A stretch of DNA of 64,000 nucleotides, taken from assembly GCA_904397815.1 (NCBI GenBank), contig CAJFOT010000103.1, forward strand, positions 1 through 64,000, in the 5' to 3' direction. The notes beneath the pieces are model-generated. The model had not been told where the DNA came from. It saw only the letters and a program-made list of their open reading frames with translations, and did not search any database. This document shows, one piece after another, positions 1-64,000 of the stretch; the stretch's first letter is position 1; each line of letters starts with the position of its first letter. The position numbers were made by a program, and so were the translations under genes. This DNA comes from Candidatus Paralachnospira sangeri. GTDB taxonomy: Bacteria > Bacillota > Clostridia > Lachnospirales > Lachnospiraceae.

Positions 1-136
1 CGATTTCAACCCAGTCGTCTGCCTCCGCAAGGGTGGCAAAGAAAACAAGCATAATAATGTCCATCATTTTATGAAGAACCTTTTTTTTCTGTCTGGAATC
101 CGTTACGGTACTTACATAATCTAAAAGTGCTTTCAT
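1..136 (-). mobile_element. ISAs1-family transposase, N-terminal fragment cut by window edge
   Basis: Minus-strand translation from ATG at 136: MKALLDYVSTVTDSRQKKKVLHKMMDIIMLVFFATLAEADDWVEI, matching the ISAs1/H-repeat transposase N-terminus pattern (DxRxxxKxxHxxxDIxxxxxxAxxxxADDWxEI). Confidence 0.75.
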
Positions 137-143
137 CGTATTA

Positions 144-186
144 ACTCCGTCCTTTTTCTCACATTATATCAGAAAAAAGACGGAGT
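144..186. repeat. Inverted repeat ACTCCGTC...GACGGAGT at the transposase upstream end, enclosing a TATAAT on the minus strand
   Basis: ACTCCGTC 144-151 and GACGGAGT 179-186; ATTATA 163-168. Confidence 0.5.
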
Positions 187-336
187 GTTCGTAATTTATT
201 CATTCATGCGTTTGTCGTGGATTTTCCCCTTTCCGAAGATGACAAAGATATAAAGATGTGGTACAATGAGGGAACTGACTGACATGCGCCGGCACTGCGG
301 GTGGCAGTCAGATATATTGTGAGGATTGATTGTTTT

Positions 337-1326
337 ATGGCACAGAAATGGTATAAACATCTGACGAAGCCCATCCGTCAGGCCAGGGCCCGTCTGGAAG
401 AGAAGAAGTGGGCGCCCGGGGAAAAGAGCTATGGCAGCGACAATCCGGACCGGACGTTTTATCTGATCCGTTCCCGGTTCGACACCTGGGGGCTGATCGC
501 CTGCTATAATCATGTGCTGGGGCATATTAAGCTGGCTCTGGATCAGGGGATGATCCCGGTGGTGGATATGAAATATTACCCCAATACCTATCTGGACCCG
601 GAGAAGCTGGGCAGGGAGAATTCCTGGGAGTATTATTTTCACCAGCCTTCGGACTATACTTTGGAGGAGGTTTACCGGAGCCGGCATGTATTTCTGATGG
701 ACGGCATGCCGCCGAAGGAGGCCCATCCCAGAGGACAGGGGAAATTGTACCTGGAGGGAGAACGGGAGAAAAACAGGGATGAGATCGCCCGCAACAGCAG
801 GATCATCCGGGAGCATATGGGGATTCGGGACGATGTGATGGCCCATATCGATGAACAGTATGCAGCCCTCTTCCCTGAGGGAGAAAAGGTGCTGGGGGTG
901 CTGTGCAGGGGAACGGATATCAGCCTGCGCCGTCCTGCCGGCCACAGTGTGATGCCCTCCACAGAGGAGATGATCCGCCGGACAGAAGAACTGATGGAAA
1001 AATGGGGATGCAGCCGGGTATTTCTCACCACAGAGCAGGAAGAGGCGGTGGAGGAGTTCCGGCAGGCTTTCGGGGACAGGCTGTGCTATACCCGGTGCGT
1101 CCGCTATGGAAACACCGGGGATCAGCTGCTGGCGAATATTCAGTTTGACCGGGAGAATGACCGCTATCTGCGGGGACTGGAATATCTGACGAATATCGTG
1201 CTGCTGTCCCGCTGCGACTGTCTGCTGGGCGTTTATGTAGGGGGCACCACCGGCGCGATGGAGATGAACGGCGGCGCCTATGAGCATGTGGAGGTCATGG
1301 ATCTGGGGGTATATCCGTTGGCTTAA
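337..1326 (+). CDS. Putative glycosyltransferase (fucosyltransferase/NodZ-like fold suspected)
   Basis: ORF with internal ATG at 337 after an upstream non-conserved-looking extension; FYLIRSRFDTWGLIACYNHVLGHIKLALDQGMIPVVDMKYYPN, VLGVLCRGTD and LLSRCDCLLGVYVGGTTGAMEMN resemble GT-B fucosyltransferase-type proteins; genomic context of glycan genes. Confidence 0.5.
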   Translation: MAQKWYKHLTKPIRQARARLEEKKWAPGEKSYGSDNPDRTFYLIRSRFDTWGLIACYNHVLGHIKLALDQGMIPVVDMKYYPNTYLDPEKLGRENSWEYYFHQPSDYTLEEVYRSRHVFLMDGMPPKEAHPRGQGKLYLEGEREKNRDEIARNSRIIREHMGIRDDVMAHIDEQYAALFPEGEKVLGVLCRGTDISLRRPAGHSVMPSTEEMIRRTEELMEKWGCSRVFLTTEQEEAVEEFRQAFGDRLCYTRCVRYGNTGDQLLANIQFDRENDRYLRGLEYLTNIVLLSRCDCLLGVYVGGTTGAMEMNGGAYEHVEVMDLGVYPLA

Positions 1327-1328
1327 AT

Positions 1329-1430
1329 ATTACTCTGAAAGTCTGCCGCCGGACAGGCGGTGTTAATTCAGGGATGCCTCATGTGCCCGCCAGATTTTCA
1401 TCTTTGGCGGCGCGTTGGATGCCGGGCACG
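1329..1430 (+). repeat. Dispersed ~100-bp structured repeat, copy A
   Basis: ATTACTCTGAAAGTCTGCCGCC...GCCGGGCAC; about 90% identical by eye to the reverse complement of 55259-55359. Confidence 0.85.
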
Positions 1431-1466
1431 TGCAGGTTTGTCTTGAAATGGCAGAAAGGTGCAGGA

Positions 1467-3272
1467 ATGAATCGTATACTGGAATATCTGGACAGCGGGG
1501 AACACAGGATATGGGGCAGGGGCCGCTGCCTGGCGGCAGCGGCGGCGGTGACTGCAGTCTATACCCTGCTGGTATCCATGGTGTTTCCCTGGGTTTATAT
1601 TTTAAATGATGACCGTTTTATGAAAGAGGTATTGTCCGGCGTTTATAACGGCACACCGGACGCCCATGTAATCTTTCTCAAATACCCGATGGGGGTAGTG
1701 ATCCGGAATCTGTATCAGCTGCTGCCTGGCTGGGACTGGTATGGTATTGTGATGACCGGCATCAGCCTGGTATGTCTCTGTCTGATTCTGTATCGGGTGC
1801 TGCGGATACGGGAGACGTGGCAGGGGAAGGTCTTTCTGACGGGGATGGCCCTGATATGCTATACTGCCGGGTGGCTGCCCAGCCTGCTGGCTTTTACCTA
1901 TACTACTGTGGCGGCTATGGCGGGCGCCACGGCTTTGTTTCTGTACGGATCGTTGAAGAAGACCACCCCTGTCGGCGGGGCGGTGATCCTGCTACTGGCG
2001 CTGACTGCCTATTTGCTGCGGGATTCTGTTTTTTATATGCTGCTGCCCTTTGCCGGCATTCTGTTTCTGAACCGGATGGCGGGACAGAGATGGAAGGGAT
2101 GGGGCAGGGAACTGATTCTGCCCGCGGCGCTGGTGATTCTGACAGGACTGGTATATGTGGCGGATCGGGCAGCATACAGCGGCAGCGAGTGGGAGAGAAT
2201 TCTGGCGGATGGGGACGCCCGGTCGGTGATTTATAATTACTGCGGCCCAGCTGATTATGATGAAAATAAAGATTTCTATGAGAGCATCGGCGTCAGCCGG
2301 GACACCTATGAAGCGCTGGTGAAATACAATCTGGTGGTGGATGAGGATCTGGATACGGAACACCTCTATGCCATCGCGGATTACAGTGAGGAGGTTTACA
2401 ATGAATCCCGGACAGTCAGCGACCGGGTGCCCCAGGGGCTGTCGACGGCCTGGCAGGGCGCTATGGAGAGCGGCTGCGCTCCCCTGAACTGGGTGGCGAT
2501 CCTGATGTTTTTCTGGGTGCTGGCTTGGTCGGCGGCGTCCTGGCATAAAGCAGGAGGTCTGAATGCCATGCAGGACGAGACAGGGACGGGACGCAGTGCC
2601 GCCAGACTGTTTGTGACGGCAGCCGCGGTCCTGCTGGTCTGGCTGGCGATGTGGTTCTGGCTGGGCATGGAGGGACGGCTGCCCAGGCGGGTGGCGGAGT
2701 CTCTCCATCTCTGCGGACTGCTCACTGTGGCGGGGCTGTATCTGCGGGAAGGAGCAGCCTTTCCCAGAGGATGGAAGAAGAAAATCCTGACAGGGGTTAT
2801 TGCGGTTCCCCTTCTGCTGGCATTGCTGATCAGCACTTATAAGCGGATCGGCCATACCTTCCGCCAGACCATCAGCGCTTCGGAGAATTACCAGATTATG
2901 GTAGATTACTGTTATGACCATCCGGATCTGTTTTATATGGCGGATGTTTATTCCATCGTGGGCTATGCCGATGTATTTACATTACGGGATGACACCAGGG
3001 AGCTGAACTATCTGGCCCTGGGGGACTGGCTGGCATTCAGCCCCATGTATGAGGCGAAGCTGGAGCGGGAGGGCATCACCGATCTGGCGGAAGATATTGT
3101 GACGAAGGAAAATATCAGAATTATCTGCCGGGATTATTATGATATGGACTATCTGCGGGATTATTATGTCCGTCACGGATATGATGTGGAAGTGACAGTG
3201 GAAGATACCATTCAGCAGAATGGGGAGGCGCTGGACGTATACCGGTTCCGCCTGGCCGGACAGGAAGGCTGA
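1467..3272 (+). CDS. Polytopic membrane protein, GT-C-type glycosyltransferase-like
   Basis: Start MNRILEYLDSG; many TM helices; NDDRFMKEVLSGVYNGTPDAHVIFLKYPMG paralogous to the 4473 gene. Confidence 0.7.
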   Translation: MNRILEYLDSGEHRIWGRGRCLAAAAAVTAVYTLLVSMVFPWVYILNDDRFMKEVLSGVYNGTPDAHVIFLKYPMGVVIRNLYQLLPGWDWYGIVMTGISLVCLCLILYRVLRIRETWQGKVFLTGMALICYTAGWLPSLLAFTYTTVAAMAGATALFLYGSLKKTTPVGGAVILLLALTAYLLRDSVFYMLLPFAGILFLNRMAGQRWKGWGRELILPAALVILTGLVYVADRAAYSGSEWERILADGDARSVIYNYCGPADYDENKDFYESIGVSRDTYEALVKYNLVVDEDLDTEHLYAIADYSEEVYNESRTVSDRVPQGLSTAWQGAMESGCAPLNWVAILMFFWVLAWSAASWHKAGGLNAMQDETGTGRSAARLFVTAAAVLLVWLAMWFWLGMEGRLPRRVAESLHLCGLLTVAGLYLREGAAFPRGWKKKILTGVIAVPLLLALLISTYKRIGHTFRQTISASENYQIMVDYCYDHPDLFYMADVYSIVGYADVFTLRDDTRELNYLALGDWLAFSPMYEAKLEREGITDLAEDIVTKENIRIICRDYYDMDYLRDYYVRHGYDVEVTVEDTIQQNGEALDVYRFRLAGQEG

Positions 3273-3413
3273 CGCCGGCGGAAAGCCGGGCATATCGGAG
3301 CCGGGGACCGGGTCGCCGTGGCCGGAGCATCAGAGCCGGAGACCGGGCGCGCCGGGGACAGACGGGGAGAGAAAGACCGGGCGGTCTGTGAAAAAGGATA
3401 TCGGGAGGCGTAA

Positions 3414-4451
3414 ATGGAGATCTATCGGGACAAGGCGTTCTGGAAGGAATATTATGAAAAAAACAGGCAGTATGTGGGGAATAACCGGAAGCTGAGAAAG
3501 TGGACGACTCTGAAGGACCGGCGACTGTACCGGGATAACGGCTATGCCATGGAGCAGCTGGCGGCGGGGGCCTATGACCGGCTGGAGCCGGAGATGTTCC
3601 GGCGTAAATGGGGCAGGAAAATGACCATGACGCCGCCGGAGGAAAAGACGGTTTTCCATTCCTATTGGTGCGGCGCCATCGGGGAGAAACAGGCCTTTTC
3701 CATGAAGTCCCTTCTCTGTACCCAGCCGGCCCGTACCACAGAACTGTGGCTGTGGCTGGACCGGGAAAATGGCTATGAGGGCTATGAGGACAATGGATAT
3801 CTGAAGCCGCTGCTGCCCCTGATCCGGGTGCTGCCCTTTGACGCTGACCGGGAGGCGGCGGGAACACCCTATGAGGGGCATGAGTGGATGTTCCACGGGC
3901 CGGAACTGACCTTCCGCGCCGACGGATTCCGTCTGCTGGAGCTGTACCGCCGCGGCGGGGTATATTTTGATCTGGACGTGATGTTTTTAAAGGATCTGAC
4001 GCCGGTGCTGACAGCAGGCGAGTTCTGCTATGCCTGGGAGGGACAGCCCTATGCCAACAATGCCCTGCTCTATCTGAAAAAGGGGAGCCCTCTGAATGAG
4101 GCGGTAACCCGGCGGGCGCTGGAGCTGGAGACCTTCCGTCCCTGGCAGGTGCTGGCCTACGGCGATCCGGAGCTGTCCTCTTATATCGTCTACCCCAGCG
4201 CTTTCTTTGATCCCCTGTGGATGAAGAAAAAGGAGGAGCCGGGCTGGGTGGATACGTTCGGGGAATTTTTCACCAGGCCTGTTCTGGCAGGGCGGGAGGT
4301 ATCCTGGGGGCTGGATGACCAGCAGTTTTTCTCCGGCGTCTACGCCCATCACTGGCATAACCAGTGGAAGACGGAAGCCCATCCCGATTCCCTGTACAGC
4401 TGGTTTGGCAGGCAGTTTGACAGGAGGCTGGAGGAAATGACTGGAAGATGA
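3414..4451 (+). CDS. DXD-motif glycosyltransferase (capsular polysaccharide/Gly_transf_sug type)
   Basis: FHSYWCGAIGEKQAFSMKSLL and RLLELYRRGGVYFDLDVMFLKDL (GGxYxDxD) motif. Confidence 0.75.
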   Translation: MEIYRDKAFWKEYYEKNRQYVGNNRKLRKWTTLKDRRLYRDNGYAMEQLAAGAYDRLEPEMFRRKWGRKMTMTPPEEKTVFHSYWCGAIGEKQAFSMKSLLCTQPARTTELWLWLDRENGYEGYEDNGYLKPLLPLIRVLPFDADREAAGTPYEGHEWMFHGPELTFRADGFRLLELYRRGGVYFDLDVMFLKDLTPVLTAGEFCYAWEGQPYANNALLYLKKGSPLNEAVTRRALELETFRPWQVLAYGDPELSSYIVYPSAFFDPLWMKKKEEPGWVDTFGEFFTRPVLAGREVSWGLDDQQFFSGVYAHHWHNQWKTEAHPDSLYSWFGRQFDRRLEEMTGR

Positions 4452-4472
4452 CACCGGGAAAGGCATCGGAAC

Positions 4473-6725
4473 ATGAGAGATTTTACGTATAAAAAGAGAT
4501 ATGTGCTGGCAGCTTTTCTGATTACGGCGGTGTATTTTGCCGCCATCTGGAAGCTGATCGGTTTTTCATATGCCATCAATGATGATATCAATATGCGGGA
4601 TATTGTATCGGGGGCTTATACCGGCCAGCCGGACGGCCACATGATTTTTATCCTGTATCCGATGGGCTTTGTGTTAAAATGGCTGTATACATGGCTGCCG
4701 ATGGTGGAGTGGTACGGCATCGCCATGGTGGGATGCCATGCCGCTGCCATGTGGGTGATGCTGACGGCCATTTTCTTTTACAGCCCGGGCAGCTTTGTCC
4801 GGGGCAGGCAGACGAAAGTGCTGGGGGTTATATTCTTCCTGTTGGCCTTTACCCTGCTGTGGCTGCCTCAGGCGGTGCGGGTGCAGTTCAGTACCTGTGC
4901 TGCCTCCGCCGGAACGGCGGCCCTGTTCTGGTACGGGATGGGACCGGCAGCCCGGCAGGGGAGAAGGCTGTGGGAGGATCTGGTGACAGTGGCGCTGGCG
5001 GCCGTCTGCCTCTGTGTGCGGATCGAGGTGTTCTGCATTACCGGCGCTTTTGCGGTGATTTTATATATGGGGAAGGAAGGCGGCAGAGATCTCAGGGGAC
5101 TGTTCAGCCGGGGGGCGCTGCGCCTGCTGGTTTTCGTGGCACTGGCTTCCGGTCTCCTGTATCTGGCGGACTGTCATGCCTATGAATCTCCGGAATGGCA
5201 GGAATATCTGGAATTTAACCAGATCAGAAGCAGTGTCTATGATTATTATGAGATACCGGATTATGAGACATACCGGGACCGGTATGAGGCACTGGGGCTG
5301 TCAGAGGAAACGGTACAGGCGCTCCAGGATGCGAATATCCTGGCGGATGACCGGGTGGACACGGAGACCTTCCGGCAATTGTATGATCTGGCCCGGCAGG
5401 TATATGAAGAGGAAAACCCCCTTCCCAGACGGCTATCCGGCTGCCTGGAACTGATAAAGGAAAACTTTTCCCCTTCCGTTTACGGATATCTGAGCGGCCT
5501 TTCTGTATTTCTCTGGCTGCTGCTTCTGGGGCGTCTGCTGAAAGGGCCGGACAGGAAGAAGGGGCTGCTGTTCTGGGCCGGGGCAGTGGGGCTTCAGGCC
5601 TGTCTCTGGCTGTATCTGGGCTGGGGCGGCCGCCTGCCTGAGCGGGTGGGGCTGTGCCTTCACCTGGAAAGCGCCGCGGCAGCCTTTCTGCTCTGGAGGA
5701 TGGCGGCTGCGGCTGCCGGAGAACAGGTGGAAAATACAGCGCGGGAAAGAGAGACTGCCGAAAAATGGCGGGATCGCGGCGGAGTATTTCTCCTGCCGGG
5801 TCTGCGCCTGCGGGACGGAGCGCTGCTGCTGGCGCTGACGGCCCTGCTGGCCTGGGGCAGCTATGACCAGGCCAGGGCGGAAGCTGACGGAAGGGCGGAG
5901 GCTCAGCAGATGGCGGAACTGATCGAGGAATACTGTGCTTCCCATTCCGACTGTTTTTATTTCGCTGATGTATACAGCTTGTCTGCCCATACCGGCAGGG
6001 TGGAATTTCTGAACCGCCGTTTTCAGAGAAGTCAGGCTTCCGGGAATGAGGAAAGACGGGCAGTAAATTATATGAGGATGGGAGACTGGATGACTTTTTC
6101 TCCCCTGGCGAATGAAAAGCTGGCCGGCCGCGGAATTGAATCTGTGACCGACAGTCTGGTGACGGACAGTCAGGTTTATCTGATTGTCAGAGACGATAAT
6201 CCCATGGATTATCTGAAAACCATCTGCCGGGAACAGTTCCCTCAGGTGACCTGGCATGTCACGGACGTGCTGAATGTGGGAGAGTTCCATATGTATGTGT
6301 ATCAGTTTACTGTGAACAAGGAGCAAATGCTGGGCTCTGACCGGATCGAGCAGGTGCAGACCAGTGTCAATCCTCAGGAGAGCGGTCTGATGGCTGACGG
6401 GGATTCCGCTACCCGGTGGAACAGCGGCCGTCCTCAGGAAGAGGGGATGACCATCGATATCCGGTTGGATCAGTCCTACGAGCTGACGGGTCTGAGGCTG
6501 GATCTCTTCTTTTACGAGGATCATCCGGACAATCTTCAGATTTACATTTCAGAGAATGGGACAGACTGGCAGCTGACAGAGGCAGAGTCGGCGGGCCAGG
6601 TGGAGTTCTCCTTCCCGACTGTCCGCGGCAGGTATATCCGCCTGGTGCTGGGGCAGCCTCAAGGTGATGAACAGTGGAACTGGTCTGTCTATGAAATACA
6701 GATATTTGCAAAGGAGGAGGTATAA
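4473..6725 (+). CDS. GT-C-like polytopic membrane protein with C-terminal F5/8 type C (discoidin-like) domain
   Basis: N-terminal TM part paralogous to 1467 gene (NDDINMRDIVSGAYTGQPDGHMIFILYPMG); C-terminus SGLMADGDSATRWNSGRPQEEGMTIDIRLDQSYELTGLRLDLFF...GRYIRLVL typical of F5/8C domains. Confidence 0.7.
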   Translation: MRDFTYKKRYVLAAFLITAVYFAAIWKLIGFSYAINDDINMRDIVSGAYTGQPDGHMIFILYPMGFVLKWLYTWLPMVEWYGIAMVGCHAAAMWVMLTAIFFYSPGSFVRGRQTKVLGVIFFLLAFTLLWLPQAVRVQFSTCAASAGTAALFWYGMGPAARQGRRLWEDLVTVALAAVCLCVRIEVFCITGAFAVILYMGKEGGRDLRGLFSRGALRLLVFVALASGLLYLADCHAYESPEWQEYLEFNQIRSSVYDYYEIPDYETYRDRYEALGLSEETVQALQDANILADDRVDTETFRQLYDLARQVYEEENPLPRRLSGCLELIKENFSPSVYGYLSGLSVFLWLLLLGRLLKGPDRKKGLLFWAGAVGLQACLWLYLGWGGRLPERVGLCLHLESAAAAFLLWRMAAAAAGEQVENTARERETAEKWRDRGGVFLLPGLRLRDGALLLALTALLAWGSYDQARAEADGRAEAQQMAELIEEYCASHSDCFYFADVYSLSAHTGRVEFLNRRFQRSQASGNEERRAVNYMRMGDWMTFSPLANEKLAGRGIESVTDSLVTDSQVYLIVRDDNPMDYLKTICREQFPQVTWHVTDVLNVGEFHMYVYQFTVNKEQMLGSDRIEQVQTSVNPQESGLMADGDSATRWNSGRPQEEGMTIDIRLDQSYELTGLRLDLFFYEDHPDNLQIYISENGTDWQLTEAESAGQVEFSFPTVRGRYIRLVLGQPQGDEQWNWSVYEIQIFAKEEV

Positions 6726-6727
6726 TC

Positions 6728-8632
6728 ATGGCGTGGATGAAACGGAGACAAAGGAGAGGAGAGACAAAGCAGCCTCCCTATGGCCTGCAGATTCTGATCA
6801 TCGGCGGTCTGACTCTTCTGGGGATGCTGGTGGGGAAACTGCCCTGGGGATTTTTTCCGCTGCTGGGCGGCCTGATGACCGGGGCCGGGGTGCTGGCGGC
6901 GCTGGTGGCCTTTACCTGGGATGTGCTGCGGCTCACCGGTCTGACAGACTGCCTGAAATCTCTGAGCAGAGGTGAGATTGCCCGGATTGTGGCCTTTATC
7001 CTGCTGACCAACCTGTTTCTGGTGATTTTTATTACTTCTGAGAATTATATTAAATTCTGGGATCAGTCGGCTTACTGGAAACGTACCATTAATTTTATGG
7101 AGACGCTGTATTCGGATCCCCTGGAGGCCATCCACTGGACCTGGTACACGATTAATCATGCGGAATATAATTTGCTGATTTCTCTTTTCCTGGCTTTTCC
7201 CATGAAGCTGACGGGGGTCTCCTTCCTCAGCTTCGTCCTGTGGGTGTGGAATCTGTTTTCCATGCCGGCGGTGGTGATTATGGAGCTGATGCTGAAAAAG
7301 CTGCGGTCCGGATACCGGATCGGCTGTCTGGAAGTTCTGATGGTACCCATGCTGCTGGTTATTATCGTGGAAGGCTTTGGGGATTCTCTGGGCATGCTGT
7401 TTGCAGTGCTGGCGATGGCGCTGTTGCTGAATGGGAAATATTATGAGGAATTCGATGTCCGTTATTGCTTCTTTGTCTTTGCCACCGTGATGGGTTCCAT
7501 GCTGGCCCGCCGGTATTTCGGCCCCTTTGCCGTAGGCTATGTGGCCGGGGTACTGGTATCCTATCTGGGAGAAAAGGAGCGGGAGCCGGCGGAGTTTATC
7601 AAAAATCTGGCCTGCACCGGCCTGTTTACCGCCGTGGGGATGCTGATCTGTCACGGGTTTGTGGCCATGAGCCTGTTCACCGACTACAGTCTCCAGTATA
7701 CGGCGTACCGCACTGCGGGGATGGGTGAAAACTTTATTCTGGCCATGGAATCCTTCGGCGCGGTGGTCCTGGTGCTGGCAGTGCTGGGATTGTGGCAGCT
7801 GCTGCGGGATGAGGGGACCCGCCGGTTCGGCCTGTTTCTGACAGTGCAGATTGTGGTGACCTCGGCAGCGGTGTTTTACATTCTGGATCTGTATATTCAC
7901 CAGTATTATGTGGTGATTCCGGGGATGCTGCTGCTGTCCATGACCGGCCTCCAGTATCTGATGGAGCGGCGGAACCGGATCGGCTTCAGCATCGCGGGGG
8001 TGCTGCTGATCTTTAACTTCGCCAATTCGTTCCTGGACTTTCAGCTTCCGGCGCCGGTTTCCTACCTCTGCTCCTCCCAGATCAGGACGCCTCAGGTGCG
8101 CCATGATCTGGATCAGATCGGGCAGATTGTGGCGGATCTTAACGGGCTGCTGGAAAATGACGACAGTGTGGACTGGTCCGAGCCGGTATCCGGCAACGGA
8201 AAATCTGTATACTGCATTGCCAGCTCCGACACCCTGAACTATGAGGTGATCCGCCATTATAATCTGCCGGAGAAGCTGGAGAGTGTCCCCGGCCTGCTGG
8301 GCACCTATGACGTGGATCTGCGGGACGGTTTTCCCCAGTCCTTCCTGACAGCGGACTATCTGCTGGTAACTGACCCGGTCCAGTATCATCTGCTGCCGGA
8401 GGGCCAGCGGACGGTGATCCTGCTGGATGAGGAATTCCTGAACGGCGGACAGCTGTCAGAACATTTCCGCCAGATCAAAAGCTACCAGCTGGACAATGAT
8501 GTGACCGTGTACCTGCTGGAGCGGACATCCCCCTACGATGAAGAGGATATCCAGTATCTGCAGGAGATGTTCGATCAGTATTACAGCGATTTTCCGGAAA
8601 TTTTTCACGATCGGATCGTGATGCCGGAGTAA
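6728..8632 (+). CDS. Polytopic membrane protein, putative GT-C glycosyltransferase
   Basis: Multiple TM segments, ENYIKFWDQSAYWKRTINFM acidic loop after TM, operon context. Confidence 0.6.
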   Translation: MAWMKRRQRRGETKQPPYGLQILIIGGLTLLGMLVGKLPWGFFPLLGGLMTGAGVLAALVAFTWDVLRLTGLTDCLKSLSRGEIARIVAFILLTNLFLVIFITSENYIKFWDQSAYWKRTINFMETLYSDPLEAIHWTWYTINHAEYNLLISLFLAFPMKLTGVSFLSFVLWVWNLFSMPAVVIMELMLKKLRSGYRIGCLEVLMVPMLLVIIVEGFGDSLGMLFAVLAMALLLNGKYYEEFDVRYCFFVFATVMGSMLARRYFGPFAVGYVAGVLVSYLGEKEREPAEFIKNLACTGLFTAVGMLICHGFVAMSLFTDYSLQYTAYRTAGMGENFILAMESFGAVVLVLAVLGLWQLLRDEGTRRFGLFLTVQIVVTSAAVFYILDLYIHQYYVVIPGMLLLSMTGLQYLMERRNRIGFSIAGVLLIFNFANSFLDFQLPAPVSYLCSSQIRTPQVRHDLDQIGQIVADLNGLLENDDSVDWSEPVSGNGKSVYCIASSDTLNYEVIRHYNLPEKLESVPGLLGTYDVDLRDGFPQSFLTADYLLVTDPVQYHLLPEGQRTVILLDEEFLNGGQLSEHFRQIKSYQLDNDVTVYLLERTSPYDEEDIQYLQEMFDQYYSDFPEIFHDRIVMPE

Positions 8633-8744
8633 GTTGCATTTTTCCCTGATATGTATTAAAATGGATAGCGACTTACAGCAGACACGATGAAAATAGGAAC
8701 TATGACGTTTTGCTGTCATAACAGATATAAAAAAAGGGGCTTTT

Positions 8745-9881
8745 ATGATCAGTTTTAATGTGCCGCCGGCGGCGGGAAACGAAATAGAGTATATCAGTCA
8801 GGCCATCGGCCTGCATAAAATCTGCGGGGACGGGATTTTTACCCGGCGGTGCAGCAAATGGCTGGAGGAGCAGACGGGAACAGCGAAGGCGCTGCTGACC
8901 ACATCCTGCACCCATGCCCTGGAGATGGCGGCGCTGCTGGCGGATATTCAGCCGGGGGATGAGGTGATTATGCCGGCGTATACCTTTGTCTCCACTGCGG
9001 ATGCCTTTGTCCTGAGAGGGGCGAAGGTGGTGTTTGTGGACATTCGCCCGGATACGATGAATATTGATGAGAATCTGATTGAGGACGCCATCACAGAGCG
9101 GACCAGAGCCATTGTGCCGGTGCATTATGCAGGTGTCAGCTGTGAGATGGACCGGATCTGCCAGATCGCCAGGGAGCATCATCTGCTGGTGATCGAGGAC
9201 GCGGCCCAGGGGCTGATGGCCTCTTATAAGGGACAGGCACTGGGCGCCATCGGAGATTACGGATGTATCAGCTTTCATGAGACAAAGAATTACAGCATGG
9301 GAGAGGGGGGTGCCATTTACCTGAAGGATCCGGCGAAGATTGAAGAGGCGGAGATTATTCGGGAAAAGGGGACCAACCGGAGTAAGTTTTTCCGGGGCCA
9401 GATCGATAAATATACCTGGGTGGACGCAGGGTCCTCCTATCTGCCCAGCGAGCTGAATGCCGCCTATCTGTGGGCCCAGCTGGAAGTGGCAGATGAGATC
9501 AACACCTGGCGGCTCCGGTGCTGGGAGCAGTACCGGCAGCTGCTGACCCCTCTGGCGGAGCAGGGCAGGATTCAGCTGCCCACAGTGCCGGAGGGCTGTG
9601 TCCACAACGGCCATATGTTTTATATAAAAGTGAAGGATCTGGAAGAACGGAGCCTTCTGATCCGCTATCTGGACCAGCAGGGGGTCAATGCGGTTTTCCA
9701 TTATATCCCCCTGCATACAGCGCCGGCGGGCCTGCAGTACGGACGGTTCCACGGTGAGGACGTCTATACCACCAGGGAGAGCGAGCGCCTGCTGCGGCTG
9801 CCGATGTACTACGGCCTGCGGGAGGATCAGATCTCCTACGTGGCAGAAGTGCTGTATCATTTTTTTGATGAGAAACTGTGA
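8745..9881 (+). CDS. wecE: dTDP-4-amino-4,6-dideoxygalactose transaminase (DegT/DnrJ/EryC1 family)
   Basis: MISFNVPPAAGNEIEYISQAIGLHKICGDGIFTRRCSKWLEEQ, SCTHALEMAALL, DEVIMPAYTFVSTADAFVLRGA, FHETKNYSMGEGGAI. Confidence 0.88.
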   Translation: MISFNVPPAAGNEIEYISQAIGLHKICGDGIFTRRCSKWLEEQTGTAKALLTTSCTHALEMAALLADIQPGDEVIMPAYTFVSTADAFVLRGAKVVFVDIRPDTMNIDENLIEDAITERTRAIVPVHYAGVSCEMDRICQIAREHHLLVIEDAAQGLMASYKGQALGAIGDYGCISFHETKNYSMGEGGAIYLKDPAKIEEAEIIREKGTNRSKFFRGQIDKYTWVDAGSSYLPSELNAAYLWAQLEVADEINTWRLRCWEQYRQLLTPLAEQGRIQLPTVPEGCVHNGHMFYIKVKDLEERSLLIRYLDQQGVNAVFHYIPLHTAPAGLQYGRFHGEDVYTTRESERLLRLPMYYGLREDQISYVAEVLYHFFDEKL

Positions 9882-11134
9882 GGGTGACCAGGATGACCAA
9901 AACCAGAGAACGGATTTTGTATCTCGTCTGCGGCGTGGTGATTGCCGCCGCCAGCTTTGCGCTGTTTTACCGGACGGCCATCACCGCTACAGGGGATCTG
10001 ATTTTTCATGCCAGGACGGCCAATACCCTGGGGCTGCTCCGATCCATGCCTTTGAGCGAATATATTGAGACTGTGGAGTTTTCCCATATACTGGGCTATC
10101 CCGCCTGGCATTTTGTCTGTAAGGTGATTACGGAGATCCTGGGGCTGTTCCTGCCCACGGGAACGGAGGAAGGGCTGAATCTGGTGCTGTCTGTCGCTGC
10201 TTCGGCAACCAATACCTTTTTTCTGCTGATTACTTTCGGACTGTATATTGTGATTTTCCGCCATTTCTTCCGGGGAAAGAACCGGGGCTGGCTAGCCGCC
10301 GCGGCTGCCTGCGCCATGATTTTCGCCGGGCCCCTGTATTGTAAGCTGATTAATCCGCTGTACTACTGGGGGCAGGACTCGGTGGCCATCTGGCACAATC
10401 CCACCTATCTGGCAGTGGAGCCTCTGGCGCTGATCTGCTTTTTCCTGTACTGGAAGATGGTTCAGGATGGGAGAATGGAGTGGAAACGGTTTGCTTTATT
10501 CGGCTTTCTCATGCTTCTAAGCGGCCTGTTTAAGCCCAGTTTTTATCAGATGTTCATCCCCGCCCTGGTGATTTTCTGTGTGGCCGATACCTTGTATACC
10601 CGCTTTGAGCGGTTCCGCTTTTCCCTCTGTACGGCGGTTTCCGTGGTTCCGGCGGGGCTGTTGGCCCTGGCGCAAATGAATATCCTCAGCTCGGCGGATG
10701 CTCAGATCAATGAGGCCAATGGCATCGCAGTGGGACTCTTTGAGGTGCTGGGGTATTATTCGCCTCATCCCCTGCTGTCTACGGTGCTGACCCTGGGATT
10801 TCCCCTGGTCATGATTGTGATCTGCCGCAGGGAGCTGCTGAAAAACAAGATGCTGATGCTGGCGGTCTGCGCGGTGCTGTCCGGGTTTTCCCAGTACGCC
10901 CTGCTGTATAAACAGGTGAATACCTATGCCGGGGACTTTGGCTGGGGGTACAGCCTGTCGCTGGTTCTGATCTTTACAGTGGGCCTGATCCTGCTGAATA
11001 ACCTGTGGCAGACCCGGGAGAGGAAAGGCAGCCTGTATGCGGCCCTGGGGGTATTTGCCCTCCATGTGCTGTTCGGCCTGCTCTATTATAAAGAGATCCT
11101 GGTTAATCTGAATCTGTACGGGCCGCTGTGGTAG
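9878..11134 (+). CDS. Polytopic membrane protein of the glycan locus
   Basis: Hydrophobic multi-TM ORF overlapping the upstream stop; operon context. Confidence 0.6.
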   Translation: MRVTRMTKTRERILYLVCGVVIAAASFALFYRTAITATGDLIFHARTANTLGLLRSMPLSEYIETVEFSHILGYPAWHFVCKVITEILGLFLPTGTEEGLNLVLSVAASATNTFFLLITFGLYIVIFRHFFRGKNRGWLAAAAACAMIFAGPLYCKLINPLYYWGQDSVAIWHNPTYLAVEPLALICFFLYWKMVQDGRMEWKRFALFGFLMLLSGLFKPSFYQMFIPALVIFCVADTLYTRFERFRFSLCTAVSVVPAGLLALAQMNILSSADAQINEANGIAVGLFEVLGYYSPHPLLSTVLTLGFPLVMIVICRRELLKNKMLMLAVCAVLSGFSQYALLYKQVNTYAGDFGWGYSLSLVLIFTVGLILLNNLWQTRERKGSLYAALGVFALHVLFGLLYYKEILVNLNLYGPLW

Positions 11135-11165
11135 ATTGGGTATGTCAGGCAGGAGGAAAGTGGAA

Positions 11166-12848
11166 ATGACGACAGACAGTCAGTGGAGAAAAAAAGGAAT
11201 ATATGCCGGGGCTGCGGCGCTGACGGTGCTGCTGCCCTGGATCATTGATTTTCTCATGCTCCGGTATCTGGGGCATGGGATCTTTGACGTGGTGCCCTAT
11301 TTTAATGATGAGGTGAACTACTGGCACCTGATTTCAGATATGCTGGAATATGGACAGCCTATAGGCTACATGGGTTTTTACGGGACCCACGCGCCTGTGG
11401 GCACTTTTGGCTTTCATGGGTTTGTGATTCTGCTGCCCTATTATCTGTTTGCGCGGATATTCGGCCTTCATTTTTATACCCTGGCAGTGTGCAATATGGT
11501 GCTGGTGTCTCTGGGGCTGCTGTTTTATATCCGGATGCTGCGCCCCTCGGTGAAAAGCATGCTGCTGACCGGCGGCCTGATCACCCTGCCCTCGATGGTC
11601 AGCAAGTTTTACTCCACCTCTATGCTGGAGGGGCTGAATGTCTTTCTGGCCATTGTGTTTGGGGTACTGTTTATCAAGATTCTGGATACAGGGAAAAGGC
11701 GGTGGAAGATCGCCGCATGGGCGGTGATGGCCTTTGCTGTCCTGGAAAAGGTAACATGGGTGATCTGTGTCCTGCCGCTGGCCATGGTCTGTCTGAAAGG
11801 CACCATCCGCCGCAGAGCGGGGTGGACCGCCGGGATTATGGCTGCGGTTTCCCTGACCGGATATAAGATCTATTCCCTGTTCAGCGCTCCTTATTACCAG
11901 TCCAAATTCAATGATTTCCGGGATACCTTTGCCCAGGAGGGAGTGCTGAAGGGGGCACTGATTATGGCCAGGGAGACCTTTTATGACTTTTTCCGGCCCA
12001 TGCTGATTGCCCTGCGGGGTCAGGATGGGGAGGGGAGTCTGGAGGTGCTGAACGGCATTCTCCTTTATGGTCTTTTCCTGATTCTGACGGTGATGGTGAT
12101 CCGGCTGATCTGGATGTGGTTCCGGCACAGAGAGGACTTCTGGGTTTATACAGCCTTCAGCCGGAGGCAGGTGATCCTGACGGCGGCGGCCTGGACGGTG
12201 ATGGCGGCTGATCTGGCGGGAATCGCGGTTCTTTATATGCCGGCCCAGACCATCCGGACAGCTTTCCACAGTTATCTGTTCGCCCTGATTCTGATGTCTG
12301 AGTGGGAGCGGCCGGCTGCCCTGGTGGCGAAGACTGGTGAAGACCGGGGGCGCGGGGAAGAGGCTGGAAGAGAAGAGACTGAAAGGAAAGAAACTGAAAG
12401 AACCGGAAAGAGGCTGTCAGGCGCTGTCTCCGGTTTTCGCCTGGCGTTTCTGGCCTTGTCGGCAGCCAGCACAGTGGTGCTGTGTGTGACCGGGGAGGGA
12501 TTCGGGGACAAGCTGTATATCAGTGAGGAATTTCTGGAGGAATATGATGAGACCAGGGCGTTTCTCAGCCAGTATATCCAGCTGGATACCAGCCAGGTGG
12601 GATGGCGGAATACGGTGGCCTACATGGAAGGGGTGCCGGAGATTTACTGGATGTGTATGCCTGCCGGCACCGGGCTGAACTATCATGTATGGCTGTCTGA
12701 CTCCTATGAGGAGCAGTGGGCGATTATGGAGATTGTCCAGGACGGCGTCTATGATTTTGATACTGTTTATACATCATTTACCGGCGCCGGGTATGAGGAG
12801 ATCGCCAGGGACGACCGGATTATCCTCTTTGAGAAAGCAGACGATTAG
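11166..12848 (+). CDS. Polytopic membrane protein, putative GT-C glycosyltransferase
   Basis: ATG at 11166 preceded by AGGAGG; multi-TM; YFNDEVNYWHLISDMLEYGQP loop. Confidence 0.6.
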   Translation: MTTDSQWRKKGIYAGAAALTVLLPWIIDFLMLRYLGHGIFDVVPYFNDEVNYWHLISDMLEYGQPIGYMGFYGTHAPVGTFGFHGFVILLPYYLFARIFGLHFYTLAVCNMVLVSLGLLFYIRMLRPSVKSMLLTGGLITLPSMVSKFYSTSMLEGLNVFLAIVFGVLFIKILDTGKRRWKIAAWAVMAFAVLEKVTWVICVLPLAMVCLKGTIRRRAGWTAGIMAAVSLTGYKIYSLFSAPYYQSKFNDFRDTFAQEGVLKGALIMARETFYDFFRPMLIALRGQDGEGSLEVLNGILLYGLFLILTVMVIRLIWMWFRHREDFWVYTAFSRRQVILTAAAWTVMAADLAGIAVLYMPAQTIRTAFHSYLFALILMSEWERPAALVAKTGEDRGRGEEAGREETERKETERTGKRLSGAVSGFRLAFLALSAASTVVLCVTGEGFGDKLYISEEFLEEYDETRAFLSQYIQLDTSQVGWRNTVAYMEGVPEIYWMCMPAGTGLNYHVWLSDSYEEQWAIMEIVQDGVYDFDTVYTSFTGAGYEEIARDDRIILFEKADD

Positions 12849-12905
12849 TGTACTGTGCCGTGTCTGCCCGGCGGCAGGATACTTTGGGAAGAAAGGAAAA
12901 ATACC

Positions 12906-14024
12906 ATGGCTGAAAAGATTGTGATTATCGGCGCCAGCGATTTTCAGAACCCGCTGATTCTGAAAGCGAAGGAAAAGGGGTATGAGACCCATGTGTTTGC
13001 CTGGAAGGACGGCGCGGTGGGAGAGGAGACGGCGGATTATTTTTATCCGGTAAGTATTACGGAAAAGGAAGAGATTCTGGAGATCTGCCGGCAGATTCAG
13101 CCTGCCGGGATCGCCTCCATCGGTTCTGACCTGGCGGTGGTGACGGTGAATTATCTGGCACAGCAGTTGGGACTGCGGGGCAATGGCCCGGAGAATACCC
13201 GGCTGGCCACCAATAAATATGAGATGCGCAGGGCCTTTGAGGCCCAGGGGGATCCCTCTCCCCGGTTCCGGCTGATTCAGGCCGCTGATCAGGACTGGGA
13301 GAGGCTGACAGAGGGACTGGCCTGGCCGCTGATCGTGAAGCCGGCGGACCGCTCCGGCAGCAGGGGGATTACGAAGCTGACCGGGCCGGAGGGGCTGGAA
13401 GAGGCTGTAGAGACAGCCAGAGGATATTCTTTCCTGCACCAGGCGGTGATCGAGGAATATGTTCAGGGAGAGGAATTCAGTGTGGAATTTATCTCCTGTG
13501 AAGGAAACCATCATTTTCTGGCCATGACCAGGAAATTTACCACAGGGGCGCCCCACTTTATTGAGACCGGCCATATTCAGCCTGCCGGCGTGGCAGAGCC
13601 GGTGCTGGAGCGGGTAAAGCAGGTGGTCAGCCATGCCCTGGATACCCTCCATGTGACCTGGGGCGCCTCCCACGCGGAGGTGATGATCGGCCCTGACGGC
13701 CGGGTGACCATCATCGAGATCGGGGCCAGAATGGGCGGCGACTGCATCGGCTCTGATCTGGTGCCTCTGTCCACCGGTTATGATTATGTGGGAATGGTGG
13801 TGGATATCGCCTGCGGGAAGCCGCTGGAGCTGAAGCAGGGTCCCCACCACAGAGAGGCCTGCATCCGGTTTGTATGTTCGGAAGCGGATCTGGATAAGCT
13901 GAGAGACATAGAGAACGCCGGAGAGGAGCAGGTGATCCGGATCAGTCCCATGGAACCCTTTGACGGACACAGGGTGACAGACAGCTCCACCCGGTACGGA
14001 TATATGATTACGGTAAGAGATTGA
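12906..14024 (+). CDS. ATP-grasp domain protein (carboxylate-amine ligase-like)
   Basis: MAEKIVIIGASDFQNPLILKAKEKGY; PLIVKPADRSGSRGITKL; EEYVQGEEFSVEFIS; IIEIGARMGGD. Confidence 0.8.
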   Translation: MAEKIVIIGASDFQNPLILKAKEKGYETHVFAWKDGAVGEETADYFYPVSITEKEEILEICRQIQPAGIASIGSDLAVVTVNYLAQQLGLRGNGPENTRLATNKYEMRRAFEAQGDPSPRFRLIQAADQDWERLTEGLAWPLIVKPADRSGSRGITKLTGPEGLEEAVETARGYSFLHQAVIEEYVQGEEFSVEFISCEGNHHFLAMTRKFTTGAPHFIETGHIQPAGVAEPVLERVKQVVSHALDTLHVTWGASHAEVMIGPDGRVTIIEIGARMGGDCIGSDLVPLSTGYDYVGMVVDIACGKPLELKQGPHHREACIRFVCSEADLDKLRDIENAGEEQVIRISPMEPFDGHRVTDSSTRYGYMITVRD

Positions 14025-14038
14025 AAGAGGACAGGACT

Positions 14039-15046
14039 ATGGAGAAATTATCCTTTGTCATTCCCTGCTATGGGTCGGAGCGGACCATCAGTCTGGTGAC
14101 AGACGAGATCCGGCAGACCATGGAGGGACATCCTGATTATGATTATGAGATTATTCTGGTCAATGACTGTTCCCCCGACGGGGTGTGGCAGGTGATCCGC
14201 CGGCTGGCGGCAGAGGACTGCCATATCCGGGGCATCAATCTGGCCAGAAATTTCGGCCAGCATGGAGCCCTGATGGCAGGCTACGGCCAGGCGACAGGGG
14301 ATTATATCGTATCGCTGGATGACGACGGACAGACGCCGGCAGACGAGGTGTTTTCCCTGCTGAACCATCTGCTGGAGGGGAATTATGACCTGGTATACGG
14401 CGTCTATGAGCATATCCAGCAGAACGCTTTCCGCCGCTTCGGCAGCTGGGTTAATGAGAAAATGTCGGAAATGATGATCGACAAGCCCAGGGGGCTGAAA
14501 ACCACCAGCTACTTTGTGGCCCGCCGGTTTCTGATCGAGGAAATGCTGCGGTACCAGCATTCCTATACCTATATCGGCGGCCTGATTTTCCGCAGCACTC
14601 AGAATATCTCCACCGTTCCGGTGAAGCACCGGAAGCGGGAGGTGGGACATTCAGGTTATACCTTCGGAAAGCTGTTTTCTCTCTGGTTCAACGGCTTCAC
14701 CGCTTTTTCTGTCAAGCCTCTGCGGGCGGCGACGGTGGTCGGGCTGCTGTGCGCTCTGTTCGGCGTCCTGTTCGGCTGTTATACGGTAATTAACAAGCTG
14801 CTGTATACCACCCAGATCGATGCCGGCTGGAGTTCCATTATTACGGCGATTACCTTTATCGGAGGCATGATCCTGTTTATGCTGGGGCTGGTGGGAGAGT
14901 ATATCGGCAGAATCTATATCTGCATCAACAAAGCGCCCCAGTATGTGATCCGGGAGATGACGCCCGGGCAGGATGGCAGGAAGGAGGAAGACCATGGCCA
15001 GGGAAAGGAAAAACAGCAGGGAGAAAGAGAGGAGACAGGACAGTAA
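14039..15046 (+). CDS. GT2 family glycosyltransferase with C-terminal TM pair (DPM1/ArnC/GtrB-like)
   Basis: LSFVIPCYGSERTI, EIILVNDCSPDGVWQVI, NLARNFGQHGALMAGYGQATGDYIVSLDDDGQTP, two C-terminal TM helices. Confidence 0.87.
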   Translation: MEKLSFVIPCYGSERTISLVTDEIRQTMEGHPDYDYEIILVNDCSPDGVWQVIRRLAAEDCHIRGINLARNFGQHGALMAGYGQATGDYIVSLDDDGQTPADEVFSLLNHLLEGNYDLVYGVYEHIQQNAFRRFGSWVNEKMSEMMIDKPRGLKTTSYFVARRFLIEEMLRYQHSYTYIGGLIFRSTQNISTVPVKHRKREVGHSGYTFGKLFSLWFNGFTAFSVKPLRAATVVGLLCALFGVLFGCYTVINKLLYTTQIDAGWSSIITAITFIGGMILFMLGLVGEYIGRIYICINKAPQYVIREMTPGQDGRKEEDHGQGKEKQQGEREETGQ

Positions 15047-15425
15047 ATCTGTTTCAGCCTCTGCAGGGAAAGAGGAGCGGGCAGGAACCGGCACCTTTCT
15101 GCTGCTGCAGTTTGCTATGCTGATTTTTTCTCTTTCCAACATCTGTTCCAAGATGGCAGGAGAGCAGGAACTGCTGTCTCCGGAATTTATCCTCTGGTTC
15201 GGCGGCCTGATCCTCACCATGGGGCTGTACGCCCTGATCTGGCAGCAGGTGCTGAAACGGATGCCGCTGATGACGGCCTATGCCAACAAGGCGGTGGTCA
15301 TCCTCTGGGGGCTGCTGTGGGGCCGGCTCTTTTTCCAGGAGCCGGTCAGCCTGACGAAGATTGCGGGGGCGGCGGTTGTGATGGCCGGCGTATACCTGAT
15401 GGTAACGGAAAAGAAGGAGGGGTGA
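14994..15425 (+). CDS. Small EamA/SMR-type membrane protein (ArnE-like candidate flippase subunit)
   Basis: Four TM helices, lies directly after the GT2 gene and before a second SMR-type protein. Confidence 0.65.
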   Translation: MARERKNSREKERRQDSKSVSASAGKEERAGTGTFLLLQFAMLIFSLSNICSKMAGEQELLSPEFILWFGGLILTMGLYALIWQQVLKRMPLMTAYANKAVVILWGLLWGRLFFQEPVSLTKIAGAAVVMAGVYLMVTEKKEG

Positions 15426-15428
15426 GGG

Positions 15429-15773
15429 ATGGATATCCGATATGTGGGACTGTATGTGCTGTCAGTGCTGGTGGCCGCCTGTTCCCAGATTCTGCTGAAA
15501 ACAGCGGCGGACAAAACCTACAGCAGCCGACTGCGGGAATATCTGAATGTGCCGGTGATCGCCGGCTACGGGCTGATGGCAGTGTCTCTGGTGATGACCA
15601 TGGTGGCCTATCGGGGGGTGCCCCTCTCCTACGGGCCGGTGATCGAGGCTCTGGGCTATGTGTTTGTAGCAGTGCTGGGGTGGATTTTTCTGAAAGAACG
15701 GCTCACCGGCAGGAAGGCAGCGGGGATGGTGCTGATCATCGCAGGCATTCTGCTGATTCAGGTGACTCAGTAA
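15429..15773 (+). CDS. Small EamA/SMR-type membrane protein (ArnF/SMR-like)
   Basis: MDIRYVGLYVLSVLVAACSQILLKTAADK...GPVIEALGYVFVAVLGWIFLKERLTGRKAAGMVLIIAGI. Confidence 0.75.
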   Translation: MDIRYVGLYVLSVLVAACSQILLKTAADKTYSSRLREYLNVPVIAGYGLMAVSLVMTMVAYRGVPLSYGPVIEALGYVFVAVLGWIFLKERLTGRKAAGMVLIIAGILLIQVTQ

Positions 15774-15786
15774 TGATGGAGGTTGT

Positions 15787-16212
15787 ATGGCAGAAGAAAA
15801 AAATAATCTGGTGAAAACATTCTGGCAGTTTATAAAATTCGGCATGGTGGGGGCGTCCAATACAGTGATTTCTCTGGTGATTTATTATATCGGACTGTAT
15901 CTGAACCTGCATTACGTCCTGTCCAATGTGCTGGGTTTTATCGCCGGGACGCTGAATGCCTATTACTGGAACAATAAATATGTATTTAAGAAAGAAGAAG
16001 GGGAAGAGCGGTCTACCGCAAAGTCTGTCACGAAGGTCTTTATCTCCTACGGGATTTCCCTGGGGCTGTCCACAGTGCTGCTGGTGCTCTGGGTGGATGT
16101 GCTTCATATCAGTGAGAGGATCGCGCCGCTGCTGAATCTCTGCGTGACCATTCCTCTGAACTTTGTGATGAATAAATTCTGGGCCTTCCGGGCCGAGGGG
16201 AAAAAAGGATGA
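15787..16212 (+). CDS. GtrA family protein
   Basis: FIKFGMVGASNTVISLVIYYI...NAYYWNNKYVFKK...PLNFVMNKFWAFR, typical GtrA. Confidence 0.88.
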   Translation: MAEEKNNLVKTFWQFIKFGMVGASNTVISLVIYYIGLYLNLHYVLSNVLGFIAGTLNAYYWNNKYVFKKEEGEERSTAKSVTKVFISYGISLGLSTVLLVLWVDVLHISERIAPLLNLCVTIPLNFVMNKFWAFRAEGKKG

Positions 16213-17348
16213 AAGGAAATACCGCAGGCTGGATTTCTTCCAGATGTCTGATGCTGATGGCTTTTTTATGCCTTTTTGTGAATACGGCGGATGTGCCGGT
16301 GTCCATGTTCGGGATGCTGCTGTCTGCCGCTGTCCAGGGGCTGATTCTGACGGGGCTGGAGCGGCTGGGACAGAGGAGCCGGAAGGGAAGGCAGGCAATG
16401 CTGGCTGCCGGTTTCCTGCTGATGCTGCTGGTTCAGGGAATTCTTTTTTTCTGGGCGGGCGGTTATCCGGCAGACGGGGTGGCATTTCTGAAAACCTGGC
16501 AGGGATTTCCGGCGGCGGGCAATCTGATTCTCGCCCACTGGCGCCTGGCAGTGCTGGCGGCTGTGTTCTGCGCGGATCTGTCCATCGGGATGACCGTGTA
16601 CATGCACAGAAGTCCTGCCGTATGTTATCTGCTGTTTTGGCTGGCGGGCTGCTCTCCCTGGCTGCTGGTGCCCCAGCCGGCTGTTTATCTGATGCCCCTG
16701 GCCACAGCGGCAATGCTGTGGGCCGGGAGACAGAGGAGCAGGAAGGGCAGAGGAGCCGGCGGGAAGGGAGAGAGAGGTCTTCCGGCGGCAGCCGGCCTCC
16801 TTCTGGCAGCGGCGGTGCTGGCGCTGACACTGGCCCTGCCCGGCTGGTCAGGGGACCGGGCCGGCCAGGGGCTGCTGCATGGTATGCTCAGCTGGTTTAA
16901 CAGGCTGAAGGATGCCTTCAGCGACGGCACCTTCGGCTGGGGCGGGGCGCCTGCCCTGATCCCCTTCTCTCAGAACGGCTGGGCGCTGCGGCTGCAGAAT
17001 ACCATCTACCCGGGAGCGGACCGGTACGGCTGGTACTGCCTGGTGATCCAGGGGGCCTGGGCTCTGCTGCTGACCGGGCTGGCGGCGGTGCCGGAGGAGA
17101 TGAACGCAAAAGAGCGGGCCGGTTTTCTGGCAGCGGTTTTCTTCCTCCCTCTGGGCGCGGCCGGCGGCTGTATGCCGGCGGTGATTTATCTGCCCTGGAT
17201 GGCGGCTCAGGCAGTCTCCGGGTGCCGGGCCAGAGCGGCTTCCGCGGCCTGCCCAGCCCGGGGTCCGGGCGCGGAACCGGGCCGGAGGAGAGAAGAAGGA
17301 GAAGGACAGATCGGAAAAAAGATGGAAAGGAAGGGTGAAGAGCATTGA
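16209..17348 (+). CDS. Hypothetical membrane protein of glycan locus
   Basis: Multi-TM ORF with ATGA overlap to gtrA and overlap to the downstream epimerase. Confidence 0.5.
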   Translation: MKGNTAGWISSRCLMLMAFLCLFVNTADVPVSMFGMLLSAAVQGLILTGLERLGQRSRKGRQAMLAAGFLLMLLVQGILFFWAGGYPADGVAFLKTWQGFPAAGNLILAHWRLAVLAAVFCADLSIGMTVYMHRSPAVCYLLFWLAGCSPWLLVPQPAVYLMPLATAAMLWAGRQRSRKGRGAGGKGERGLPAAAGLLLAAAVLALTLALPGWSGDRAGQGLLHGMLSWFNRLKDAFSDGTFGWGGAPALIPFSQNGWALRLQNTIYPGADRYGWYCLVIQGAWALLLTGLAAVPEEMNAKERAGFLAAVFFLPLGAAGGCMPAVIYLPWMAAQAVSGCRARAASAACPARGPGAEPGRRREEGEGQIGKKMERKGEEH

Positions 17349-18292
17349 AAACAGCGCTGGTAACCGGGGCGACCGGTTTTATCGGAAGCTGGCTGACGAA
17401 AGAGCTGCTGGCGAACCAGGTGCGGGTCTATGGAGTTGTGCGGAAGAATTCCGGGAATTTAGACCGGCTGCCGGAGCATCCGGGGCTGACGGTGGTCCCC
17501 TGTGACCTGGAGGAGTATGCCGGCCTGAGCGGCCGGTTAAGGGAGGCAGGGGCAGAGACCATTGACGTCTGCTATCATCTGGCCTGGGAAGGGGTCTCCG
17601 GCCCTCTGTCCACAGACTACCGGGTACAGCTGAAAAATGTGGAGAGCACCATGGAGCTGACCGGCCAGCTGACAGAGCTGGGGGTGAAAAAATTCATTTC
17701 CCCCGGCAGTATGCATGAGATTGAGAGCCAGATCGAGATGGAGCTGAATCAGCCCTGCACCAATATGGGCATGATGTATAAAGGGGCCAAACACGCCGCC
17801 CACTATATGGCCAAGGCGGATGTGTGCCGCCAGGGAATCGACTTTCTCTGGCCGGTGGTGACCAACGCCTACGGGGTGGGAGAGATTTCCGGGCGGCTGA
17901 TCAACAGCGCTATCCGAACTCTTCTGCGGGGCGAGTCTCCCGCTTTTACCAAAGGGGATCAGTATTATGACTTTGTCTATATCTCTGATGTGGCCAGGGC
18001 TTTCCGGCTGATCGGGGAGCAGGGGGTGACCTGCCGGCCCTATGTGATCGGCAGCGGACAGCCCCGTCCTCTGAAAGAATTTCTGGCCCAGGTGGGACAG
18101 ATCGTGGCACCGGAGATTCCTCTGGGGTTCGGCGCCCATATTTTTCAGGGAATCTATGTGCCCCGGGAGTGGTATGAAACCAATGAGAAGCTGCTGGAGG
18201 AGGATACCGGGTTCAGGCCCCAGGTGCCTTTTGCAGAGGGAATCCGGAGGCTGACAGACTGGATCAGAACCCTTCCCCAGACAAATAGCTGA
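17345..18292 (+). CDS. NAD-dependent epimerase/dehydratase (extended SDR)
   Basis: KTALVTGATGFIGSWLTKELLANQVRVYGVVR; TTG start overlapping upstream stop; DFVYISDVARAF. Confidence 0.85.
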   Translation: MKTALVTGATGFIGSWLTKELLANQVRVYGVVRKNSGNLDRLPEHPGLTVVPCDLEEYAGLSGRLREAGAETIDVCYHLAWEGVSGPLSTDYRVQLKNVESTMELTGQLTELGVKKFISPGSMHEIESQIEMELNQPCTNMGMMYKGAKHAAHYMAKADVCRQGIDFLWPVVTNAYGVGEISGRLINSAIRTLLRGESPAFTKGDQYYDFVYISDVARAFRLIGEQGVTCRPYVIGSGQPRPLKEFLAQVGQIVAPEIPLGFGAHIFQGIYVPREWYETNEKLLEEDTGFRPQVPFAEGIRRLTDWIRTLPQTNS

Positions 18293-18311
18293 ATAAAGGC
18301 AGGTGTACGCG

Positions 18312-18875
18312 ATGTTTACATTTGAAAAAACGGAAATAGAAGGCGTCATTGTGGTAACCCCTCATATGTTTGCCGATGAGAGAGGCCTTCTGAAAAAAAC
18401 CTATGAGAAAAATATTTTCGCCGAGAACGGAATCAGCTTTACCGCCATTGAAGAGCTGGAAACCACATCGAAGAAAGGGGTGCTGCGGGGCATCCATCTT
18501 CAGACGAAGCATTCTCAGGGAAAGCTGATGCGGGTTGTCCGGGGAGCCATCTATGATGTGGCTGTGGATCTGCGTCCCGGTTCCCCCACCTTCGGCCGGT
18601 ATTTCGGCATCACACTGTCCGAGGAAAACAAAAAGATGGTCTATATCCCCGAGGGCTTCGGCCACGGCTGCCTGGCCCTGGAGGAGAATACCACCTTTTA
18701 TTACCTCTGCTCCCAGGATTATCAGCCGGGCTATGATACCGGCATCCGGTGGGACGATGAGACCTTGCATATTTCATGGCCTCTTGATAGAATAGAGAAA
18801 GTAATTGTCTCAGAGAAGGACCGGAATCTGGGTTCTTTCCTGGATATGAAAGAAAAGCTGCTGAAAGGCCAGTGA
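18312..18875 (+). CDS. rfbC: dTDP-4-dehydrorhamnose 3,5-epimerase-like (RmlC)
   Basis: EGVIVVTPHMFADERGLLKKTYEK...KGVLRGIHLQ...GKLMRVVRGAIYDVAVDLRPGSPTFGRYFG...YIPEGFGHGCLAL. Confidence 0.88.
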   Translation: MFTFEKTEIEGVIVVTPHMFADERGLLKKTYEKNIFAENGISFTAIEELETTSKKGVLRGIHLQTKHSQGKLMRVVRGAIYDVAVDLRPGSPTFGRYFGITLSEENKKMVYIPEGFGHGCLALEENTTFYYLCSQDYQPGYDTGIRWDDETLHISWPLDRIEKVIVSEKDRNLGSFLDMKEKLLKGQ

Positions 18876-18935
18876 CCCGGCTGCCGGTGACGGCAGGGGC
18901 TGCAGGGCCGGATGAGGCGGCGGTTGGAGGATATT

Positions 18936-20123
18936 ATGTTTGATTGTATCGTGGTAGGAAGCGGATTCTGCGGCAGCGTCATCGCCCGGCGTCTGGCTGA
19001 GGAATGTGACCGGAAGGTGCTGCTGCTGGAGCGGCGGGGGCAGGTGTCCGGAAATATGTATGATGAATATGATGAGAACGGGCTGCTGATCCAGAAATAT
19101 GGCCCCCATGTATTCCACACCAGCATCGAGGAGGTGAACCGGTTCGTCAGCCGTTTTTCCCGGATGGAGGACTACACCTTTAAATGTTCCGCGGAAATCG
19201 ACGGCATTATGGTTCCCTCACCCTTTAACTTTAAGACAGTGGATCTGCTCTATCCGCCGGAAAAGGCGGAGGCCATCAAGGCGGCCTGTCAGGAAGCTTA
19301 TCCCGGCAGGGACGCGGTGCCGATCCTGGAGATGCTCCGCTGTGAAAATCCTCTGGTGCAGGAATATGCTCAGATGCTCTTTGAAAAGGACTATATGCCC
19401 TATACCTGCAAGCAGTGGGATCTGCGCCCGGACCAGATGGATGTCAGCGTGCTGAACCGGGTTCAGGTGATGCTCAGTTACCGTGACACCTATTTTAATG
19501 ACACCTATGAGAGTCTGCCTGCCGAGGGCTATACGAAGCTGTTCCAGAATATGCTGGATCATCCCAACATTACCGTACAGCTGCATACCGACGCCCTGGA
19601 TGTGCTGCGGGCTGAGCCGGAGACCGGCAGAATCCTGTATCAGGGCAGCCCTGTCACCTGTCCGGTGGTTTATACCGGCGCTCTGGACGAGCTGTTCGGC
19701 TACCGGTACGGCCATCTGCCCTACCGGGCTCTCTGGTTTGAATACAAAAGACTGGAGCAGGAGCGTTATATTCAGGAGACACCCATCGCGGTTTATCCCA
19801 TGCGGCCCGGCTACACCCGGATCACAGAGTACAAGACCTTCCTCCGCCAGGAGGAGAAGGCGCCGGGCTTTACCGTGATCGCCCTGGAGTACCCGCTGGA
19901 ATATGACAGGGACAGCGAGAAGGCCAGTGAGCCCAGCTACCCGGTGGTAAACCAGGAGAACAAGGATACCTACGCGAAGTATGCCGGCCTGGCTGACCGC
20001 ATCAGCAACCTCTTCCCATGCGGACGTCTGGGAGATTATAAATATTACAATATGGACGACGTGATCGCCAGAGCCTTCCAGGTTTATGAAAAAGTGAAGG
20101 ACAGCATATCATGTCAGAAATAA
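18936..20123 (+). CDS. glf: UDP-galactopyranose mutase
   Basis: MFDCIVVGSGFCGSVIARRLAEE...RRGQVSGNMYDEYDENGLLIQKYGPHVFHTS...CKQWDLRPDQMDVSVLNRVQVMLSYRDTYFNDTYESLPAEGYTKLFQNML. Confidence 0.93.
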   Translation: MFDCIVVGSGFCGSVIARRLAEECDRKVLLLERRGQVSGNMYDEYDENGLLIQKYGPHVFHTSIEEVNRFVSRFSRMEDYTFKCSAEIDGIMVPSPFNFKTVDLLYPPEKAEAIKAACQEAYPGRDAVPILEMLRCENPLVQEYAQMLFEKDYMPYTCKQWDLRPDQMDVSVLNRVQVMLSYRDTYFNDTYESLPAEGYTKLFQNMLDHPNITVQLHTDALDVLRAEPETGRILYQGSPVTCPVVYTGALDELFGYRYGHLPYRALWFEYKRLEQERYIQETPIAVYPMRPGYTRITEYKTFLRQEEKAPGFTVIALEYPLEYDRDSEKASEPSYPVVNQENKDTYAKYAGLADRISNLFPCGRLGDYKYYNMDDVIARAFQVYEKVKDSISCQK

Positions 20124-20210
20124 ACTGCGTGAAAGATATCCGGCGCGGTGACTGAAAGAAACCCCGGAAATATTCCGAAATGTGTGATAAGGAAAAACAA
20201 GGAGAGAACC

Positions 20211-21314
20211 ATGATCGTAAGAGCCAAGACAAAGATGCTGTTTGAAGGCCGTCCGCTGACGAAACAGCAGAAGGCCAATTCAGAGCTGAACCTGAAAGAA
20301 ATCGACGAAGGAAAGACTATACTGGAATCCTATCCCCGCCGTCTGGTGCTGGAGCTGACCAACGCCTGTAATCTGAACTGTGTGATGTGCGGAAGAAACG
20401 CGGCAGATTTCAAGCCCACCCGTTTTGACATGGATGTGTTCCGCAGCCTGGAGCCACTGATGGACACCATAGAGGAGGTAACCCTGATGGGCTGGGGAGA
20501 GCCAACGGTTCATCCCAACTTCGAGGAAATGCTGAAAATCATCAACCAGCACAGCGCCAGAAAATATTTCTGCACCAACGGCATGAAGCTGGATAAGCTG
20601 AAGAACGCTATTTTTGATTACAATGTGGATGTGTTTGCTGTCAGCCTGGACGGCGCTGACCCGGAGACCAATGCCAGAATCCGCCGGGGCTCCGACCTGC
20701 TGAAAATCAAAGAAAACCTGAAAGCCATTGTGGCGGAGAAAAAAGCCAGAGGGCTGAAATATCCCTGGATCAACTTCGTATTCTGCGCGATGCGCTCCAA
20801 TCTCCGCGAGCTGCCCGACCTGGTGCGGCTGGCGGCGGAGATCGGCATCGAAGAGGTGAAGGTGGTTTACCTGACCGTATTCGGCGAGGATCTGATGAAT
20901 GAAACCCTCTGGGGCCATGAGGATGAGGTGCGCCGGGTATTTACCGAGGCGGTGAAGATCGCCGATGACCTGGGCATCCTGATGAAGCTGCCCCACTATG
21001 TGGGAGAGGATGTGGCAGGAGACCATTACCATAAGGACTGCTTCGTATCCTGGAGAGACTTCTTCCTGGGTTCTGACGGTTATGTCCGTCCCTGCATGTC
21101 CACGCCGGTAGAATTTTTCAAATACGATATGAACCGTCCTTTTATGGACATGTGGAACGACCCCGCCTACCAGAACTACCGGGCCATCGTCAACGACCAG
21201 GAGCGGATGGACGCCCCCTGCCGCCGGTGCTATCAGTCCTCCCACTGCAACTGGAACCGAAAAGAATCTTTCATCCAGGTGGGAGAGGAATTTTCTCCGG
21301 ACTGGGAGAAGTAA
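20211..21314 (+). CDS. Radical SAM / SPASM domain protein
   Basis: CNLNCVMC (CX3CX2C) motif, MGWGEPTVHPNFEEM, C-terminal CRRCYQSSHCNWNR cysteine cluster. Confidence 0.87.
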   Translation: MIVRAKTKMLFEGRPLTKQQKANSELNLKEIDEGKTILESYPRRLVLELTNACNLNCVMCGRNAADFKPTRFDMDVFRSLEPLMDTIEEVTLMGWGEPTVHPNFEEMLKIINQHSARKYFCTNGMKLDKLKNAIFDYNVDVFAVSLDGADPETNARIRRGSDLLKIKENLKAIVAEKKARGLKYPWINFVFCAMRSNLRELPDLVRLAAEIGIEEVKVVYLTVFGEDLMNETLWGHEDEVRRVFTEAVKIADDLGILMKLPHYVGEDVAGDHYHKDCFVSWRDFFLGSDGYVRPCMSTPVEFFKYDMNRPFMDMWNDPAYQNYRAIVNDQERMDAPCRRCYQSSHCNWNRKESFIQVGEEFSPDWEK

Positions 21315-21330
21315 GTAAAGGAAGATCATT

Positions 21331-22548
21331 TCATTTATTTCCGCTGCCCAGACGGCATCTGAAGTCCTCATATCCGAAGGTCCGCAGGCATCTCAGCCGG
21401 CCATCAGGCTTCAGGACAAAGATGCCGGGCAGCGGCATCCCGTTAAAGGTGTTATTTTTGCAGGTCGTGTAGATGGCCATATCTCCAAAGAGAAGCAGGC
21501 TTCCCTCACGGAGGGGCAGATCAAAGCTGTAATCTCCGATCACATCTCCTGCCAGGCAGGTGGGCCCGCCCAGACGGAAGGTACAGGCCCTTTCCCCCGG
21601 CTCTCCCCCGCCATACAGCGGCGGCCGGTAGGGCATCTCCAGCACGTCCGGCATGTGGCAGGCAGCGCTGGCGTCCAGAACCCCAATACGTGTATCCCCG
21701 TTTTGGAGTACGTCCAGCACCCGGCAGGCCAGATAGCCCGCGTTCAGGGCACAGGCTTCTCCCGGTTCCAGATAAACCTGCACGTTCCATTTCTGCTGCA
21801 CCGTGTGAATGCACCGTTCCAGCCCTGCTATATCATAATCAGGCCGGGTAATGTGGTGGCCGCCGCCGAAATTTATCCATTTCATATGGGGCAGAATGTC
21901 CCCGAATTGTCTTTCAACTGCTTCCAGCGTGATCTCCAGCGCGTCGGAATTCTGCTCGCACAGCGTATGGAAATGCAGTCCGTCCAGCAGGCCGGTCAGT
22001 TCCGGCGTCATATTCTCTTCCCATTGGGCCCGGGTCGTCCCCAGGCGGCTGCCGGGAGCGCAGGGATCGTAAATCGGGTGCCCCTCCTGGGTGGAACATT
22101 CAGGATTGATCCGCAGCCCGATGCTTTTTCCGGCCTGTCTGGCCGCCGGCCCGAATTTTTCCAGCTGACGGGGAGAGTTAAATACAATGTGGCCGGCATA
22201 ACGGAGCAGCTCGTCAAATTCCTCCTCGCGGTACGCGCCGCAGAATACATGAACCTCTTTTCCCGGCATTTCTTCGGCTCCCAGGCGGGATTCATACAGG
22301 CCGCTGGCTTCTGTGCCGGCCAGGAAGGGAGAGAGGACCGGATAGAGATCATAGTTGGAAAAGGCTTTCTGGGCCAGCAGTATTTTGCAGGAGGTACGCC
22401 GGGATATCTCCGCCAGAATCTCGCCATTACGGCGGAGGGCGGCCTCATCGATAATGTAGCATGGTGTGGGAAGAGCGCCGAACAGTTCTTCCGGGGACCG
22501 TCCGCCCAGCCCGGCGAAGGGAGGGCGGACATCTTTTACCCCTGCCAT
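21331..22548 (-). CDS. nspC: Carboxynorspermidine/carboxyspermidine decarboxylase
   Basis: PTPCYIIDEAALRRNGEIL, ILLAQKAFSNYDLYPVLSPFLAGTEASGLYESRLG, HTLCEQNSDALEITLEAVE, NFGGGHHITRPDYD; start overlaps upstream stop (TGATG). Confidence 0.9.
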   Translation of the reverse strand: MAGVKDVRPPFAGLGGRSPEELFGALPTPCYIIDEAALRRNGEILAEISRRTSCKILLAQKAFSNYDLYPVLSPFLAGTEASGLYESRLGAEEMPGKEVHVFCGAYREEEFDELLRYAGHIVFNSPRQLEKFGPAARQAGKSIGLRINPECSTQEGHPIYDPCAPGSRLGTTRAQWEENMTPELTGLLDGLHFHTLCEQNSDALEITLEAVERQFGDILPHMKWINFGGGHHITRPDYDIAGLERCIHTVQQKWNVQVYLEPGEACALNAGYLACRVLDVLQNGDTRIGVLDASAACHMPDVLEMPYRPPLYGGGEPGERACTFRLGGPTCLAGDVIGDYSFDLPLREGSLLLFGDMAIYTTCKNNTFNGMPLPGIFVLKPDGRLRCLRTFGYEDFRCRLGSGNK

Positions 22549-23807
22549 CAGTCTACCAGAACCGGAGTCCGGTTCTCGTTTCTGGGCAGACCATATTGAT
22601 CCAGAGCATCCAGGAAGGGATCGGGATCCAGTTCTTCCACGGTATAGACACCGGGCTTGCTCCATTTGCCGGTCAGCAGCATCAGAGCGCCGCACATAGC
22701 AGGGACGCCGGTGGTGTAGCTGACAGCCTGGCTTCCCACCTCGCGGTAGCATTCCTGATGGTCGCAGACGTTATAAATATAGTAGGTTTTTTCTTTGCCG
22801 TCCTTCTTTCCGGTGAAGATACAGCCGATGTTGGTTTTGCCCTTGGTGCGGGGGCCCAGGCTGGCCGGATCAGGCAGCAGCGCTTTCAGAAACTTGATGG
22901 GAACGATCTGATGTCCCTCAAATTCAACGGGAGTGGTGGACAGCATGCCCACATTTTCCAGACAGCGCATATGGTCCAGATAACTCTGGCCGAAGGTCAT
23001 GAAGAAACGGATGCGTTTCACCTCCGGGATATTTACTGCCAGGCTTTCGATCTCCTCGTGGTGGAGCAGATACATGTCTCTGCGGCCTGCCTGATCGAAT
23101 TCATATTCCCGCTTGATGCTCATGGGCGGGATCTCCACCCAGTGCCCGTTCTCCCAGTAGCTGCCGGGGGCAGATACTTCCCGCAGATTGACCTCCGGGT
23201 TAAAATTGGTGGCGAAGGGGTAGCCATGATCGCCGCCGTTGCAGTCCAGAATATCGATAGTATCGATGGTATCGAACTCATGCTTCTTTGCGTAGGCGCA
23301 GTAAGCCTGGGTGACGCCGGGGTCAAAGCCGCAGCCCAGCAGTGCGGTCAGGCCGGCATCCTCGAATCTTTTGCGGTATGCCCACTGCCAGCTGTAATCG
23401 AAGTAGGCGGAGAATCCTGCCTCCCTGCAGCGCTTCTCGTAGACAGCGCGCCACTCCGGATCATTGGTATCCTCCGGTTCATAATTGGCAGTGTCCATAT
23501 AGTTGACGCCGCAGGCCAGGCATGCTTCCATGATGGTAAGATCCTGATAAGGCAGGGCGATGTTCATGACCAGATCCGGCTGAAAGGAGCGGATCAGGTC
23601 AATGACCTGCCCCACATCGTCGGCGTCTACCTGGGCGGTGGTGATTTTGGTTGCGGTTTTGGGCGCCAGTTCGGATGCCAGTTTATCGCATTTGGATTTG
23701 GTACGGCTTGCAATGCACAGCTCAGTAAAGACATCACTTACCTGACAGCATTTGTGGATGGCAACGGAGGCTACGCCGCCGCAGCCGATGACAAGAACTT
23801 TGCTCAT
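22548..23807 (-). CDS. Saccharopine-dehydrogenase-like carboxy(nor)spermidine dehydrogenase
   Basis: MSKVLVIGCGGVASVAIHKCCQ...CIASRTKSKCDKLA...GCGFDPGVTQAYCAYA; adjacent to nspC-like gene. Confidence 0.88.
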   Translation of the reverse strand: MSKVLVIGCGGVASVAIHKCCQVSDVFTELCIASRTKSKCDKLASELAPKTATKITTAQVDADDVGQVIDLIRSFQPDLVMNIALPYQDLTIMEACLACGVNYMDTANYEPEDTNDPEWRAVYEKRCREAGFSAYFDYSWQWAYRKRFEDAGLTALLGCGFDPGVTQAYCAYAKKHEFDTIDTIDILDCNGGDHGYPFATNFNPEVNLREVSAPGSYWENGHWVEIPPMSIKREYEFDQAGRRDMYLLHHEEIESLAVNIPEVKRIRFFMTFGQSYLDHMRCLENVGMLSTTPVEFEGHQIVPIKFLKALLPDPASLGPRTKGKTNIGCIFTGKKDGKEKTYYIYNVCDHQECYREVGSQAVSYTTGVPAMCGALMLLTGKWSKPGVYTVEELDPDPFLDALDQYGLPRNENRTPVLVD

Positions 23808-23823
23808 TTTTTGTACTCTCCTG

Positions 23824-24696
23824 TTATGAAAAAAAGTTTGACTGATACAGTGCCAGGATCAGCTCCCGCAGCACTTTGCACGCGGTTGCGGTGGATACGC
23901 CGCTTGTATCCAGCGCCGGGGCCAGTTCATTCACATCTGCCCCCACCACGCGGGCGGCGCAGACGGTACGGATGGCTGCCAGCAGCTGGTCAAAGGTGAC
24001 GCCGCCTGCCTCCGGCGTGCCGGTCCCGGGGAATACGCCGGGATCCAGGCAGTCCAGGTCGATGGTAAAATAGACAGGGATCTCCTGTTCACAAAGGGCG
24101 CGGACAGTCTCCTCCAGACCGTCAAAATGAAAGGGATGGAGCTCTGTGTGCGACCGGGCGAAGCGGAACTCCTCCCGGTCGCCGCTGCGGATGCAGAACT
24201 GGTGGATGCGCCCGTCCCCCAGCAGATCATGGCAGCGCCGCAGAACACAGGCATGACTGAGCCTGCACCCCAGGTAATCATTCCGAAGATCTGCGTGGGC
24301 GTCAAAGTGGATGATGTGAAGATCCGGGTATTTTTTTGCCGCGGCGCGGACTGCCCCCAGGGTGACCAGATGCTCTCCGCCCAGCAGCAGGGGAAACTTT
24401 TCATCCGCCAGGATTTCGGCGGCCCGGGCTTCGATATCATCCAGAGCAGATTCTGCGCTGCCGAAGCACAGCTCCATGTCTCCGCTGTCAAATACCGCGC
24501 AGTCGGTCAGATCAGCATCCTGATAAGGGCTGTAGGTTTCCAGCCCGAAACTTTCATGACGCATGGCGGACGGGCCGAAACGGGCGCCGGGGCGGAAGCT
24601 GGTGGTGGAATCAAAAGGTGCGCCGTAGAGAACGATGCGGGCAGCGGAATAATCGCTGTCACAGCCGATAAAGGTTTCAATATTTGGATGCAGCAT
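23824..24696 (-). CDS. speB: Agmatinase / ureohydrolase family
   Basis: LYGAPFDSTTSFRPGARFGPSAMR, LGGEHLVTLGAVRA, HIIHFDAHADLR, FTIDLDCLDPGVFPGTGTPEAGG. Confidence 0.9.
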   Translation of the reverse strand: MLHPNIETFIGCDSDYSAARIVLYGAPFDSTTSFRPGARFGPSAMRHESFGLETYSPYQDADLTDCAVFDSGDMELCFGSAESALDDIEARAAEILADEKFPLLLGGEHLVTLGAVRAAAKKYPDLHIIHFDAHADLRNDYLGCRLSHACVLRRCHDLLGDGRIHQFCIRSGDREEFRFARSHTELHPFHFDGLEETVRALCEQEIPVYFTIDLDCLDPGVFPGTGTPEAGGVTFDQLLAAIRTVCAARVVGADVNELAPALDTSGVSTATACKVLRELILALYQSNFFS

Positions 24697-25555
24697 TTGT
24701 CTGTTCCTCCACTTCTTCCAGCATTTCCTCCAGAAAAGCAGGCAGCCAGAAGGCTCCCACATGCAGTCTGGTGGTATAGTAACGGGTGTGCAGATTGAGC
24801 GCCATCCATGCCTCCGCGTTCAGATTGTCAATCGGGTGGTACTTTTTGCTGGCAAAGCCGAACAGCCAGTATCCTGCCGCATAGGTAGGAATGTGGGCCT
24901 GATACACCCGGCTGATGGGAAATGTGCTGACGATCCGTTTATGGCTGCGCTGCATGGCGCTGGCGTCCTCGGCGTAAAAGGGGCTGCCCTGCTGATTGAC
25001 CATAATGCCGTCTGCCCGGAGGGCGTTGTAACAGTTGCCATAGAACTCCAGGGTAAACAGTCCTTCCGAGGGGCCGAAGGGATCTGTAGAGTCCACTATG
25101 ATCAGATCATAGGCAGCTTCCCGCCGGCGGATAAATTTTAACGCGTTCTCAAAGTGGATATGAACCCGCCGGTCATCCATCCGGCAGGCGTTGCTGGGCA
25201 GATAAGTGCGGCAGGCTTCCACTACCTGGGGGTCCATCTCTACCAGGTCAATGCGCTCCACACGGTCATACCGCGTCAGCTCCCGCACCACGCCGCCGTC
25301 CCCCGCGCCGATGACCAGGATATCCCTGATCCCCTGATGGACAGCCATCGGCACATGGGTTATCATCTCATCGTAAATAAATTCATCCCGCTCTGTCAGC
25401 ATGACATTGCCGTCCAGTGTCAGAACGCGGCCAAACTCCGGCGTTTCAAAAATATCGATCTGCTGATATGCGCTTCTCCTGGAATAAAGATGCCTCGTGA
25501 CCCGCATGCTGTGTTTCACGTCCGGGGTATGAAATTCACTGAACCACATTTCCAT
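24677..25555 (-). CDS. speE: Spermidine synthase (aminopropyltransferase)
   Basis: MEMWFSEFHTPDVKHSMRVTRHLYSRRSAYQQIDIFET, VIGAGDGGVVRELTRY, DLIIVDSTDPFGPSEGLF. Confidence 0.92.
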   Translation of the reverse strand: MEMWFSEFHTPDVKHSMRVTRHLYSRRSAYQQIDIFETPEFGRVLTLDGNVMLTERDEFIYDEMITHVPMAVHQGIRDILVIGAGDGGVVRELTRYDRVERIDLVEMDPQVVEACRTYLPSNACRMDDRRVHIHFENALKFIRRREAAYDLIIVDSTDPFGPSEGLFTLEFYGNCYNALRADGIMVNQQGSPFYAEDASAMQRSHKRIVSTFPISRVYQAHIPTYAAGYWLFGFASKKYHPIDNLNAEAWMALNLHTRYYTTRLHVGAFWLPAFLEEMLEEVEEQTNAASKY

Positions 25556-25570
25556 TTATTTTTTCTCCTT

Positions 25571-27031
25571 TCACGCCAGCACATTGATCCGTTTCAGCTC
25601 AGGATCCTCCGATCCGGTCATGCTGCATCCTTTTTCCATCGCATACTGGATATGCTCCAGAATTTCAGCAGTAATGCGTTCGCCCGGAGCCAGGATGGGG
25701 ATGCCGGGCGGATAGCACATGACAAACTCGCTGCATATGTAGCCTTCGCTTTCTGCCAGCGGCAGGCTGATTTTTTCGGCGTAAAATGCCTCCTGAGGGC
25801 TGGTGACCACATCCGGTTCGATATACTCCTGGCTCAGCAGCCCGGCAGCGTCCTTCTGATAGCGGCGCCGGATCTCAGCCAGGGCGCTCACCAGCCGTTC
25901 CAGCTCCTGGGGACGGTCGCCCATGGAGAGGTAAGCCAGAATATTGCCGATATCTCCGAATTCAATCTGAATGTCATATTCGTCCCGCAGGATGTCATAT
26001 ACCTCAATTCCCGCCAGGCCGATGTCCAGGGTGTGGACGCTCAGCTTTGTGCCGTCGAAATCAAACACGGAATTTCCGTTCACCAGCTCCCGCCCAAAGG
26101 CGTAATAGCCGCCCACCGCGTTGATTTCCTGGCGGGCGTACTCGGCCATATCGGCTACCTGGTGGAATACCTCCCTGCCCCGGAGAGCCAGGTTGCGGCG
26201 GCTGATGTCCAGGCTGGACATCAGGAGATAGCTGCCGGAGGTGGTCTGGGTCAGGTTGATGATCTGCCGCACATAGCCGGCGTGGACAGCGGGGCCGACC
26301 AGCAGCAGGCTGGACTGGGTCAGGCTTCCGCCGCTTTTGTGCATGGATACGGACGCCATATCGGCGCCTGCCTCCATAGCTGATACAGGCAGCCCGCTGC
26401 TGAAATAGAAATGGGTCCCGTGGGCCTCATCGGCCAGACAGAGCATCCCGGCGTCATGGGCCATCCTTACGATCGCCCGCAGATCGCTGCAGATCCCGTA
26501 ATAGGTCGGGTTATTCACCAGAACCGCCACTGCGTTCGGGTGTTCGGCGATTGCCTTCGCCACCTGCTCCCGCTGCATGCCTAACGAGATGCCCAGCCGC
26601 TGATCCACCTCAGGATTTACATACACCGGCACCGCGCCGCACAGAACCAGCGCGTTGATGACGCTTCTGTGAACATTTCTCGGCAGGATGATCTCATCGC
26701 CGCGCTTACAGGCAGTCAGCACCATGCTCTGTACAGAGCTGGTAGTGCCGCCCACCATCAAAAAGGCATGGGCAGCGCCGAAGGCGTCAGCCGCCAGCTC
26801 CTCTGCCTCCCGGATCACAGAAACCGGATGGCACAGGTTGTCCAGCGGCTTCATGCTGTTTACATCCACTCCTACGCACTGCTGTCCCAGAAAGGCGGTC
26901 AGCTCCGGATTGCCGCGGCCCCGCTTGTGCCCCGGCACGTCAAAGGGAACGACCCGCATCTGCCGGAAGGTTTCCAGTGCCTCATAGATAGGAGCGCGGG
27001 TCTGATCTAAACGGGTTCGACTGGTTTTCAA
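25571..27031 (-). CDS. speA: Arginine decarboxylase (Orn/Lys/Arg decarboxylase, aspartate-aminotransferase-fold type)
   Basis: DVPGHKRGRGNPEL, GTTSSVQSMVLTACKRGDEIILPRNVHRS, LADEAHGTHFYF, SVSMHKSGGSLTQSSLLL; TTG start with AGGAGGG SD. Confidence 0.88.
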   Translation of the reverse strand: MKTSRTRLDQTRAPIYEALETFRQMRVVPFDVPGHKRGRGNPELTAFLGQQCVGVDVNSMKPLDNLCHPVSVIREAEELAADAFGAAHAFLMVGGTTSSVQSMVLTACKRGDEIILPRNVHRSVINALVLCGAVPVYVNPEVDQRLGISLGMQREQVAKAIAEHPNAVAVLVNNPTYYGICSDLRAIVRMAHDAGMLCLADEAHGTHFYFSSGLPVSAMEAGADMASVSMHKSGGSLTQSSLLLVGPAVHAGYVRQIINLTQTTSGSYLLMSSLDISRRNLALRGREVFHQVADMAEYARQEINAVGGYYAFGRELVNGNSVFDFDGTKLSVHTLDIGLAGIEVYDILRDEYDIQIEFGDIGNILAYLSMGDRPQELERLVSALAEIRRRYQKDAAGLLSQEYIEPDVVTSPQEAFYAEKISLPLAESEGYICSEFVMCYPPGIPILAPGERITAEILEHIQYAMEKGCSMTGSEDPELKRINVLA

Positions 27032-27049
27032 TTTTTTCCCTCCTTCTGC

Positions 27050-27093
27050 TCAACACAAAAACTGATCAACACAAAAATTGCTCAACACAAAAA
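27050..27093. repeat. Three tandem 16-bp-spaced copies of TCAACACAAAAA between terminator-like hairpin and speA RBS
   Basis: TCAACACAAAAA at 27050-27061, 27066-27077, 27082-27093. Confidence 0.9.
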
Positions 27094-27127
27094 AACGCAG
27101 GCTGTGCCGCATGCACAACTTGCGTTT
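27087..27127 (-). terminator. Intrinsic-terminator-like hairpin in the leader of the polyamine operon (possible attenuator)
   Basis: Minus strand AAACGCA-agt-TGTGC-atgcg-GCACA-gcc-TGCGTTT followed by a T run; arms 27093-27099/27121-27127 and 27103-27107/27113-27117. Confidence 0.7.
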
Positions 27128-27398
27128 GTTATCTGAAAAAATTTTCTCTTCCCTGTCCCCGTACAGACAGCTGCTGTGTGAGGATTCAGCCGTACAGCGC
27201 GGAAAGCCATGCGGGAGCCGTAAAGGCAGAGAAAAATTTAAGACTTCCAGATTGGACGGGATGATCAGAGTCTATATAGCAATCATACTTTTACTACTCT
27301 TATTGACCGTTTCACAAGTCTGCGCACAGGCGCATTTCGGTTATGAAGTAACCAACTTATAAAATTTGAGCTTCTAACTCAATCAATAAGGCTGCACA

Positions 27399-27457
27399 AA
27401 GGCCGCCGATCGGCAGTGGACCCGGCTGTCCGTATGGCCTTAACTCCATGGCGGAGT
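27399..27457 (-). ncRNA. Predicted structured leader RNA element (putative; function unknown)
   Basis: Minus strand: ACTCC-gccat-GGAGT hairpin (27457-27443) then AAGGCC/GGCCTT closing stem (27441-27399) enclosing GGAC/GTCC and GCCGATCGGC. Confidence 0.35.
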
Positions 27458-27513
27458 AGTCCGGAATAATTGCTTTGAAAAGACTCCTAAATATCCTTCC
27501 AAAAATCATAAGC

Positions 27514-27542
27514 ATCTTATCATGGCAGAAATATTTTGTCAA
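27514..27542 (-). promoter_or_regulatory. Sigma-A-type promoter TTGACA-N17-TAAGAT reading toward speA
   Basis: TGTCAA at 27537-27542 and ATCTTA at 27514-27519 on + strand, 17-bp spacer. Confidence 0.65.
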
Positions 27543-27562
27543 GGGGTTCGGGGACGGCTGCG

Positions 27563-28396
27563 TCAGGGGATAAATCTGCGGACCTGCATAAATACGACCC
27601 GCATATAGGCTCTGATCCTGATTTTGATCTGATGCATCCGGACATCGCCTTTGGTCAGGCCCAGGTTCAGCTGGTTGTAGCATTTGTCCACGAACAGCTT
27701 GTCGTCGGCGAAGATCTTGCCGATGGTTTTCAGCAGCTGGGCGGTCTCCGAGGTGGTGGAGACGCGGAAGCTGTACAGGTATTCATTGATATAGTAAACC
27801 TTGCTGACGGAGCACATCCGCAGCCAGTAATTCCAGTCCAGGGTGAACCAGAGATCCGGGTCGAAGGCGCCGATCTCCAGGGATGTGCTTTTGCGGAACA
27901 TGACATTGGAGGGCTCCGCGTTGTAATTATGGTTGCGGAAGGATCGGCGGGCCAGCTTCTTGCCGTCCCACATGCCTGAGGAACGGAAGGGCCGGCGGTT
28001 CATCACCACTTTTCCGGTTTCGTTGATGACATGGGAGCCGGAAAATACCATCCCTACCTCCGGATAGTTGTCCAGAATCTCCACTTTTTTCTGGAAATTG
28101 TCAGAGGTCAGCAGGTCGTCAGCGCACAGCAGCTGCATGTATTCGCAGGTGCCGTATTTCAGACAGTTGTTCCAGTTTCCCACCATGCCCACGTTGGTCT
28201 CGTTCTGGATCAGACGGATTCTGGGATCGTCGAAGGAACGGACGACAGAAACGGTATGGTCTGTTGACGCGTTGTCTATAATAATCAGTTCAAAATCAGG
28301 ATAGGTCTGGTTCAGGACAGACTGTATGGTCTGGGCCAGATAGGTCTCTCCATTATAGACCGGAATGCACACACTTATTTTAGGCATTTGTTTCAT
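27563..28396 (-). CDS. GT2 family glycosyltransferase
   Basis: ISVCIPVYNGETYLAQTIQSVLNQTYPDFELIIIDNASTDHT...QLLCADDLL. Confidence 0.9.
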   Translation of the reverse strand: MKQMPKISVCIPVYNGETYLAQTIQSVLNQTYPDFELIIIDNASTDHTVSVVRSFDDPRIRLIQNETNVGMVGNWNNCLKYGTCEYMQLLCADDLLTSDNFQKKVEILDNYPEVGMVFSGSHVINETGKVVMNRRPFRSSGMWDGKKLARRSFRNHNYNAEPSNVMFRKSTSLEIGAFDPDLWFTLDWNYWLRMCSVSKVYYINEYLYSFRVSTTSETAQLLKTIGKIFADDKLFVDKCYNQLNLGLTKGDVRMHQIKIRIRAYMRVVFMQVRRFIP

Positions 28397-28436
28397 CCAC
28401 CTTTGTATTTTTCAGTTGGCTTTGAGGCAGCCTGTT

Positions 28437-29948
28437 TTATATTATCACATAAAACAAAACAGATAAAGCACAAAATGCGCCGATCAGCGAATAAATTACA
28501 CCGGACAGCGCCTGTTTCCATTTTCTGGAGCTGCCGCCTGTGGATGCGGCGAACAGGGCGGTGTAGACGGCGAATGGGATAATGGTCGGCACAATGTAGC
28601 GGAAATCCATGGTACACCCGAAGGGATAGCCGATGTTGAAGCTGACATAGGAGATCAGCTGGACCGCAGTCAGCAGAGGCAGGCCGTACCGGAGAACCGG
28701 ATGGAGTCCTTTGTTCCGCAGGCACCAGATCATATAGAGGAAGGACGCGGCTGCCAGAATCAGAAACAGCAGCAGAAAACTGTCGGCCAGCAGCTGAGGC
28801 GCGTTGTACTCCCATTCGCCGAAGATGGCGCATTTCAGCATGTAGGTCCACAGGTTATAATCCCCCCGGGGATTGCACCAGCTGCCGAAATATTCTGACA
28901 GGGGGAAGGATAAAAACCGTTCTCCGATGGTGCGCCAGCCGATGTAAAGGTCGCCGTCCACAGGAGGGGCCGGCACATAGCCCAGGGGCTGGCCGTATAC
29001 GATCACGTTCCGGATGGAGTGCCACAGACCCAGGGGAGCGCAGACTGCCAGAAAAGCGGCGAACTGGCCGATCAGCCTTTTCACCGTCAGCCCGGACAGC
29101 TGGCGTGCAGAGGCAGGCAGCGGCTTCTCCGGGTGTCTGGCCTGGCGGACGCACAGAATCAGCACCGCCAGAAATACCGGCCCGGTGAACAGGGCGATCA
29201 TGCCGCCGGACAGCTTGCTCATCATGGAGCAGCCGATGGACACAGCCAGAAGGAGGATATTTTTGAAGGTGGGCTGATTATAATATTTTACTGTATACAG
29301 GACGGCCAGGAAGAAAAAGAAGGTCATGGCCATATCATTGTTGATGGAACCTGCCAGCAGGTAAAAGGTGGGGTGGAAGGCCGTCAGGGCGGCCGCTGCC
29401 AGACAGGCATTGTCTTTCAGCTTCAGGGCCCGGGCTGTCCGGTAGGTGACCACGATGGTCATGGAGGACAGGACACAGGGCACTACCTGGATCCAGGAAC
29501 CGCTCAGCGGGTCGATGCCGGTCAGCCCCACCAGCCGGAGGAACAGGGCGATCATCAGATGGCTGAGAGGGCCGTGGTAAAACTGTCCCTCATAGCCTGC
29601 CGGCAGCCGGAAATTTTCATACAGACTCATGATATAAGGATAATGTCCGTCTGAATCCCAGACATCGTGCTGGCGCACATCGGGATAGGTGTAGATGGCG
29701 TAGCCGATCCGCATGGCCAGACCGGCGATGAGGATAGCGTAAAAGATATGTTCCTTCGGCAGCCCCAGACGGACGGAGACCACGGCGTACAGAAGGGAGA
29801 GGAACACGACGAACAGCATGACCGCCTTAAACCGCTCACCATTGCCGATGGACATGAAAGAGGACAGCCCCAGGGAGCCGGTTACGGTCACGGCAATGCC
29901 GGCATAGATCAAAAATGAAACTTTTTTGGAACAGCTTTCTGAATTCAT
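28437..29948 (-). CDS. Polytopic membrane glycosyltransferase (GT39/PMT-like GT-C)
   Basis: Multi-TM; DVRQHDVWDSDGHYPYIMSLYENFRLP acidic first loop; HPTFYLLAGSINNDMAMTFFFFLAV. Confidence 0.72.
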   Translation of the reverse strand: MNSESCSKKVSFLIYAGIAVTVTGSLGLSSFMSIGNGERFKAVMLFVVFLSLLYAVVSVRLGLPKEHIFYAILIAGLAMRIGYAIYTYPDVRQHDVWDSDGHYPYIMSLYENFRLPAGYEGQFYHGPLSHLMIALFLRLVGLTGIDPLSGSWIQVVPCVLSSMTIVVTYRTARALKLKDNACLAAAALTAFHPTFYLLAGSINNDMAMTFFFFLAVLYTVKYYNQPTFKNILLLAVSIGCSMMSKLSGGMIALFTGPVFLAVLILCVRQARHPEKPLPASARQLSGLTVKRLIGQFAAFLAVCAPLGLWHSIRNVIVYGQPLGYVPAPPVDGDLYIGWRTIGERFLSFPLSEYFGSWCNPRGDYNLWTYMLKCAIFGEWEYNAPQLLADSFLLLFLILAAASFLYMIWCLRNKGLHPVLRYGLPLLTAVQLISYVSFNIGYPFGCTMDFRYIVPTIIPFAVYTALFAASTGGSSRKWKQALSGVIYSLIGAFCALSVLFYVII

Positions 29949-30200
29949 AAAAAACTCCTGTATATCTCTAGATTCATCACCTGCTCCGGCAAGGCCCGGC
30001 GCAGGTTTGAGACCGGCTTGCGGCCGGCTTCGCAGAACATTATATCACGAAATGAGAGAGGGGGGAAGCAGGATTAACACTGCTCCGGGGACAAAATCAT
30101 AACTAGGGGGTGGCAGACGGCCTTCTTTTATGATAGAATCATTAAAGGCCGGAACGATGTGCTGTCTCTGGCTTTTATCAATCAGGAGGCTGAAAGAGTT

Positions 30201-31127
30201 ATGAAAAGCTATATAAAAATTGCCAGGCCGGATCACTGGATCAAAAATCTGTTTATTGTGCCGGGGGTGATCCTGGCCAATCTGCTGACAGATACGGCCT
30301 TTACCCCGGAGGTCGGACTCAGGTTTATCATCGGGTTTATGGCGACCTGCCTGATCGCCTCTGCCAATTATGTGATCAATGAATGGCTGGACGCAAAATT
30401 TGACAAGTATCATCCCACGAAAAAATACCGTCCGGTGGTGACCGGTCATATGAAATTTTCTCTGGTGATGCTGGAGTACGCGGTGCTGATCGCGGCCGGG
30501 CTGGGGCTGTCCGTTCTGGTGTCCCGGTATTTCCTCTATATGGAGATCTGGCTGCTGGTGATGGGCGTGCTGTACAATGTGGAGCCCATCCGGACAAAGG
30601 ATATCGCCTATCTGGATGTGCTGACGGAATCCATTAACAACCTGATCCGGCTGCTGCTGGGGTGGTTTATCGTGAACAATCAGTACCAGCCGCCGCTGAG
30701 TATTATGGTAGGCTACTGGATGGGCGGCGCATTTCTGATGGCAACGAAGCGTTTTGCAGAGTACCGGATGATCAACAATCCGGAGCAGGCAGGGCTGTAT
30801 CGGAAGTCCTTCCGCCATTATACGGAGCATTCTCTGCTGATTTCCGCTTTCTTTTATGCCCTGGCCGCCGCTTTTCTCATCGGCATTTTTATGCTGAAAT
30901 ACCGGATCGAGTATCTGCTGGCCATGCCGCTGATTTTCGGCCTGTTCTGCTTCTATCTCTATATTGCCTTCAAGCCGGACTCGGCTGTGCAGAAGCCGGA
31001 GAAGCTGTATCATGAGAAGGCGCTGTTTATCTATATTGTTTTTATGATCGCTGTCATGGTGATTCTCACATACATAAGGATTCCCGCGCTGGATTATTTC
31101 GTGGAAACCCTGCTGATTAATGTATAA
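30201..31127 (+). CDS. UbiA-family prenyltransferase, decaprenyl-phosphate phosphoribosyltransferase-like
   Basis: IARPDHWIKNLFIVPG, NYVINEWLDAKFDKYHPTKKYRPV (UbiA Asp-rich motif), YLDVLTESINNLIRLLLGW; ATG preceded by AGGAGG. Confidence 0.82.
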   Translation: MKSYIKIARPDHWIKNLFIVPGVILANLLTDTAFTPEVGLRFIIGFMATCLIASANYVINEWLDAKFDKYHPTKKYRPVVTGHMKFSLVMLEYAVLIAAGLGLSVLVSRYFLYMEIWLLVMGVLYNVEPIRTKDIAYLDVLTESINNLIRLLLGWFIVNNQYQPPLSIMVGYWMGGAFLMATKRFAEYRMINNPEQAGLYRKSFRHYTEHSLLISAFFYALAAAFLIGIFMLKYRIEYLLAMPLIFGLFCFYLYIAFKPDSAVQKPEKLYHEKALFIYIVFMIAVMVILTYIRIPALDYFVETLLINV

Positions 31128-31142
31128 TAAGAGGTGTGAAGA

Positions 31143-31946
31143 TTGAAGACTGGAAAAGGGAAAGAAAATGTCGGCGGGGAGCAGCCTGTCAGAATGAGAA
31201 AGTCCCTGAAGGATTATGACGCGGTGATATTTGACGTAGATGGGACGCTGTATTTTCAGCGTCCCATGCGTCTGAAAATGGCATGGAAGCTGGGGACCTT
31301 TTACCTCCTTCATCCGTGGCGGTTCCGGGAACTGCTGGCGGTGAAAACGTTCCGGGAGATACGGGAAAACTGGAAGGAAGAGGAGCGGGATCAGACAGAA
31401 GAGAATCCGACGGAAAAGAATCAGATAGAAGGGAATCGGACAGAAGCGTGTCAGGCCGGGAACCGGGCTGGTGATGGGGCGCTGGACTGGCGGCAGTATA
31501 TTGCAACCGGAAAAAAGATTGGATTGCCGCCCCGTAAAGTGAAGGAGACAGTGGAGCGCTGGATGTACCAGGTGCCTCTGGATCTGCTGCCGGGGTGCCA
31601 GGACAGGATGGTGTCCGGGCTGATGGAGAAGCTGAGGCGCCGGGGGACGGCTGTCCTGGTTTATTCGGACTATCCTGCGGAGGATAAGCTGAAAGCGATG
31701 GGGATCCGGGCCGACAGGGTGTTCTGCGCATTGGATCCGGATATGATGTGTCTGAAGCCGGATCCGAAGGGGATGAGCCATATCCTGTCTGCCGTCGGAT
31801 TCCAGCCGGATCAGGTGCTGATGGTGGGAGACCGGTACAGCAGAGACGGCCTCTCCGCCAGAAATGTGGGAGCGGACTGGCTGATTCTTCCGCCTGCCCC
31901 CGGCAGACGGAAAAAGCTGTTAAAGGAGATTATGGATGAGAATTGA
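31143..31946 (+). CDS. HAD-superfamily hydrolase
   Basis: YDAVIFDVDGTLYF (motif I), VLVYSDYPAEDKL, VLMVGDRYSRDGLSARNVGAD (motif IV). Confidence 0.85.
   Translation: MKTGKGKENVGGEQPVRMRKSLKDYDAVIFDVDGTLYFQRPMRLKMAWKLGTFYLLHPWRFRELLAVKTFREIRENWKEEERDQTEENPTEKNQIEGNRTEACQAGNRAGDGALDWRQYIATGKKIGLPPRKVKETVERWMYQVPLDLLPGCQDRMVSGLMEKLRRRGTAVLVYSDYPAEDKLKAMGIRADRVFCALDPDMMCLKPDPKGMSHILSAVGFQPDQVLMVGDRYSRDGLSARNVGADWLILPPAPGRRKKLLKEIMDEN
31389..31448 (+). repeat. Four in-frame 15-bp tandem repeats inside the HAD gene
   Basis: GATCAGACAGAAGAG / AATCCGACGGAAAAG / AATCAGATAGAAGGG / AATCGGACAGAAGCG, encoding DQTEE-NPTEK-NQIEG-NRTEA. Confidence 0.8.
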
Positions 31947-33981
31947 GAAAAAGACGGCCAGGGCTGTGGTGCTTCTGGCTCTGCTGGCCTTTGCCATAGA
32001 AGGGCTGTTTTTTAATTTCCACTCCTTCCGTCTGGCGGCAGGAGGTTTTTCCTGGCACAATGTCCCGCTGAATCAGGTGGAGGCGGTAGGGTTTTCCTAT
32101 GATGAGGCCACCGGCAGCCTGATATCCGACCCGGAACAGGGGGAACATTATTTTGAACTGAAGAATTTTAACCAGAAGGCAGGCACCGTCTACGTGGATT
32201 TTCAGGTGGAAGGAGAGGACTCCGTGTGCAAGGCCGGTGTCTGGTATACTGATCAGGCCAATGATGAGTATGTGATGCTGGATCTGCGGGATGTGTCGGA
32301 AAACGTAGAAGAAAGCAAATATTTTACCTGCTGGTTCTATGGAGATTCCAGAGACCTGAGAGTTTACTTTAACGAAACACCGGTGACTGTCACCGGATTT
32401 GAGATTAATAAAACAGTCCCCTGGACGTTTGAACCGCTGCGGTTTGCCATTGTGTTCGGCGTATTGCTGCTGCTGTATCTGATCACCGGGAATCAGTGGT
32501 TTCTCCGTCCTGTGGAGGAGCAGGGAAAAGGGCACCGGCTTCTGACGGCAGCCAGTCTGCTTTTGTTCTGCGGTTTCATGTTTTTTACCGCTTACACTTC
32601 ACTGGAGAAAAAATCAGTGGGTCTGGATACCGGCGACCTGTACAGCCAGGATCTGACCGACGCCTTTCTGGCGGGCCAGGTTTCTCTGCTGACAGAGCCG
32701 GACCCGCTGCTGGAAACCCTGGAAAATCCCTATGACATTGACGCCAGAAACAGTGTGGGGCTGTATGCCGACGGACAGTACCGGATGGATGTGTCCTATT
32801 ATAACGGGAAATATTACTGTTATTTCGGACCGGTGCCCTCGCTGCTGCTGTTTGTGCCCTATACCCTGGCGACCGGACAGTATCTGCAGACAGCATGGGG
32901 CTGCCTGTTCTTCGCCATAGTGGCGGCGGTCTTTATGGCGGTGGCGGTGGAGGCTTTTGTGAAGCGGTATTACGGCAGGCTGCCCTATGGATACCTTTTC
33001 CTGGGAAACCTGATTCTCTGGTTTTCCAGCGGGCTTCTGTGGAATCTGCGCCGGCCTCTGTTCTATGAGCTGGCGATTCTCTCGTCGGCCTCCTTTGTGG
33101 CGCTGGGATTTTATATGATCATTACGGCGATAGAAGAGGAGCGGCTGTCTGCGCGGCGGCTGGCGGCAGGCTGCCTCTCCCTGGCTCTGGCGGTGGGCTG
33201 CCGGCCTCTGAGTATCCTTTACTCTCTGGCGATTGTGCCGGTGCTCTGGGTTCAGTACAGAAAGTACCGGAAGGAAAGAGAAACCGTGATCCGGGCAGCC
33301 CTGGCGGTTGGCCTGCCCTATCTGATCACAGGGGGCCTGCTGGCCTGGTACAATCTGGCCCGGTTCGGATCGCTGACAGAATTCGGCGTGACCTATCAGC
33401 TTTCTACCATTGATATGAGCGGAGAGTCATGGAAGCCCCAGATCCTGCCGATCTGTATCTGGCTGATGATGCTGGTGCCCCCGGTGATTAATGAAAACTT
33501 CCCCTTTGTACACGGGGATGCGGACGGCCAGCTGAACTTCGTTGGCACCTTCGCCAGACAGAACCGGGAGGTGGGGCTGTTTTTCCAGAACCCCCTGCTG
33601 TTTATCCTGTTCAGCCCCGGTGCTGTCAGGCAGTCGAAGAGAACCTATGGAAAAAACCCTGCCCGGGCCGTCCTGCTGGCTCTGGGCTGCGCCCTGGCAG
33701 TCTTTGTCATCAGTTCTTTCACCGGCGGCGTGGCAGTGCGCTATGCCACTGATTACGGCGTGGTGATGTCGGCTGCGGCCCTGCTGATTTACTTCGGCCT
33801 GTATCCGGCCGCAGAGGAAAAGGGGCTGGTGAAGCTGCTGTCCAAAATTCTGCTGCTGGCAGCTGTTATTGCCGTTATGATCGGATTCTTCCGCAGTCTG
33901 TACGGAGAAGGGGACTGGCTGTGGAGATATCATGCGGATCTGTATCTGAAGCTGGAATATATTTTCTGCTTCTGGATGTAA
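31936..33981 (+). CDS. Large polytopic membrane protein, putative GT-C glycosyltransferase
   Basis: Multi-TM ORF overlapping HAD gene end; operon context. Confidence 0.6.
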   Translation: MRIEKKTARAVVLLALLAFAIEGLFFNFHSFRLAAGGFSWHNVPLNQVEAVGFSYDEATGSLISDPEQGEHYFELKNFNQKAGTVYVDFQVEGEDSVCKAGVWYTDQANDEYVMLDLRDVSENVEESKYFTCWFYGDSRDLRVYFNETPVTVTGFEINKTVPWTFEPLRFAIVFGVLLLLYLITGNQWFLRPVEEQGKGHRLLTAASLLLFCGFMFFTAYTSLEKKSVGLDTGDLYSQDLTDAFLAGQVSLLTEPDPLLETLENPYDIDARNSVGLYADGQYRMDVSYYNGKYYCYFGPVPSLLLFVPYTLATGQYLQTAWGCLFFAIVAAVFMAVAVEAFVKRYYGRLPYGYLFLGNLILWFSSGLLWNLRRPLFYELAILSSASFVALGFYMIITAIEEERLSARRLAAGCLSLALAVGCRPLSILYSLAIVPVLWVQYRKYRKERETVIRAALAVGLPYLITGGLLAWYNLARFGSLTEFGVTYQLSTIDMSGESWKPQILPICIWLMMLVPPVINENFPFVHGDADGQLNFVGTFARQNREVGLFFQNPLLFILFSPGAVRQSKRTYGKNPARAVLLALGCALAVFVISSFTGGVAVRYATDYGVVMSAAALLIYFGLYPAAEEKGLVKLLSKILLLAAVIAVMIGFFRSLYGEGDWLWRYHADLYLKLEYIFCFWM

Positions 33982-33982
33982 G

Positions 33983-34114
33983 GGGGCGGGGACGGCTACT
34001 GACTTTGCTCCCGACCTGAACAAATACTGAGAAAATAGCAGCCCGCTTTTACAGGCAGCTATTTTCTCAGTATTTGTAATCAGGTCTCCGCATGTCAGTA
34101 TCCATCCCCGCCCC
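33983..34114. repeat. 132-bp nested inverted repeat with 20-bp perfect core stem
   Basis: GGGGCGGGGA/TCCCCGCCCC (33983-33992/34105-34114), TACTGAC/GTCAGTA (33997-34003/34094-34100), CCTGA/TCAGG, ACAAATACTGAGAAAATAGC/GCTATTTTCTCAGTATTTGT (34020-34039/34058-34077). Confidence 0.9.
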
Positions 34115-34293
34115 TGTAAAGAACAGTGCCGACCATCAGTGCCGGAGGCGGCTGCGGGATGCGCTTTTCCTGTTGGCTGGGTGGCGTTGTGCCTTAAAAT
34201 GCTGCGGCTCCGTTCGGCGGTTCTGAATACTGATTGCGGAAGAGCGGAAGAAGCGAAAACAAAAAGTTGGTAGGAATGTTGGCTGCCTGCAGC

Positions 34294-34653
34294 CTATTTG
34301 ACGGTTGGGAGGATGCCTTTCTGTTCCAATACGGTAATGAGGGTTTCCTGGGCGTCATGCAGCCTATGTAGTTCTTTTTTCGTGTCACGTTCGAAAATTT
34401 TCATATCCAGCCGCAGATCTTCGACTTTTTCCAGTGTCAGGGTTGCTTTTACCTCGACTACATCAAGACGGTTATGGATTGCCTTGAGTTCATCTTTCAC
34501 AGACTGCATGTCGCTTTTAAGAGATTGCACATCATCTTTCACAGACCCCATGTCGCTTCTAAAAGCCTGCATCTCATTTCTGAAAGATTGCATTTCTTTG
34601 TCCATGGAAAGGACTTTTTCGTAAATCACCTGTAACAATTCGGAATCGCTCAT
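34294..34653 (-). CDS. Small coiled-coil protein with heptad repeats
   Basis: MQSFRNE-MQAFRSD-MGSVKDD-VQSLKSD-MQSVKDE-LKAIHNR register; ATG preceded by AGGAGTG. Confidence 0.65.
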   Translation of the reverse strand: MSDSELLQVIYEKVLSMDKEMQSFRNEMQAFRSDMGSVKDDVQSLKSDMQSVKDELKAIHNRLDVVEVKATLTLEKVEDLRLDMKIFERDTKKELHRLHDAQETLITVLEQKGILPTVK

Positions 34654-35067
34654 AAAATCACTCCTTTTGTAGTTTGATTATATCATGTATCGGCGCAGGA
34701 GACGTCATAAAAAAACATTTATGATGTTTCCTATATTTTGTTGTCAAGGTACGGTGTTCAGTCTGTGTCCAGTCTGGAATCGGGCAGCTCCCGGGGCGGG
34801 AGTGCTGGAAGGGTGCATCATTTGAAGGGTTTTCGGTATTCGATTTATGAAGGGGATGCTGTCCGGCGTCTGGCGGACGGTATCATTCATAAAGTGGTTG
34901 AAACAAATGATTGATTAATCTTATTTTACCACAAAAATGTAAAAACGCAACAAAAATTTTCTCCTGGGCTGATTTCACTTCAGTTTCCATTTCAGAGAAT
35001 AATTGCTGTATTTTGGAACACACTATCTGGTATCAATGTACAGACTGTGAAGGAGGGAGTGTTCCAG

Positions 35068-36507
35068 ATGAAGAAACAGCCATTATCCGGGGATTTGCAG
35101 GCGAATATGGATTATTTCAGCCAGCGGCTGTCTGTGGATAAAAATTTTGATATTATATACCGGGTGATTCAGATTGCGGACAGGAAGGCCTGTATTTACT
35201 GTGTGGACGGTTTTGTGAAGGATGAGGTGCTGGAGAAGATTCTGTCTTTTCTGTTTGCGAAAAAGCCGGAGGATATGCCGGACAGCGCCCATGAGTTTTC
35301 GAAGGGGCTGGTACCTTATACAGAGGTGGGGCTGGTGACGGACCCGGATACGGTGGTGACCCAGCTGCTGTCTGGCATCAGCTGTCTGTTTATAGACGGC
35401 TACCGGGAATGTATCACCATAGACTGCCGGACATATCCGGTCAGGGGCGTGGAGGAGCCGGAGAAGGACCGGGTGCTGCGGGGGTCCCGGGACGGGTTTG
35501 TGGAGACGCTGGTATTTAATACAGCCCTGATCCGCCGCCGGATCAGAGACCCCCACCTGATCAATGAGATCACCCAGGTGGGAGGAAAGTCCAAAACAGA
35601 CATCGCAATCTGCTATATTGACGACCGGGTGGACCATGAGCTGCTGGAGCATATTAAGACCCGGATCAATAATATCGAAGTGGACGCGCTGACCATGAAC
35701 CAGGAGAGCCTGGCGGAATGTCTGTATGAATATAAATGGATTAACCCCTTTCCCAAGTTTAAGTTCTCCGAACGGCCGGACACGGCGGCGGCCTGTCTGC
35801 TGGAGGGAAATATCGTAATTCTGGTGGACAATTCGCCGGCGGCCATGATACTGCCGTCCAGCATTTTTGACATTATTGAGGAGGCGGATGATTACTATTT
35901 CCCTCCGCTGACCGGCGCTTATCTGCGGCTGACCCGGTTCGGCACATCTGTGCTGGCGCTGCTGCTGACGCCGATTTTCCTGCTGCTGATGCAGAACCCC
36001 CAGTGGATTCCCGAATGGCTGGAGTTTATCCGTTTCCGGGAGGTGGTCACGGTGCCGCTGATTGTCCAGCTGCTGATACTGGAATTTGCCATCGACGGTC
36101 TGAAGCTGGCTTCGCTGAATACGCCCTCCATGCTGACCACACCCCTCAGTGTGATAGCGGCTCTGGTGATCGGCGATTTTTCCGTCAGCTCCGGCTGGTT
36201 TAACGCAGAGACCATGCTGTATATGGCTTTTGTGGTATTGTCCAATTACACCCAGTCCAGCCTGGAGCTGGGCTATGCCCTGAAATTTCTCCGTCTGATC
36301 CTGCTGGTGCTGACAGCTCTGTTTAATGTATGGGGGTTTGCCGCGGGTATTATCATCGCGCTGGCGGCCCTGCTGGGAAACAAGACGATCGCAGGCAAGA
36401 GCTACCTGTATCCTCTGTTTCCCTTTGACGGAAAGAAAATCTGGGAGCGGTTTTTCCGGGCCAGAATCCCCCATTCCTCGGCCAGCGATCACGGTGAGAA
36501 GAAATAA
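35068..36507 (+). CDS. GerA/SpoVAF-family spore germination protein
   Basis: SGISCLFIDGYRECITIDCRTYPVRGVEEPEKDRVLRGSRDGFVETLVFNTALIRRRIRDPHL, typical GerA-family core; C-terminal TM helices. Confidence 0.9.
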   Translation: MKKQPLSGDLQANMDYFSQRLSVDKNFDIIYRVIQIADRKACIYCVDGFVKDEVLEKILSFLFAKKPEDMPDSAHEFSKGLVPYTEVGLVTDPDTVVTQLLSGISCLFIDGYRECITIDCRTYPVRGVEEPEKDRVLRGSRDGFVETLVFNTALIRRRIRDPHLINEITQVGGKSKTDIAICYIDDRVDHELLEHIKTRINNIEVDALTMNQESLAECLYEYKWINPFPKFKFSERPDTAAACLLEGNIVILVDNSPAAMILPSSIFDIIEEADDYYFPPLTGAYLRLTRFGTSVLALLLTPIFLLLMQNPQWIPEWLEFIRFREVVTVPLIVQLLILEFAIDGLKLASLNTPSMLTTPLSVIAALVIGDFSVSSGWFNAETMLYMAFVVLSNYTQSSLELGYALKFLRLILLVLTALFNVWGFAAGIIIALAALLGNKTIAGKSYLYPLFPFDGKKIWERFFRARIPHSSASDHGEKK

Positions 36508-36515
36508 AGAAACGG

Positions 36516-38006
36516 TTATTCCTTCTTTTTTTCTCTCAGCGCCATCACCAGATTTACGCAGATCAGCAGCAGGATGAACAGATAGGGGAAGGCGATCACG
36601 ATGGAGATGGTTTCAATCATCTCGATGCCGCCGGACAGGATCAGGGCCAGGGCGATGGCCGCGATCAGGATGCCCCAGAATACCTTTAACCTGTTGGGCG
36701 GCTCCAGTTTTCCGTCCGATGTCAGCATGGCCAGCACGAAGGTGGCTGAGTTGGCGGAGGTTACGAAAAAGGTGGTCAGCAGGAAGATGGCGATCAGGGA
36801 CAGCAGGATGCCGAAGGGATACTGGGAAAATACATGGAACAAAGCTGTCTCGGGAGAGGCCACCATGGCGGTCAGCTCCTCTGCCGGAAAGTTTCCTGCC
36901 ACATTCAGTCCCATGTTGCCGAACACGGAGAACCAGAGGATGGATACCAGCGTGGGTACGATGATGACGCCCAGGATAAATTCCCGTATGGTCCGTCCCC
37001 GGGAGATCCGGGCGATGAAGATGCCCACGAAGGGAGTCCAGGAGAGCCACCAGGCCCAGTAAAACACCCGCCAGTTCTGAATCCAGGAGCTGTCGCCGTT
37101 AGAGGAAAGACGGAGGCTGTCGGGGAAAAAGTTTAAGATATAGTCTGCCAGCCCTGTGACCAGCGTCTGAACAGTCCGGAGGGAGGGGCCGATCAAAAAG
37201 GCCACGGCCATCAGAAGGACAAAAAGCACCAGGTTAATGTCGGACAGCCGCTTGATTCCCTTTCCCACGCCGCTGATCGCGCTTTTCAGATAGATAAAGC
37301 AGATAATGACGATTACAACGATCCAGGTCAGCATATTGTTGGGGATGGAAAACAGATCTTCCAGGCCGCTGCAGATCTGGAGGCAGCCCATGCCGAAGGA
37401 GGTGGCCACGCCAATCACTGTCAGGACGGTGGTGAAAATATCGATGAATTTTCCGATTCCCCCCTGTGCCTGTTTTGTCCCCAGCATCGGCTTAAACAGA
37501 TTGCTGACCATGGCTGATTCCTTTTTCCGGAACTGGAAATAGGCCAGGCCCAGGCCCATGACGCTGTAGCAGGCCCAGGGGTGGAGACCCCAGTGCATAA
37601 AGCAGGAGCGGATCGAGAAACGGGCCGCCTCCGCTGTCTGAGCCTCGATGCCGCTCATAGGCTGGATGTAGTGGGAGAGAGGCTCTGCCACGCCCCAGAA
37701 TACCAGGCCGATGCCCATGCCTGCGCCAAAGAGCATGGCGAACCAGGAGACTGTGCTGTGCTCCGGCCGCTCATTGTCATCCCCCAGCCGGATCCGCCCG
37801 AAAGGGCTGAAGGCGACAACCAGGGCGAAAAGGACAAAAAAGAGCATGGCACCCAGGTAGAGCCATGAAAAATTCGCCTTCAGTCCCTCCATCAGCCAGT
37901 CTGCGACGACGGAAAAGGACTGGTTTCCCACAATACCCCAGAGGGCGATCCCGCCGGCGATGACCGCGGATACCCAAAAGACAACATTACGCTGATTTTT
38001 TTTCAT
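36516..38006 (-). CDS. BCCT-family betaine/carnitine/choline-type transporter
   Basis: LFGAGMGIGLVFWGVAEPLSHY, MHWGLHPWACYSVMGLGLAYF, FYWAWWLSWTPFVGIFIARISRGRTIREFI. Confidence 0.92.
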   Translation of the reverse strand: MKKNQRNVVFWVSAVIAGGIALWGIVGNQSFSVVADWLMEGLKANFSWLYLGAMLFFVLFALVVAFSPFGRIRLGDDNERPEHSTVSWFAMLFGAGMGIGLVFWGVAEPLSHYIQPMSGIEAQTAEAARFSIRSCFMHWGLHPWACYSVMGLGLAYFQFRKKESAMVSNLFKPMLGTKQAQGGIGKFIDIFTTVLTVIGVATSFGMGCLQICSGLEDLFSIPNNMLTWIVVIVIICFIYLKSAISGVGKGIKRLSDINLVLFVLLMAVAFLIGPSLRTVQTLVTGLADYILNFFPDSLRLSSNGDSSWIQNWRVFYWAWWLSWTPFVGIFIARISRGRTIREFILGVIIVPTLVSILWFSVFGNMGLNVAGNFPAEELTAMVASPETALFHVFSQYPFGILLSLIAIFLLTTFFVTSANSATFVLAMLTSDGKLEPPNRLKVFWGILIAAIALALILSGGIEMIETISIVIAFPYLFILLLICVNLVMALREKKKE

Positions 38007-38082
38007 TTCGTTATAAACCCCTTTCATCATATAAATGTTTTTCTTACGACTGTGCAACCGGTGGCCATTCTGATAAACCGCA

Positions 38083-38092
38083 GAACATGTTC
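38083..38092. promoter_or_regulatory. Palindromic operator candidate GAACATGTTC, copy 1
   Basis: AACCGCAGAACATGTTCGGGTTT. Confidence 0.7.
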
Positions 38093-38171
38093 GGGTTTCC
38101 TGCGGCAGATCGATCACCTGGCAGAATTGATGATAAAAGTGATGAAACAGGTTTTCATAAAATTCAATTGA

Positions 38172-38200
38172 ATTATAAGAGAGTGCCGTCAAAATGTCAA
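38172..38200 (-). promoter_or_regulatory. Consensus promoter TTGACA-N17-TATAAT for BCCT gene
   Basis: + strand ATTATA 38172-38177 and TGTCAA 38195-38200. Confidence 0.8.
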
Positions 38201-38264
38201 TAATAATAGTAAAGATACATAGAAAAATAACAAAGTACACAAAAACAGCAGGATTAAAAAAACC

Positions 38265-38274
38265 GAACATGTTC
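38265..38274. promoter_or_regulatory. Palindromic operator candidate GAACATGTTC, copy 2
   Basis: AACCGAACATGTTCAAATT, just upstream of the mttB-like -35. Confidence 0.7.
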
Positions 38275-38284
38275 AAATTTTGTA

Positions 38285-38313
38285 TTGACAATTCGAAAGA
38301 GATGACTTATAAT
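38285..38313 (+). promoter_or_regulatory. Consensus promoter TTGACA-N17-TATAAT for mttB-like gene
   Basis: TTGACA 38285-38290, TATAAT 38308-38313. Confidence 0.85.
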
Positions 38314-38321
38314 ACAAACCA

Positions 38322-38331
38322 GAACATGTTC
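38322..38331. promoter_or_regulatory. Palindromic operator candidate GAACATGTTC, copy 3, at predicted transcription start
   Basis: AACCAGAACATGTTCGGGTTTTG, ~9 bp after the -10. Confidence 0.7.
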
Positions 38332-38385
38332 GGGTTTTGATTTGAATAAGGTGAATGAAATCTAGGGGACAATAAGGAGGATACT

Positions 38386-39810
38386 ATGAATTATCAGACA
38401 GAGAGAATGAAGCAGCTTCACAGAGCAGCGATGGAGATCGTGGAAACCGTTGGTATGAAATTTCATCATCCGAAGGCGGTGGAAATCCTGAAATCAAACG
38501 GGATCCGCTGCGAGGGCGATGTGGCTTACTTTACGGAGGAGCAGCTGATGTACTGGGTGCGCAAGGCTCCCTTCTGCTTTACTTTGTATGGCGGCGATGA
38601 GAAGTATAACTGCACCTTCGGAGGGGATGAGGTGAATCCGGCTCCGCCCTACGGCGCTCCCTACATCACAGAGAAGGATGGAAAGAGACGGCCGGCTACC
38701 ACCGAGGACTATGTTAATTTTGTTAAGCTGTTCGAGGCCAATGATAATTATAAAACGAACGGCGGTCCGATTGTGGCGATCGATGGCGTGGAGCCCCGTC
38801 TGGGTGCGCTGGCCATGTGGTACGCAACCTATACCCATTCCAAAAAGGTTATGATGATTCATACCGGCGACCATGAGGTAATGGACGCGCTGATCAAAGC
38901 GTCTGAGGTGGCCTGGGGCGGCAAAGAGGCTCTGAAAGAGAAACCCCGTATGTTTACGATCGTAGATGTAAACTCTCCGATGCAGTTCGGCAAACATATG
39001 GCGGAGACATTGATTGCCCTGGCAGAAGCGGGCCAGGCATTTACGGTGGCTAACTGCTCTATGGCCGGTTCTACCTCTCCTGTGACGCTGGCTGGAACAG
39101 TAGCGCTGATTATTGCTGAAAATCTGCCTGTGATTGCCCTGGCGCAGATGGTCCGTCCCGGGACGCCTGTGCTGATCGGCAGCCAGTCCTGCACCGCGGA
39201 CATGGCCTCCGGCCAGATCGCCGGCGGTTCTCCGGAAGGCGCTCTCTGCTATAAATATGCAGCGAATCTGTCCGACTTCTACGGTCTTCCTTCCAGAGGC
39301 GGCGGAGCGATTTCCGACTCCAAGATCGTCGATCCTCAGAGCGGCTATGAATCTATGATTACGCTGATGGCCTGCTATGAGAATCATATGAATATGATCA
39401 TCCACGCGGCGGGTATCCTGGACGGCTATAACGCGATCTCCTATGAAAAGGTTCTGATGGATTTTGAGGTTCTGAATTATATCAAGAGATATGTCCGGGA
39501 GTTTGATATTAATGAAGAAACACTGGATCTTGAGGATATCAAAGAAGTGGGCCATATGGGAGAATACCTTACCTCTGAGCATACCTTTGAGTGGTGCCGC
39601 AAAGAGCCGATGATCCCGGAAGTAACCTCCCGCGGCGTGGTAGCTGATCCTGTGAATCAGTTCCAGAACCGTCTGGACAGCTATAAGGAGCGGCTGCTGA
39701 AGAAATATCAGAAACCTGAGATGGACGCGGAGAAGCTGGGAGAGATCAAGAACATTTTTGAGGCAGCAGGCCTGAGCCGCCAGTGGATGGATATGGTGGA
39801 TGAGCTGTAA
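38386..39810 (+). CDS. Trimethylamine methyltransferase (MttB) superfamily protein, non-pyrrolysine type
   Basis: Continuous ORF, MttB-like sequence (EIVETVGMKFHHPKAVEILKSNG, APPYGAPYITEKDGKRRPATTEDYVNFVKL, PVTLAGTVALIIAENLPVIALAQMVRPGTPVLIGSQSCTADMASG). Confidence 0.87.
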   Translation: MNYQTERMKQLHRAAMEIVETVGMKFHHPKAVEILKSNGIRCEGDVAYFTEEQLMYWVRKAPFCFTLYGGDEKYNCTFGGDEVNPAPPYGAPYITEKDGKRRPATTEDYVNFVKLFEANDNYKTNGGPIVAIDGVEPRLGALAMWYATYTHSKKVMMIHTGDHEVMDALIKASEVAWGGKEALKEKPRMFTIVDVNSPMQFGKHMAETLIALAEAGQAFTVANCSMAGSTSPVTLAGTVALIIAENLPVIALAQMVRPGTPVLIGSQSCTADMASGQIAGGSPEGALCYKYAANLSDFYGLPSRGGGAISDSKIVDPQSGYESMITLMACYENHMNMIIHAAGILDGYNAISYEKVLMDFEVLNYIKRYVREFDINEETLDLEDIKEVGHMGEYLTSEHTFEWCRKEPMIPEVTSRGVVADPVNQFQNRLDSYKERLLKKYQKPEMDAEKLGEIKNIFEAAGLSRQWMDMVDEL

Positions 39811-39849
39811 AGGATTGCTGTCAGAATATGCGGACATCGTTTTCCGGAT

Positions 39850-39878
39850 TTGACATTTTAACCGGGGAAAGCTATAAT
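39850..39878 (+). promoter_or_regulatory. Promoter TTGACA-N17-TATAAT of the tetR-like gene
   Basis: TTGACA 39850-39855, TATAAT 39873-39878. Confidence 0.8.
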
Positions 39879-39926
39879 TGAAACGTTCATGCAGATAAGC
39901 TCTCCCATATTTTGAAAGGTTAAAAA

Positions 39927-40613
39927 ATGTCTACATATAAAAACGGTGAACGGACGAAAAAACAACTGATCGAGTGCGTATATGCCGAACTTCTTGCCAA
40001 TCCCGTTTCTTCGCTGAAGATCCGGGATGTGGCGAAGAAATCCGGCTGCGCGCCCTCGTCGATCTATCAACATTTTTCCAGCCTGGACGAACTGATTGCG
40101 GTAGCTTCGATCAAGTTCATGGATGAGTATACTTTTGCGTACAGCAAGATGCTCAGTGAAAGCAAGGATCTGATAGACAGCTATCTTCAGGGGTGGGAGC
40201 TTTTTTGTAAATTTGCTTTTGGAAGACCTGATATCTTTTATCATTTGTTCTGGGATCTGAATACATTCGATCTGGAGGAGGCGATGGTGAAATACTATGC
40301 TGTTTTCCCTTTAAAGCCTCCCAAGGTCTATTCCATACAGTATTATCTGACTTTCCTGATAGGCGATGTCGTAGAGCGTGATTTTGTACTGATGCGCACT
40401 ATGGCGAGCCAGAATCTGGTGACATTGGAGGACGCCCGTTATGTAAGCGTTGTGACAACCTCCATTGCCCGTTCCCTTCTCGCAGACTGCAGGGACGCCG
40501 GCGAACAGGAAAAACAGGAGGCCGCGGCGCGGTGCATGGAGCTGGTCAGATATACACTGGATATGGCGCTGGAGCGGCACAGATTAAAAAACAGATCCCA
40601 TGGGACAAAATAG
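39927..40613 (+). CDS. TetR-family transcriptional regulator
   Basis: RTKKQLIECVYAELLANPVSSLKIRDVAKKSGCAPSSIYQHFSSLDELIAVASIKF helix-turn-helix. Confidence 0.82.
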   Translation: MSTYKNGERTKKQLIECVYAELLANPVSSLKIRDVAKKSGCAPSSIYQHFSSLDELIAVASIKFMDEYTFAYSKMLSESKDLIDSYLQGWELFCKFAFGRPDIFYHLFWDLNTFDLEEAMVKYYAVFPLKPPKVYSIQYYLTFLIGDVVERDFVLMRTMASQNLVTLEDARYVSVVTTSIARSLLADCRDAGEQEKQEAAARCMELVRYTLDMALERHRLKNRSHGTK

Positions 40614-40649
40614 TTCCGAACAAAACCCATCACAGCATTTACAAATCAC

Positions 40650-40688
40650 GGCAGGCCGGAGAAATCAGTTTTCTCCGGCCTGTCTGCC
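40650..40688 (+). terminator. Strong GC-rich hairpin downstream of tetR-like gene (no clear U-tract)
   Basis: GGCAGGCCGGAGAA / TTCTCCGGCCTGTCTGCC. Confidence 0.4.
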
Positions 40689-40740
40689 GTTGAAGCGGCC
40701 GCGCCCGGCGTGCCAATGTGTTTGAAAAAGGAGAGTATGA

Positions 40741-42033
40741 ATGAAGATTACCGGAACAAAAAGATGGATTCTGCTGGTCATGGTGTCCATATTTTCAGGA
40801 ACCATGGTAGTGACGCCTTACCTCAGGTTTAACTATTATGACCAGATTGTTATTTTGTTTACCCAGTGCAATTCCATAGTGGACGCGGCCGGGGTCAATG
40901 AATACATCGGAGACCTGGCCATGATATTCGGAATCATTAATATGATCATGTATATCGTAGGCGGCCTTATGGTGGATAAATTCGGTGAAAAGCTGATGCT
41001 GGTACTGGGCGGCGTACTGATGGCTGCCGGCAGTGTCCTGTACGGCCTGGTGCTGGACAGGACATCCCTTCTGGTCGGATTTATCCTGATGGGCTTTGGA
41101 ACAGGCACGCTGTTCAGCGGATACCTGAAGCTGACCAGAAAGCTGGGAAATGCGCAGGAGCAGGGACGCATGTATTCCACCTCAGAGTTTGTCAGAGGCA
41201 TTACCGGAACCGTCCTGGGGCTGATGGGGGTGGCGGTCCTTAATCAGGCGATTCTGCCCAGCGGCCTGACAGATCCTGCCCTGATCGGGGAAAAATGGAG
41301 GACGATGCTGTTTGTTCATGCGGCAATTTACGCAGTGGTCGCGGTTCTCTGTATCGTTTTGATACCGAATCAGGTGATCGGCGCCGAGGAGGATCAGGAA
41401 GCCGCAGCCGAGCCCTTTACCCTGAAAGGCGCTGTCACTGTGCTGAAACTGCCGGGAACCTGGCTGACGACTGCGGTGCTGTTCTTCGGATACTCCATTA
41501 CCGCCTGCGCCAGCGGCTACTTGGGTGCTTATACCTCTAATGTGATAGGTGTGTCCGCCAGCCAGGCCGCTACCTTTGCCACGATCCGGAATTACTTTAT
41601 CGCGGCGCTGTCTACCCTCTTTATCGGTTATGTCGCTGTGAAGCTGAAATCTGAGTCAAAAACCATAGGTGTCTACAGCCTGGCTTCCGGTGTCCTGATT
41701 GCACTGATGCTGCTGTTCCAGAACAACTTTGTGGTTTGTATCGGGTGTACCTTTGTGTTTGCTGTGGCCTATACCGGTATGCGCGGGCTGTATTTCGCCG
41801 TTCCCTCGGAGGTGGGGATCCCTGTCCGGCTGACAGGAGCCGCAAATGGCATTATCTCCATGATCGGCTACCTGCCCGATGTGTTTTTCGCCAAGCTGGC
41901 CGGAAGCTGGCTGGACAGTTACGGACTGACGGGATACAGTTATATCTGGTACTGGGCGATCGGCTGCGCGGCGCTGGGAGCGGTAGTCTGCTTTGCATCC
42001 TATGGGTACGCTAAGAAAAGGAAGAACCTGTAA
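40741..42033 (+). CDS. MFS transporter
   Basis: 12-TM-like protein, GGLMVDKFGEKLMLVLGGVLMAAGSVLYGLV motif between TM2 and TM3. Confidence 0.85.
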   Translation: MKITGTKRWILLVMVSIFSGTMVVTPYLRFNYYDQIVILFTQCNSIVDAAGVNEYIGDLAMIFGIINMIMYIVGGLMVDKFGEKLMLVLGGVLMAAGSVLYGLVLDRTSLLVGFILMGFGTGTLFSGYLKLTRKLGNAQEQGRMYSTSEFVRGITGTVLGLMGVAVLNQAILPSGLTDPALIGEKWRTMLFVHAAIYAVVAVLCIVLIPNQVIGAEEDQEAAAEPFTLKGAVTVLKLPGTWLTTAVLFFGYSITACASGYLGAYTSNVIGVSASQAATFATIRNYFIAALSTLFIGYVAVKLKSESKTIGVYSLASGVLIALMLLFQNNFVVCIGCTFVFAVAYTGMRGLYFAVPSEVGIPVRLTGAANGIISMIGYLPDVFFAKLAGSWLDSYGLTGYSYIWYWAIGCAALGAVVCFASYGYAKKRKNL

Positions 42034-42107
42034 GAAAAATATCTGCCTGGAGCGGAAATGGTCTGAAAAAATGAACCGTAAATAATTAGGATGGAGGAAA
42101 TAAGGGA

Positions 42108-43016
42108 ATGTTGAAGAAACTGGAGTGTATGGAGAAAAAGGAATTTGTAATCCACCTGGACGATGTGGAATGGCGGGAAGTGGAAGACGGCCTGCGGATC
42201 AAAGAACTCCTCTGTGAAAGGCTGGCGGGAAAAACGGAATTTTATCTGGGCGTGGCGGAACTGGAAGCAGGAAAGAGCCTTTCGTTAAGAAAAGCCAACC
42301 TGGCCTGCTGTACTTACATACTGGAGGGTGAAATCTGGGCCAGACTCGGCCGGCAGCGGATTCAGCTGAATGATGAGGCGTCGAATTATTTTCCGATCGG
42401 AGCGCCCTATGCCTATGAAGCTTCAGGGAAGAGGGGGCTGCGCTTCCTGTTCTGCTACGCGACGGATAACGCGGTTGGGGAACACCTGAAATTCCAGCCG
42501 GTATCTGAAGAAGAAGGCAGAGCCTTTTATCAGCCTAACTGCCCCTCCAATCTGATGAGCCCCGGGATGCCGGGTCACGGGTGCAGGTGGGCTGTGGCCG
42601 GGGATATGGATCCCTATATCCTGGTGGAGGCTGCCCAGGGTCAGAGGAGCTTAAGCTTTCAGGCTTATTTTGACGAGATTAAGGGCTGTAAGGAGATGTG
42701 GTGGGGCCGCACTTATTTAAAACCCAACTGCAGATATACGCCCCATTATCATGAGCAGCCGGAAATTTTCTATTTTTTAAGTGGGACAGGAACGATGTAC
42801 GCAGGGAGCAATATCTATAAGGTGACGCCGGGCTCTCTGGTATACGCGCCGAAAAATTGTCTGCATGGCATGGTAAATGACGGCCCCGATCCTTTATGCG
42901 CGATCTACTGCTGTAATATCGAGACAGCCGGAACATCCTATGACCGATATGAGGTTTCCGATGTTCCTCTGGTTGTCCCGGCGGACAGAAGTGATCTGAT
43001 GCTCAGCGAGCAGTAA
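42108..43016 (+). CDS. Two-cupin-domain protein
   Basis: C-terminal cupin YTPHYHEQPEIFYFLSGTGTMYAGSNIYKVTPGSLVYAPKNCLHGMVN; N-terminal degenerate cupin. Confidence 0.75.
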   Translation: MLKKLECMEKKEFVIHLDDVEWREVEDGLRIKELLCERLAGKTEFYLGVAELEAGKSLSLRKANLACCTYILEGEIWARLGRQRIQLNDEASNYFPIGAPYAYEASGKRGLRFLFCYATDNAVGEHLKFQPVSEEEGRAFYQPNCPSNLMSPGMPGHGCRWAVAGDMDPYILVEAAQGQRSLSFQAYFDEIKGCKEMWWGRTYLKPNCRYTPHYHEQPEIFYFLSGTGTMYAGSNIYKVTPGSLVYAPKNCLHGMVNDGPDPLCAIYCCNIETAGTSYDRYEVSDVPLVVPADRSDLMLSEQ

Positions 43017-43023
43017 ATAATTC

Positions 43024-44241
43024 TTATCTCCAGGGGCATTTTTCCGCTGTTTCCAGCACTCTGTGGATATCCCTGGCATTGTTCCAGGCGCCGATGGAGA
43101 AACGCAGATAGGTTCCTGCGCTGATGCTCAGGGTAATATTATATTTGCGGAACCAGTCGAAGATCTGCTGCCGGTTTTCACTGGTCATGGAAAGGATGCC
43201 GCAGTGGCCCTCCTCTTCTCTGGGGGTCACCAGGCGGTATCCCAGCCGGTTCAGGCCGTCATACAGGATGCCGTACAGTTCATTGATATGCGCCCAGATC
43301 CGGGCGGGGCCGATGTCCAGCAGCACCTCCAGCATATCGTGAAGAATATAGATCCCCAGGTTGTCCATGGAGCTGTTTTCCAGCTTTCTGGCCTTGGAAG
43401 GGCCGGTACAGGCCAGTGTCCAGCCGTCCTCTGTTTTTTCTGCCTCCATGTAAGGGCCGGCGGCTGTGCAGACAGGCCAGATCTGTTCCATCAGGCCGGG
43501 CTCACAGTAGAGAAAGCCCACGCTGTTGACGGCGCCCAGCCCTTTGTAGGCGGCGGCAGAGACGGCGCTGACGCCCCACTCCCCGGCCTGGAAGGGCTGG
43601 AACCCCAGGCTCTGGATGGCGTCTACAATCAGATATATGTGATGTTCCGCACACCATTTCCCAAGTACTTTCAGGTCAGTCCGGCTGCCGGTGGCAGACT
43701 GGACATGGCTGACCAGAATCATCCGGGTATGGCTGTCGGCCAGCCGGATCAGCTCCTCAGCCGGTACGGCATGATCCTCCCGTCTGGGGAGGATGCGAAC
43801 CTGGACGCCCTTTGTGATGCCGGCGTTGATGGAGGGCATCAGGACGGAGTCGTGCTCCTGCTCGCTGGTGACGATGTTGTCTCCCGGCTGAAAGGGAAAA
43901 CCCTGGAGGATAGCATTAATGCCGTCGTTGGTGTTGCGGGTGAAGGCGATCTGGTCCTCAGACACGCCGCCCAGCAGTTTCCCCAGCAGTTCTCTCGTCT
44001 CATCCAGGACACGGAACATGGTGGCCCGCCCGGGGCCGCCACGCTCGTTGGCCCTAGCAGCGTATTCCCAGTCGTCGAAATATTTTCGGGCTGCCCGGCG
44101 GCCGATCAGGGAGCCGCCGCAGTCGTAGGCATTGTCCAGATAGGTGCACTGGTCCATGACGGGAAACTGCCTGCGCAGCCATTCCCACCAGGGCTGTCCC
44201 TCGGAGAGAGACCGGGATAATCCGTCAGAATAACTGTCCAT
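43024..44241 (-). CDS. Class-V PLP-dependent aminotransferase/lyase-like enzyme
   Basis: DQIAFTRNTNDGINAILQGF, DNIVTSEQEHDSVLMP, LIVDAIQSLGFQPF, AAAYKGLGAVNSVGFLYC (Schiff-base Lys region). Confidence 0.85.
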   Translation of the reverse strand: MDSYSDGLSRSLSEGQPWWEWLRRQFPVMDQCTYLDNAYDCGGSLIGRRAARKYFDDWEYAARANERGGPGRATMFRVLDETRELLGKLLGGVSEDQIAFTRNTNDGINAILQGFPFQPGDNIVTSEQEHDSVLMPSINAGITKGVQVRILPRREDHAVPAEELIRLADSHTRMILVSHVQSATGSRTDLKVLGKWCAEHHIYLIVDAIQSLGFQPFQAGEWGVSAVSAAAYKGLGAVNSVGFLYCEPGLMEQIWPVCTAAGPYMEAEKTEDGWTLACTGPSKARKLENSSMDNLGIYILHDMLEVLLDIGPARIWAHINELYGILYDGLNRLGYRLVTPREEEGHCGILSMTSENRQQIFDWFRKYNITLSISAGTYLRFSIGAWNNARDIHRVLETAEKCPWR

Positions 44242-44264
44242 TTTCTTATCGTCCTTTCTCTTTG

Positions 44265-45209
44265 TTACTGTTTTGCCTGTCTGTACAGCAGTGCGGCGCA
44301 GGCGATATCCTCCACGGCCATTCCCAGAGCCTCAAACACGGTGATTTCATCATCGCCGGTCCGGCCCTGGATTTTTCCGTTCATAATCTGGCCGATGGTT
44401 CCCTTCAGGTGATTCTCCTGAATCAGACCCTCATGGAGGGGAATGAGAAAATCGCCGCTTTCCTTCATGACAGATTCCACACTGTCGCCGAAGAAGGAGG
44501 CGTGAAGGGTGATGTCTCCATCCAGTTCTCTGGCCTGGGGCGAGCAGGCGCCGACAGCGTTGATGTGGACGCCGGGCTTCAGCCAGCTGTATTTCAGGAC
44601 AGGGGTGGAGGAGGGGGTGACGGTGCAGATGATATCTGCGTCCTTCACTGCCAGTGCTGCGTCCTCATAAGGGGTGACAGGCAGTCCATAGGCTGTCTGG
44701 CAGCGGTCGGCGAACCGGCGGGCGGTGTCAGGGTAGAGATCCCACACCGATACCTGCTCCAGCGGGAATACGCGGGAGATGGCCGCCAGATGGGATTCTC
44801 CCTGAACGCCGCAGCCCAGGATGGCCAGATGACGGGAGTCAGGCCGGGCCAGATATCTGGAAGCGGCGGCGCTGACAGCCCCGGTCCGTATTTTGGTGAC
44901 AGACATGGCGTCTACACAGGCGATCACCTGCCCGTATTCCTTTTCAAACAGGAGAATCTGCCCCTGATGGGAAGGATATCCGGTGCTGTGGTTGGAGAGA
45001 TAGACACTTAAAATTTTCGCGCCGAAATATCCCTCCTCGAAGTAGGCGGGCATCAGGCCCAGAATATTGTGGTTGGGCATGTTGATGGCGGTGCGCATGT
45101 ACTGGACACAGCCGCCTTCCTCCTCCTGTTTCAGGGTTTTTTCCATCAACGCGATGCAGTCGCCTGTATCCAGATGTTCATTGACATAATTTTCATCTAA
45201 TACGATCAT
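44265..45209 (-). CDS. Ornithine cyclodeaminase / mu-crystallin family protein
   Basis: AVSAAASRYLARPDSRHLAILGCGVQGESHLAAISRVFPLEQVSVWDLYPDTARRFAD, DIICTVTPSSTPVLKYSWLKPGVHINAVGA. Confidence 0.9.
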   Translation of the reverse strand: MIVLDENYVNEHLDTGDCIALMEKTLKQEEEGGCVQYMRTAINMPNHNILGLMPAYFEEGYFGAKILSVYLSNHSTGYPSHQGQILLFEKEYGQVIACVDAMSVTKIRTGAVSAAASRYLARPDSRHLAILGCGVQGESHLAAISRVFPLEQVSVWDLYPDTARRFADRCQTAYGLPVTPYEDAALAVKDADIICTVTPSSTPVLKYSWLKPGVHINAVGACSPQARELDGDITLHASFFGDSVESVMKESGDFLIPLHEGLIQENHLKGTIGQIMNGKIQGRTGDDEITVFEALGMAVEDIACAALLYRQAKQ

Positions 45210-45223
45210 GTTGCTGCCTCCTT

Positions 45224-45973
45224 TCAGCTCTCTTCCTCATCCCGGAGGATCCGTTTCAGGAACTGGCGTGTCCGTTCCTCTTTGGGATGGGTGAAGATTT
45301 CCTCCGGTGTCCCTTCTTCTACGATAACGCCGCCGTCCATAAATACTACCTTGTTAGCCACGTCGGAGGCGAAGGACATCTCGTGGGTTACTACGATCAT
45401 GGTAATGCCTTCCTGAGCGATTTTTTTGATAATTTTCAGGGTTTCTCCCACCAGCTCCGGGTCCAGGGCGGAGGTGGGCTCGTCAAACATGATCACTTCC
45501 GGATTGAGAACGATGGCCCGGGCGATGCCTACACGCTGCTGCTGACCGCCGGACAGCTGAGAGGGATAATAGTCATACCGCTCTGACAGTCCCACCTTGT
45601 CCAGGGCTTCCTTTCCCCGGCGTTCTGCCTCCGCCTTCGGCACCTTTCTGGCCACGATCAGGCCCTCGGTTACATTTTCCAGGGCGGTTTTATTGTTAAA
45701 CAGGTTGTGGTTCTGGAAGACAAAGGCAGTTTTCCGGCGCACCTCCAGAATCTCTTTTTTGGTGGCATTTTTCAGATGGACGGTTTTGCCGCCGATGGTC
45801 AGCTCCCCTTCATCCGCCTTGTCCAGAAAATTGATGGTGCGCAGCAGGGTAGTTTTGCCGGAGCCGCTGGGCCCCAGGATGACGATCACGTCTCCCTGCT
45901 CCACCGTCAGACTGACACCCTTTAATACCTGGTTTTTTCCGAATGCTTTGTGTACGTTTGTTACTTGAATCAT
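45224..45973 (-). CDS. Polar amino acid ABC transporter ATP-binding protein
   Basis: [50 protein letters not shown]. Confidence 0.95.
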
Positions 45974-46677
45974 GCCTGGGTCCTCCTGTATTTTCCTAAT
46001 TTAACTTCTGCCCATTTGCCCAGGTTGGTGCAGATGATGCTCAGAGCCCAGTAAATGCAGGCAGCGGCCAGATAGGCCTCCAGATAGCAGTAGTAGATGC
46101 TGGCGTTTTTGATGCCGGCGTTCAGGATGTCCTGCACCCCTACCAGGATCACCAGGGAGGACAGCTTGATCAGAGAGTTAATGTTGCCGATCAGCGCCGG
46201 GATCAGCACCAGGAATGCCTGGGGCATGATGATTCTGGTGAAGGTCTGGAATTTTGTCATTCCCACGGAGTAGCCGGCCTCGTACTGTCCCTTTCCCACC
46301 GACATCAGCGCGCCTCTGACAGATTCTGAGATCAGGGCGATGGCCGCTATGGACAGTGCAGCGATGGCTACGTAAATCTTGCTGATATCGGCCACAGTAA
46401 TGTTCAGCCCCAGCGCCTGGGCGACGGCGTTAAAATTCGCGTTGTACCACAGGCTGGTCATCAGGATGATCAGGTTAACCGGAACTGCCTTTACCATTGC
46501 GACGATGCAGGCAAAGACCGGATTCAGGATTCTGACGCGGAACACCCGGGTCAGGGCGATGGGAGTTCCCACCAGCAGACCGATCAGCAGGGTAACGAGT
46601 GCGATGCCCAGACTGACAGGGATCTTCTGAAAGCTGGAGGAAAGGCATAGAAGAAAATAGTTAAGCTGGAAATTCAT
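45970..46677 (-). CDS. Amino acid ABC transporter permease
   Basis: HisM/GlnP-type permease, [33 protein letters not shown]. Confidence 0.92.
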
Positions 46678-47375
46678 GCTTCCTCCCTCCCTTCAAATGC
46701 CATTTTCCGGTTCAGGATGGAGAAAAGTTTTTCCAGAACCAGACTGATGACGATGAAGATAACCGCCACACAGGTATAGCCTTCAATGGAATGGAAGGTG
46801 ACGGCGGCCAGCAGCTTTACCTTTCCCATCATATCCACTACGCCGATCATGTAGGCCAGAGCAGTGTCCTGGAACAGGGTGACAAACATGGTCTCCAATC
46901 CGGGGATAGCCACTTTAATGGCCTGGGGAAAAACGATGCGGGTGAAGGCCTGCCTTTGAGTCAGTCCCACCGAATAAGCCGCCTCTGTCTGACCGACAGG
47001 GACGGACAGGATAGCTGCCCGGATCTGCTCTGCCATATATCCGGCCTGGTTCAGCCCGAAAGTGACAAAAACAAAAACCATTGCGTCGGTATCGCTCAGA
47101 TCGATGTGAAGGACTGCCCGGAAAAACATGGGCATACCGTAATAAACAACAAACATAAGCACCAGTGCGGGTGTGCCTCTCAAAAAGGAAATCAGCAGGA
47201 AGGCCAGCTGATTCAGCACAGGTATTTTTTTGATGCGGATCAGGGCCAGCAGTGTTCCCGCCGCCAGGCCGATGACTGTGGCAACCAGGACGATCTCAAA
47301 GGTTACCGGCAGTTTCTCCAGAATCTGGGGGAATGCGTCGGCTAGCCGTTCCCAAGAAAAAAAACTGGATGTCAT
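46674..47375 (-). CDS. Amino acid ABC transporter permease
   Basis: SFLRGTPALVLMFVVYYGMP, EAAYSVGLTQRQAFTRIVFPQAIKVAIPGLETMF. Confidence 0.92.
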   Translation of the reverse strand: MTSSFFSWERLADAFPQILEKLPVTFEIVLVATVIGLAAGTLLALIRIKKIPVLNQLAFLLISFLRGTPALVLMFVVYYGMPMFFRAVLHIDLSDTDAMVFVFVTFGLNQAGYMAEQIRAAILSVPVGQTEAAYSVGLTQRQAFTRIVFPQAIKVAIPGLETMFVTLFQDTALAYMIGVVDMMGKVKLLAAVTFHSIEGYTCVAVIFIVISLVLEKLFSILNRKMAFEGREEA

Positions 47376-47398
47376 AATGTTCCTTTCTCATGTATGTA

Positions 47399-47430
47399 GG
47401 GAAGCTGGCAGAATGTTCTGCCAGCTTCCC
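47399..47430 (-). terminator. Perfect 14-bp stem hairpin between substrate-binding protein and permease genes
   Basis: GGGAAGCTGGCAGA-ATGT-TCTGCCAGCTTCCC. Confidence 0.6.
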
Positions 47431-47479
47431 TGCTGTTGTCGTGATAAGGCGTTTCAGATTTATGGCGCTTTGCCTTCTG

Positions 47480-48376
47480 TCAGCCCTGAGAATAATCGGC
47501 GCCCAGGTATTCGATGGATAATTCGGAAAGGGTACCGTCCTCCCGCAGTTCCTTTAATACCGCGTCAATATCAGACTGGAGCTGTTCATCGCCATAATTG
47601 TACAGATAGTAGCATCCGGAATTCACACCGTCGGTCAGCACATGGTCGCCATATTCCGCAATGCCGTCGAACTGTACAATCCACTGGTCCGCGTCTACTT
47701 TTTCATTAATATATGCGTCATAAACGCCGTTTACCAGATTGCTGACGATCTGCTCATTTTCAGAGTCTTCATATACGATTTCCACCTGAGCGTCCGGGTT
47801 AGCTTCATTGTAGGCCTCCAGCAGATTGGCCACGTTGCTGGAGTTCTTTACCTGAATTTTCTTTCCGGCCAGGTCAGCCAGGGTTTCATAGTCTTTTCCT
47901 TCAGCAGCCAGGATCACGTAGCCGCCGGTGGTGGTGCTGGGCTCTTCTGCGTACAGGTATTTTGCTGCCCGCTCCTCGTTCCAGCCGAAGGTATGGACGC
48001 CCATGTCGTAGGCATCTGTGTCCAGACCTACCAGAATATTGGAGAAACCGGTGGGCTCATATTCAAAAGTGTACTGAGGCAGCTTTTCATCTACCACTTT
48101 TAAAACTTCATATTCATAACCGGCCAGCTCTTCATTGGCGTCCAGATAACAGAAGGGGTTATAGGAGTTGCCGATGCCGATTTTAATGGTTCTGACTTCA
48201 CCCTCTGCGGAAGCTGCTTCCTCAGTGCTGCCTGCGCTTTCGGTTCCGGCTGCTGCTGTCGTCTCAGCGGCGGTGGTTTCGCTGCCGGATGAGGACGAGC
48301 ATCCGGCCAGGGATCCGCACAGCAGGGTGAGAGCGGCCGCCAGGCTGACAGCTTTGATCAGTTTTGATTTTTTCAT
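47480..48376 (-). CDS. Amino acid ABC transporter substrate-binding lipoprotein
   Basis: Lipobox LLCGSLAGC, ETTAAETTAAAG linker, IKIGIGNSYNPFCYLDANEELAGYEYEVLKVVDEKL. Confidence 0.92.
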   Translation of the reverse strand: MKKSKLIKAVSLAAALTLLCGSLAGCSSSSGSETTAAETTAAAGTESAGSTEEAASAEGEVRTIKIGIGNSYNPFCYLDANEELAGYEYEVLKVVDEKLPQYTFEYEPTGFSNILVGLDTDAYDMGVHTFGWNEERAAKYLYAEEPSTTTGGYVILAAEGKDYETLADLAGKKIQVKNSSNVANLLEAYNEANPDAQVEIVYEDSENEQIVSNLVNGVYDAYINEKVDADQWIVQFDGIAEYGDHVLTDGVNSGCYYLYNYGDEQLQSDIDAVLKELREDGTLSELSIEYLGADYSQG

Positions 48377-48696
48377 AATTAAATGCCTCCAAAAATATAT
48401 TTGCTTTCCGGCTGTTTAGCCATTTAAAGCGATGCACTACATTATACCGCAGAGAACCAGCTTTGTAAAGCCTGGTTCTTTTCGCTTCTTTCTTGAAATA
48501 AGGCTACTGCAATCCCACTGGTTTTAGACAGCGGGTTAAGGTAGCGGAAAGTAATGGTTGCTGCAACCTGATTCATGCATTCTGTGCCGAAAAATTCAGA
48601 CATGATTGTCTTTGGCTTGCCAAGAAGTTGATGACATGATACAATCAAACATGTTATGTAACTTTAAGACGATTTTACACGGGAGGAAAAAACAAC

Positions 48697-49989
48697 ATGT
48701 ATACCGGATATGAACTTCTGTGGCTGTTTTTTATATACAGCTTTATGGGCTGGCTTCTGGAAACTTTTACAGCGGCTGTCAGACAGAAGCGTTTTGTGAA
48801 CAGAGGACTGGTCAACAGCCCCATTTGTGTGATTTACGGTTTTTCTGCAGTGCTGATCACAGTGTTCTGCAGTGAGCTTCACGGGTTCTGGCTGTTTGTC
48901 GGCAGTGCGATTATGTCTACTGTAATTGAGTGGACGGCAGGACACCTGATTGAACTGATGTACCATGAAAAATGGTGGGATTACAGCAATATGAAGTGGA
49001 ACCTGGACGGTTATATCTGCTTCCCGGTTTCTCTTTTCTGGGGCCTGCTCTGCTTTGTGATGATGAACTGGGGCAATCCCCTGCTGGTTACTCTGTACCG
49101 GCTGATTCCCGCCCTGCCTGCCCACATTTTGCTCTGGTGCCTGGTTCTGCTGCTGGCAGTGGATATGCTGGCGACACTGATCATTCTCTCCGGGAGGAGC
49201 AGGAGGATAGAGCAGTGGGAGTCAGTGGATCAGTGGCTGACGGAAATCAGCTCCCGTCTGGGAAGAAAAATATACAGCCGTGTGGACGCCAGAATCCAGC
49301 GGGCATATCCCGAGGCGAAACGGCAGAAGGCCAGGGAGGCAAGACCTGATGTTTTCGCCTACGGCTGCAGCTTTTATAAAATTGTCTGGCTGTTTGTCAT
49401 CGGCTCTCTTCTGGGGGATATCATTGAAACCATCTTCTGCAGGTTTACCATGGGCGAGTGGATGAGCCGGAGCAGCCTGGTGTGGGGCCCCTTCAGCATT
49501 GTCTGGGGAATGGCGATGGCGGCGGCCACCATGCTTCTGTACAAATACCGGGATCGGTCCGATCACTTTCTGTTTTTTATCGGAACACTTCTTGGCGGCG
49601 CTTATGAGTACATATGCAGTGTGGGAACCGAATTGTTCTTTGGAAAGGTGTTCTGGGATTACAGTCATATGCCCTTTAATCTGGGAGGCAGAATTAACCT
49701 GCTGTATTGTTTTTTCTGGGGAATTGCCGCAGTAGTATGGCTGAAAGCGGTATATCCCAGATTGTCGGCGCTGATTGAGAAAATCCCGGTAAAAACGGGG
49801 AAAATTATCACCTGGGTTATGATCGTCTTTATGACCTGCAATATGGCGGTATCCGGTCTGGCCCTGATCCGAAGCGACCAAAGAGCCAACGGCGTGCCGG
49901 CAGAATATACCTGGCAGGAAATCATGGACGAAAGATTCGATGATGAAAGACTGGAGAAGATTTATCCCAACGCGAAAGAAGCAGGGTAA
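48697..49989 (+). CDS. PF06541-type putative ABC-transporter/CmpB-like membrane protein with internal duplication
   Basis: Two homologous halves: LLWLFFIYSFMGWLLETFTAAVRQKRFVNRGLVNSPICVIYGF and IVWLFVIGSLLGDIIETIFCRFTMGEWMSRSSLVWGPFSIVWG. Confidence 0.82.
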   Translation: MYTGYELLWLFFIYSFMGWLLETFTAAVRQKRFVNRGLVNSPICVIYGFSAVLITVFCSELHGFWLFVGSAIMSTVIEWTAGHLIELMYHEKWWDYSNMKWNLDGYICFPVSLFWGLLCFVMMNWGNPLLVTLYRLIPALPAHILLWCLVLLLAVDMLATLIILSGRSRRIEQWESVDQWLTEISSRLGRKIYSRVDARIQRAYPEAKRQKAREARPDVFAYGCSFYKIVWLFVIGSLLGDIIETIFCRFTMGEWMSRSSLVWGPFSIVWGMAMAAATMLLYKYRDRSDHFLFFIGTLLGGAYEYICSVGTELFFGKVFWDYSHMPFNLGGRINLLYCFFWGIAAVVWLKAVYPRLSALIEKIPVKTGKIITWVMIVFMTCNMAVSGLALIRSDQRANGVPAEYTWQEIMDERFDDERLEKIYPNAKEAG

Positions 49990-50053
49990 AACGGTTGGCG
50001 GATGTTTGGCAGCAGGATATAAGAGCAGAGGAGCGCTGCGCGGAAAATATGAA

Positions 50054-50093
50054 AGGACGGCCCGGAGATCATCAGTGATCTCTGAGCCGTCCT
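50054..50093 (+). terminator. Hairpin downstream of the PF06541-type gene
   Basis: AGGACGGC-cc-GGAGATCA-tcag-TGATCTC-tga-GCCGTCCT. Confidence 0.45.
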
Positions 50094-50158
50094 CTGTGCG
50101 TCATACAGGAAAAACTTCTGTCCCCGCAGGCAGGGGGTAAAATCCGGCGGACAGTGTC

Positions 50159-50575
50159 TCAGTGGTTTCCGGCACATCCGTGTTTGTCTTCCCCACAGTG
50201 ATGGTCAGCGCAGTTGTGCTCGCCGCACTGATGATCACCATCGTGGTGGCTGCAGGTGGTATCGGGATCGTAGTTCAGGTTCCCCTGCAGCAGTGCCATG
50301 ACAGCCTGATCAGCGTCTCCCGAAACGCCGGGATACAGGCGGATGCCTGCTTCTGCCAGGGCTGTCCGGGCGCCTCCGCCGATGCCGCCGCAGATCAGGG
50401 TGTCTGCGCCGTTGTTTTTCAAAAATCCTGCCAGGGCGCCATGACCGCTTCCTGCGGCGCTGATGATTTCCGCAGACTGGATCTGTCCATCTTCAGCCGT
50501 GTAGAATTTAAAAGCTTCGCAATGTCCGAAATGCTGGAAAATCTGTCCGTTTTCATAAGTGACTGCAATTTTCAT
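50159..50575 (-). CDS. NifB/NifX-family (dinitrogenase Fe-Mo cofactor-type) protein with His/Cys-rich C-terminus
   Basis: MKIAVTYENGQIFQHFGHCEAFKFY...LICGGIGGGARTALAEAGIRLYPGVSGDADQAV; tail CSHHDGDHQCGEHNCADHHCGEDKHGCAGNH. Confidence 0.88.
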   Translation of the reverse strand: MKIAVTYENGQIFQHFGHCEAFKFYTAEDGQIQSAEIISAAGSGHGALAGFLKNNGADTLICGGIGGGARTALAEAGIRLYPGVSGDADQAVMALLQGNLNYDPDTTCSHHDGDHQCGEHNCADHHCGEDKHGCAGNH

Positions 50576-50634
50576 AGATAAAACCTCCCAAAACATAACA
50601 ATCAGATTTCATGATCTGATTATACATCTGTTTC

Positions 50635-50646
50635 TGACATATGTCA
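50635..50646. promoter_or_regulatory. Palindrome TGACATATGTCA copy 1
   Basis: CTGACATATGTCAATA. Confidence 0.75.
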
Positions 50647-50666
50647 ATAACTGCGGAAAATATTTC

Positions 50667-50678
50667 TGACATATGTCA
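50667..50678. promoter_or_regulatory. Palindrome TGACATATGTCA copy 2
   Basis: CTGACATATGTCAATT. Confidence 0.75.
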
Positions 50679-50695
50679 ATTACCTTTGCCCGGTA

Positions 50696-51091
50696 TTACT
50701 TTTCCAGATGACAGCGGCAGCGGCAAGGGGCGTCCGGCGGTTCCAGGCAGCTGTCGCCGCATTTTCTGCGGGAACAGTTTTTGCCGCAGCAGCCTTCTCC
50801 AAAGGGACATAAATCGTAAAAACCGCCGGAGATATTCAGCTGTTTTCCGTTTACCAGCATGTCTGCCAGCTTATGCCGGGCAGAGTCATATATGGCCTGA
50901 ACGGTAGTTCGGGCCACGTTCATCTGGAGAGCGCATTCCTCCTGGGAGAAACCCAGGTAATCGATCAGCCGGATTGTCTCATATTCGTCCAGAGTAATTT
51001 CTGTTAATTCAGGATTTTCTACGGAGCAGGGCGCAAAGCTGTCTGTCTGGGGCAGTTCACAGATGCGCCGGCGTTTAATGGGACGTGCCAT
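50696..51091 (-). CDS. DUF134 / UPF0251 family DNA-binding protein
   Basis: MARPIKRRRICELPQTDSFAP...ITLDEYETIRLIDYLGFSQEECALQMNVARTTVQAIYDSARHKLADMLVNGK; Cys-rich tail. Confidence 0.9.
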   Translation of the reverse strand: MARPIKRRRICELPQTDSFAPCSVENPELTEITLDEYETIRLIDYLGFSQEECALQMNVARTTVQAIYDSARHKLADMLVNGKQLNISGGFYDLCPFGEGCCGKNCSRRKCGDSCLEPPDAPCRCRCHLEK

Positions 51092-51168
51092 CTTCAGGCC
51101 TCCTCTGTAAGATAAATTTTTATGATGCGAGCATTCTTAATTATTTATTCTTATTCTATGGAAATTAC

Positions 51169-51180
51169 TGACATATGTCA
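51169..51180. promoter_or_regulatory. Palindrome TGACATATGTCA copy 3, upstream of DUF134 gene
   Basis: ACTGACATATGTCAATA. Confidence 0.75.
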
Positions 51181-51387
51181 ATATTAAAACCGCCCATGGT
51201 TTCATCTGTTATCTGCACAGACTGTTGAATCGGGACAGAATGGAAATTACAGATTGACAAATGAGAAGGGGCATGGTAATATGTGTCTGTCGTATTTTAG
51301 TCTGATGAATTGATAAAGCGATAGCAGATTAAAATAATGGAGGCAATGAAAAAAGAAAAGCCGGCGACGGCGAAGGGAGAATGGTGT

Positions 51388-52335
51388 ATGAAAAAAATAC
51401 TGGCATTGCTGATGGCGGCGGCCATGGTGCTTGGACTGGCTGCCTGCAGCTCAGGAGGAGACACGGCGGAGACCACAGCCGCGGCGGAAGAGACGACTGC
51501 AGCGGCGGAAACGACAGCGGCAGCTGAGGAGACAACGGCGGCTGAGGAGACAGCAGCAGGTGCGGAAGAGACGGCTGCGGCAGCAGACGGAGAGGCAGAG
51601 CGCACGACTTTTACGGTGGGCTTTGACGCGGAGTTTCCGCCTTACGGTTTTATGGATGAGAATGGCGAGTATGTAGGTTTCGATCTGGATCTGGCGGCCG
51701 AGGTGTGTGCCCGTCAGGGATGGGAGCTGGTGAAACAGCCGATCAACTGGGATACGAAGGATATGGAACTGTCCTCAGGGGCCATTGACTGTATCTGGAA
51801 CGGCTTCACCATGACAGGCAGAGAGGATGAATACACGTGGACAGTGCCTTATGTGGACAACAGCCAGGTATTCGTCGTGGCAGAGGACTCCGGCATAAAG
51901 ACGAAAGAGGATCTGGCAGGAAAGGTTGTGGGCGTGCAGGCGGATTCCTCCGCTCTGGCGGCGCTGGAGGATGAAGAAAACCAGGAAAATCTGGATCTGG
52001 CGGCTTCCTTTGCTTCTCTGGATCAGTTTGCGGATTACAACACTGCTTTCATGGAACTGGAAGCCGGTTCTCTTGACGCGGTGGCTATGGATATCGGCGT
52101 AGCCAACTATCAGATTAACCAGAGAGGCGGCGGCTATGAGATTCTGGGCGGCAATGACCCGGAGCAGTACCTGTCCACTGAGCAGTATGCAGTGGGCTTC
52201 CTGTTGGGCAATGATGAACTGAAAGACACAGTAGAGGCCACTCTGATGGAGATGGTAGAAGACGGAGCTTTTATGGAAATCGCTCAGAAATATGCGGATT
52301 ACGGCCTGGTAGACGCAGTTTGCCTGGGCAAATAA
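51388..52335 (+). CDS. Amino acid ABC transporter substrate-binding lipoprotein with low-complexity linker
   Basis: Lipobox LGLAAC; linker AETTAAAEETTAAAETTAAAEETTAAEETAAG; FTVGFDAEFPPYGFMDENGEYVGFDLDLAAEV. Confidence 0.95.
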   Translation: MKKILALLMAAAMVLGLAACSSGGDTAETTAAAEETTAAAETTAAAEETTAAEETAAGAEETAAAADGEAERTTFTVGFDAEFPPYGFMDENGEYVGFDLDLAAEVCARQGWELVKQPINWDTKDMELSSGAIDCIWNGFTMTGREDEYTWTVPYVDNSQVFVVAEDSGIKTKEDLAGKVVGVQADSSALAALEDEENQENLDLAASFASLDQFADYNTAFMELEAGSLDAVAMDIGVANYQINQRGGGYEILGGNDPEQYLSTEQYAVGFLLGNDELKDTVEATLMEMVEDGAFMEIAQKYADYGLVDAVCLGK

Positions 52336-52348
52336 AAAATGCCGGCGA

Positions 52349-52380
52349 GAAAAAGGGATAGGATACCTGTCCCTTTTTTC
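52349..52380 (+). terminator. Intrinsic terminator/attenuator between substrate-binding protein and permease genes
   Basis: GAAAAAGGGATAGG-ata-CCTGTCCCTTTTTTC. Confidence 0.8.
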
Positions 52381-52444
52381 CACTGTGGCCTGACTGTTTC
52401 CGGCGGCGGTAAAATACAATACAGAATAAGGAGTTTTGAATGAT

Positions 52445-53095
52445 ATGAGTATGACAACCATGTTGCAGCTTTTAGGCAGCGGAATGCTGAAGTCGGCGGC
52501 AATTTTTTTCCTGACACTGCTGTTTTCCCTGCCGCTGGGTCTGCTGTTCTCCTTCGGGCGCATGTCCCAAAAGGGGCCTGTCAGGGGAATCGCAAAATTT
52601 TATATTTCGGTGATGCGGGGAACACCGCTGATGCTGCAGATGATTGTGGTATATTTTGCCCCTTACTATGTATTTGGCGTGCGGATTTCCTCCGGCTACC
52701 GGTCGGTGGCGGTGATTCTGGCCTTTGTCCTGAACTATGCGGCCTACTTTGCGGAGATTTACCGCTCCGGCATCGAATCGATGCCGAAGGGGCAGTATGA
52801 GGCGGCGGAGGTGCTGGGCTACAGCAAGGCGCAGACTTTTGTCAAAATTATTCTGCCTCAGGTGATCAAGCGAATCCTGCCGCCGGTTACCAATGAAATG
52901 ATTACCCTGGTGAAGGATACTTCCCTGGCTTTCGTGCTGAATGAAGTAGAAATGTTCACCGCGGCGAAACAGATCGCGGCGAAGGAGACCTCTATCATGC
53001 CGCTGATGGTGGCAGGTCTGTTCTACTACATCTTTAACCTGGCAGTGGCGGCGGTTATGGAGTATGCCGAAAAGCGGTTGAATTATTACAGATGA
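52445..53095 (+). CDS. Amino acid ABC transporter permease
   Basis: VMRGTPLMLQMIVVYFAPYY, EAAEVLGYSKAQTFVKIILPQVIKRILPPVTNE. Confidence 0.93.
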   Translation: MSMTTMLQLLGSGMLKSAAIFFLTLLFSLPLGLLFSFGRMSQKGPVRGIAKFYISVMRGTPLMLQMIVVYFAPYYVFGVRISSGYRSVAVILAFVLNYAAYFAEIYRSGIESMPKGQYEAAEVLGYSKAQTFVKIILPQVIKRILPPVTNEMITLVKDTSLAFVLNEVEMFTAAKQIAAKETSIMPLMVAGLFYYIFNLAVAAVMEYAEKRLNYYR

Positions 53096-53114
53096 GAGAG
53101 GAGGCAGGCATGCA

Positions 53115-53894
53115 GTGAAGCAGGATTATAACGGACAGGAATGTGTATTGGAAATCAGACATATGAAAAAGGTTTTCGGTCAGCTGGAGGTTCTGAAGGA
53201 TATCTCTCTGTCGGTAAGGCAGGGGGAGGTAGTGTCCATTATCGGCCCTTCCGGCTCAGGCAAGTCTACTCTTCTGCGCTGCGCCGCCATGCTGGAGCAG
53301 ATGGACGGCGGCGAGCTGATTTATCTGGGCGAGCAGGCTGCCGGGGACCGGGACGGGGCGTGTGTCTATGCTTCCCGGGAAAAGCTGAAGCAGATCCACA
53401 AATACTTCGGCCTGGTATTTCAGAATTTTAATCTGTTTCCCCATTATACAGTACTGAAAAATATTATGGACGCGCCGGTCTGTGTGGATAAGGTGCCGAA
53501 GCAGGAGGCGCGGGAGCGGGCGCTGAAGCTGCTGGATCAGCTGGGGCTGGCGGACAAGGCTGACGCTTATCCCTATCAGCTGTCCGGCGGTCAGCAGCAG
53601 CGTGTCTCCATCGCCAGAGCTCTGGCCCTCCAGCCCCGGATTCTCTTTTTTGACGAGCCCACCTCCGCCCTGGATCCGGAACTGACCGGAGAGGTGCTGA
53701 AGGTGATCCGGCAGCTGGCCCGGGAGCATATGACGATGATTATCGTTACCCATGAGATGCAGTTCGCCAGGGAACTGTCTGACCGGATCATTTTCATGGA
53801 GCAGGGCGTGATCCGGCAGCAGGGAACGCCGGAAGAGATCTTTACGGCGCCAAATGCCAGGGTAAAGGAATTTATCGGAAAATTTGCAGGATGA
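53115..53894 (+). CDS. Amino acid ABC transporter ATP-binding protein
   Basis: [44 protein letters not shown]. Confidence 0.95.
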   Translation: MKQDYNGQECVLEIRHMKKVFGQLEVLKDISLSVRQGEVVSIIGPSGSGKSTLLRCAAMLEQMDGGELIYLGEQAAGDRDGACVYASREKLKQIHKYFGLVFQNFNLFPHYTVLKNIMDAPVCVDKVPKQEARERALKLLDQLGLADKADAYPYQLSGGQQQRVSIARALALQPRILFFDEPTSALDPELTGEVLKVIRQLAREHMTMIIVTHEMQFARELSDRIIFMEQGVIRQQGTPEEIFTAPNARVKEFIGKFAG

Positions 53895-53945
53895 TGACGG
53901 TACAGGGAAGACTGCAGGGAAACATTTATGATCTTCTATAATAAG

Positions 53946-53989
53946 AGGGATTGAAAAGAAAATTTCACAATTTCCTTTCAATCCCTTTT
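53946..53989 (+). terminator. Intrinsic terminator after ABC operon
   Basis: AGGGATTGAAA ... TTTCAATCCCTTTT. Confidence 0.75.
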
Positions 53990-54091
53990 GTTGCAAAAAA
54001 GTGAAGGCGAGTTTAAAATAATATATGAAAACAGAATGGATACTCTCGGCATGTTCCGGGAGTATCTCAATGTATAAGGAGGATAACAGTC

Positions 54092-55225
54092 ATGATTTAC
54101 AAGGAATATCAGGATCTGAAATTATCAGCCCTGGGCTTCGGCGCTATGAGACTGCCGGTGATTGATCAGGACGACGCAAAGATTGATGAGGAAAAAACGG
54201 CGCAGATGGTAGCTTATGCTATGGACCATGGCGTTAATTATTATGATACAGCATGGGGATATCACGGCGGAAATTCTGAACTGGTGATGGGAAAGGTGCT
54301 GAGCGGATATCCCCGGGACAGTTTTTATCTGGCCAGCAAATTTCCGGGCTACGATCTTTCAAATATGGGCAAGGTGAAAGAAATCTTCGAAAAACAGCTG
54401 GAAAAATGCCGGGTTACATATTTTGATTTCTATCTCTTCCACAATGTATGCGAGATGAACATTGACGCGTATCTGGATCCTCAATATGGCATCTTTGATT
54501 ATCTGGTAAAGCAGAAGGAAGCGGGCCGTATCCGTCATCTGGGATTTTCCTGCCATGGAAAACTGGATGTGATGAAGCGTTTCCTGGAGGCTTACGGCAG
54601 CAAGATGGAGTTCTGCCAGATTCAGCTGAATTATCTGGACTGGACCTTCCAGGAGGCGAAGGAGAAAGTGGAGCTGCTGCGCTCTTATCACATTCCGGTA
54701 TGGGTAATGGAACCTCTGCGGGGCGGCAGACTGGCATCCCTGGAAGAACAGTATACAGAAGAACTGCGGGCGCTGCGTCCGGATGAGAACACGCCTGCCT
54801 GGGCATTCCGCTTCCTGCAGACGATTCCGGAGGTGACGATGGTGCTGTCCGGTATGTCCAGCATGGAGCAGCTGCAGGACAACATCCATACTTTTGAGAC
54901 GGACCGTCCGCTGGATCAGAAGGAAATGGATACCCTGCTGGGCATTGCGGATAAGATGCTGCAGAAGAAAACTCTGCCCTGCACCGCCTGCCATTACTGT
55001 GTCAGCCACTGCACTCAGCAGCTGGACATCCCCTTCCTGCTGTCCCTGTACAATGAGCACTGCTTTACCGAGGGCGGATTTATCGCGCCGATGGCGCTGT
55101 CATCCCTGCCGGAGGACAAAAAGCCCAGTGCCTGTGTAGGCTGCAGGAGCTGTGAGGAAGTCTGTCCTCAGCAGATCAAAATCTCTGAAGCAATGGCAGA
55201 TTTCGCCGCAAAACTGGCCCAGTAA
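54092..55225 (+). CDS. Aldo/keto reductase with C-terminal 4Fe-4S cysteine motifs
   Basis: LSALGFGAMRLPV, YDTAWGYHGGNSE, CTACHYCVSHC and CVGCRSCEEVCPQ. Confidence 0.92.
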   Translation: MIYKEYQDLKLSALGFGAMRLPVIDQDDAKIDEEKTAQMVAYAMDHGVNYYDTAWGYHGGNSELVMGKVLSGYPRDSFYLASKFPGYDLSNMGKVKEIFEKQLEKCRVTYFDFYLFHNVCEMNIDAYLDPQYGIFDYLVKQKEAGRIRHLGFSCHGKLDVMKRFLEAYGSKMEFCQIQLNYLDWTFQEAKEKVELLRSYHIPVWVMEPLRGGRLASLEEQYTEELRALRPDENTPAWAFRFLQTIPEVTMVLSGMSSMEQLQDNIHTFETDRPLDQKEMDTLLGIADKMLQKKTLPCTACHYCVSHCTQQLDIPFLLSLYNEHCFTEGGFIAPMALSSLPEDKKPSACVGCRSCEEVCPQQIKISEAMADFAAKLAQ

Positions 55226-55258
55226 CCGAATCAAAGGAGAATCAGATCAACCCCGTAT

Positions 55259-55359
55259 GCGCCCGGCAGCCGACGCGCCGCCAAAGATGGAAATCTGGCG
55301 GGCGCATGGGGAATCCCTGAATTAACGCCGCCTATCTGGCGGCAGACTTTCAGAGTAAT
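55259..55359 (-). repeat. Dispersed ~100-bp structured repeat, copy B (inverted relative to copy A)
   Basis: Reverse complement ATTACTCTGAAAGTCTGCCGCCAGATAGGCGG... aligns to 1329-1430 with ~10 mismatches. Confidence 0.85.
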
Positions 55360-55439
55360 CATACAGTCCCTGTCCCGGAGGCTTTGAATGCGGGAATCGG
55401 GAACCGCCGCAGGCGGGAAATATGAGAGGAGGAAGATAA

Positions 55440-56471
55440 ATGAGAGAAATGGCATTGGGGAGAACAGGAATTACCGTACCCCAGAATGCCTTTGGCGCGC
55501 TGCCCATACAGCGGGATGACAAGGAGACCGCTGTAAGGATTCTCCGGCGGGCCTATGAAGGCGGAATGCGTTTTTTCGACACAGCCCGGGCCTACAGTGA
55601 CAGCGAGGAAAAGCTGGGCGCCGCATTTTCAGGCATGTGGGATAAGATCTATATCGCTTCCAAAACCGGCGCAAAAACCCCGGAAGGGTTCTGGAAGGAC
55701 CTGGAGACCAGTCTGAAAAACCTGAATACCGATCACCTGGATATTTATCAGTTCCACTGCGCCGACCAGTGCTACCGTCCCGGAGACGGCACCGGCATGT
55801 ATGAGTGTATGGAGGAGGCCAGAACCCAGGGAAAGATACGCCATATCGGCATCACAGCCCATAAGATTCAGGTGGCTGTGGAATGCGTGGAATCCGGTCT
55901 GTATGAAACCATGCAGTTCCCCTTCAGCTATCTGTCCGGTGAGAAGGAAATCCAGCTGGTACAGAAATGCAAAGAAACCAATACCGGTTTTATCGCCATG
56001 AAAGCGCTGGCAGGCGGGCTGATCCGCAATTCCAGAGCGGCCATGGCCTACATGGCTCAGTATGACAACGTGCTGCCGATCTGGGGCATCCAGCGGGAAT
56101 CTGAGCTGGAGGAATGGCTGCGCTTCATGGATGAGACGCCTGAGATGGATGAGGAGCTGACAGCCTTTATTCAGTCTGAGCAGAAGGAACTGGCGGGAGA
56201 ATTCTGCCGGGGCTGCGGCTACTGTATGCCTTCCTGCCCGGAGAAAATCCAGATCAATCAGGCTGCCAGAATGTCCCTTCTCCTGCGCCGATCTCCTTCC
56301 GATAACTGGCTTTCTCCCGCAATGCAGGCAGAAATGAAAAAAATCGAAAACTGCCGGGAGTGCAAAGCCTGCATGAAAAAATGCCCTTATGAACTGAATA
56401 TTCCCCAGCTGCTGAAGAAAAACTACGAAGATTACAAAAAAGTGCTGGCAGGGGAAGTGAAAGTAAAATGA
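55440..56471 (+). CDS. Aldo/keto reductase with C-terminal 4Fe-4S cysteine motifs (paralog)
   Basis: FFDTARAYSDSEEKLG, CRGCGYCMPSCP, CRECKACMKKCP. Confidence 0.92.
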   Translation: MREMALGRTGITVPQNAFGALPIQRDDKETAVRILRRAYEGGMRFFDTARAYSDSEEKLGAAFSGMWDKIYIASKTGAKTPEGFWKDLETSLKNLNTDHLDIYQFHCADQCYRPGDGTGMYECMEEARTQGKIRHIGITAHKIQVAVECVESGLYETMQFPFSYLSGEKEIQLVQKCKETNTGFIAMKALAGGLIRNSRAAMAYMAQYDNVLPIWGIQRESELEEWLRFMDETPEMDEELTAFIQSEQKELAGEFCRGCGYCMPSCPEKIQINQAARMSLLLRRSPSDNWLSPAMQAEMKKIENCRECKACMKKCPYELNIPQLLKKNYEDYKKVLAGEVKVK

Positions 56472-56634
56472 GGTAGGTTTTTGTTCGGGGGCTGTCACCA
56501 CCCGGACGGAAAAGAAGGCGCCGGGACAGGGGGATGGACAAACGGGCTACCGTCTGCGGCTGTCGGAGCCGTCCGGACTGTGGTAAGTTTTTAGATCGAA
56601 ACATATAGTACAATACTCCGAAAGCAGGATTGAT

Positions 56635-58017
56635 ATGAGTTTTGTTGAGATTGTGCAGGCGAATGTGGTCTGTATGCTGGTTAATGTGATCTTTTATCTG
56701 TGGTCTGCCAGGATTCTTCTGGGGCGTGTGCCGGACAGAGGGCGGGTCTTCCGGGGCCGGGCCGTTTTTTTTCTGACTCTTTTTATCTCGGGAAGCGCGT
56801 TGCTGGGAACGGTGTGCTATACCTCCGGGATGTTCCGCTGGAGGTTTCAGGGGGGACAGATTCTGTTCACTTATGTCCAGCAGCTGTTCTGGGCGCTGAT
56901 CCTGCGGGATCTGTACCGGGAGCAGATGGGGGTCTGCTGGATTACGGCGGTATTTACTATTCTTTTGTCGTCCTTTGGCGGCAATTTCAGTTTACTGTTT
57001 GCGCCCTATCCGTTTTTTCATCTGGATGTGCTGCGGGAACGGCTGGTGTATCTGCTGTATATGTGGGTTCTATCCCCTTTGTGTCAGGTGTTTCTGATGG
57101 CGGTTTTATATAAGATACGGGCAGGAGAACTGTATCGGTGCTGGCTGGACAGGCGGGAGAAGCGGATTGGCGCAGCAGTGTTTCTCAGCGCTTATCCGAT
57201 ACTGGAAGCACTGCTGCTGGAGCTGTCCCTGTGGAATGACGGGGAGAGCCTGCTGGCAGCCCTGTCCATGCTGCTGGCGATTTGTATGATTTTTGTCTAT
57301 GCCGGCAGAGCCGATCTCCAGCAGCGCCATCTGGAGGAGCAGCGGGTCAGCCTGCAGCAGCAGACTGTCTATATTCAAACCCTGGAGGGATTGCAGAGGG
57401 AGACGAGGAAATTTCGTCATGATTTTAAAAATATGATGGCAGGAATGTATGTTCAGGCTGAAGATGGGAATCTGGAAGCGGTTCGGGCTTATATCCAGGA
57501 GATGACAGATGATTTCGGCCGCCAGGTGGACGGGCAGCTCAGGCAGATCAGCCAGCTGGCCAATATTCAGATGCCGGAGGTAAAGGGGCTGCTTCTGGCG
57601 AAGCTGGATGAGATGAAGAGAAAAGAAATCCCCTGCCGCCTGGAGGTGGAGCAGCCCTTTTCCGGGACACGGATGAGGCGGACAGACCTGTGCCGCTGCC
57701 TGGGCATCCTGCTGGACAATGCCGTCGAAGAGACGGAAGGCCGGGCCGGAAGCCGTGTGGAGATTATGGTCAGCAGCTGCGGGGAATGGACGGTGTTTCG
57801 GATTAAAAATACTCTTCATTCCCGGGTGGATTTCCACAGGATCGGACAGGCGGGCTATTCCTCGAAAGGTGAGGGCCGGGGAATCGGTCTGGCCAGCTGC
57901 CGGGCGATTCTGGAACAGTATGATTTTGTGTTTTCCGCAACAGTCGTGGAAGAGGGATGGTTTGTGCAGGAGATTAAGATACAGGAGGCACCAGAGAAGA
58001 GAGGAGCCGGAAGATGA
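56635..58017 (+). CDS. AgrC-like sensor histidine kinase (GHKL ATPase)
   Basis: N-terminal TM domain; ETRKFRHDFKNMMAGM H-box; GILLDNAVEETEGR N-box; SSKGEGRGIGLASC G-box. Confidence 0.88.
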   Translation: MSFVEIVQANVVCMLVNVIFYLWSARILLGRVPDRGRVFRGRAVFFLTLFISGSALLGTVCYTSGMFRWRFQGGQILFTYVQQLFWALILRDLYREQMGVCWITAVFTILLSSFGGNFSLLFAPYPFFHLDVLRERLVYLLYMWVLSPLCQVFLMAVLYKIRAGELYRCWLDRREKRIGAAVFLSAYPILEALLLELSLWNDGESLLAALSMLLAICMIFVYAGRADLQQRHLEEQRVSLQQQTVYIQTLEGLQRETRKFRHDFKNMMAGMYVQAEDGNLEAVRAYIQEMTDDFGRQVDGQLRQISQLANIQMPEVKGLLLAKLDEMKRKEIPCRLEVEQPFSGTRMRRTDLCRCLGILLDNAVEETEGRAGSRVEIMVSSCGEWTVFRIKNTLHSRVDFHRIGQAGYSSKGEGRGIGLASCRAILEQYDFVFSATVVEEGWFVQEIKIQEAPEKRGAGR

Positions 58018-58784
58018 TACCGATTTATATCTGTGACGACGATGCAGTGATGTGTGATATGATGAAAAACTGTCTGGAGAAGCAGATCCTGATGGGCGGC
58101 TATGATATGAAGATCGCCGTCTGCGCCCGGCAGCCGGAGAAACTGTTGAAGGCTATGGACGGTGAGGCAGAACAGGGGATTTATTTTCTGGATGTGGATC
58201 TGAAAGGCGCTTCCATGGACGGTTTCCGTCTGGGGCAGGAGATCCGGCGGCGGGATGGGAGAGGGTTCCTGATTTACGTGACAGCCTTCCCTGATCTGGC
58301 CTTTGAGACCTTCCGCTATCATCTGGAGGCCCTGGATTATATCGTAAAGGGCGATCAGGAGGAGACGGCGGCTCAGGTGATCCGGTGCCTGCGGGTGATT
58401 GGGGAGCGGGTGAGCAGAGAAAAGGGCCGCAGCCGCAGATATTTTACGGTGAAAGCCGGGGATGTGGTTCGTCATATTCCGCTGGAGGATATTCTCTACT
58501 TTGTCACTTCCGGGAGAACGCACAGGATCGAGCTTCATGGGGACCGGGAGCGGCTGGATTTTATCGGGAGTATTCAGGAACTGGAACAGGAACTGGGTCA
58601 GCGCTTTCTCCGGTCTCACAGAGCGTATCTGGTCAACAGTGACCGGATACAGGGCGCGGACCTGAAGCGGCGGGAACTGCTGCTGGACAATGGGGAGCGG
58701 TGCCCCTTTTCCAGAATGATGAAAAAAGAAATGATGGACCGACTGGGCAGTCAGATGAACTGTTCAGGCATTTTTATACCATAA
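58014..58784 (+). CDS. LytTR-family response regulator
   Basis: IPIYICDDDAVMCDMMK, YFLDVDLKGASMDGF, C-terminal LytTR (DILYFVTSGRTHRIELHG, FLRSHRAYLVNSDRI); ATGA overlap with kinase. Confidence 0.92.
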   Translation: MIPIYICDDDAVMCDMMKNCLEKQILMGGYDMKIAVCARQPEKLLKAMDGEAEQGIYFLDVDLKGASMDGFRLGQEIRRRDGRGFLIYVTAFPDLAFETFRYHLEALDYIVKGDQEETAAQVIRCLRVIGERVSREKGRSRRYFTVKAGDVVRHIPLEDILYFVTSGRTHRIELHGDRERLDFIGSIQELEQELGQRFLRSHRAYLVNSDRIQGADLKRRELLLDNGERCPFSRMMKKEMMDRLGSQMNCSGIFIP

Positions 58785-58825
58785 TAATACACGGTGTGAT
58801 AGAATATAGGCCGGAGGATGAAAAA

Positions 58826-59869
58826 ATGTATACAAAAATGGAAAAGAAACAGTTTATCATTTTTTTAATTGTGGCCTATGGCGTTACGTATCTGATGGGT
58901 CTGCTGATGTGGGCAGGTTATGGGAAAAGTGATTTAAGTGTTTTTCCCAATGCCCAGATGATGTATCCGGCAGCAGGCATTATGCTGGCATATCTGATCA
59001 CCCGTTCAGATGACCGGCTGGTTCCGAAGGGATTTTATCGCTGCTTTATCCTGCTTACGGTTGTGATGATTGCTGCGGCAGTGATGTCGGTGATTTCCCC
59101 GCAGGAGCTGGAGACAGCGACAGGCTCTATATCCGTATGGTATCTGGCCGTGAATTATATTCTGATTGGCGGCAGCGTACTTTGCTGGATCTTTCTGCTG
59201 ATTGCGGGAAAGGAACGGTGGGCGGCTTACGGACTGAGGTGGCGAAACTGGAAATGGGCAGTGGCTTGCATCCTGCTCTTTCTGTTTCTGTATTTCCTCA
59301 GAACAGCCATCTCCTACGGTCTGGGCGGCCAGCTGGAAATGTTCGGCGCGATTATGACCAGCTCCTACACATGGATTTATATCGCAACGATGCCCGTCAA
59401 CTTCCTGCTGGTATTTGTGGCCTTCTTCGGAGAAGAATATGGATGGCGGTACTACATGCAGCCTTTTCTTCAGCGAAAATTCGGTCTGCGGGGCGGCGTG
59501 CTGCTTTTGGGCGTGGTATGGGGCTTATGGCACCTGCCGGTAGATTTTTTCTACTATGTCAGCCCGGATCAGGGCGTGATTATGGTGGTGTCGCAGATTA
59601 TCACCTGTGTGACGCTGGGGATTTTCTTTGCCTGGGCCTACATGAAAACCAACAATATCTGGGTGCCGGTGATTCTTCATTTCATGAACAACAATCTGGC
59701 GCCGGTGATCACAGGCACCTATTCGGCGGACGTCCTGGAAGGACAGGTGATTTCCTGGGCGGATATTCCGTTTGCTCTGATTATGAATGGACTGATTTTC
59801 GGATTTTTCCTGCTGGCGAAGCCTTTCCGTGAGTCACAGGGACAGACGGCGGACGAATCAAAAGAATAA
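58826..59869 (+). CDS. CPBP-family intramembrane metalloprotease
   Basis: FGEEYGWRYYMQPFLQ (EExxxR), LLGVVWGLWHLPVDFF, LHFMNNNLAPV; SD GGAGG before ATG 58826. Confidence 0.88.
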   Translation: MYTKMEKKQFIIFLIVAYGVTYLMGLLMWAGYGKSDLSVFPNAQMMYPAAGIMLAYLITRSDDRLVPKGFYRCFILLTVVMIAAAVMSVISPQELETATGSISVWYLAVNYILIGGSVLCWIFLLIAGKERWAAYGLRWRNWKWAVACILLFLFLYFLRTAISYGLGGQLEMFGAIMTSSYTWIYIATMPVNFLLVFVAFFGEEYGWRYYMQPFLQRKFGLRGGVLLLGVVWGLWHLPVDFFYYVSPDQGVIMVVSQIITCVTLGIFFAWAYMKTNNIWVPVILHFMNNNLAPVITGTYSADVLEGQVISWADIPFALIMNGLIFGFFLLAKPFRESQGQTADESKE

Positions 59870-59882
59870 CGATTGCGTAATG

Positions 59883-59912
59883 AATCGGGATCTCGGCTGA
59901 GGTCCCGATTTT
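59883..59912 (+). terminator. Terminator-like hairpin after CPBP gene
   Basis: AATCGGGA ... TCCCGATTTT. Confidence 0.6.
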
Positions 59913-60118
59913 CTGCTGTGCCGGACATGCTGTCAGTACGCGGTAAAATCTGACCGGTTGTGTTTTATTCCCCATTTACCTATAATCTGTCCATTGAATT
60001 TCTGACGGTTCTGCGTTAAGGTACAGGAAACAATTCAGATGTCTGATGAGGTCAGAGCTTTTTCAGCTGTTAATTGACGCATTCTGCCATAATTCACACA
60101 TTTTTCACAAAAAAATAT

Positions 60119-60132
60119 AGACGAATTCGTCT
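60119..60132. promoter_or_regulatory. Perfect palindrome AGACGAATTCGTCT copy 1
   Basis: ATAGACGAATTCGTCTG. Confidence 0.8.
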
Positions 60133-60153
60133 GTAAGGTTTATACTCAAATAC

Positions 60154-60167
60154 AGACGAATTCGTCT
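60154..60167. promoter_or_regulatory. Perfect palindrome AGACGAATTCGTCT copy 2 (CAGACGAATTCGTCTG)
   Basis: 35 bp centre-to-centre from copy 1. Confidence 0.8.
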
Positions 60168-60193
60168 GGAAATAATGCAAGGAGAATTTTGCT

Positions 60194-60256
60194 ATGAACA
60201 TGATGTTTGCACAAGAAAATATGCTATATTTTTGTCTGAGCTCTGCATGCTCCTGA
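60194..60256 (+). CDS. Possible 20-aa small ORF MNMMFAQENMLYFCLSSACS
   Basis: AAGGAG SD at 60179-60184, ATG 60194, stop 60256; directly downstream of tandem palindromes. Confidence 0.3.
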   Translation: MNMMFAQENMLYFCLSSACS

Positions 60257-60557
60257 ACAGAAAAACATAGCATGCAGAATGTTATAGAATATTCTGAATT
60301 TGTGTGTGATACAATAAAAAAAACAGACAAACTGCACAGAATATTTTTGTATAAATGCCTTAATTGATTAAAACCGCACAAAATGATATATTATTAGGTA
60401 GAAATCACATTTATAAAAAAGTGAATTAGCTGAATATATTTGAGGGAACATAAAGATTGGATTAAAGTTTAGACAATTAATTCACTTTTGAAAGTTTTGT
60501 GATATAATAATCTGCGAATACGTAAAAGGAAAAGCAGAGGAGAAAGGAGGATTTGGT

Positions 60558-60866
60558 TTGGCTGTGGAAATAATTGAAGCGATCCGTCAGGCAGAAACGC
60601 AAGCGGCACAAGCAGAGCAGTCAGCTCAGGAAGAGGCGAATCAGATTCTGGAAAAGGCAAAAGAAGACGCAGCCTCTCTTAAACGGGATATGACGCAGCA
60701 GGCCCGGGATAAAGCCGCCCAGGCGATGCAGGAAGCTGAAGAGCGCTGCCGGCAGATGCTGAAAGAAGCTGAGGCTCAGGAAGCGGCAGACGGGCAGGCG
60801 CTGGAACGGATAGTGGAACAGCGGCGGGGGAAAGCCGTGGAAGCCGTCCTTTCGGAGCTGCTATGA
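60558..60866 (+). CDS. V-type ATPase peripheral-stalk subunit (G/H-like)
   Basis: Ala/Glu/Gln-rich coiled coil at head of V-ATPase operon. Confidence 0.75.
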   Translation: MAVEIIEAIRQAETQAAQAEQSAQEEANQILEKAKEDAASLKRDMTQQARDKAAQAMQEAEERCRQMLKEAEAQEAADGQALERIVEQRRGKAVEAVLSELL

Positions 60867-60881
60867 AAGGAGGAAATCTAA

Positions 60882-63376
<2,495 letters not shown>

Positions 63377-63399
63377 TCTGTGGAAGGGAGAAATAAAGG

Positions 63400-63993
63400 A
63401 TGGCAGGATTAGATAAGATTATCGGCCAGATCCGGCAGGAATCAGATGATATCGCTGCCAGAACTGTCGCGCAGGCCCGGGAGCAGGCGCAGGGAATTCT
63501 CAGCGAAGCCCGGGAAGCCGCTCAGGCAGAGTGCGGCCGGATTGAAAAACGCTCTGAACAGGCTGTGAAAGACACCCTGGAGCGGGGACGGTCGGCGGCA
63601 GATCTTCAGAAACGCCGGGGAATTCTGGCATTAAAGCAGCGTCTGGTCAGAGAGGTGCTGGACCAGGCACTGGAGAATATGAAAAATATGGATGAAAAGT
63701 CCTATTTTGAGGCATTGGTAGGACTGGCGGCCAAATCGGCGATGCCGGGAGAGGGTGTCATCTATTTTTCTGAAGCCGATCTGAAACGTCTTCCGAAAGA
63801 TATGGAAGAACGTCTGAATCAGGCGGTGAAAGAGAAGAAGGCTTCTCTGAAAATTTCCCGGGAAGCGAGGGAAATCGAGGGCGGATTTGTGCTTTCCTAC
63901 GGAGGAATTGAAGAAAACTGTTCCTTTGACGCCCTGTTTGCTTCTGCCGGTGAACAGCTTCAGGATGTGGTGCAGAAAATTCTGTTCCAGTAA
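63400..63993 (+). CDS. ntpE: V-type ATP synthase subunit E
   Basis: MAGLDKIIGQIRQESDDIAARTVAQAREQAQGILSEAREAAQAE...GIEENCSFDALFASAGEQLQDVVQKILF. Confidence 0.9.
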   Translation: MAGLDKIIGQIRQESDDIAARTVAQAREQAQGILSEAREAAQAECGRIEKRSEQAVKDTLERGRSAADLQKRRGILALKQRLVREVLDQALENMKNMDEKSYFEALVGLAAKSAMPGEGVIYFSEADLKRLPKDMEERLNQAVKEKKASLKISREAREIEGGFVLSYGGIEENCSFDALFASAGEQLQDVVQKILFQ

Positions 63994-64000
63994 GGGACGA

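Follow-up and report, generated by a model that had tools for sequence, protein, structure and literature searches.

The speA leader in the window (the whole 64-kb stretch of DNA analysed) raises the question of whether the RNA ahead of a polyamine operon can itself sense a polyamine and decide on transcription. Such riboswitches have long been expected. In the literature searched only one has been validated, a SAM-I derivative that is rare, with 13 examples (Salvail et al. 2023, PMC10853860); its authors mention numerous, mostly unpublished, attempts at finding polyamine riboswitches. Our comparison of the leader with its relatives suggests that it is probably an OFF riboswitch that attenuates transcription in response to a polyamine, with spermidine as the likeliest candidate.

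The positions of the operon and of its leader are listed in Table 1. The product of the first gene matched PF01276 (E 4.6e-67, with the N-terminal 374 amino acids scanned). The minus-strand promoter claimed in the preliminary description is present, with an extended TG, and is the sole TTGACA-N17-TAAGAT match in 26900-27700, where 0.7 would be expected by chance per region; we infer that it is used. Between the T run of the terminator and the ribosome-binding site of speA, three tandem 16-bp repeats (CTGCTCAACACAAAAA, plus strand) were observed at 27046-27093. An AdoMet decarboxylase (PF02675) was not found in the genome of the window, which is 84% complete, despite the speE gene in the operon. 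Spermidine may come from the route of carboxynorspermidine dehydrogenase (CANSDH) and nspC.

Table 1. Features of the speA leader and operon, in window positions
Feature	Position	Strand	Details
Promoter	27514..27542	-	sigma-70-type, TTGACA-17-TAAGAT, extended TG; predicted start ~27507
speA leader	about 27507-27089	-	~420 nt, promoter to intrinsic terminator
P1 5' strand	27466..27486	-	GAGTC 27486-27482, GCAATTAT 27473-27466
Conserved core RNA	27298..27462	-	model R1, 164 positions, 53 bp; 171.5 bits, E 1.7e-40
Domain 1 (P2, P3, P4)	27410..27462	-	RF02440 match, 65.1 bits, gathering score 37.2
P2	27462-27458/27422-27418	-	Domain 1
P3	27457-27453/27447-27443	-	ACTCC/GGAGT, Domain 1
P4	27439-27437/27426-27424	-	Domain 1
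Domain 2	27300..27389	-	P6, P7, P8, P9, P10
P6	27389-27382/27307-27300	-	TTATTGAT/GTCAATAA; closes P7 and the P10/P8/P9 arm
P10	27364-27355/27319-27310	-	arm with P8, P9
P10 5' strand	27355..27364	-	TTTTATAAGT
Switch strand	27313..27325	-	GCGCAGACTTGTG, 3' strands of P9 and P10; in core fold and predicted antiterminator
P1 3' strand	27268..27286	-	ATGATTGC 27286-27279, GACTC 27272-27268
Antiterminator partner (predicted)	27113..27124	-	CGCAAGTTGTGC, terminator 5' arm
Intrinsic terminator	27089..27126	-	hairpin 27126-27094, AACGCAAGTTGTGCATGCGGCACAGCCTGCGTT + T run, -18.2 kcal/mol
speA-type Orn/Lys/Arg decarboxylase	25571..27031	-	TTG start; first gene of operon
Rest of operon	21331..25555	-	ORFs assigned by sequence inspection
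speE	24677-25555	-	ORF, sequence inspection
Agmatinase-like	23824-24762	-	ORF, sequence inspection
CANSDH-like	22548-23807	-	ORF, sequence inspection
nspC-like decarboxylase	21331 onward	-	ORF, sequence inspection

The conserved core and its fold

The window was scanned with Rfam/Infernal, and RF02440 (SpF59_sRNA, ldcC RNA) was the one family found in the entire 64 kb, located at the speA leader. All 54 model positions were matched by the window with E = 2e-11, above the gathering threshold. No other Rfam family, T-box included, matched 27000-27600 at E up to 1. The earlier remark that the leader was not recognised as a known class comes close, as Rfam contains only a 54-nt piece of it, annotated as a Streptococcus sRNA and not as a riboswitch.

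When the loci of relatives were read, near-invariant sequence was seen over ~230 nt, whereas the Rfam entry covers 54 nt only. A covariance model, R1, was made from a hand-written structure on 37 diverse cores in A3, a MAFFT alignment that was not fitted to the structure. R1 matched 98/98 loci and probably extends the Rfam entry to the full length of the RNA. The anchor-based cores and the covariance model were used in place of RNAalifold, which did not retain structure on 127 sequences aligned by MAFFT and stripped of columns.

With its closing helix the 164-nt core spans 27486-27268. P1 closes the whole RNA around domain 1 (D1), which includes the nearly invariant AUACGGACAG segment, and domain 2 (D2), and the variable hairpin P5 follows D1. 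Folding of 27507-27265 gave an MFE of -72 kcal/mol (z = -2.6), and P1, P6, P7, P8 and P10 are present in the MFE structure predicted from the window sequence alone. An alternative AUAAGU/ACUUUAU hairpin in D2, judged by eye, is mismatched in the window and was left out of the fold. Several relatives have a local hairpin on the 3' side, AGAGU...ACUCU, which shares sequence with the 3' strand of P1 and may be an alternative state.

The preliminary description had the first ~110 nt of the leader folding well; the conserved RNA runs on to ~27268. The ACTCC/GGAGT hairpin described there is P3, in which 5/5 pairs covary. The proposed AAGGCC/GGCCTT helix was not recovered, as in P4 the GGC within AAGGCC has GCC 27426-27424 as its partner and GGCCTT 27404-27399 is not conserved. 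An upstream GGAGT had been suggested as a possible competitor for ACTCC, but its GAGTC (27486-27482) pairs with GACTC 27272-27268 and closes the RNA. The pairing that competes is instead the one of 27325-27313 with the terminator arm 27124-27113, which had been overlooked.

The fold is backed by covariation. In the A4 alignment 95.1% of the cells are paired and both sides change in 34/53 pairs, which was matched by 0/500 shuffles, and the signal collapses when the strands slide by one column. A3 agrees with these results. In a tree-aware null (home-made and R-scape-like, with the inferred substitutions re-scattered along a FastTree tree) the significant pairs lay within the model in 7/7 (A4) and 6/6 (A3) cases, in P2, P3 and P5, and none lay elsewhere. 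The 5' strand of P2 was picked by complementarity and A3 begins at that strand, so the support for P2, whose covariation is present in A3 too, is in part circular, which does not apply to P3, P5 or the switch. P4 changes from GGC/GCC to GCC/GGC in 13 relatives, and double changes also occur in P7, P8 and P9. Few were observed in P6 and P10 because both are too conserved for power, and these two helices are therefore supported by the single-sequence fold, rare covariants and complementarity. P1 lies outside R1 and was judged by duplex energies, which were -14.6 kcal/mol for the native and -7.3 kcal/mol for the shuffled strands, with 107/114 loci in agreement. The leader thus has a conserved aptamer-like fold backed by covariation, as is generally expected of a riboswitch.

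Terminator and predicted antiterminator

The terminator-like hairpin with a U tract that had been described before speA is an intrinsic terminator, ~60 nt ahead of the speA start at 27031, and one is detectable in 119/125 leaders. The 3' strand of P10, together with the P9 strand next to it, is complementary to the 5' arm of this terminator. For the window, the duplex of GCGCAGACUUGUG (27325-27313) with CGCAAGUUGUGC (27124-27113) has a predicted energy of -18.5 kcal/mol, compared to -18.2 kcal/mol for the terminator. Over the leaders, the switch/arm duplex has -15.4 kcal/mol, compared to -7.2 kcal/mol with shuffled arms (116/119, p 4e-21). When the arms of 21 representatives with <80% similarity were permuted, 0/20,000 permutations matched the native pairing, and the same was found for the variable part alone. 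In the loci L088 and L106 all three partners, P10, the switch strand and the terminator arm, have changed in concert (AUAG or AUGG / CUGU / ACAG). Since the terminator arm and the 3' strand of P10 are complementary and covary, their duplex is taken as an antiterminator. The leader thus has an expression platform that the comparison shows to be mutually exclusive with the aptamer-like core, another general property of riboswitches, and the terminator arm mimics the 5' strand of P10, likewise as in known attenuating riboswitches. Control in cis by the terminator and antiterminator is very probable.

This anatomy predicts an OFF switch, where the folded sensor goes together with the terminator and with silent polyamine genes. 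The shared strand is part of the conserved core, so that stabilising the core should favour termination. A point against this reading is that the terminated state is favoured thermodynamically (MFE -136.9 versus -122.5), so that the ON state must be kinetic. In the proposed mechanism, the nascent RNA would fold P1 around D1, with P2-P4 and AUACGGACAG, and D2, in which P6 encloses P7 and the arm of P10, P8 and P9. Plentiful polyamine would stabilise this fold and lock the 3' strand of P10 (ACUUGUGAAA), the terminator would form and RNA polymerase would stop ahead of speA. When polyamine is scarce, GCGCAGACUUGUG would pair with CGCAAGUUGUGC, the terminator would not form and the operon would be transcribed.

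An inverted repeat, AAATTTTTCTCT / AGAGAAAATTTTTT, occupies the spacer between the sensor and the terminator at 27240-27134. It folds as a long stem and may bring the switch strand near the terminator.

Attenuation by a ribosome stalled on a leader peptide was considered, as short ORFs occur in some leaders and control by translation had been offered in the preliminary description as an option. Open frames across the core are, however, rare in all three frames, and base pairs are conserved, not codons. ORFs with a Shine-Dalgarno sequence over the switch were found in 3/115 loci, compared to 6 in shuffled sequence. With no conserved short ORF covering the switch, the leader peptide was rejected as extremely improbable.

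Gene linkage and the likely ligand

R1 was found in 48/391 genomes of the class and in 34/223 sampled genera, and RF02440 matches were obtained in 7/61 near relatives, 41/391 class genomes and 18/399 phylum genomes. A pattern scan drew chance matches in Streptomyces and others, which were filtered out by demanding further conserved blocks. The RNA is present in Clostridia, Bacilli and Negativicutes; its hosts include Faecalibacterium prausnitzii, Blautia wexlerae, Clostridium porci, Acidaminococcus, Phascolarctobacterium, Paenibacillus, Bacillus, Neobacillus and Streptococcus entericus, where the copy is divergent (29.8 bits).

The first gene downstream was assigned at the 109 loci with a scannable first ORF. 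It encodes an Orn/Lys/Arg decarboxylase in 51 loci, PotA in 29, the AdoMet decarboxylase SpeD in 20 and CANSDH, which has a saccharopine-dehydrogenase fold, in 8; CANSDH comes first in the Paenibacillus-type loci. Thus 108/109 RNAs stand directly before a speA-type, potA, speD or CANSDH gene. At the remaining locus a P-II-like gene lies between the RNA and potA and is the sole non-polyamine first gene. The RNA is therefore a leader of metabolically related genes in diverse bacteria, which is again general for riboswitches.

Direct sensing of a polyamine by the leader RNA is likely, as judged from the covarying fold, the linkage to polyamine genes and the terminator with its covarying antiterminator; the ligand-controlled attenuator of the preliminary description has gained support from the same three observations. 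The same attenuator might be worked by a regulatory protein that recognises the folded RNA, as in the PyrR and ribosomal-protein leaders, and a covarying switch with this gene linkage would suit any sensor of the polyamine state. Protein recognition is nevertheless improbable, as the core of ~165 nt has dozens of near-invariant bases, many of them outside helices, and is larger and more elaborate than the usual protein sites. Also, the loci that were read showed no conserved regulator gene linked to the RNA.

If the RNA senses a polyamine directly, spermidine is favoured with moderate confidence as the main ligand because the speA, speD, CANSDH/nspC and potABCD routes all lead to its synthesis or import. 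A direct riboswitch for putrescine, agmatine, cadaverine, arginine, lysine or SAM would also agree with parts of the pathway: agmatine (or cadaverine) is the product of SpeA, putrescine is transported by PotABCD along with spermidine, and SAM is the substrate of SpeD. None of these compounds alone, however, suits all four gene groups. CANSDH and speD lead specifically to spermidine, and a shut-off by their own substrates would be unexpected. A ligand other than spermidine is therefore doubtful.

Relation to known RNAs and variant forms

In pneumococcus, F59 was mapped to 869510-869591 between SP0915 and SP0916, on the strand of SP0916 (PMC3395615), which is a speA-type arginine decarboxylase gene (PMC7531197). 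A 327-nt form, M7/srn235/Spd_sr49, covers 869478-869804 and is kept in a candidate sRNA list of 2025 (PMC12323649). This cataloguing would fit a trans-acting sRNA that is merely encoded upstream of speA. Such an sRNA is very unlikely, since F59 lies on the same strand ahead of speA (SP0915 < F59 > SP0916 >), the relatives have polyamine operons at 109/109 loci with four different first genes, and the antiterminator and the terminator beside it covary. Once terminated, a leader of this kind would resemble an sRNA of ~0.3 kb. Homology through RF02440 suggests that F59/srn235/Spd_sr49 is most plausibly the leader of SP0916 in its terminated form. RF02440 models D1 alone, 54 nt, as an sRNA gene; in the window this piece is the first part of a ~230-nt polyamine-operon leader, to which D2, the closing helix, the terminator and the antiterminator belong, and unlike the annotated RNA the present one also precedes potA, speD and CANSDH genes.

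The SAM-I-derived spermidine riboswitch resembles the present RNA in that it stands ahead of ldcC/speA, speB, speD and speE-type genes and turns them off by terminator/antiterminator exchange, the direction predicted here. It has the SAM-I architecture, whereas the present RNA has a fold of its own with a different helix order and is far more widespread. A SAM-I variant was rejected: neither the window nor any of 8 relatives matched RF00162 at E up to 0.5-1, and the four-way-junction architecture was not seen. The speF, odc1, potE and potC motifs are likewise RNA elements near polyamine genes; they belong to other genes and hosts and are set apart by their published descriptions (PMC8632094, PMC11477304, PMC2864571), odc1 and potE by description only. 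No report of the present RNA as a riboswitch was found in the literature searched; the main text of a 50-genome survey describes no polyamine motif, and a 26-genome survey has only other motifs. A description elsewhere is possible because subscription papers, preprints and supplements were outside the search.

The evidence leans towards a new and widespread riboswitch class for a polyamine (spermidine), which has a large aptamer of its own in two domains and would control the synthesis and uptake of polyamines across Firmicutes, among them the gut commensals Faecalibacterium and Blautia and, with the F59 leader, pneumococcus. If this is true, many Firmicutes would have a direct RNA sensor of the polyamine level before speA, speD, CANSDH and potABCD, the polyamine output of gut bacteria could be tested at a single switch, and a pneumococcal sRNA of unknown role would become a cis-regulator of arginine decarboxylase.

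Some copies deviate from the common form. D1 is kept and most of D2 is missing in two Lachnospiraceae MAGs (L050:3899-3975 and L068:517-593) and at a contig end (L097), with scores of 43-45 bits. The L050 variant still stands before speA and has a terminator, and both L050 and L068 have a terminator arm, GATGTT, that could base-pair with AACATC close to where the short RNA ends. These variants could be a clue to the ligand-binding domain, or decaying copies. One copy (63.9 bits) stands ahead of speD-speA-speE in a MAG that carries the label Spirochaetes, which may reflect horizontal transfer or mis-binning. At one potA locus (L142) ~150 nt are inserted in the P8 region, after the 5' strand of P10, and the RNA is otherwise intact. 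Four further potA loci (L028, L029, L032, L035) have an extra hairpin ahead of P5, and a short 3' hairpin replaces the usual AGUAGUAAAAGU...UUGCUAUAUAG segment; by these sequence features they form a potA-linked subtype.
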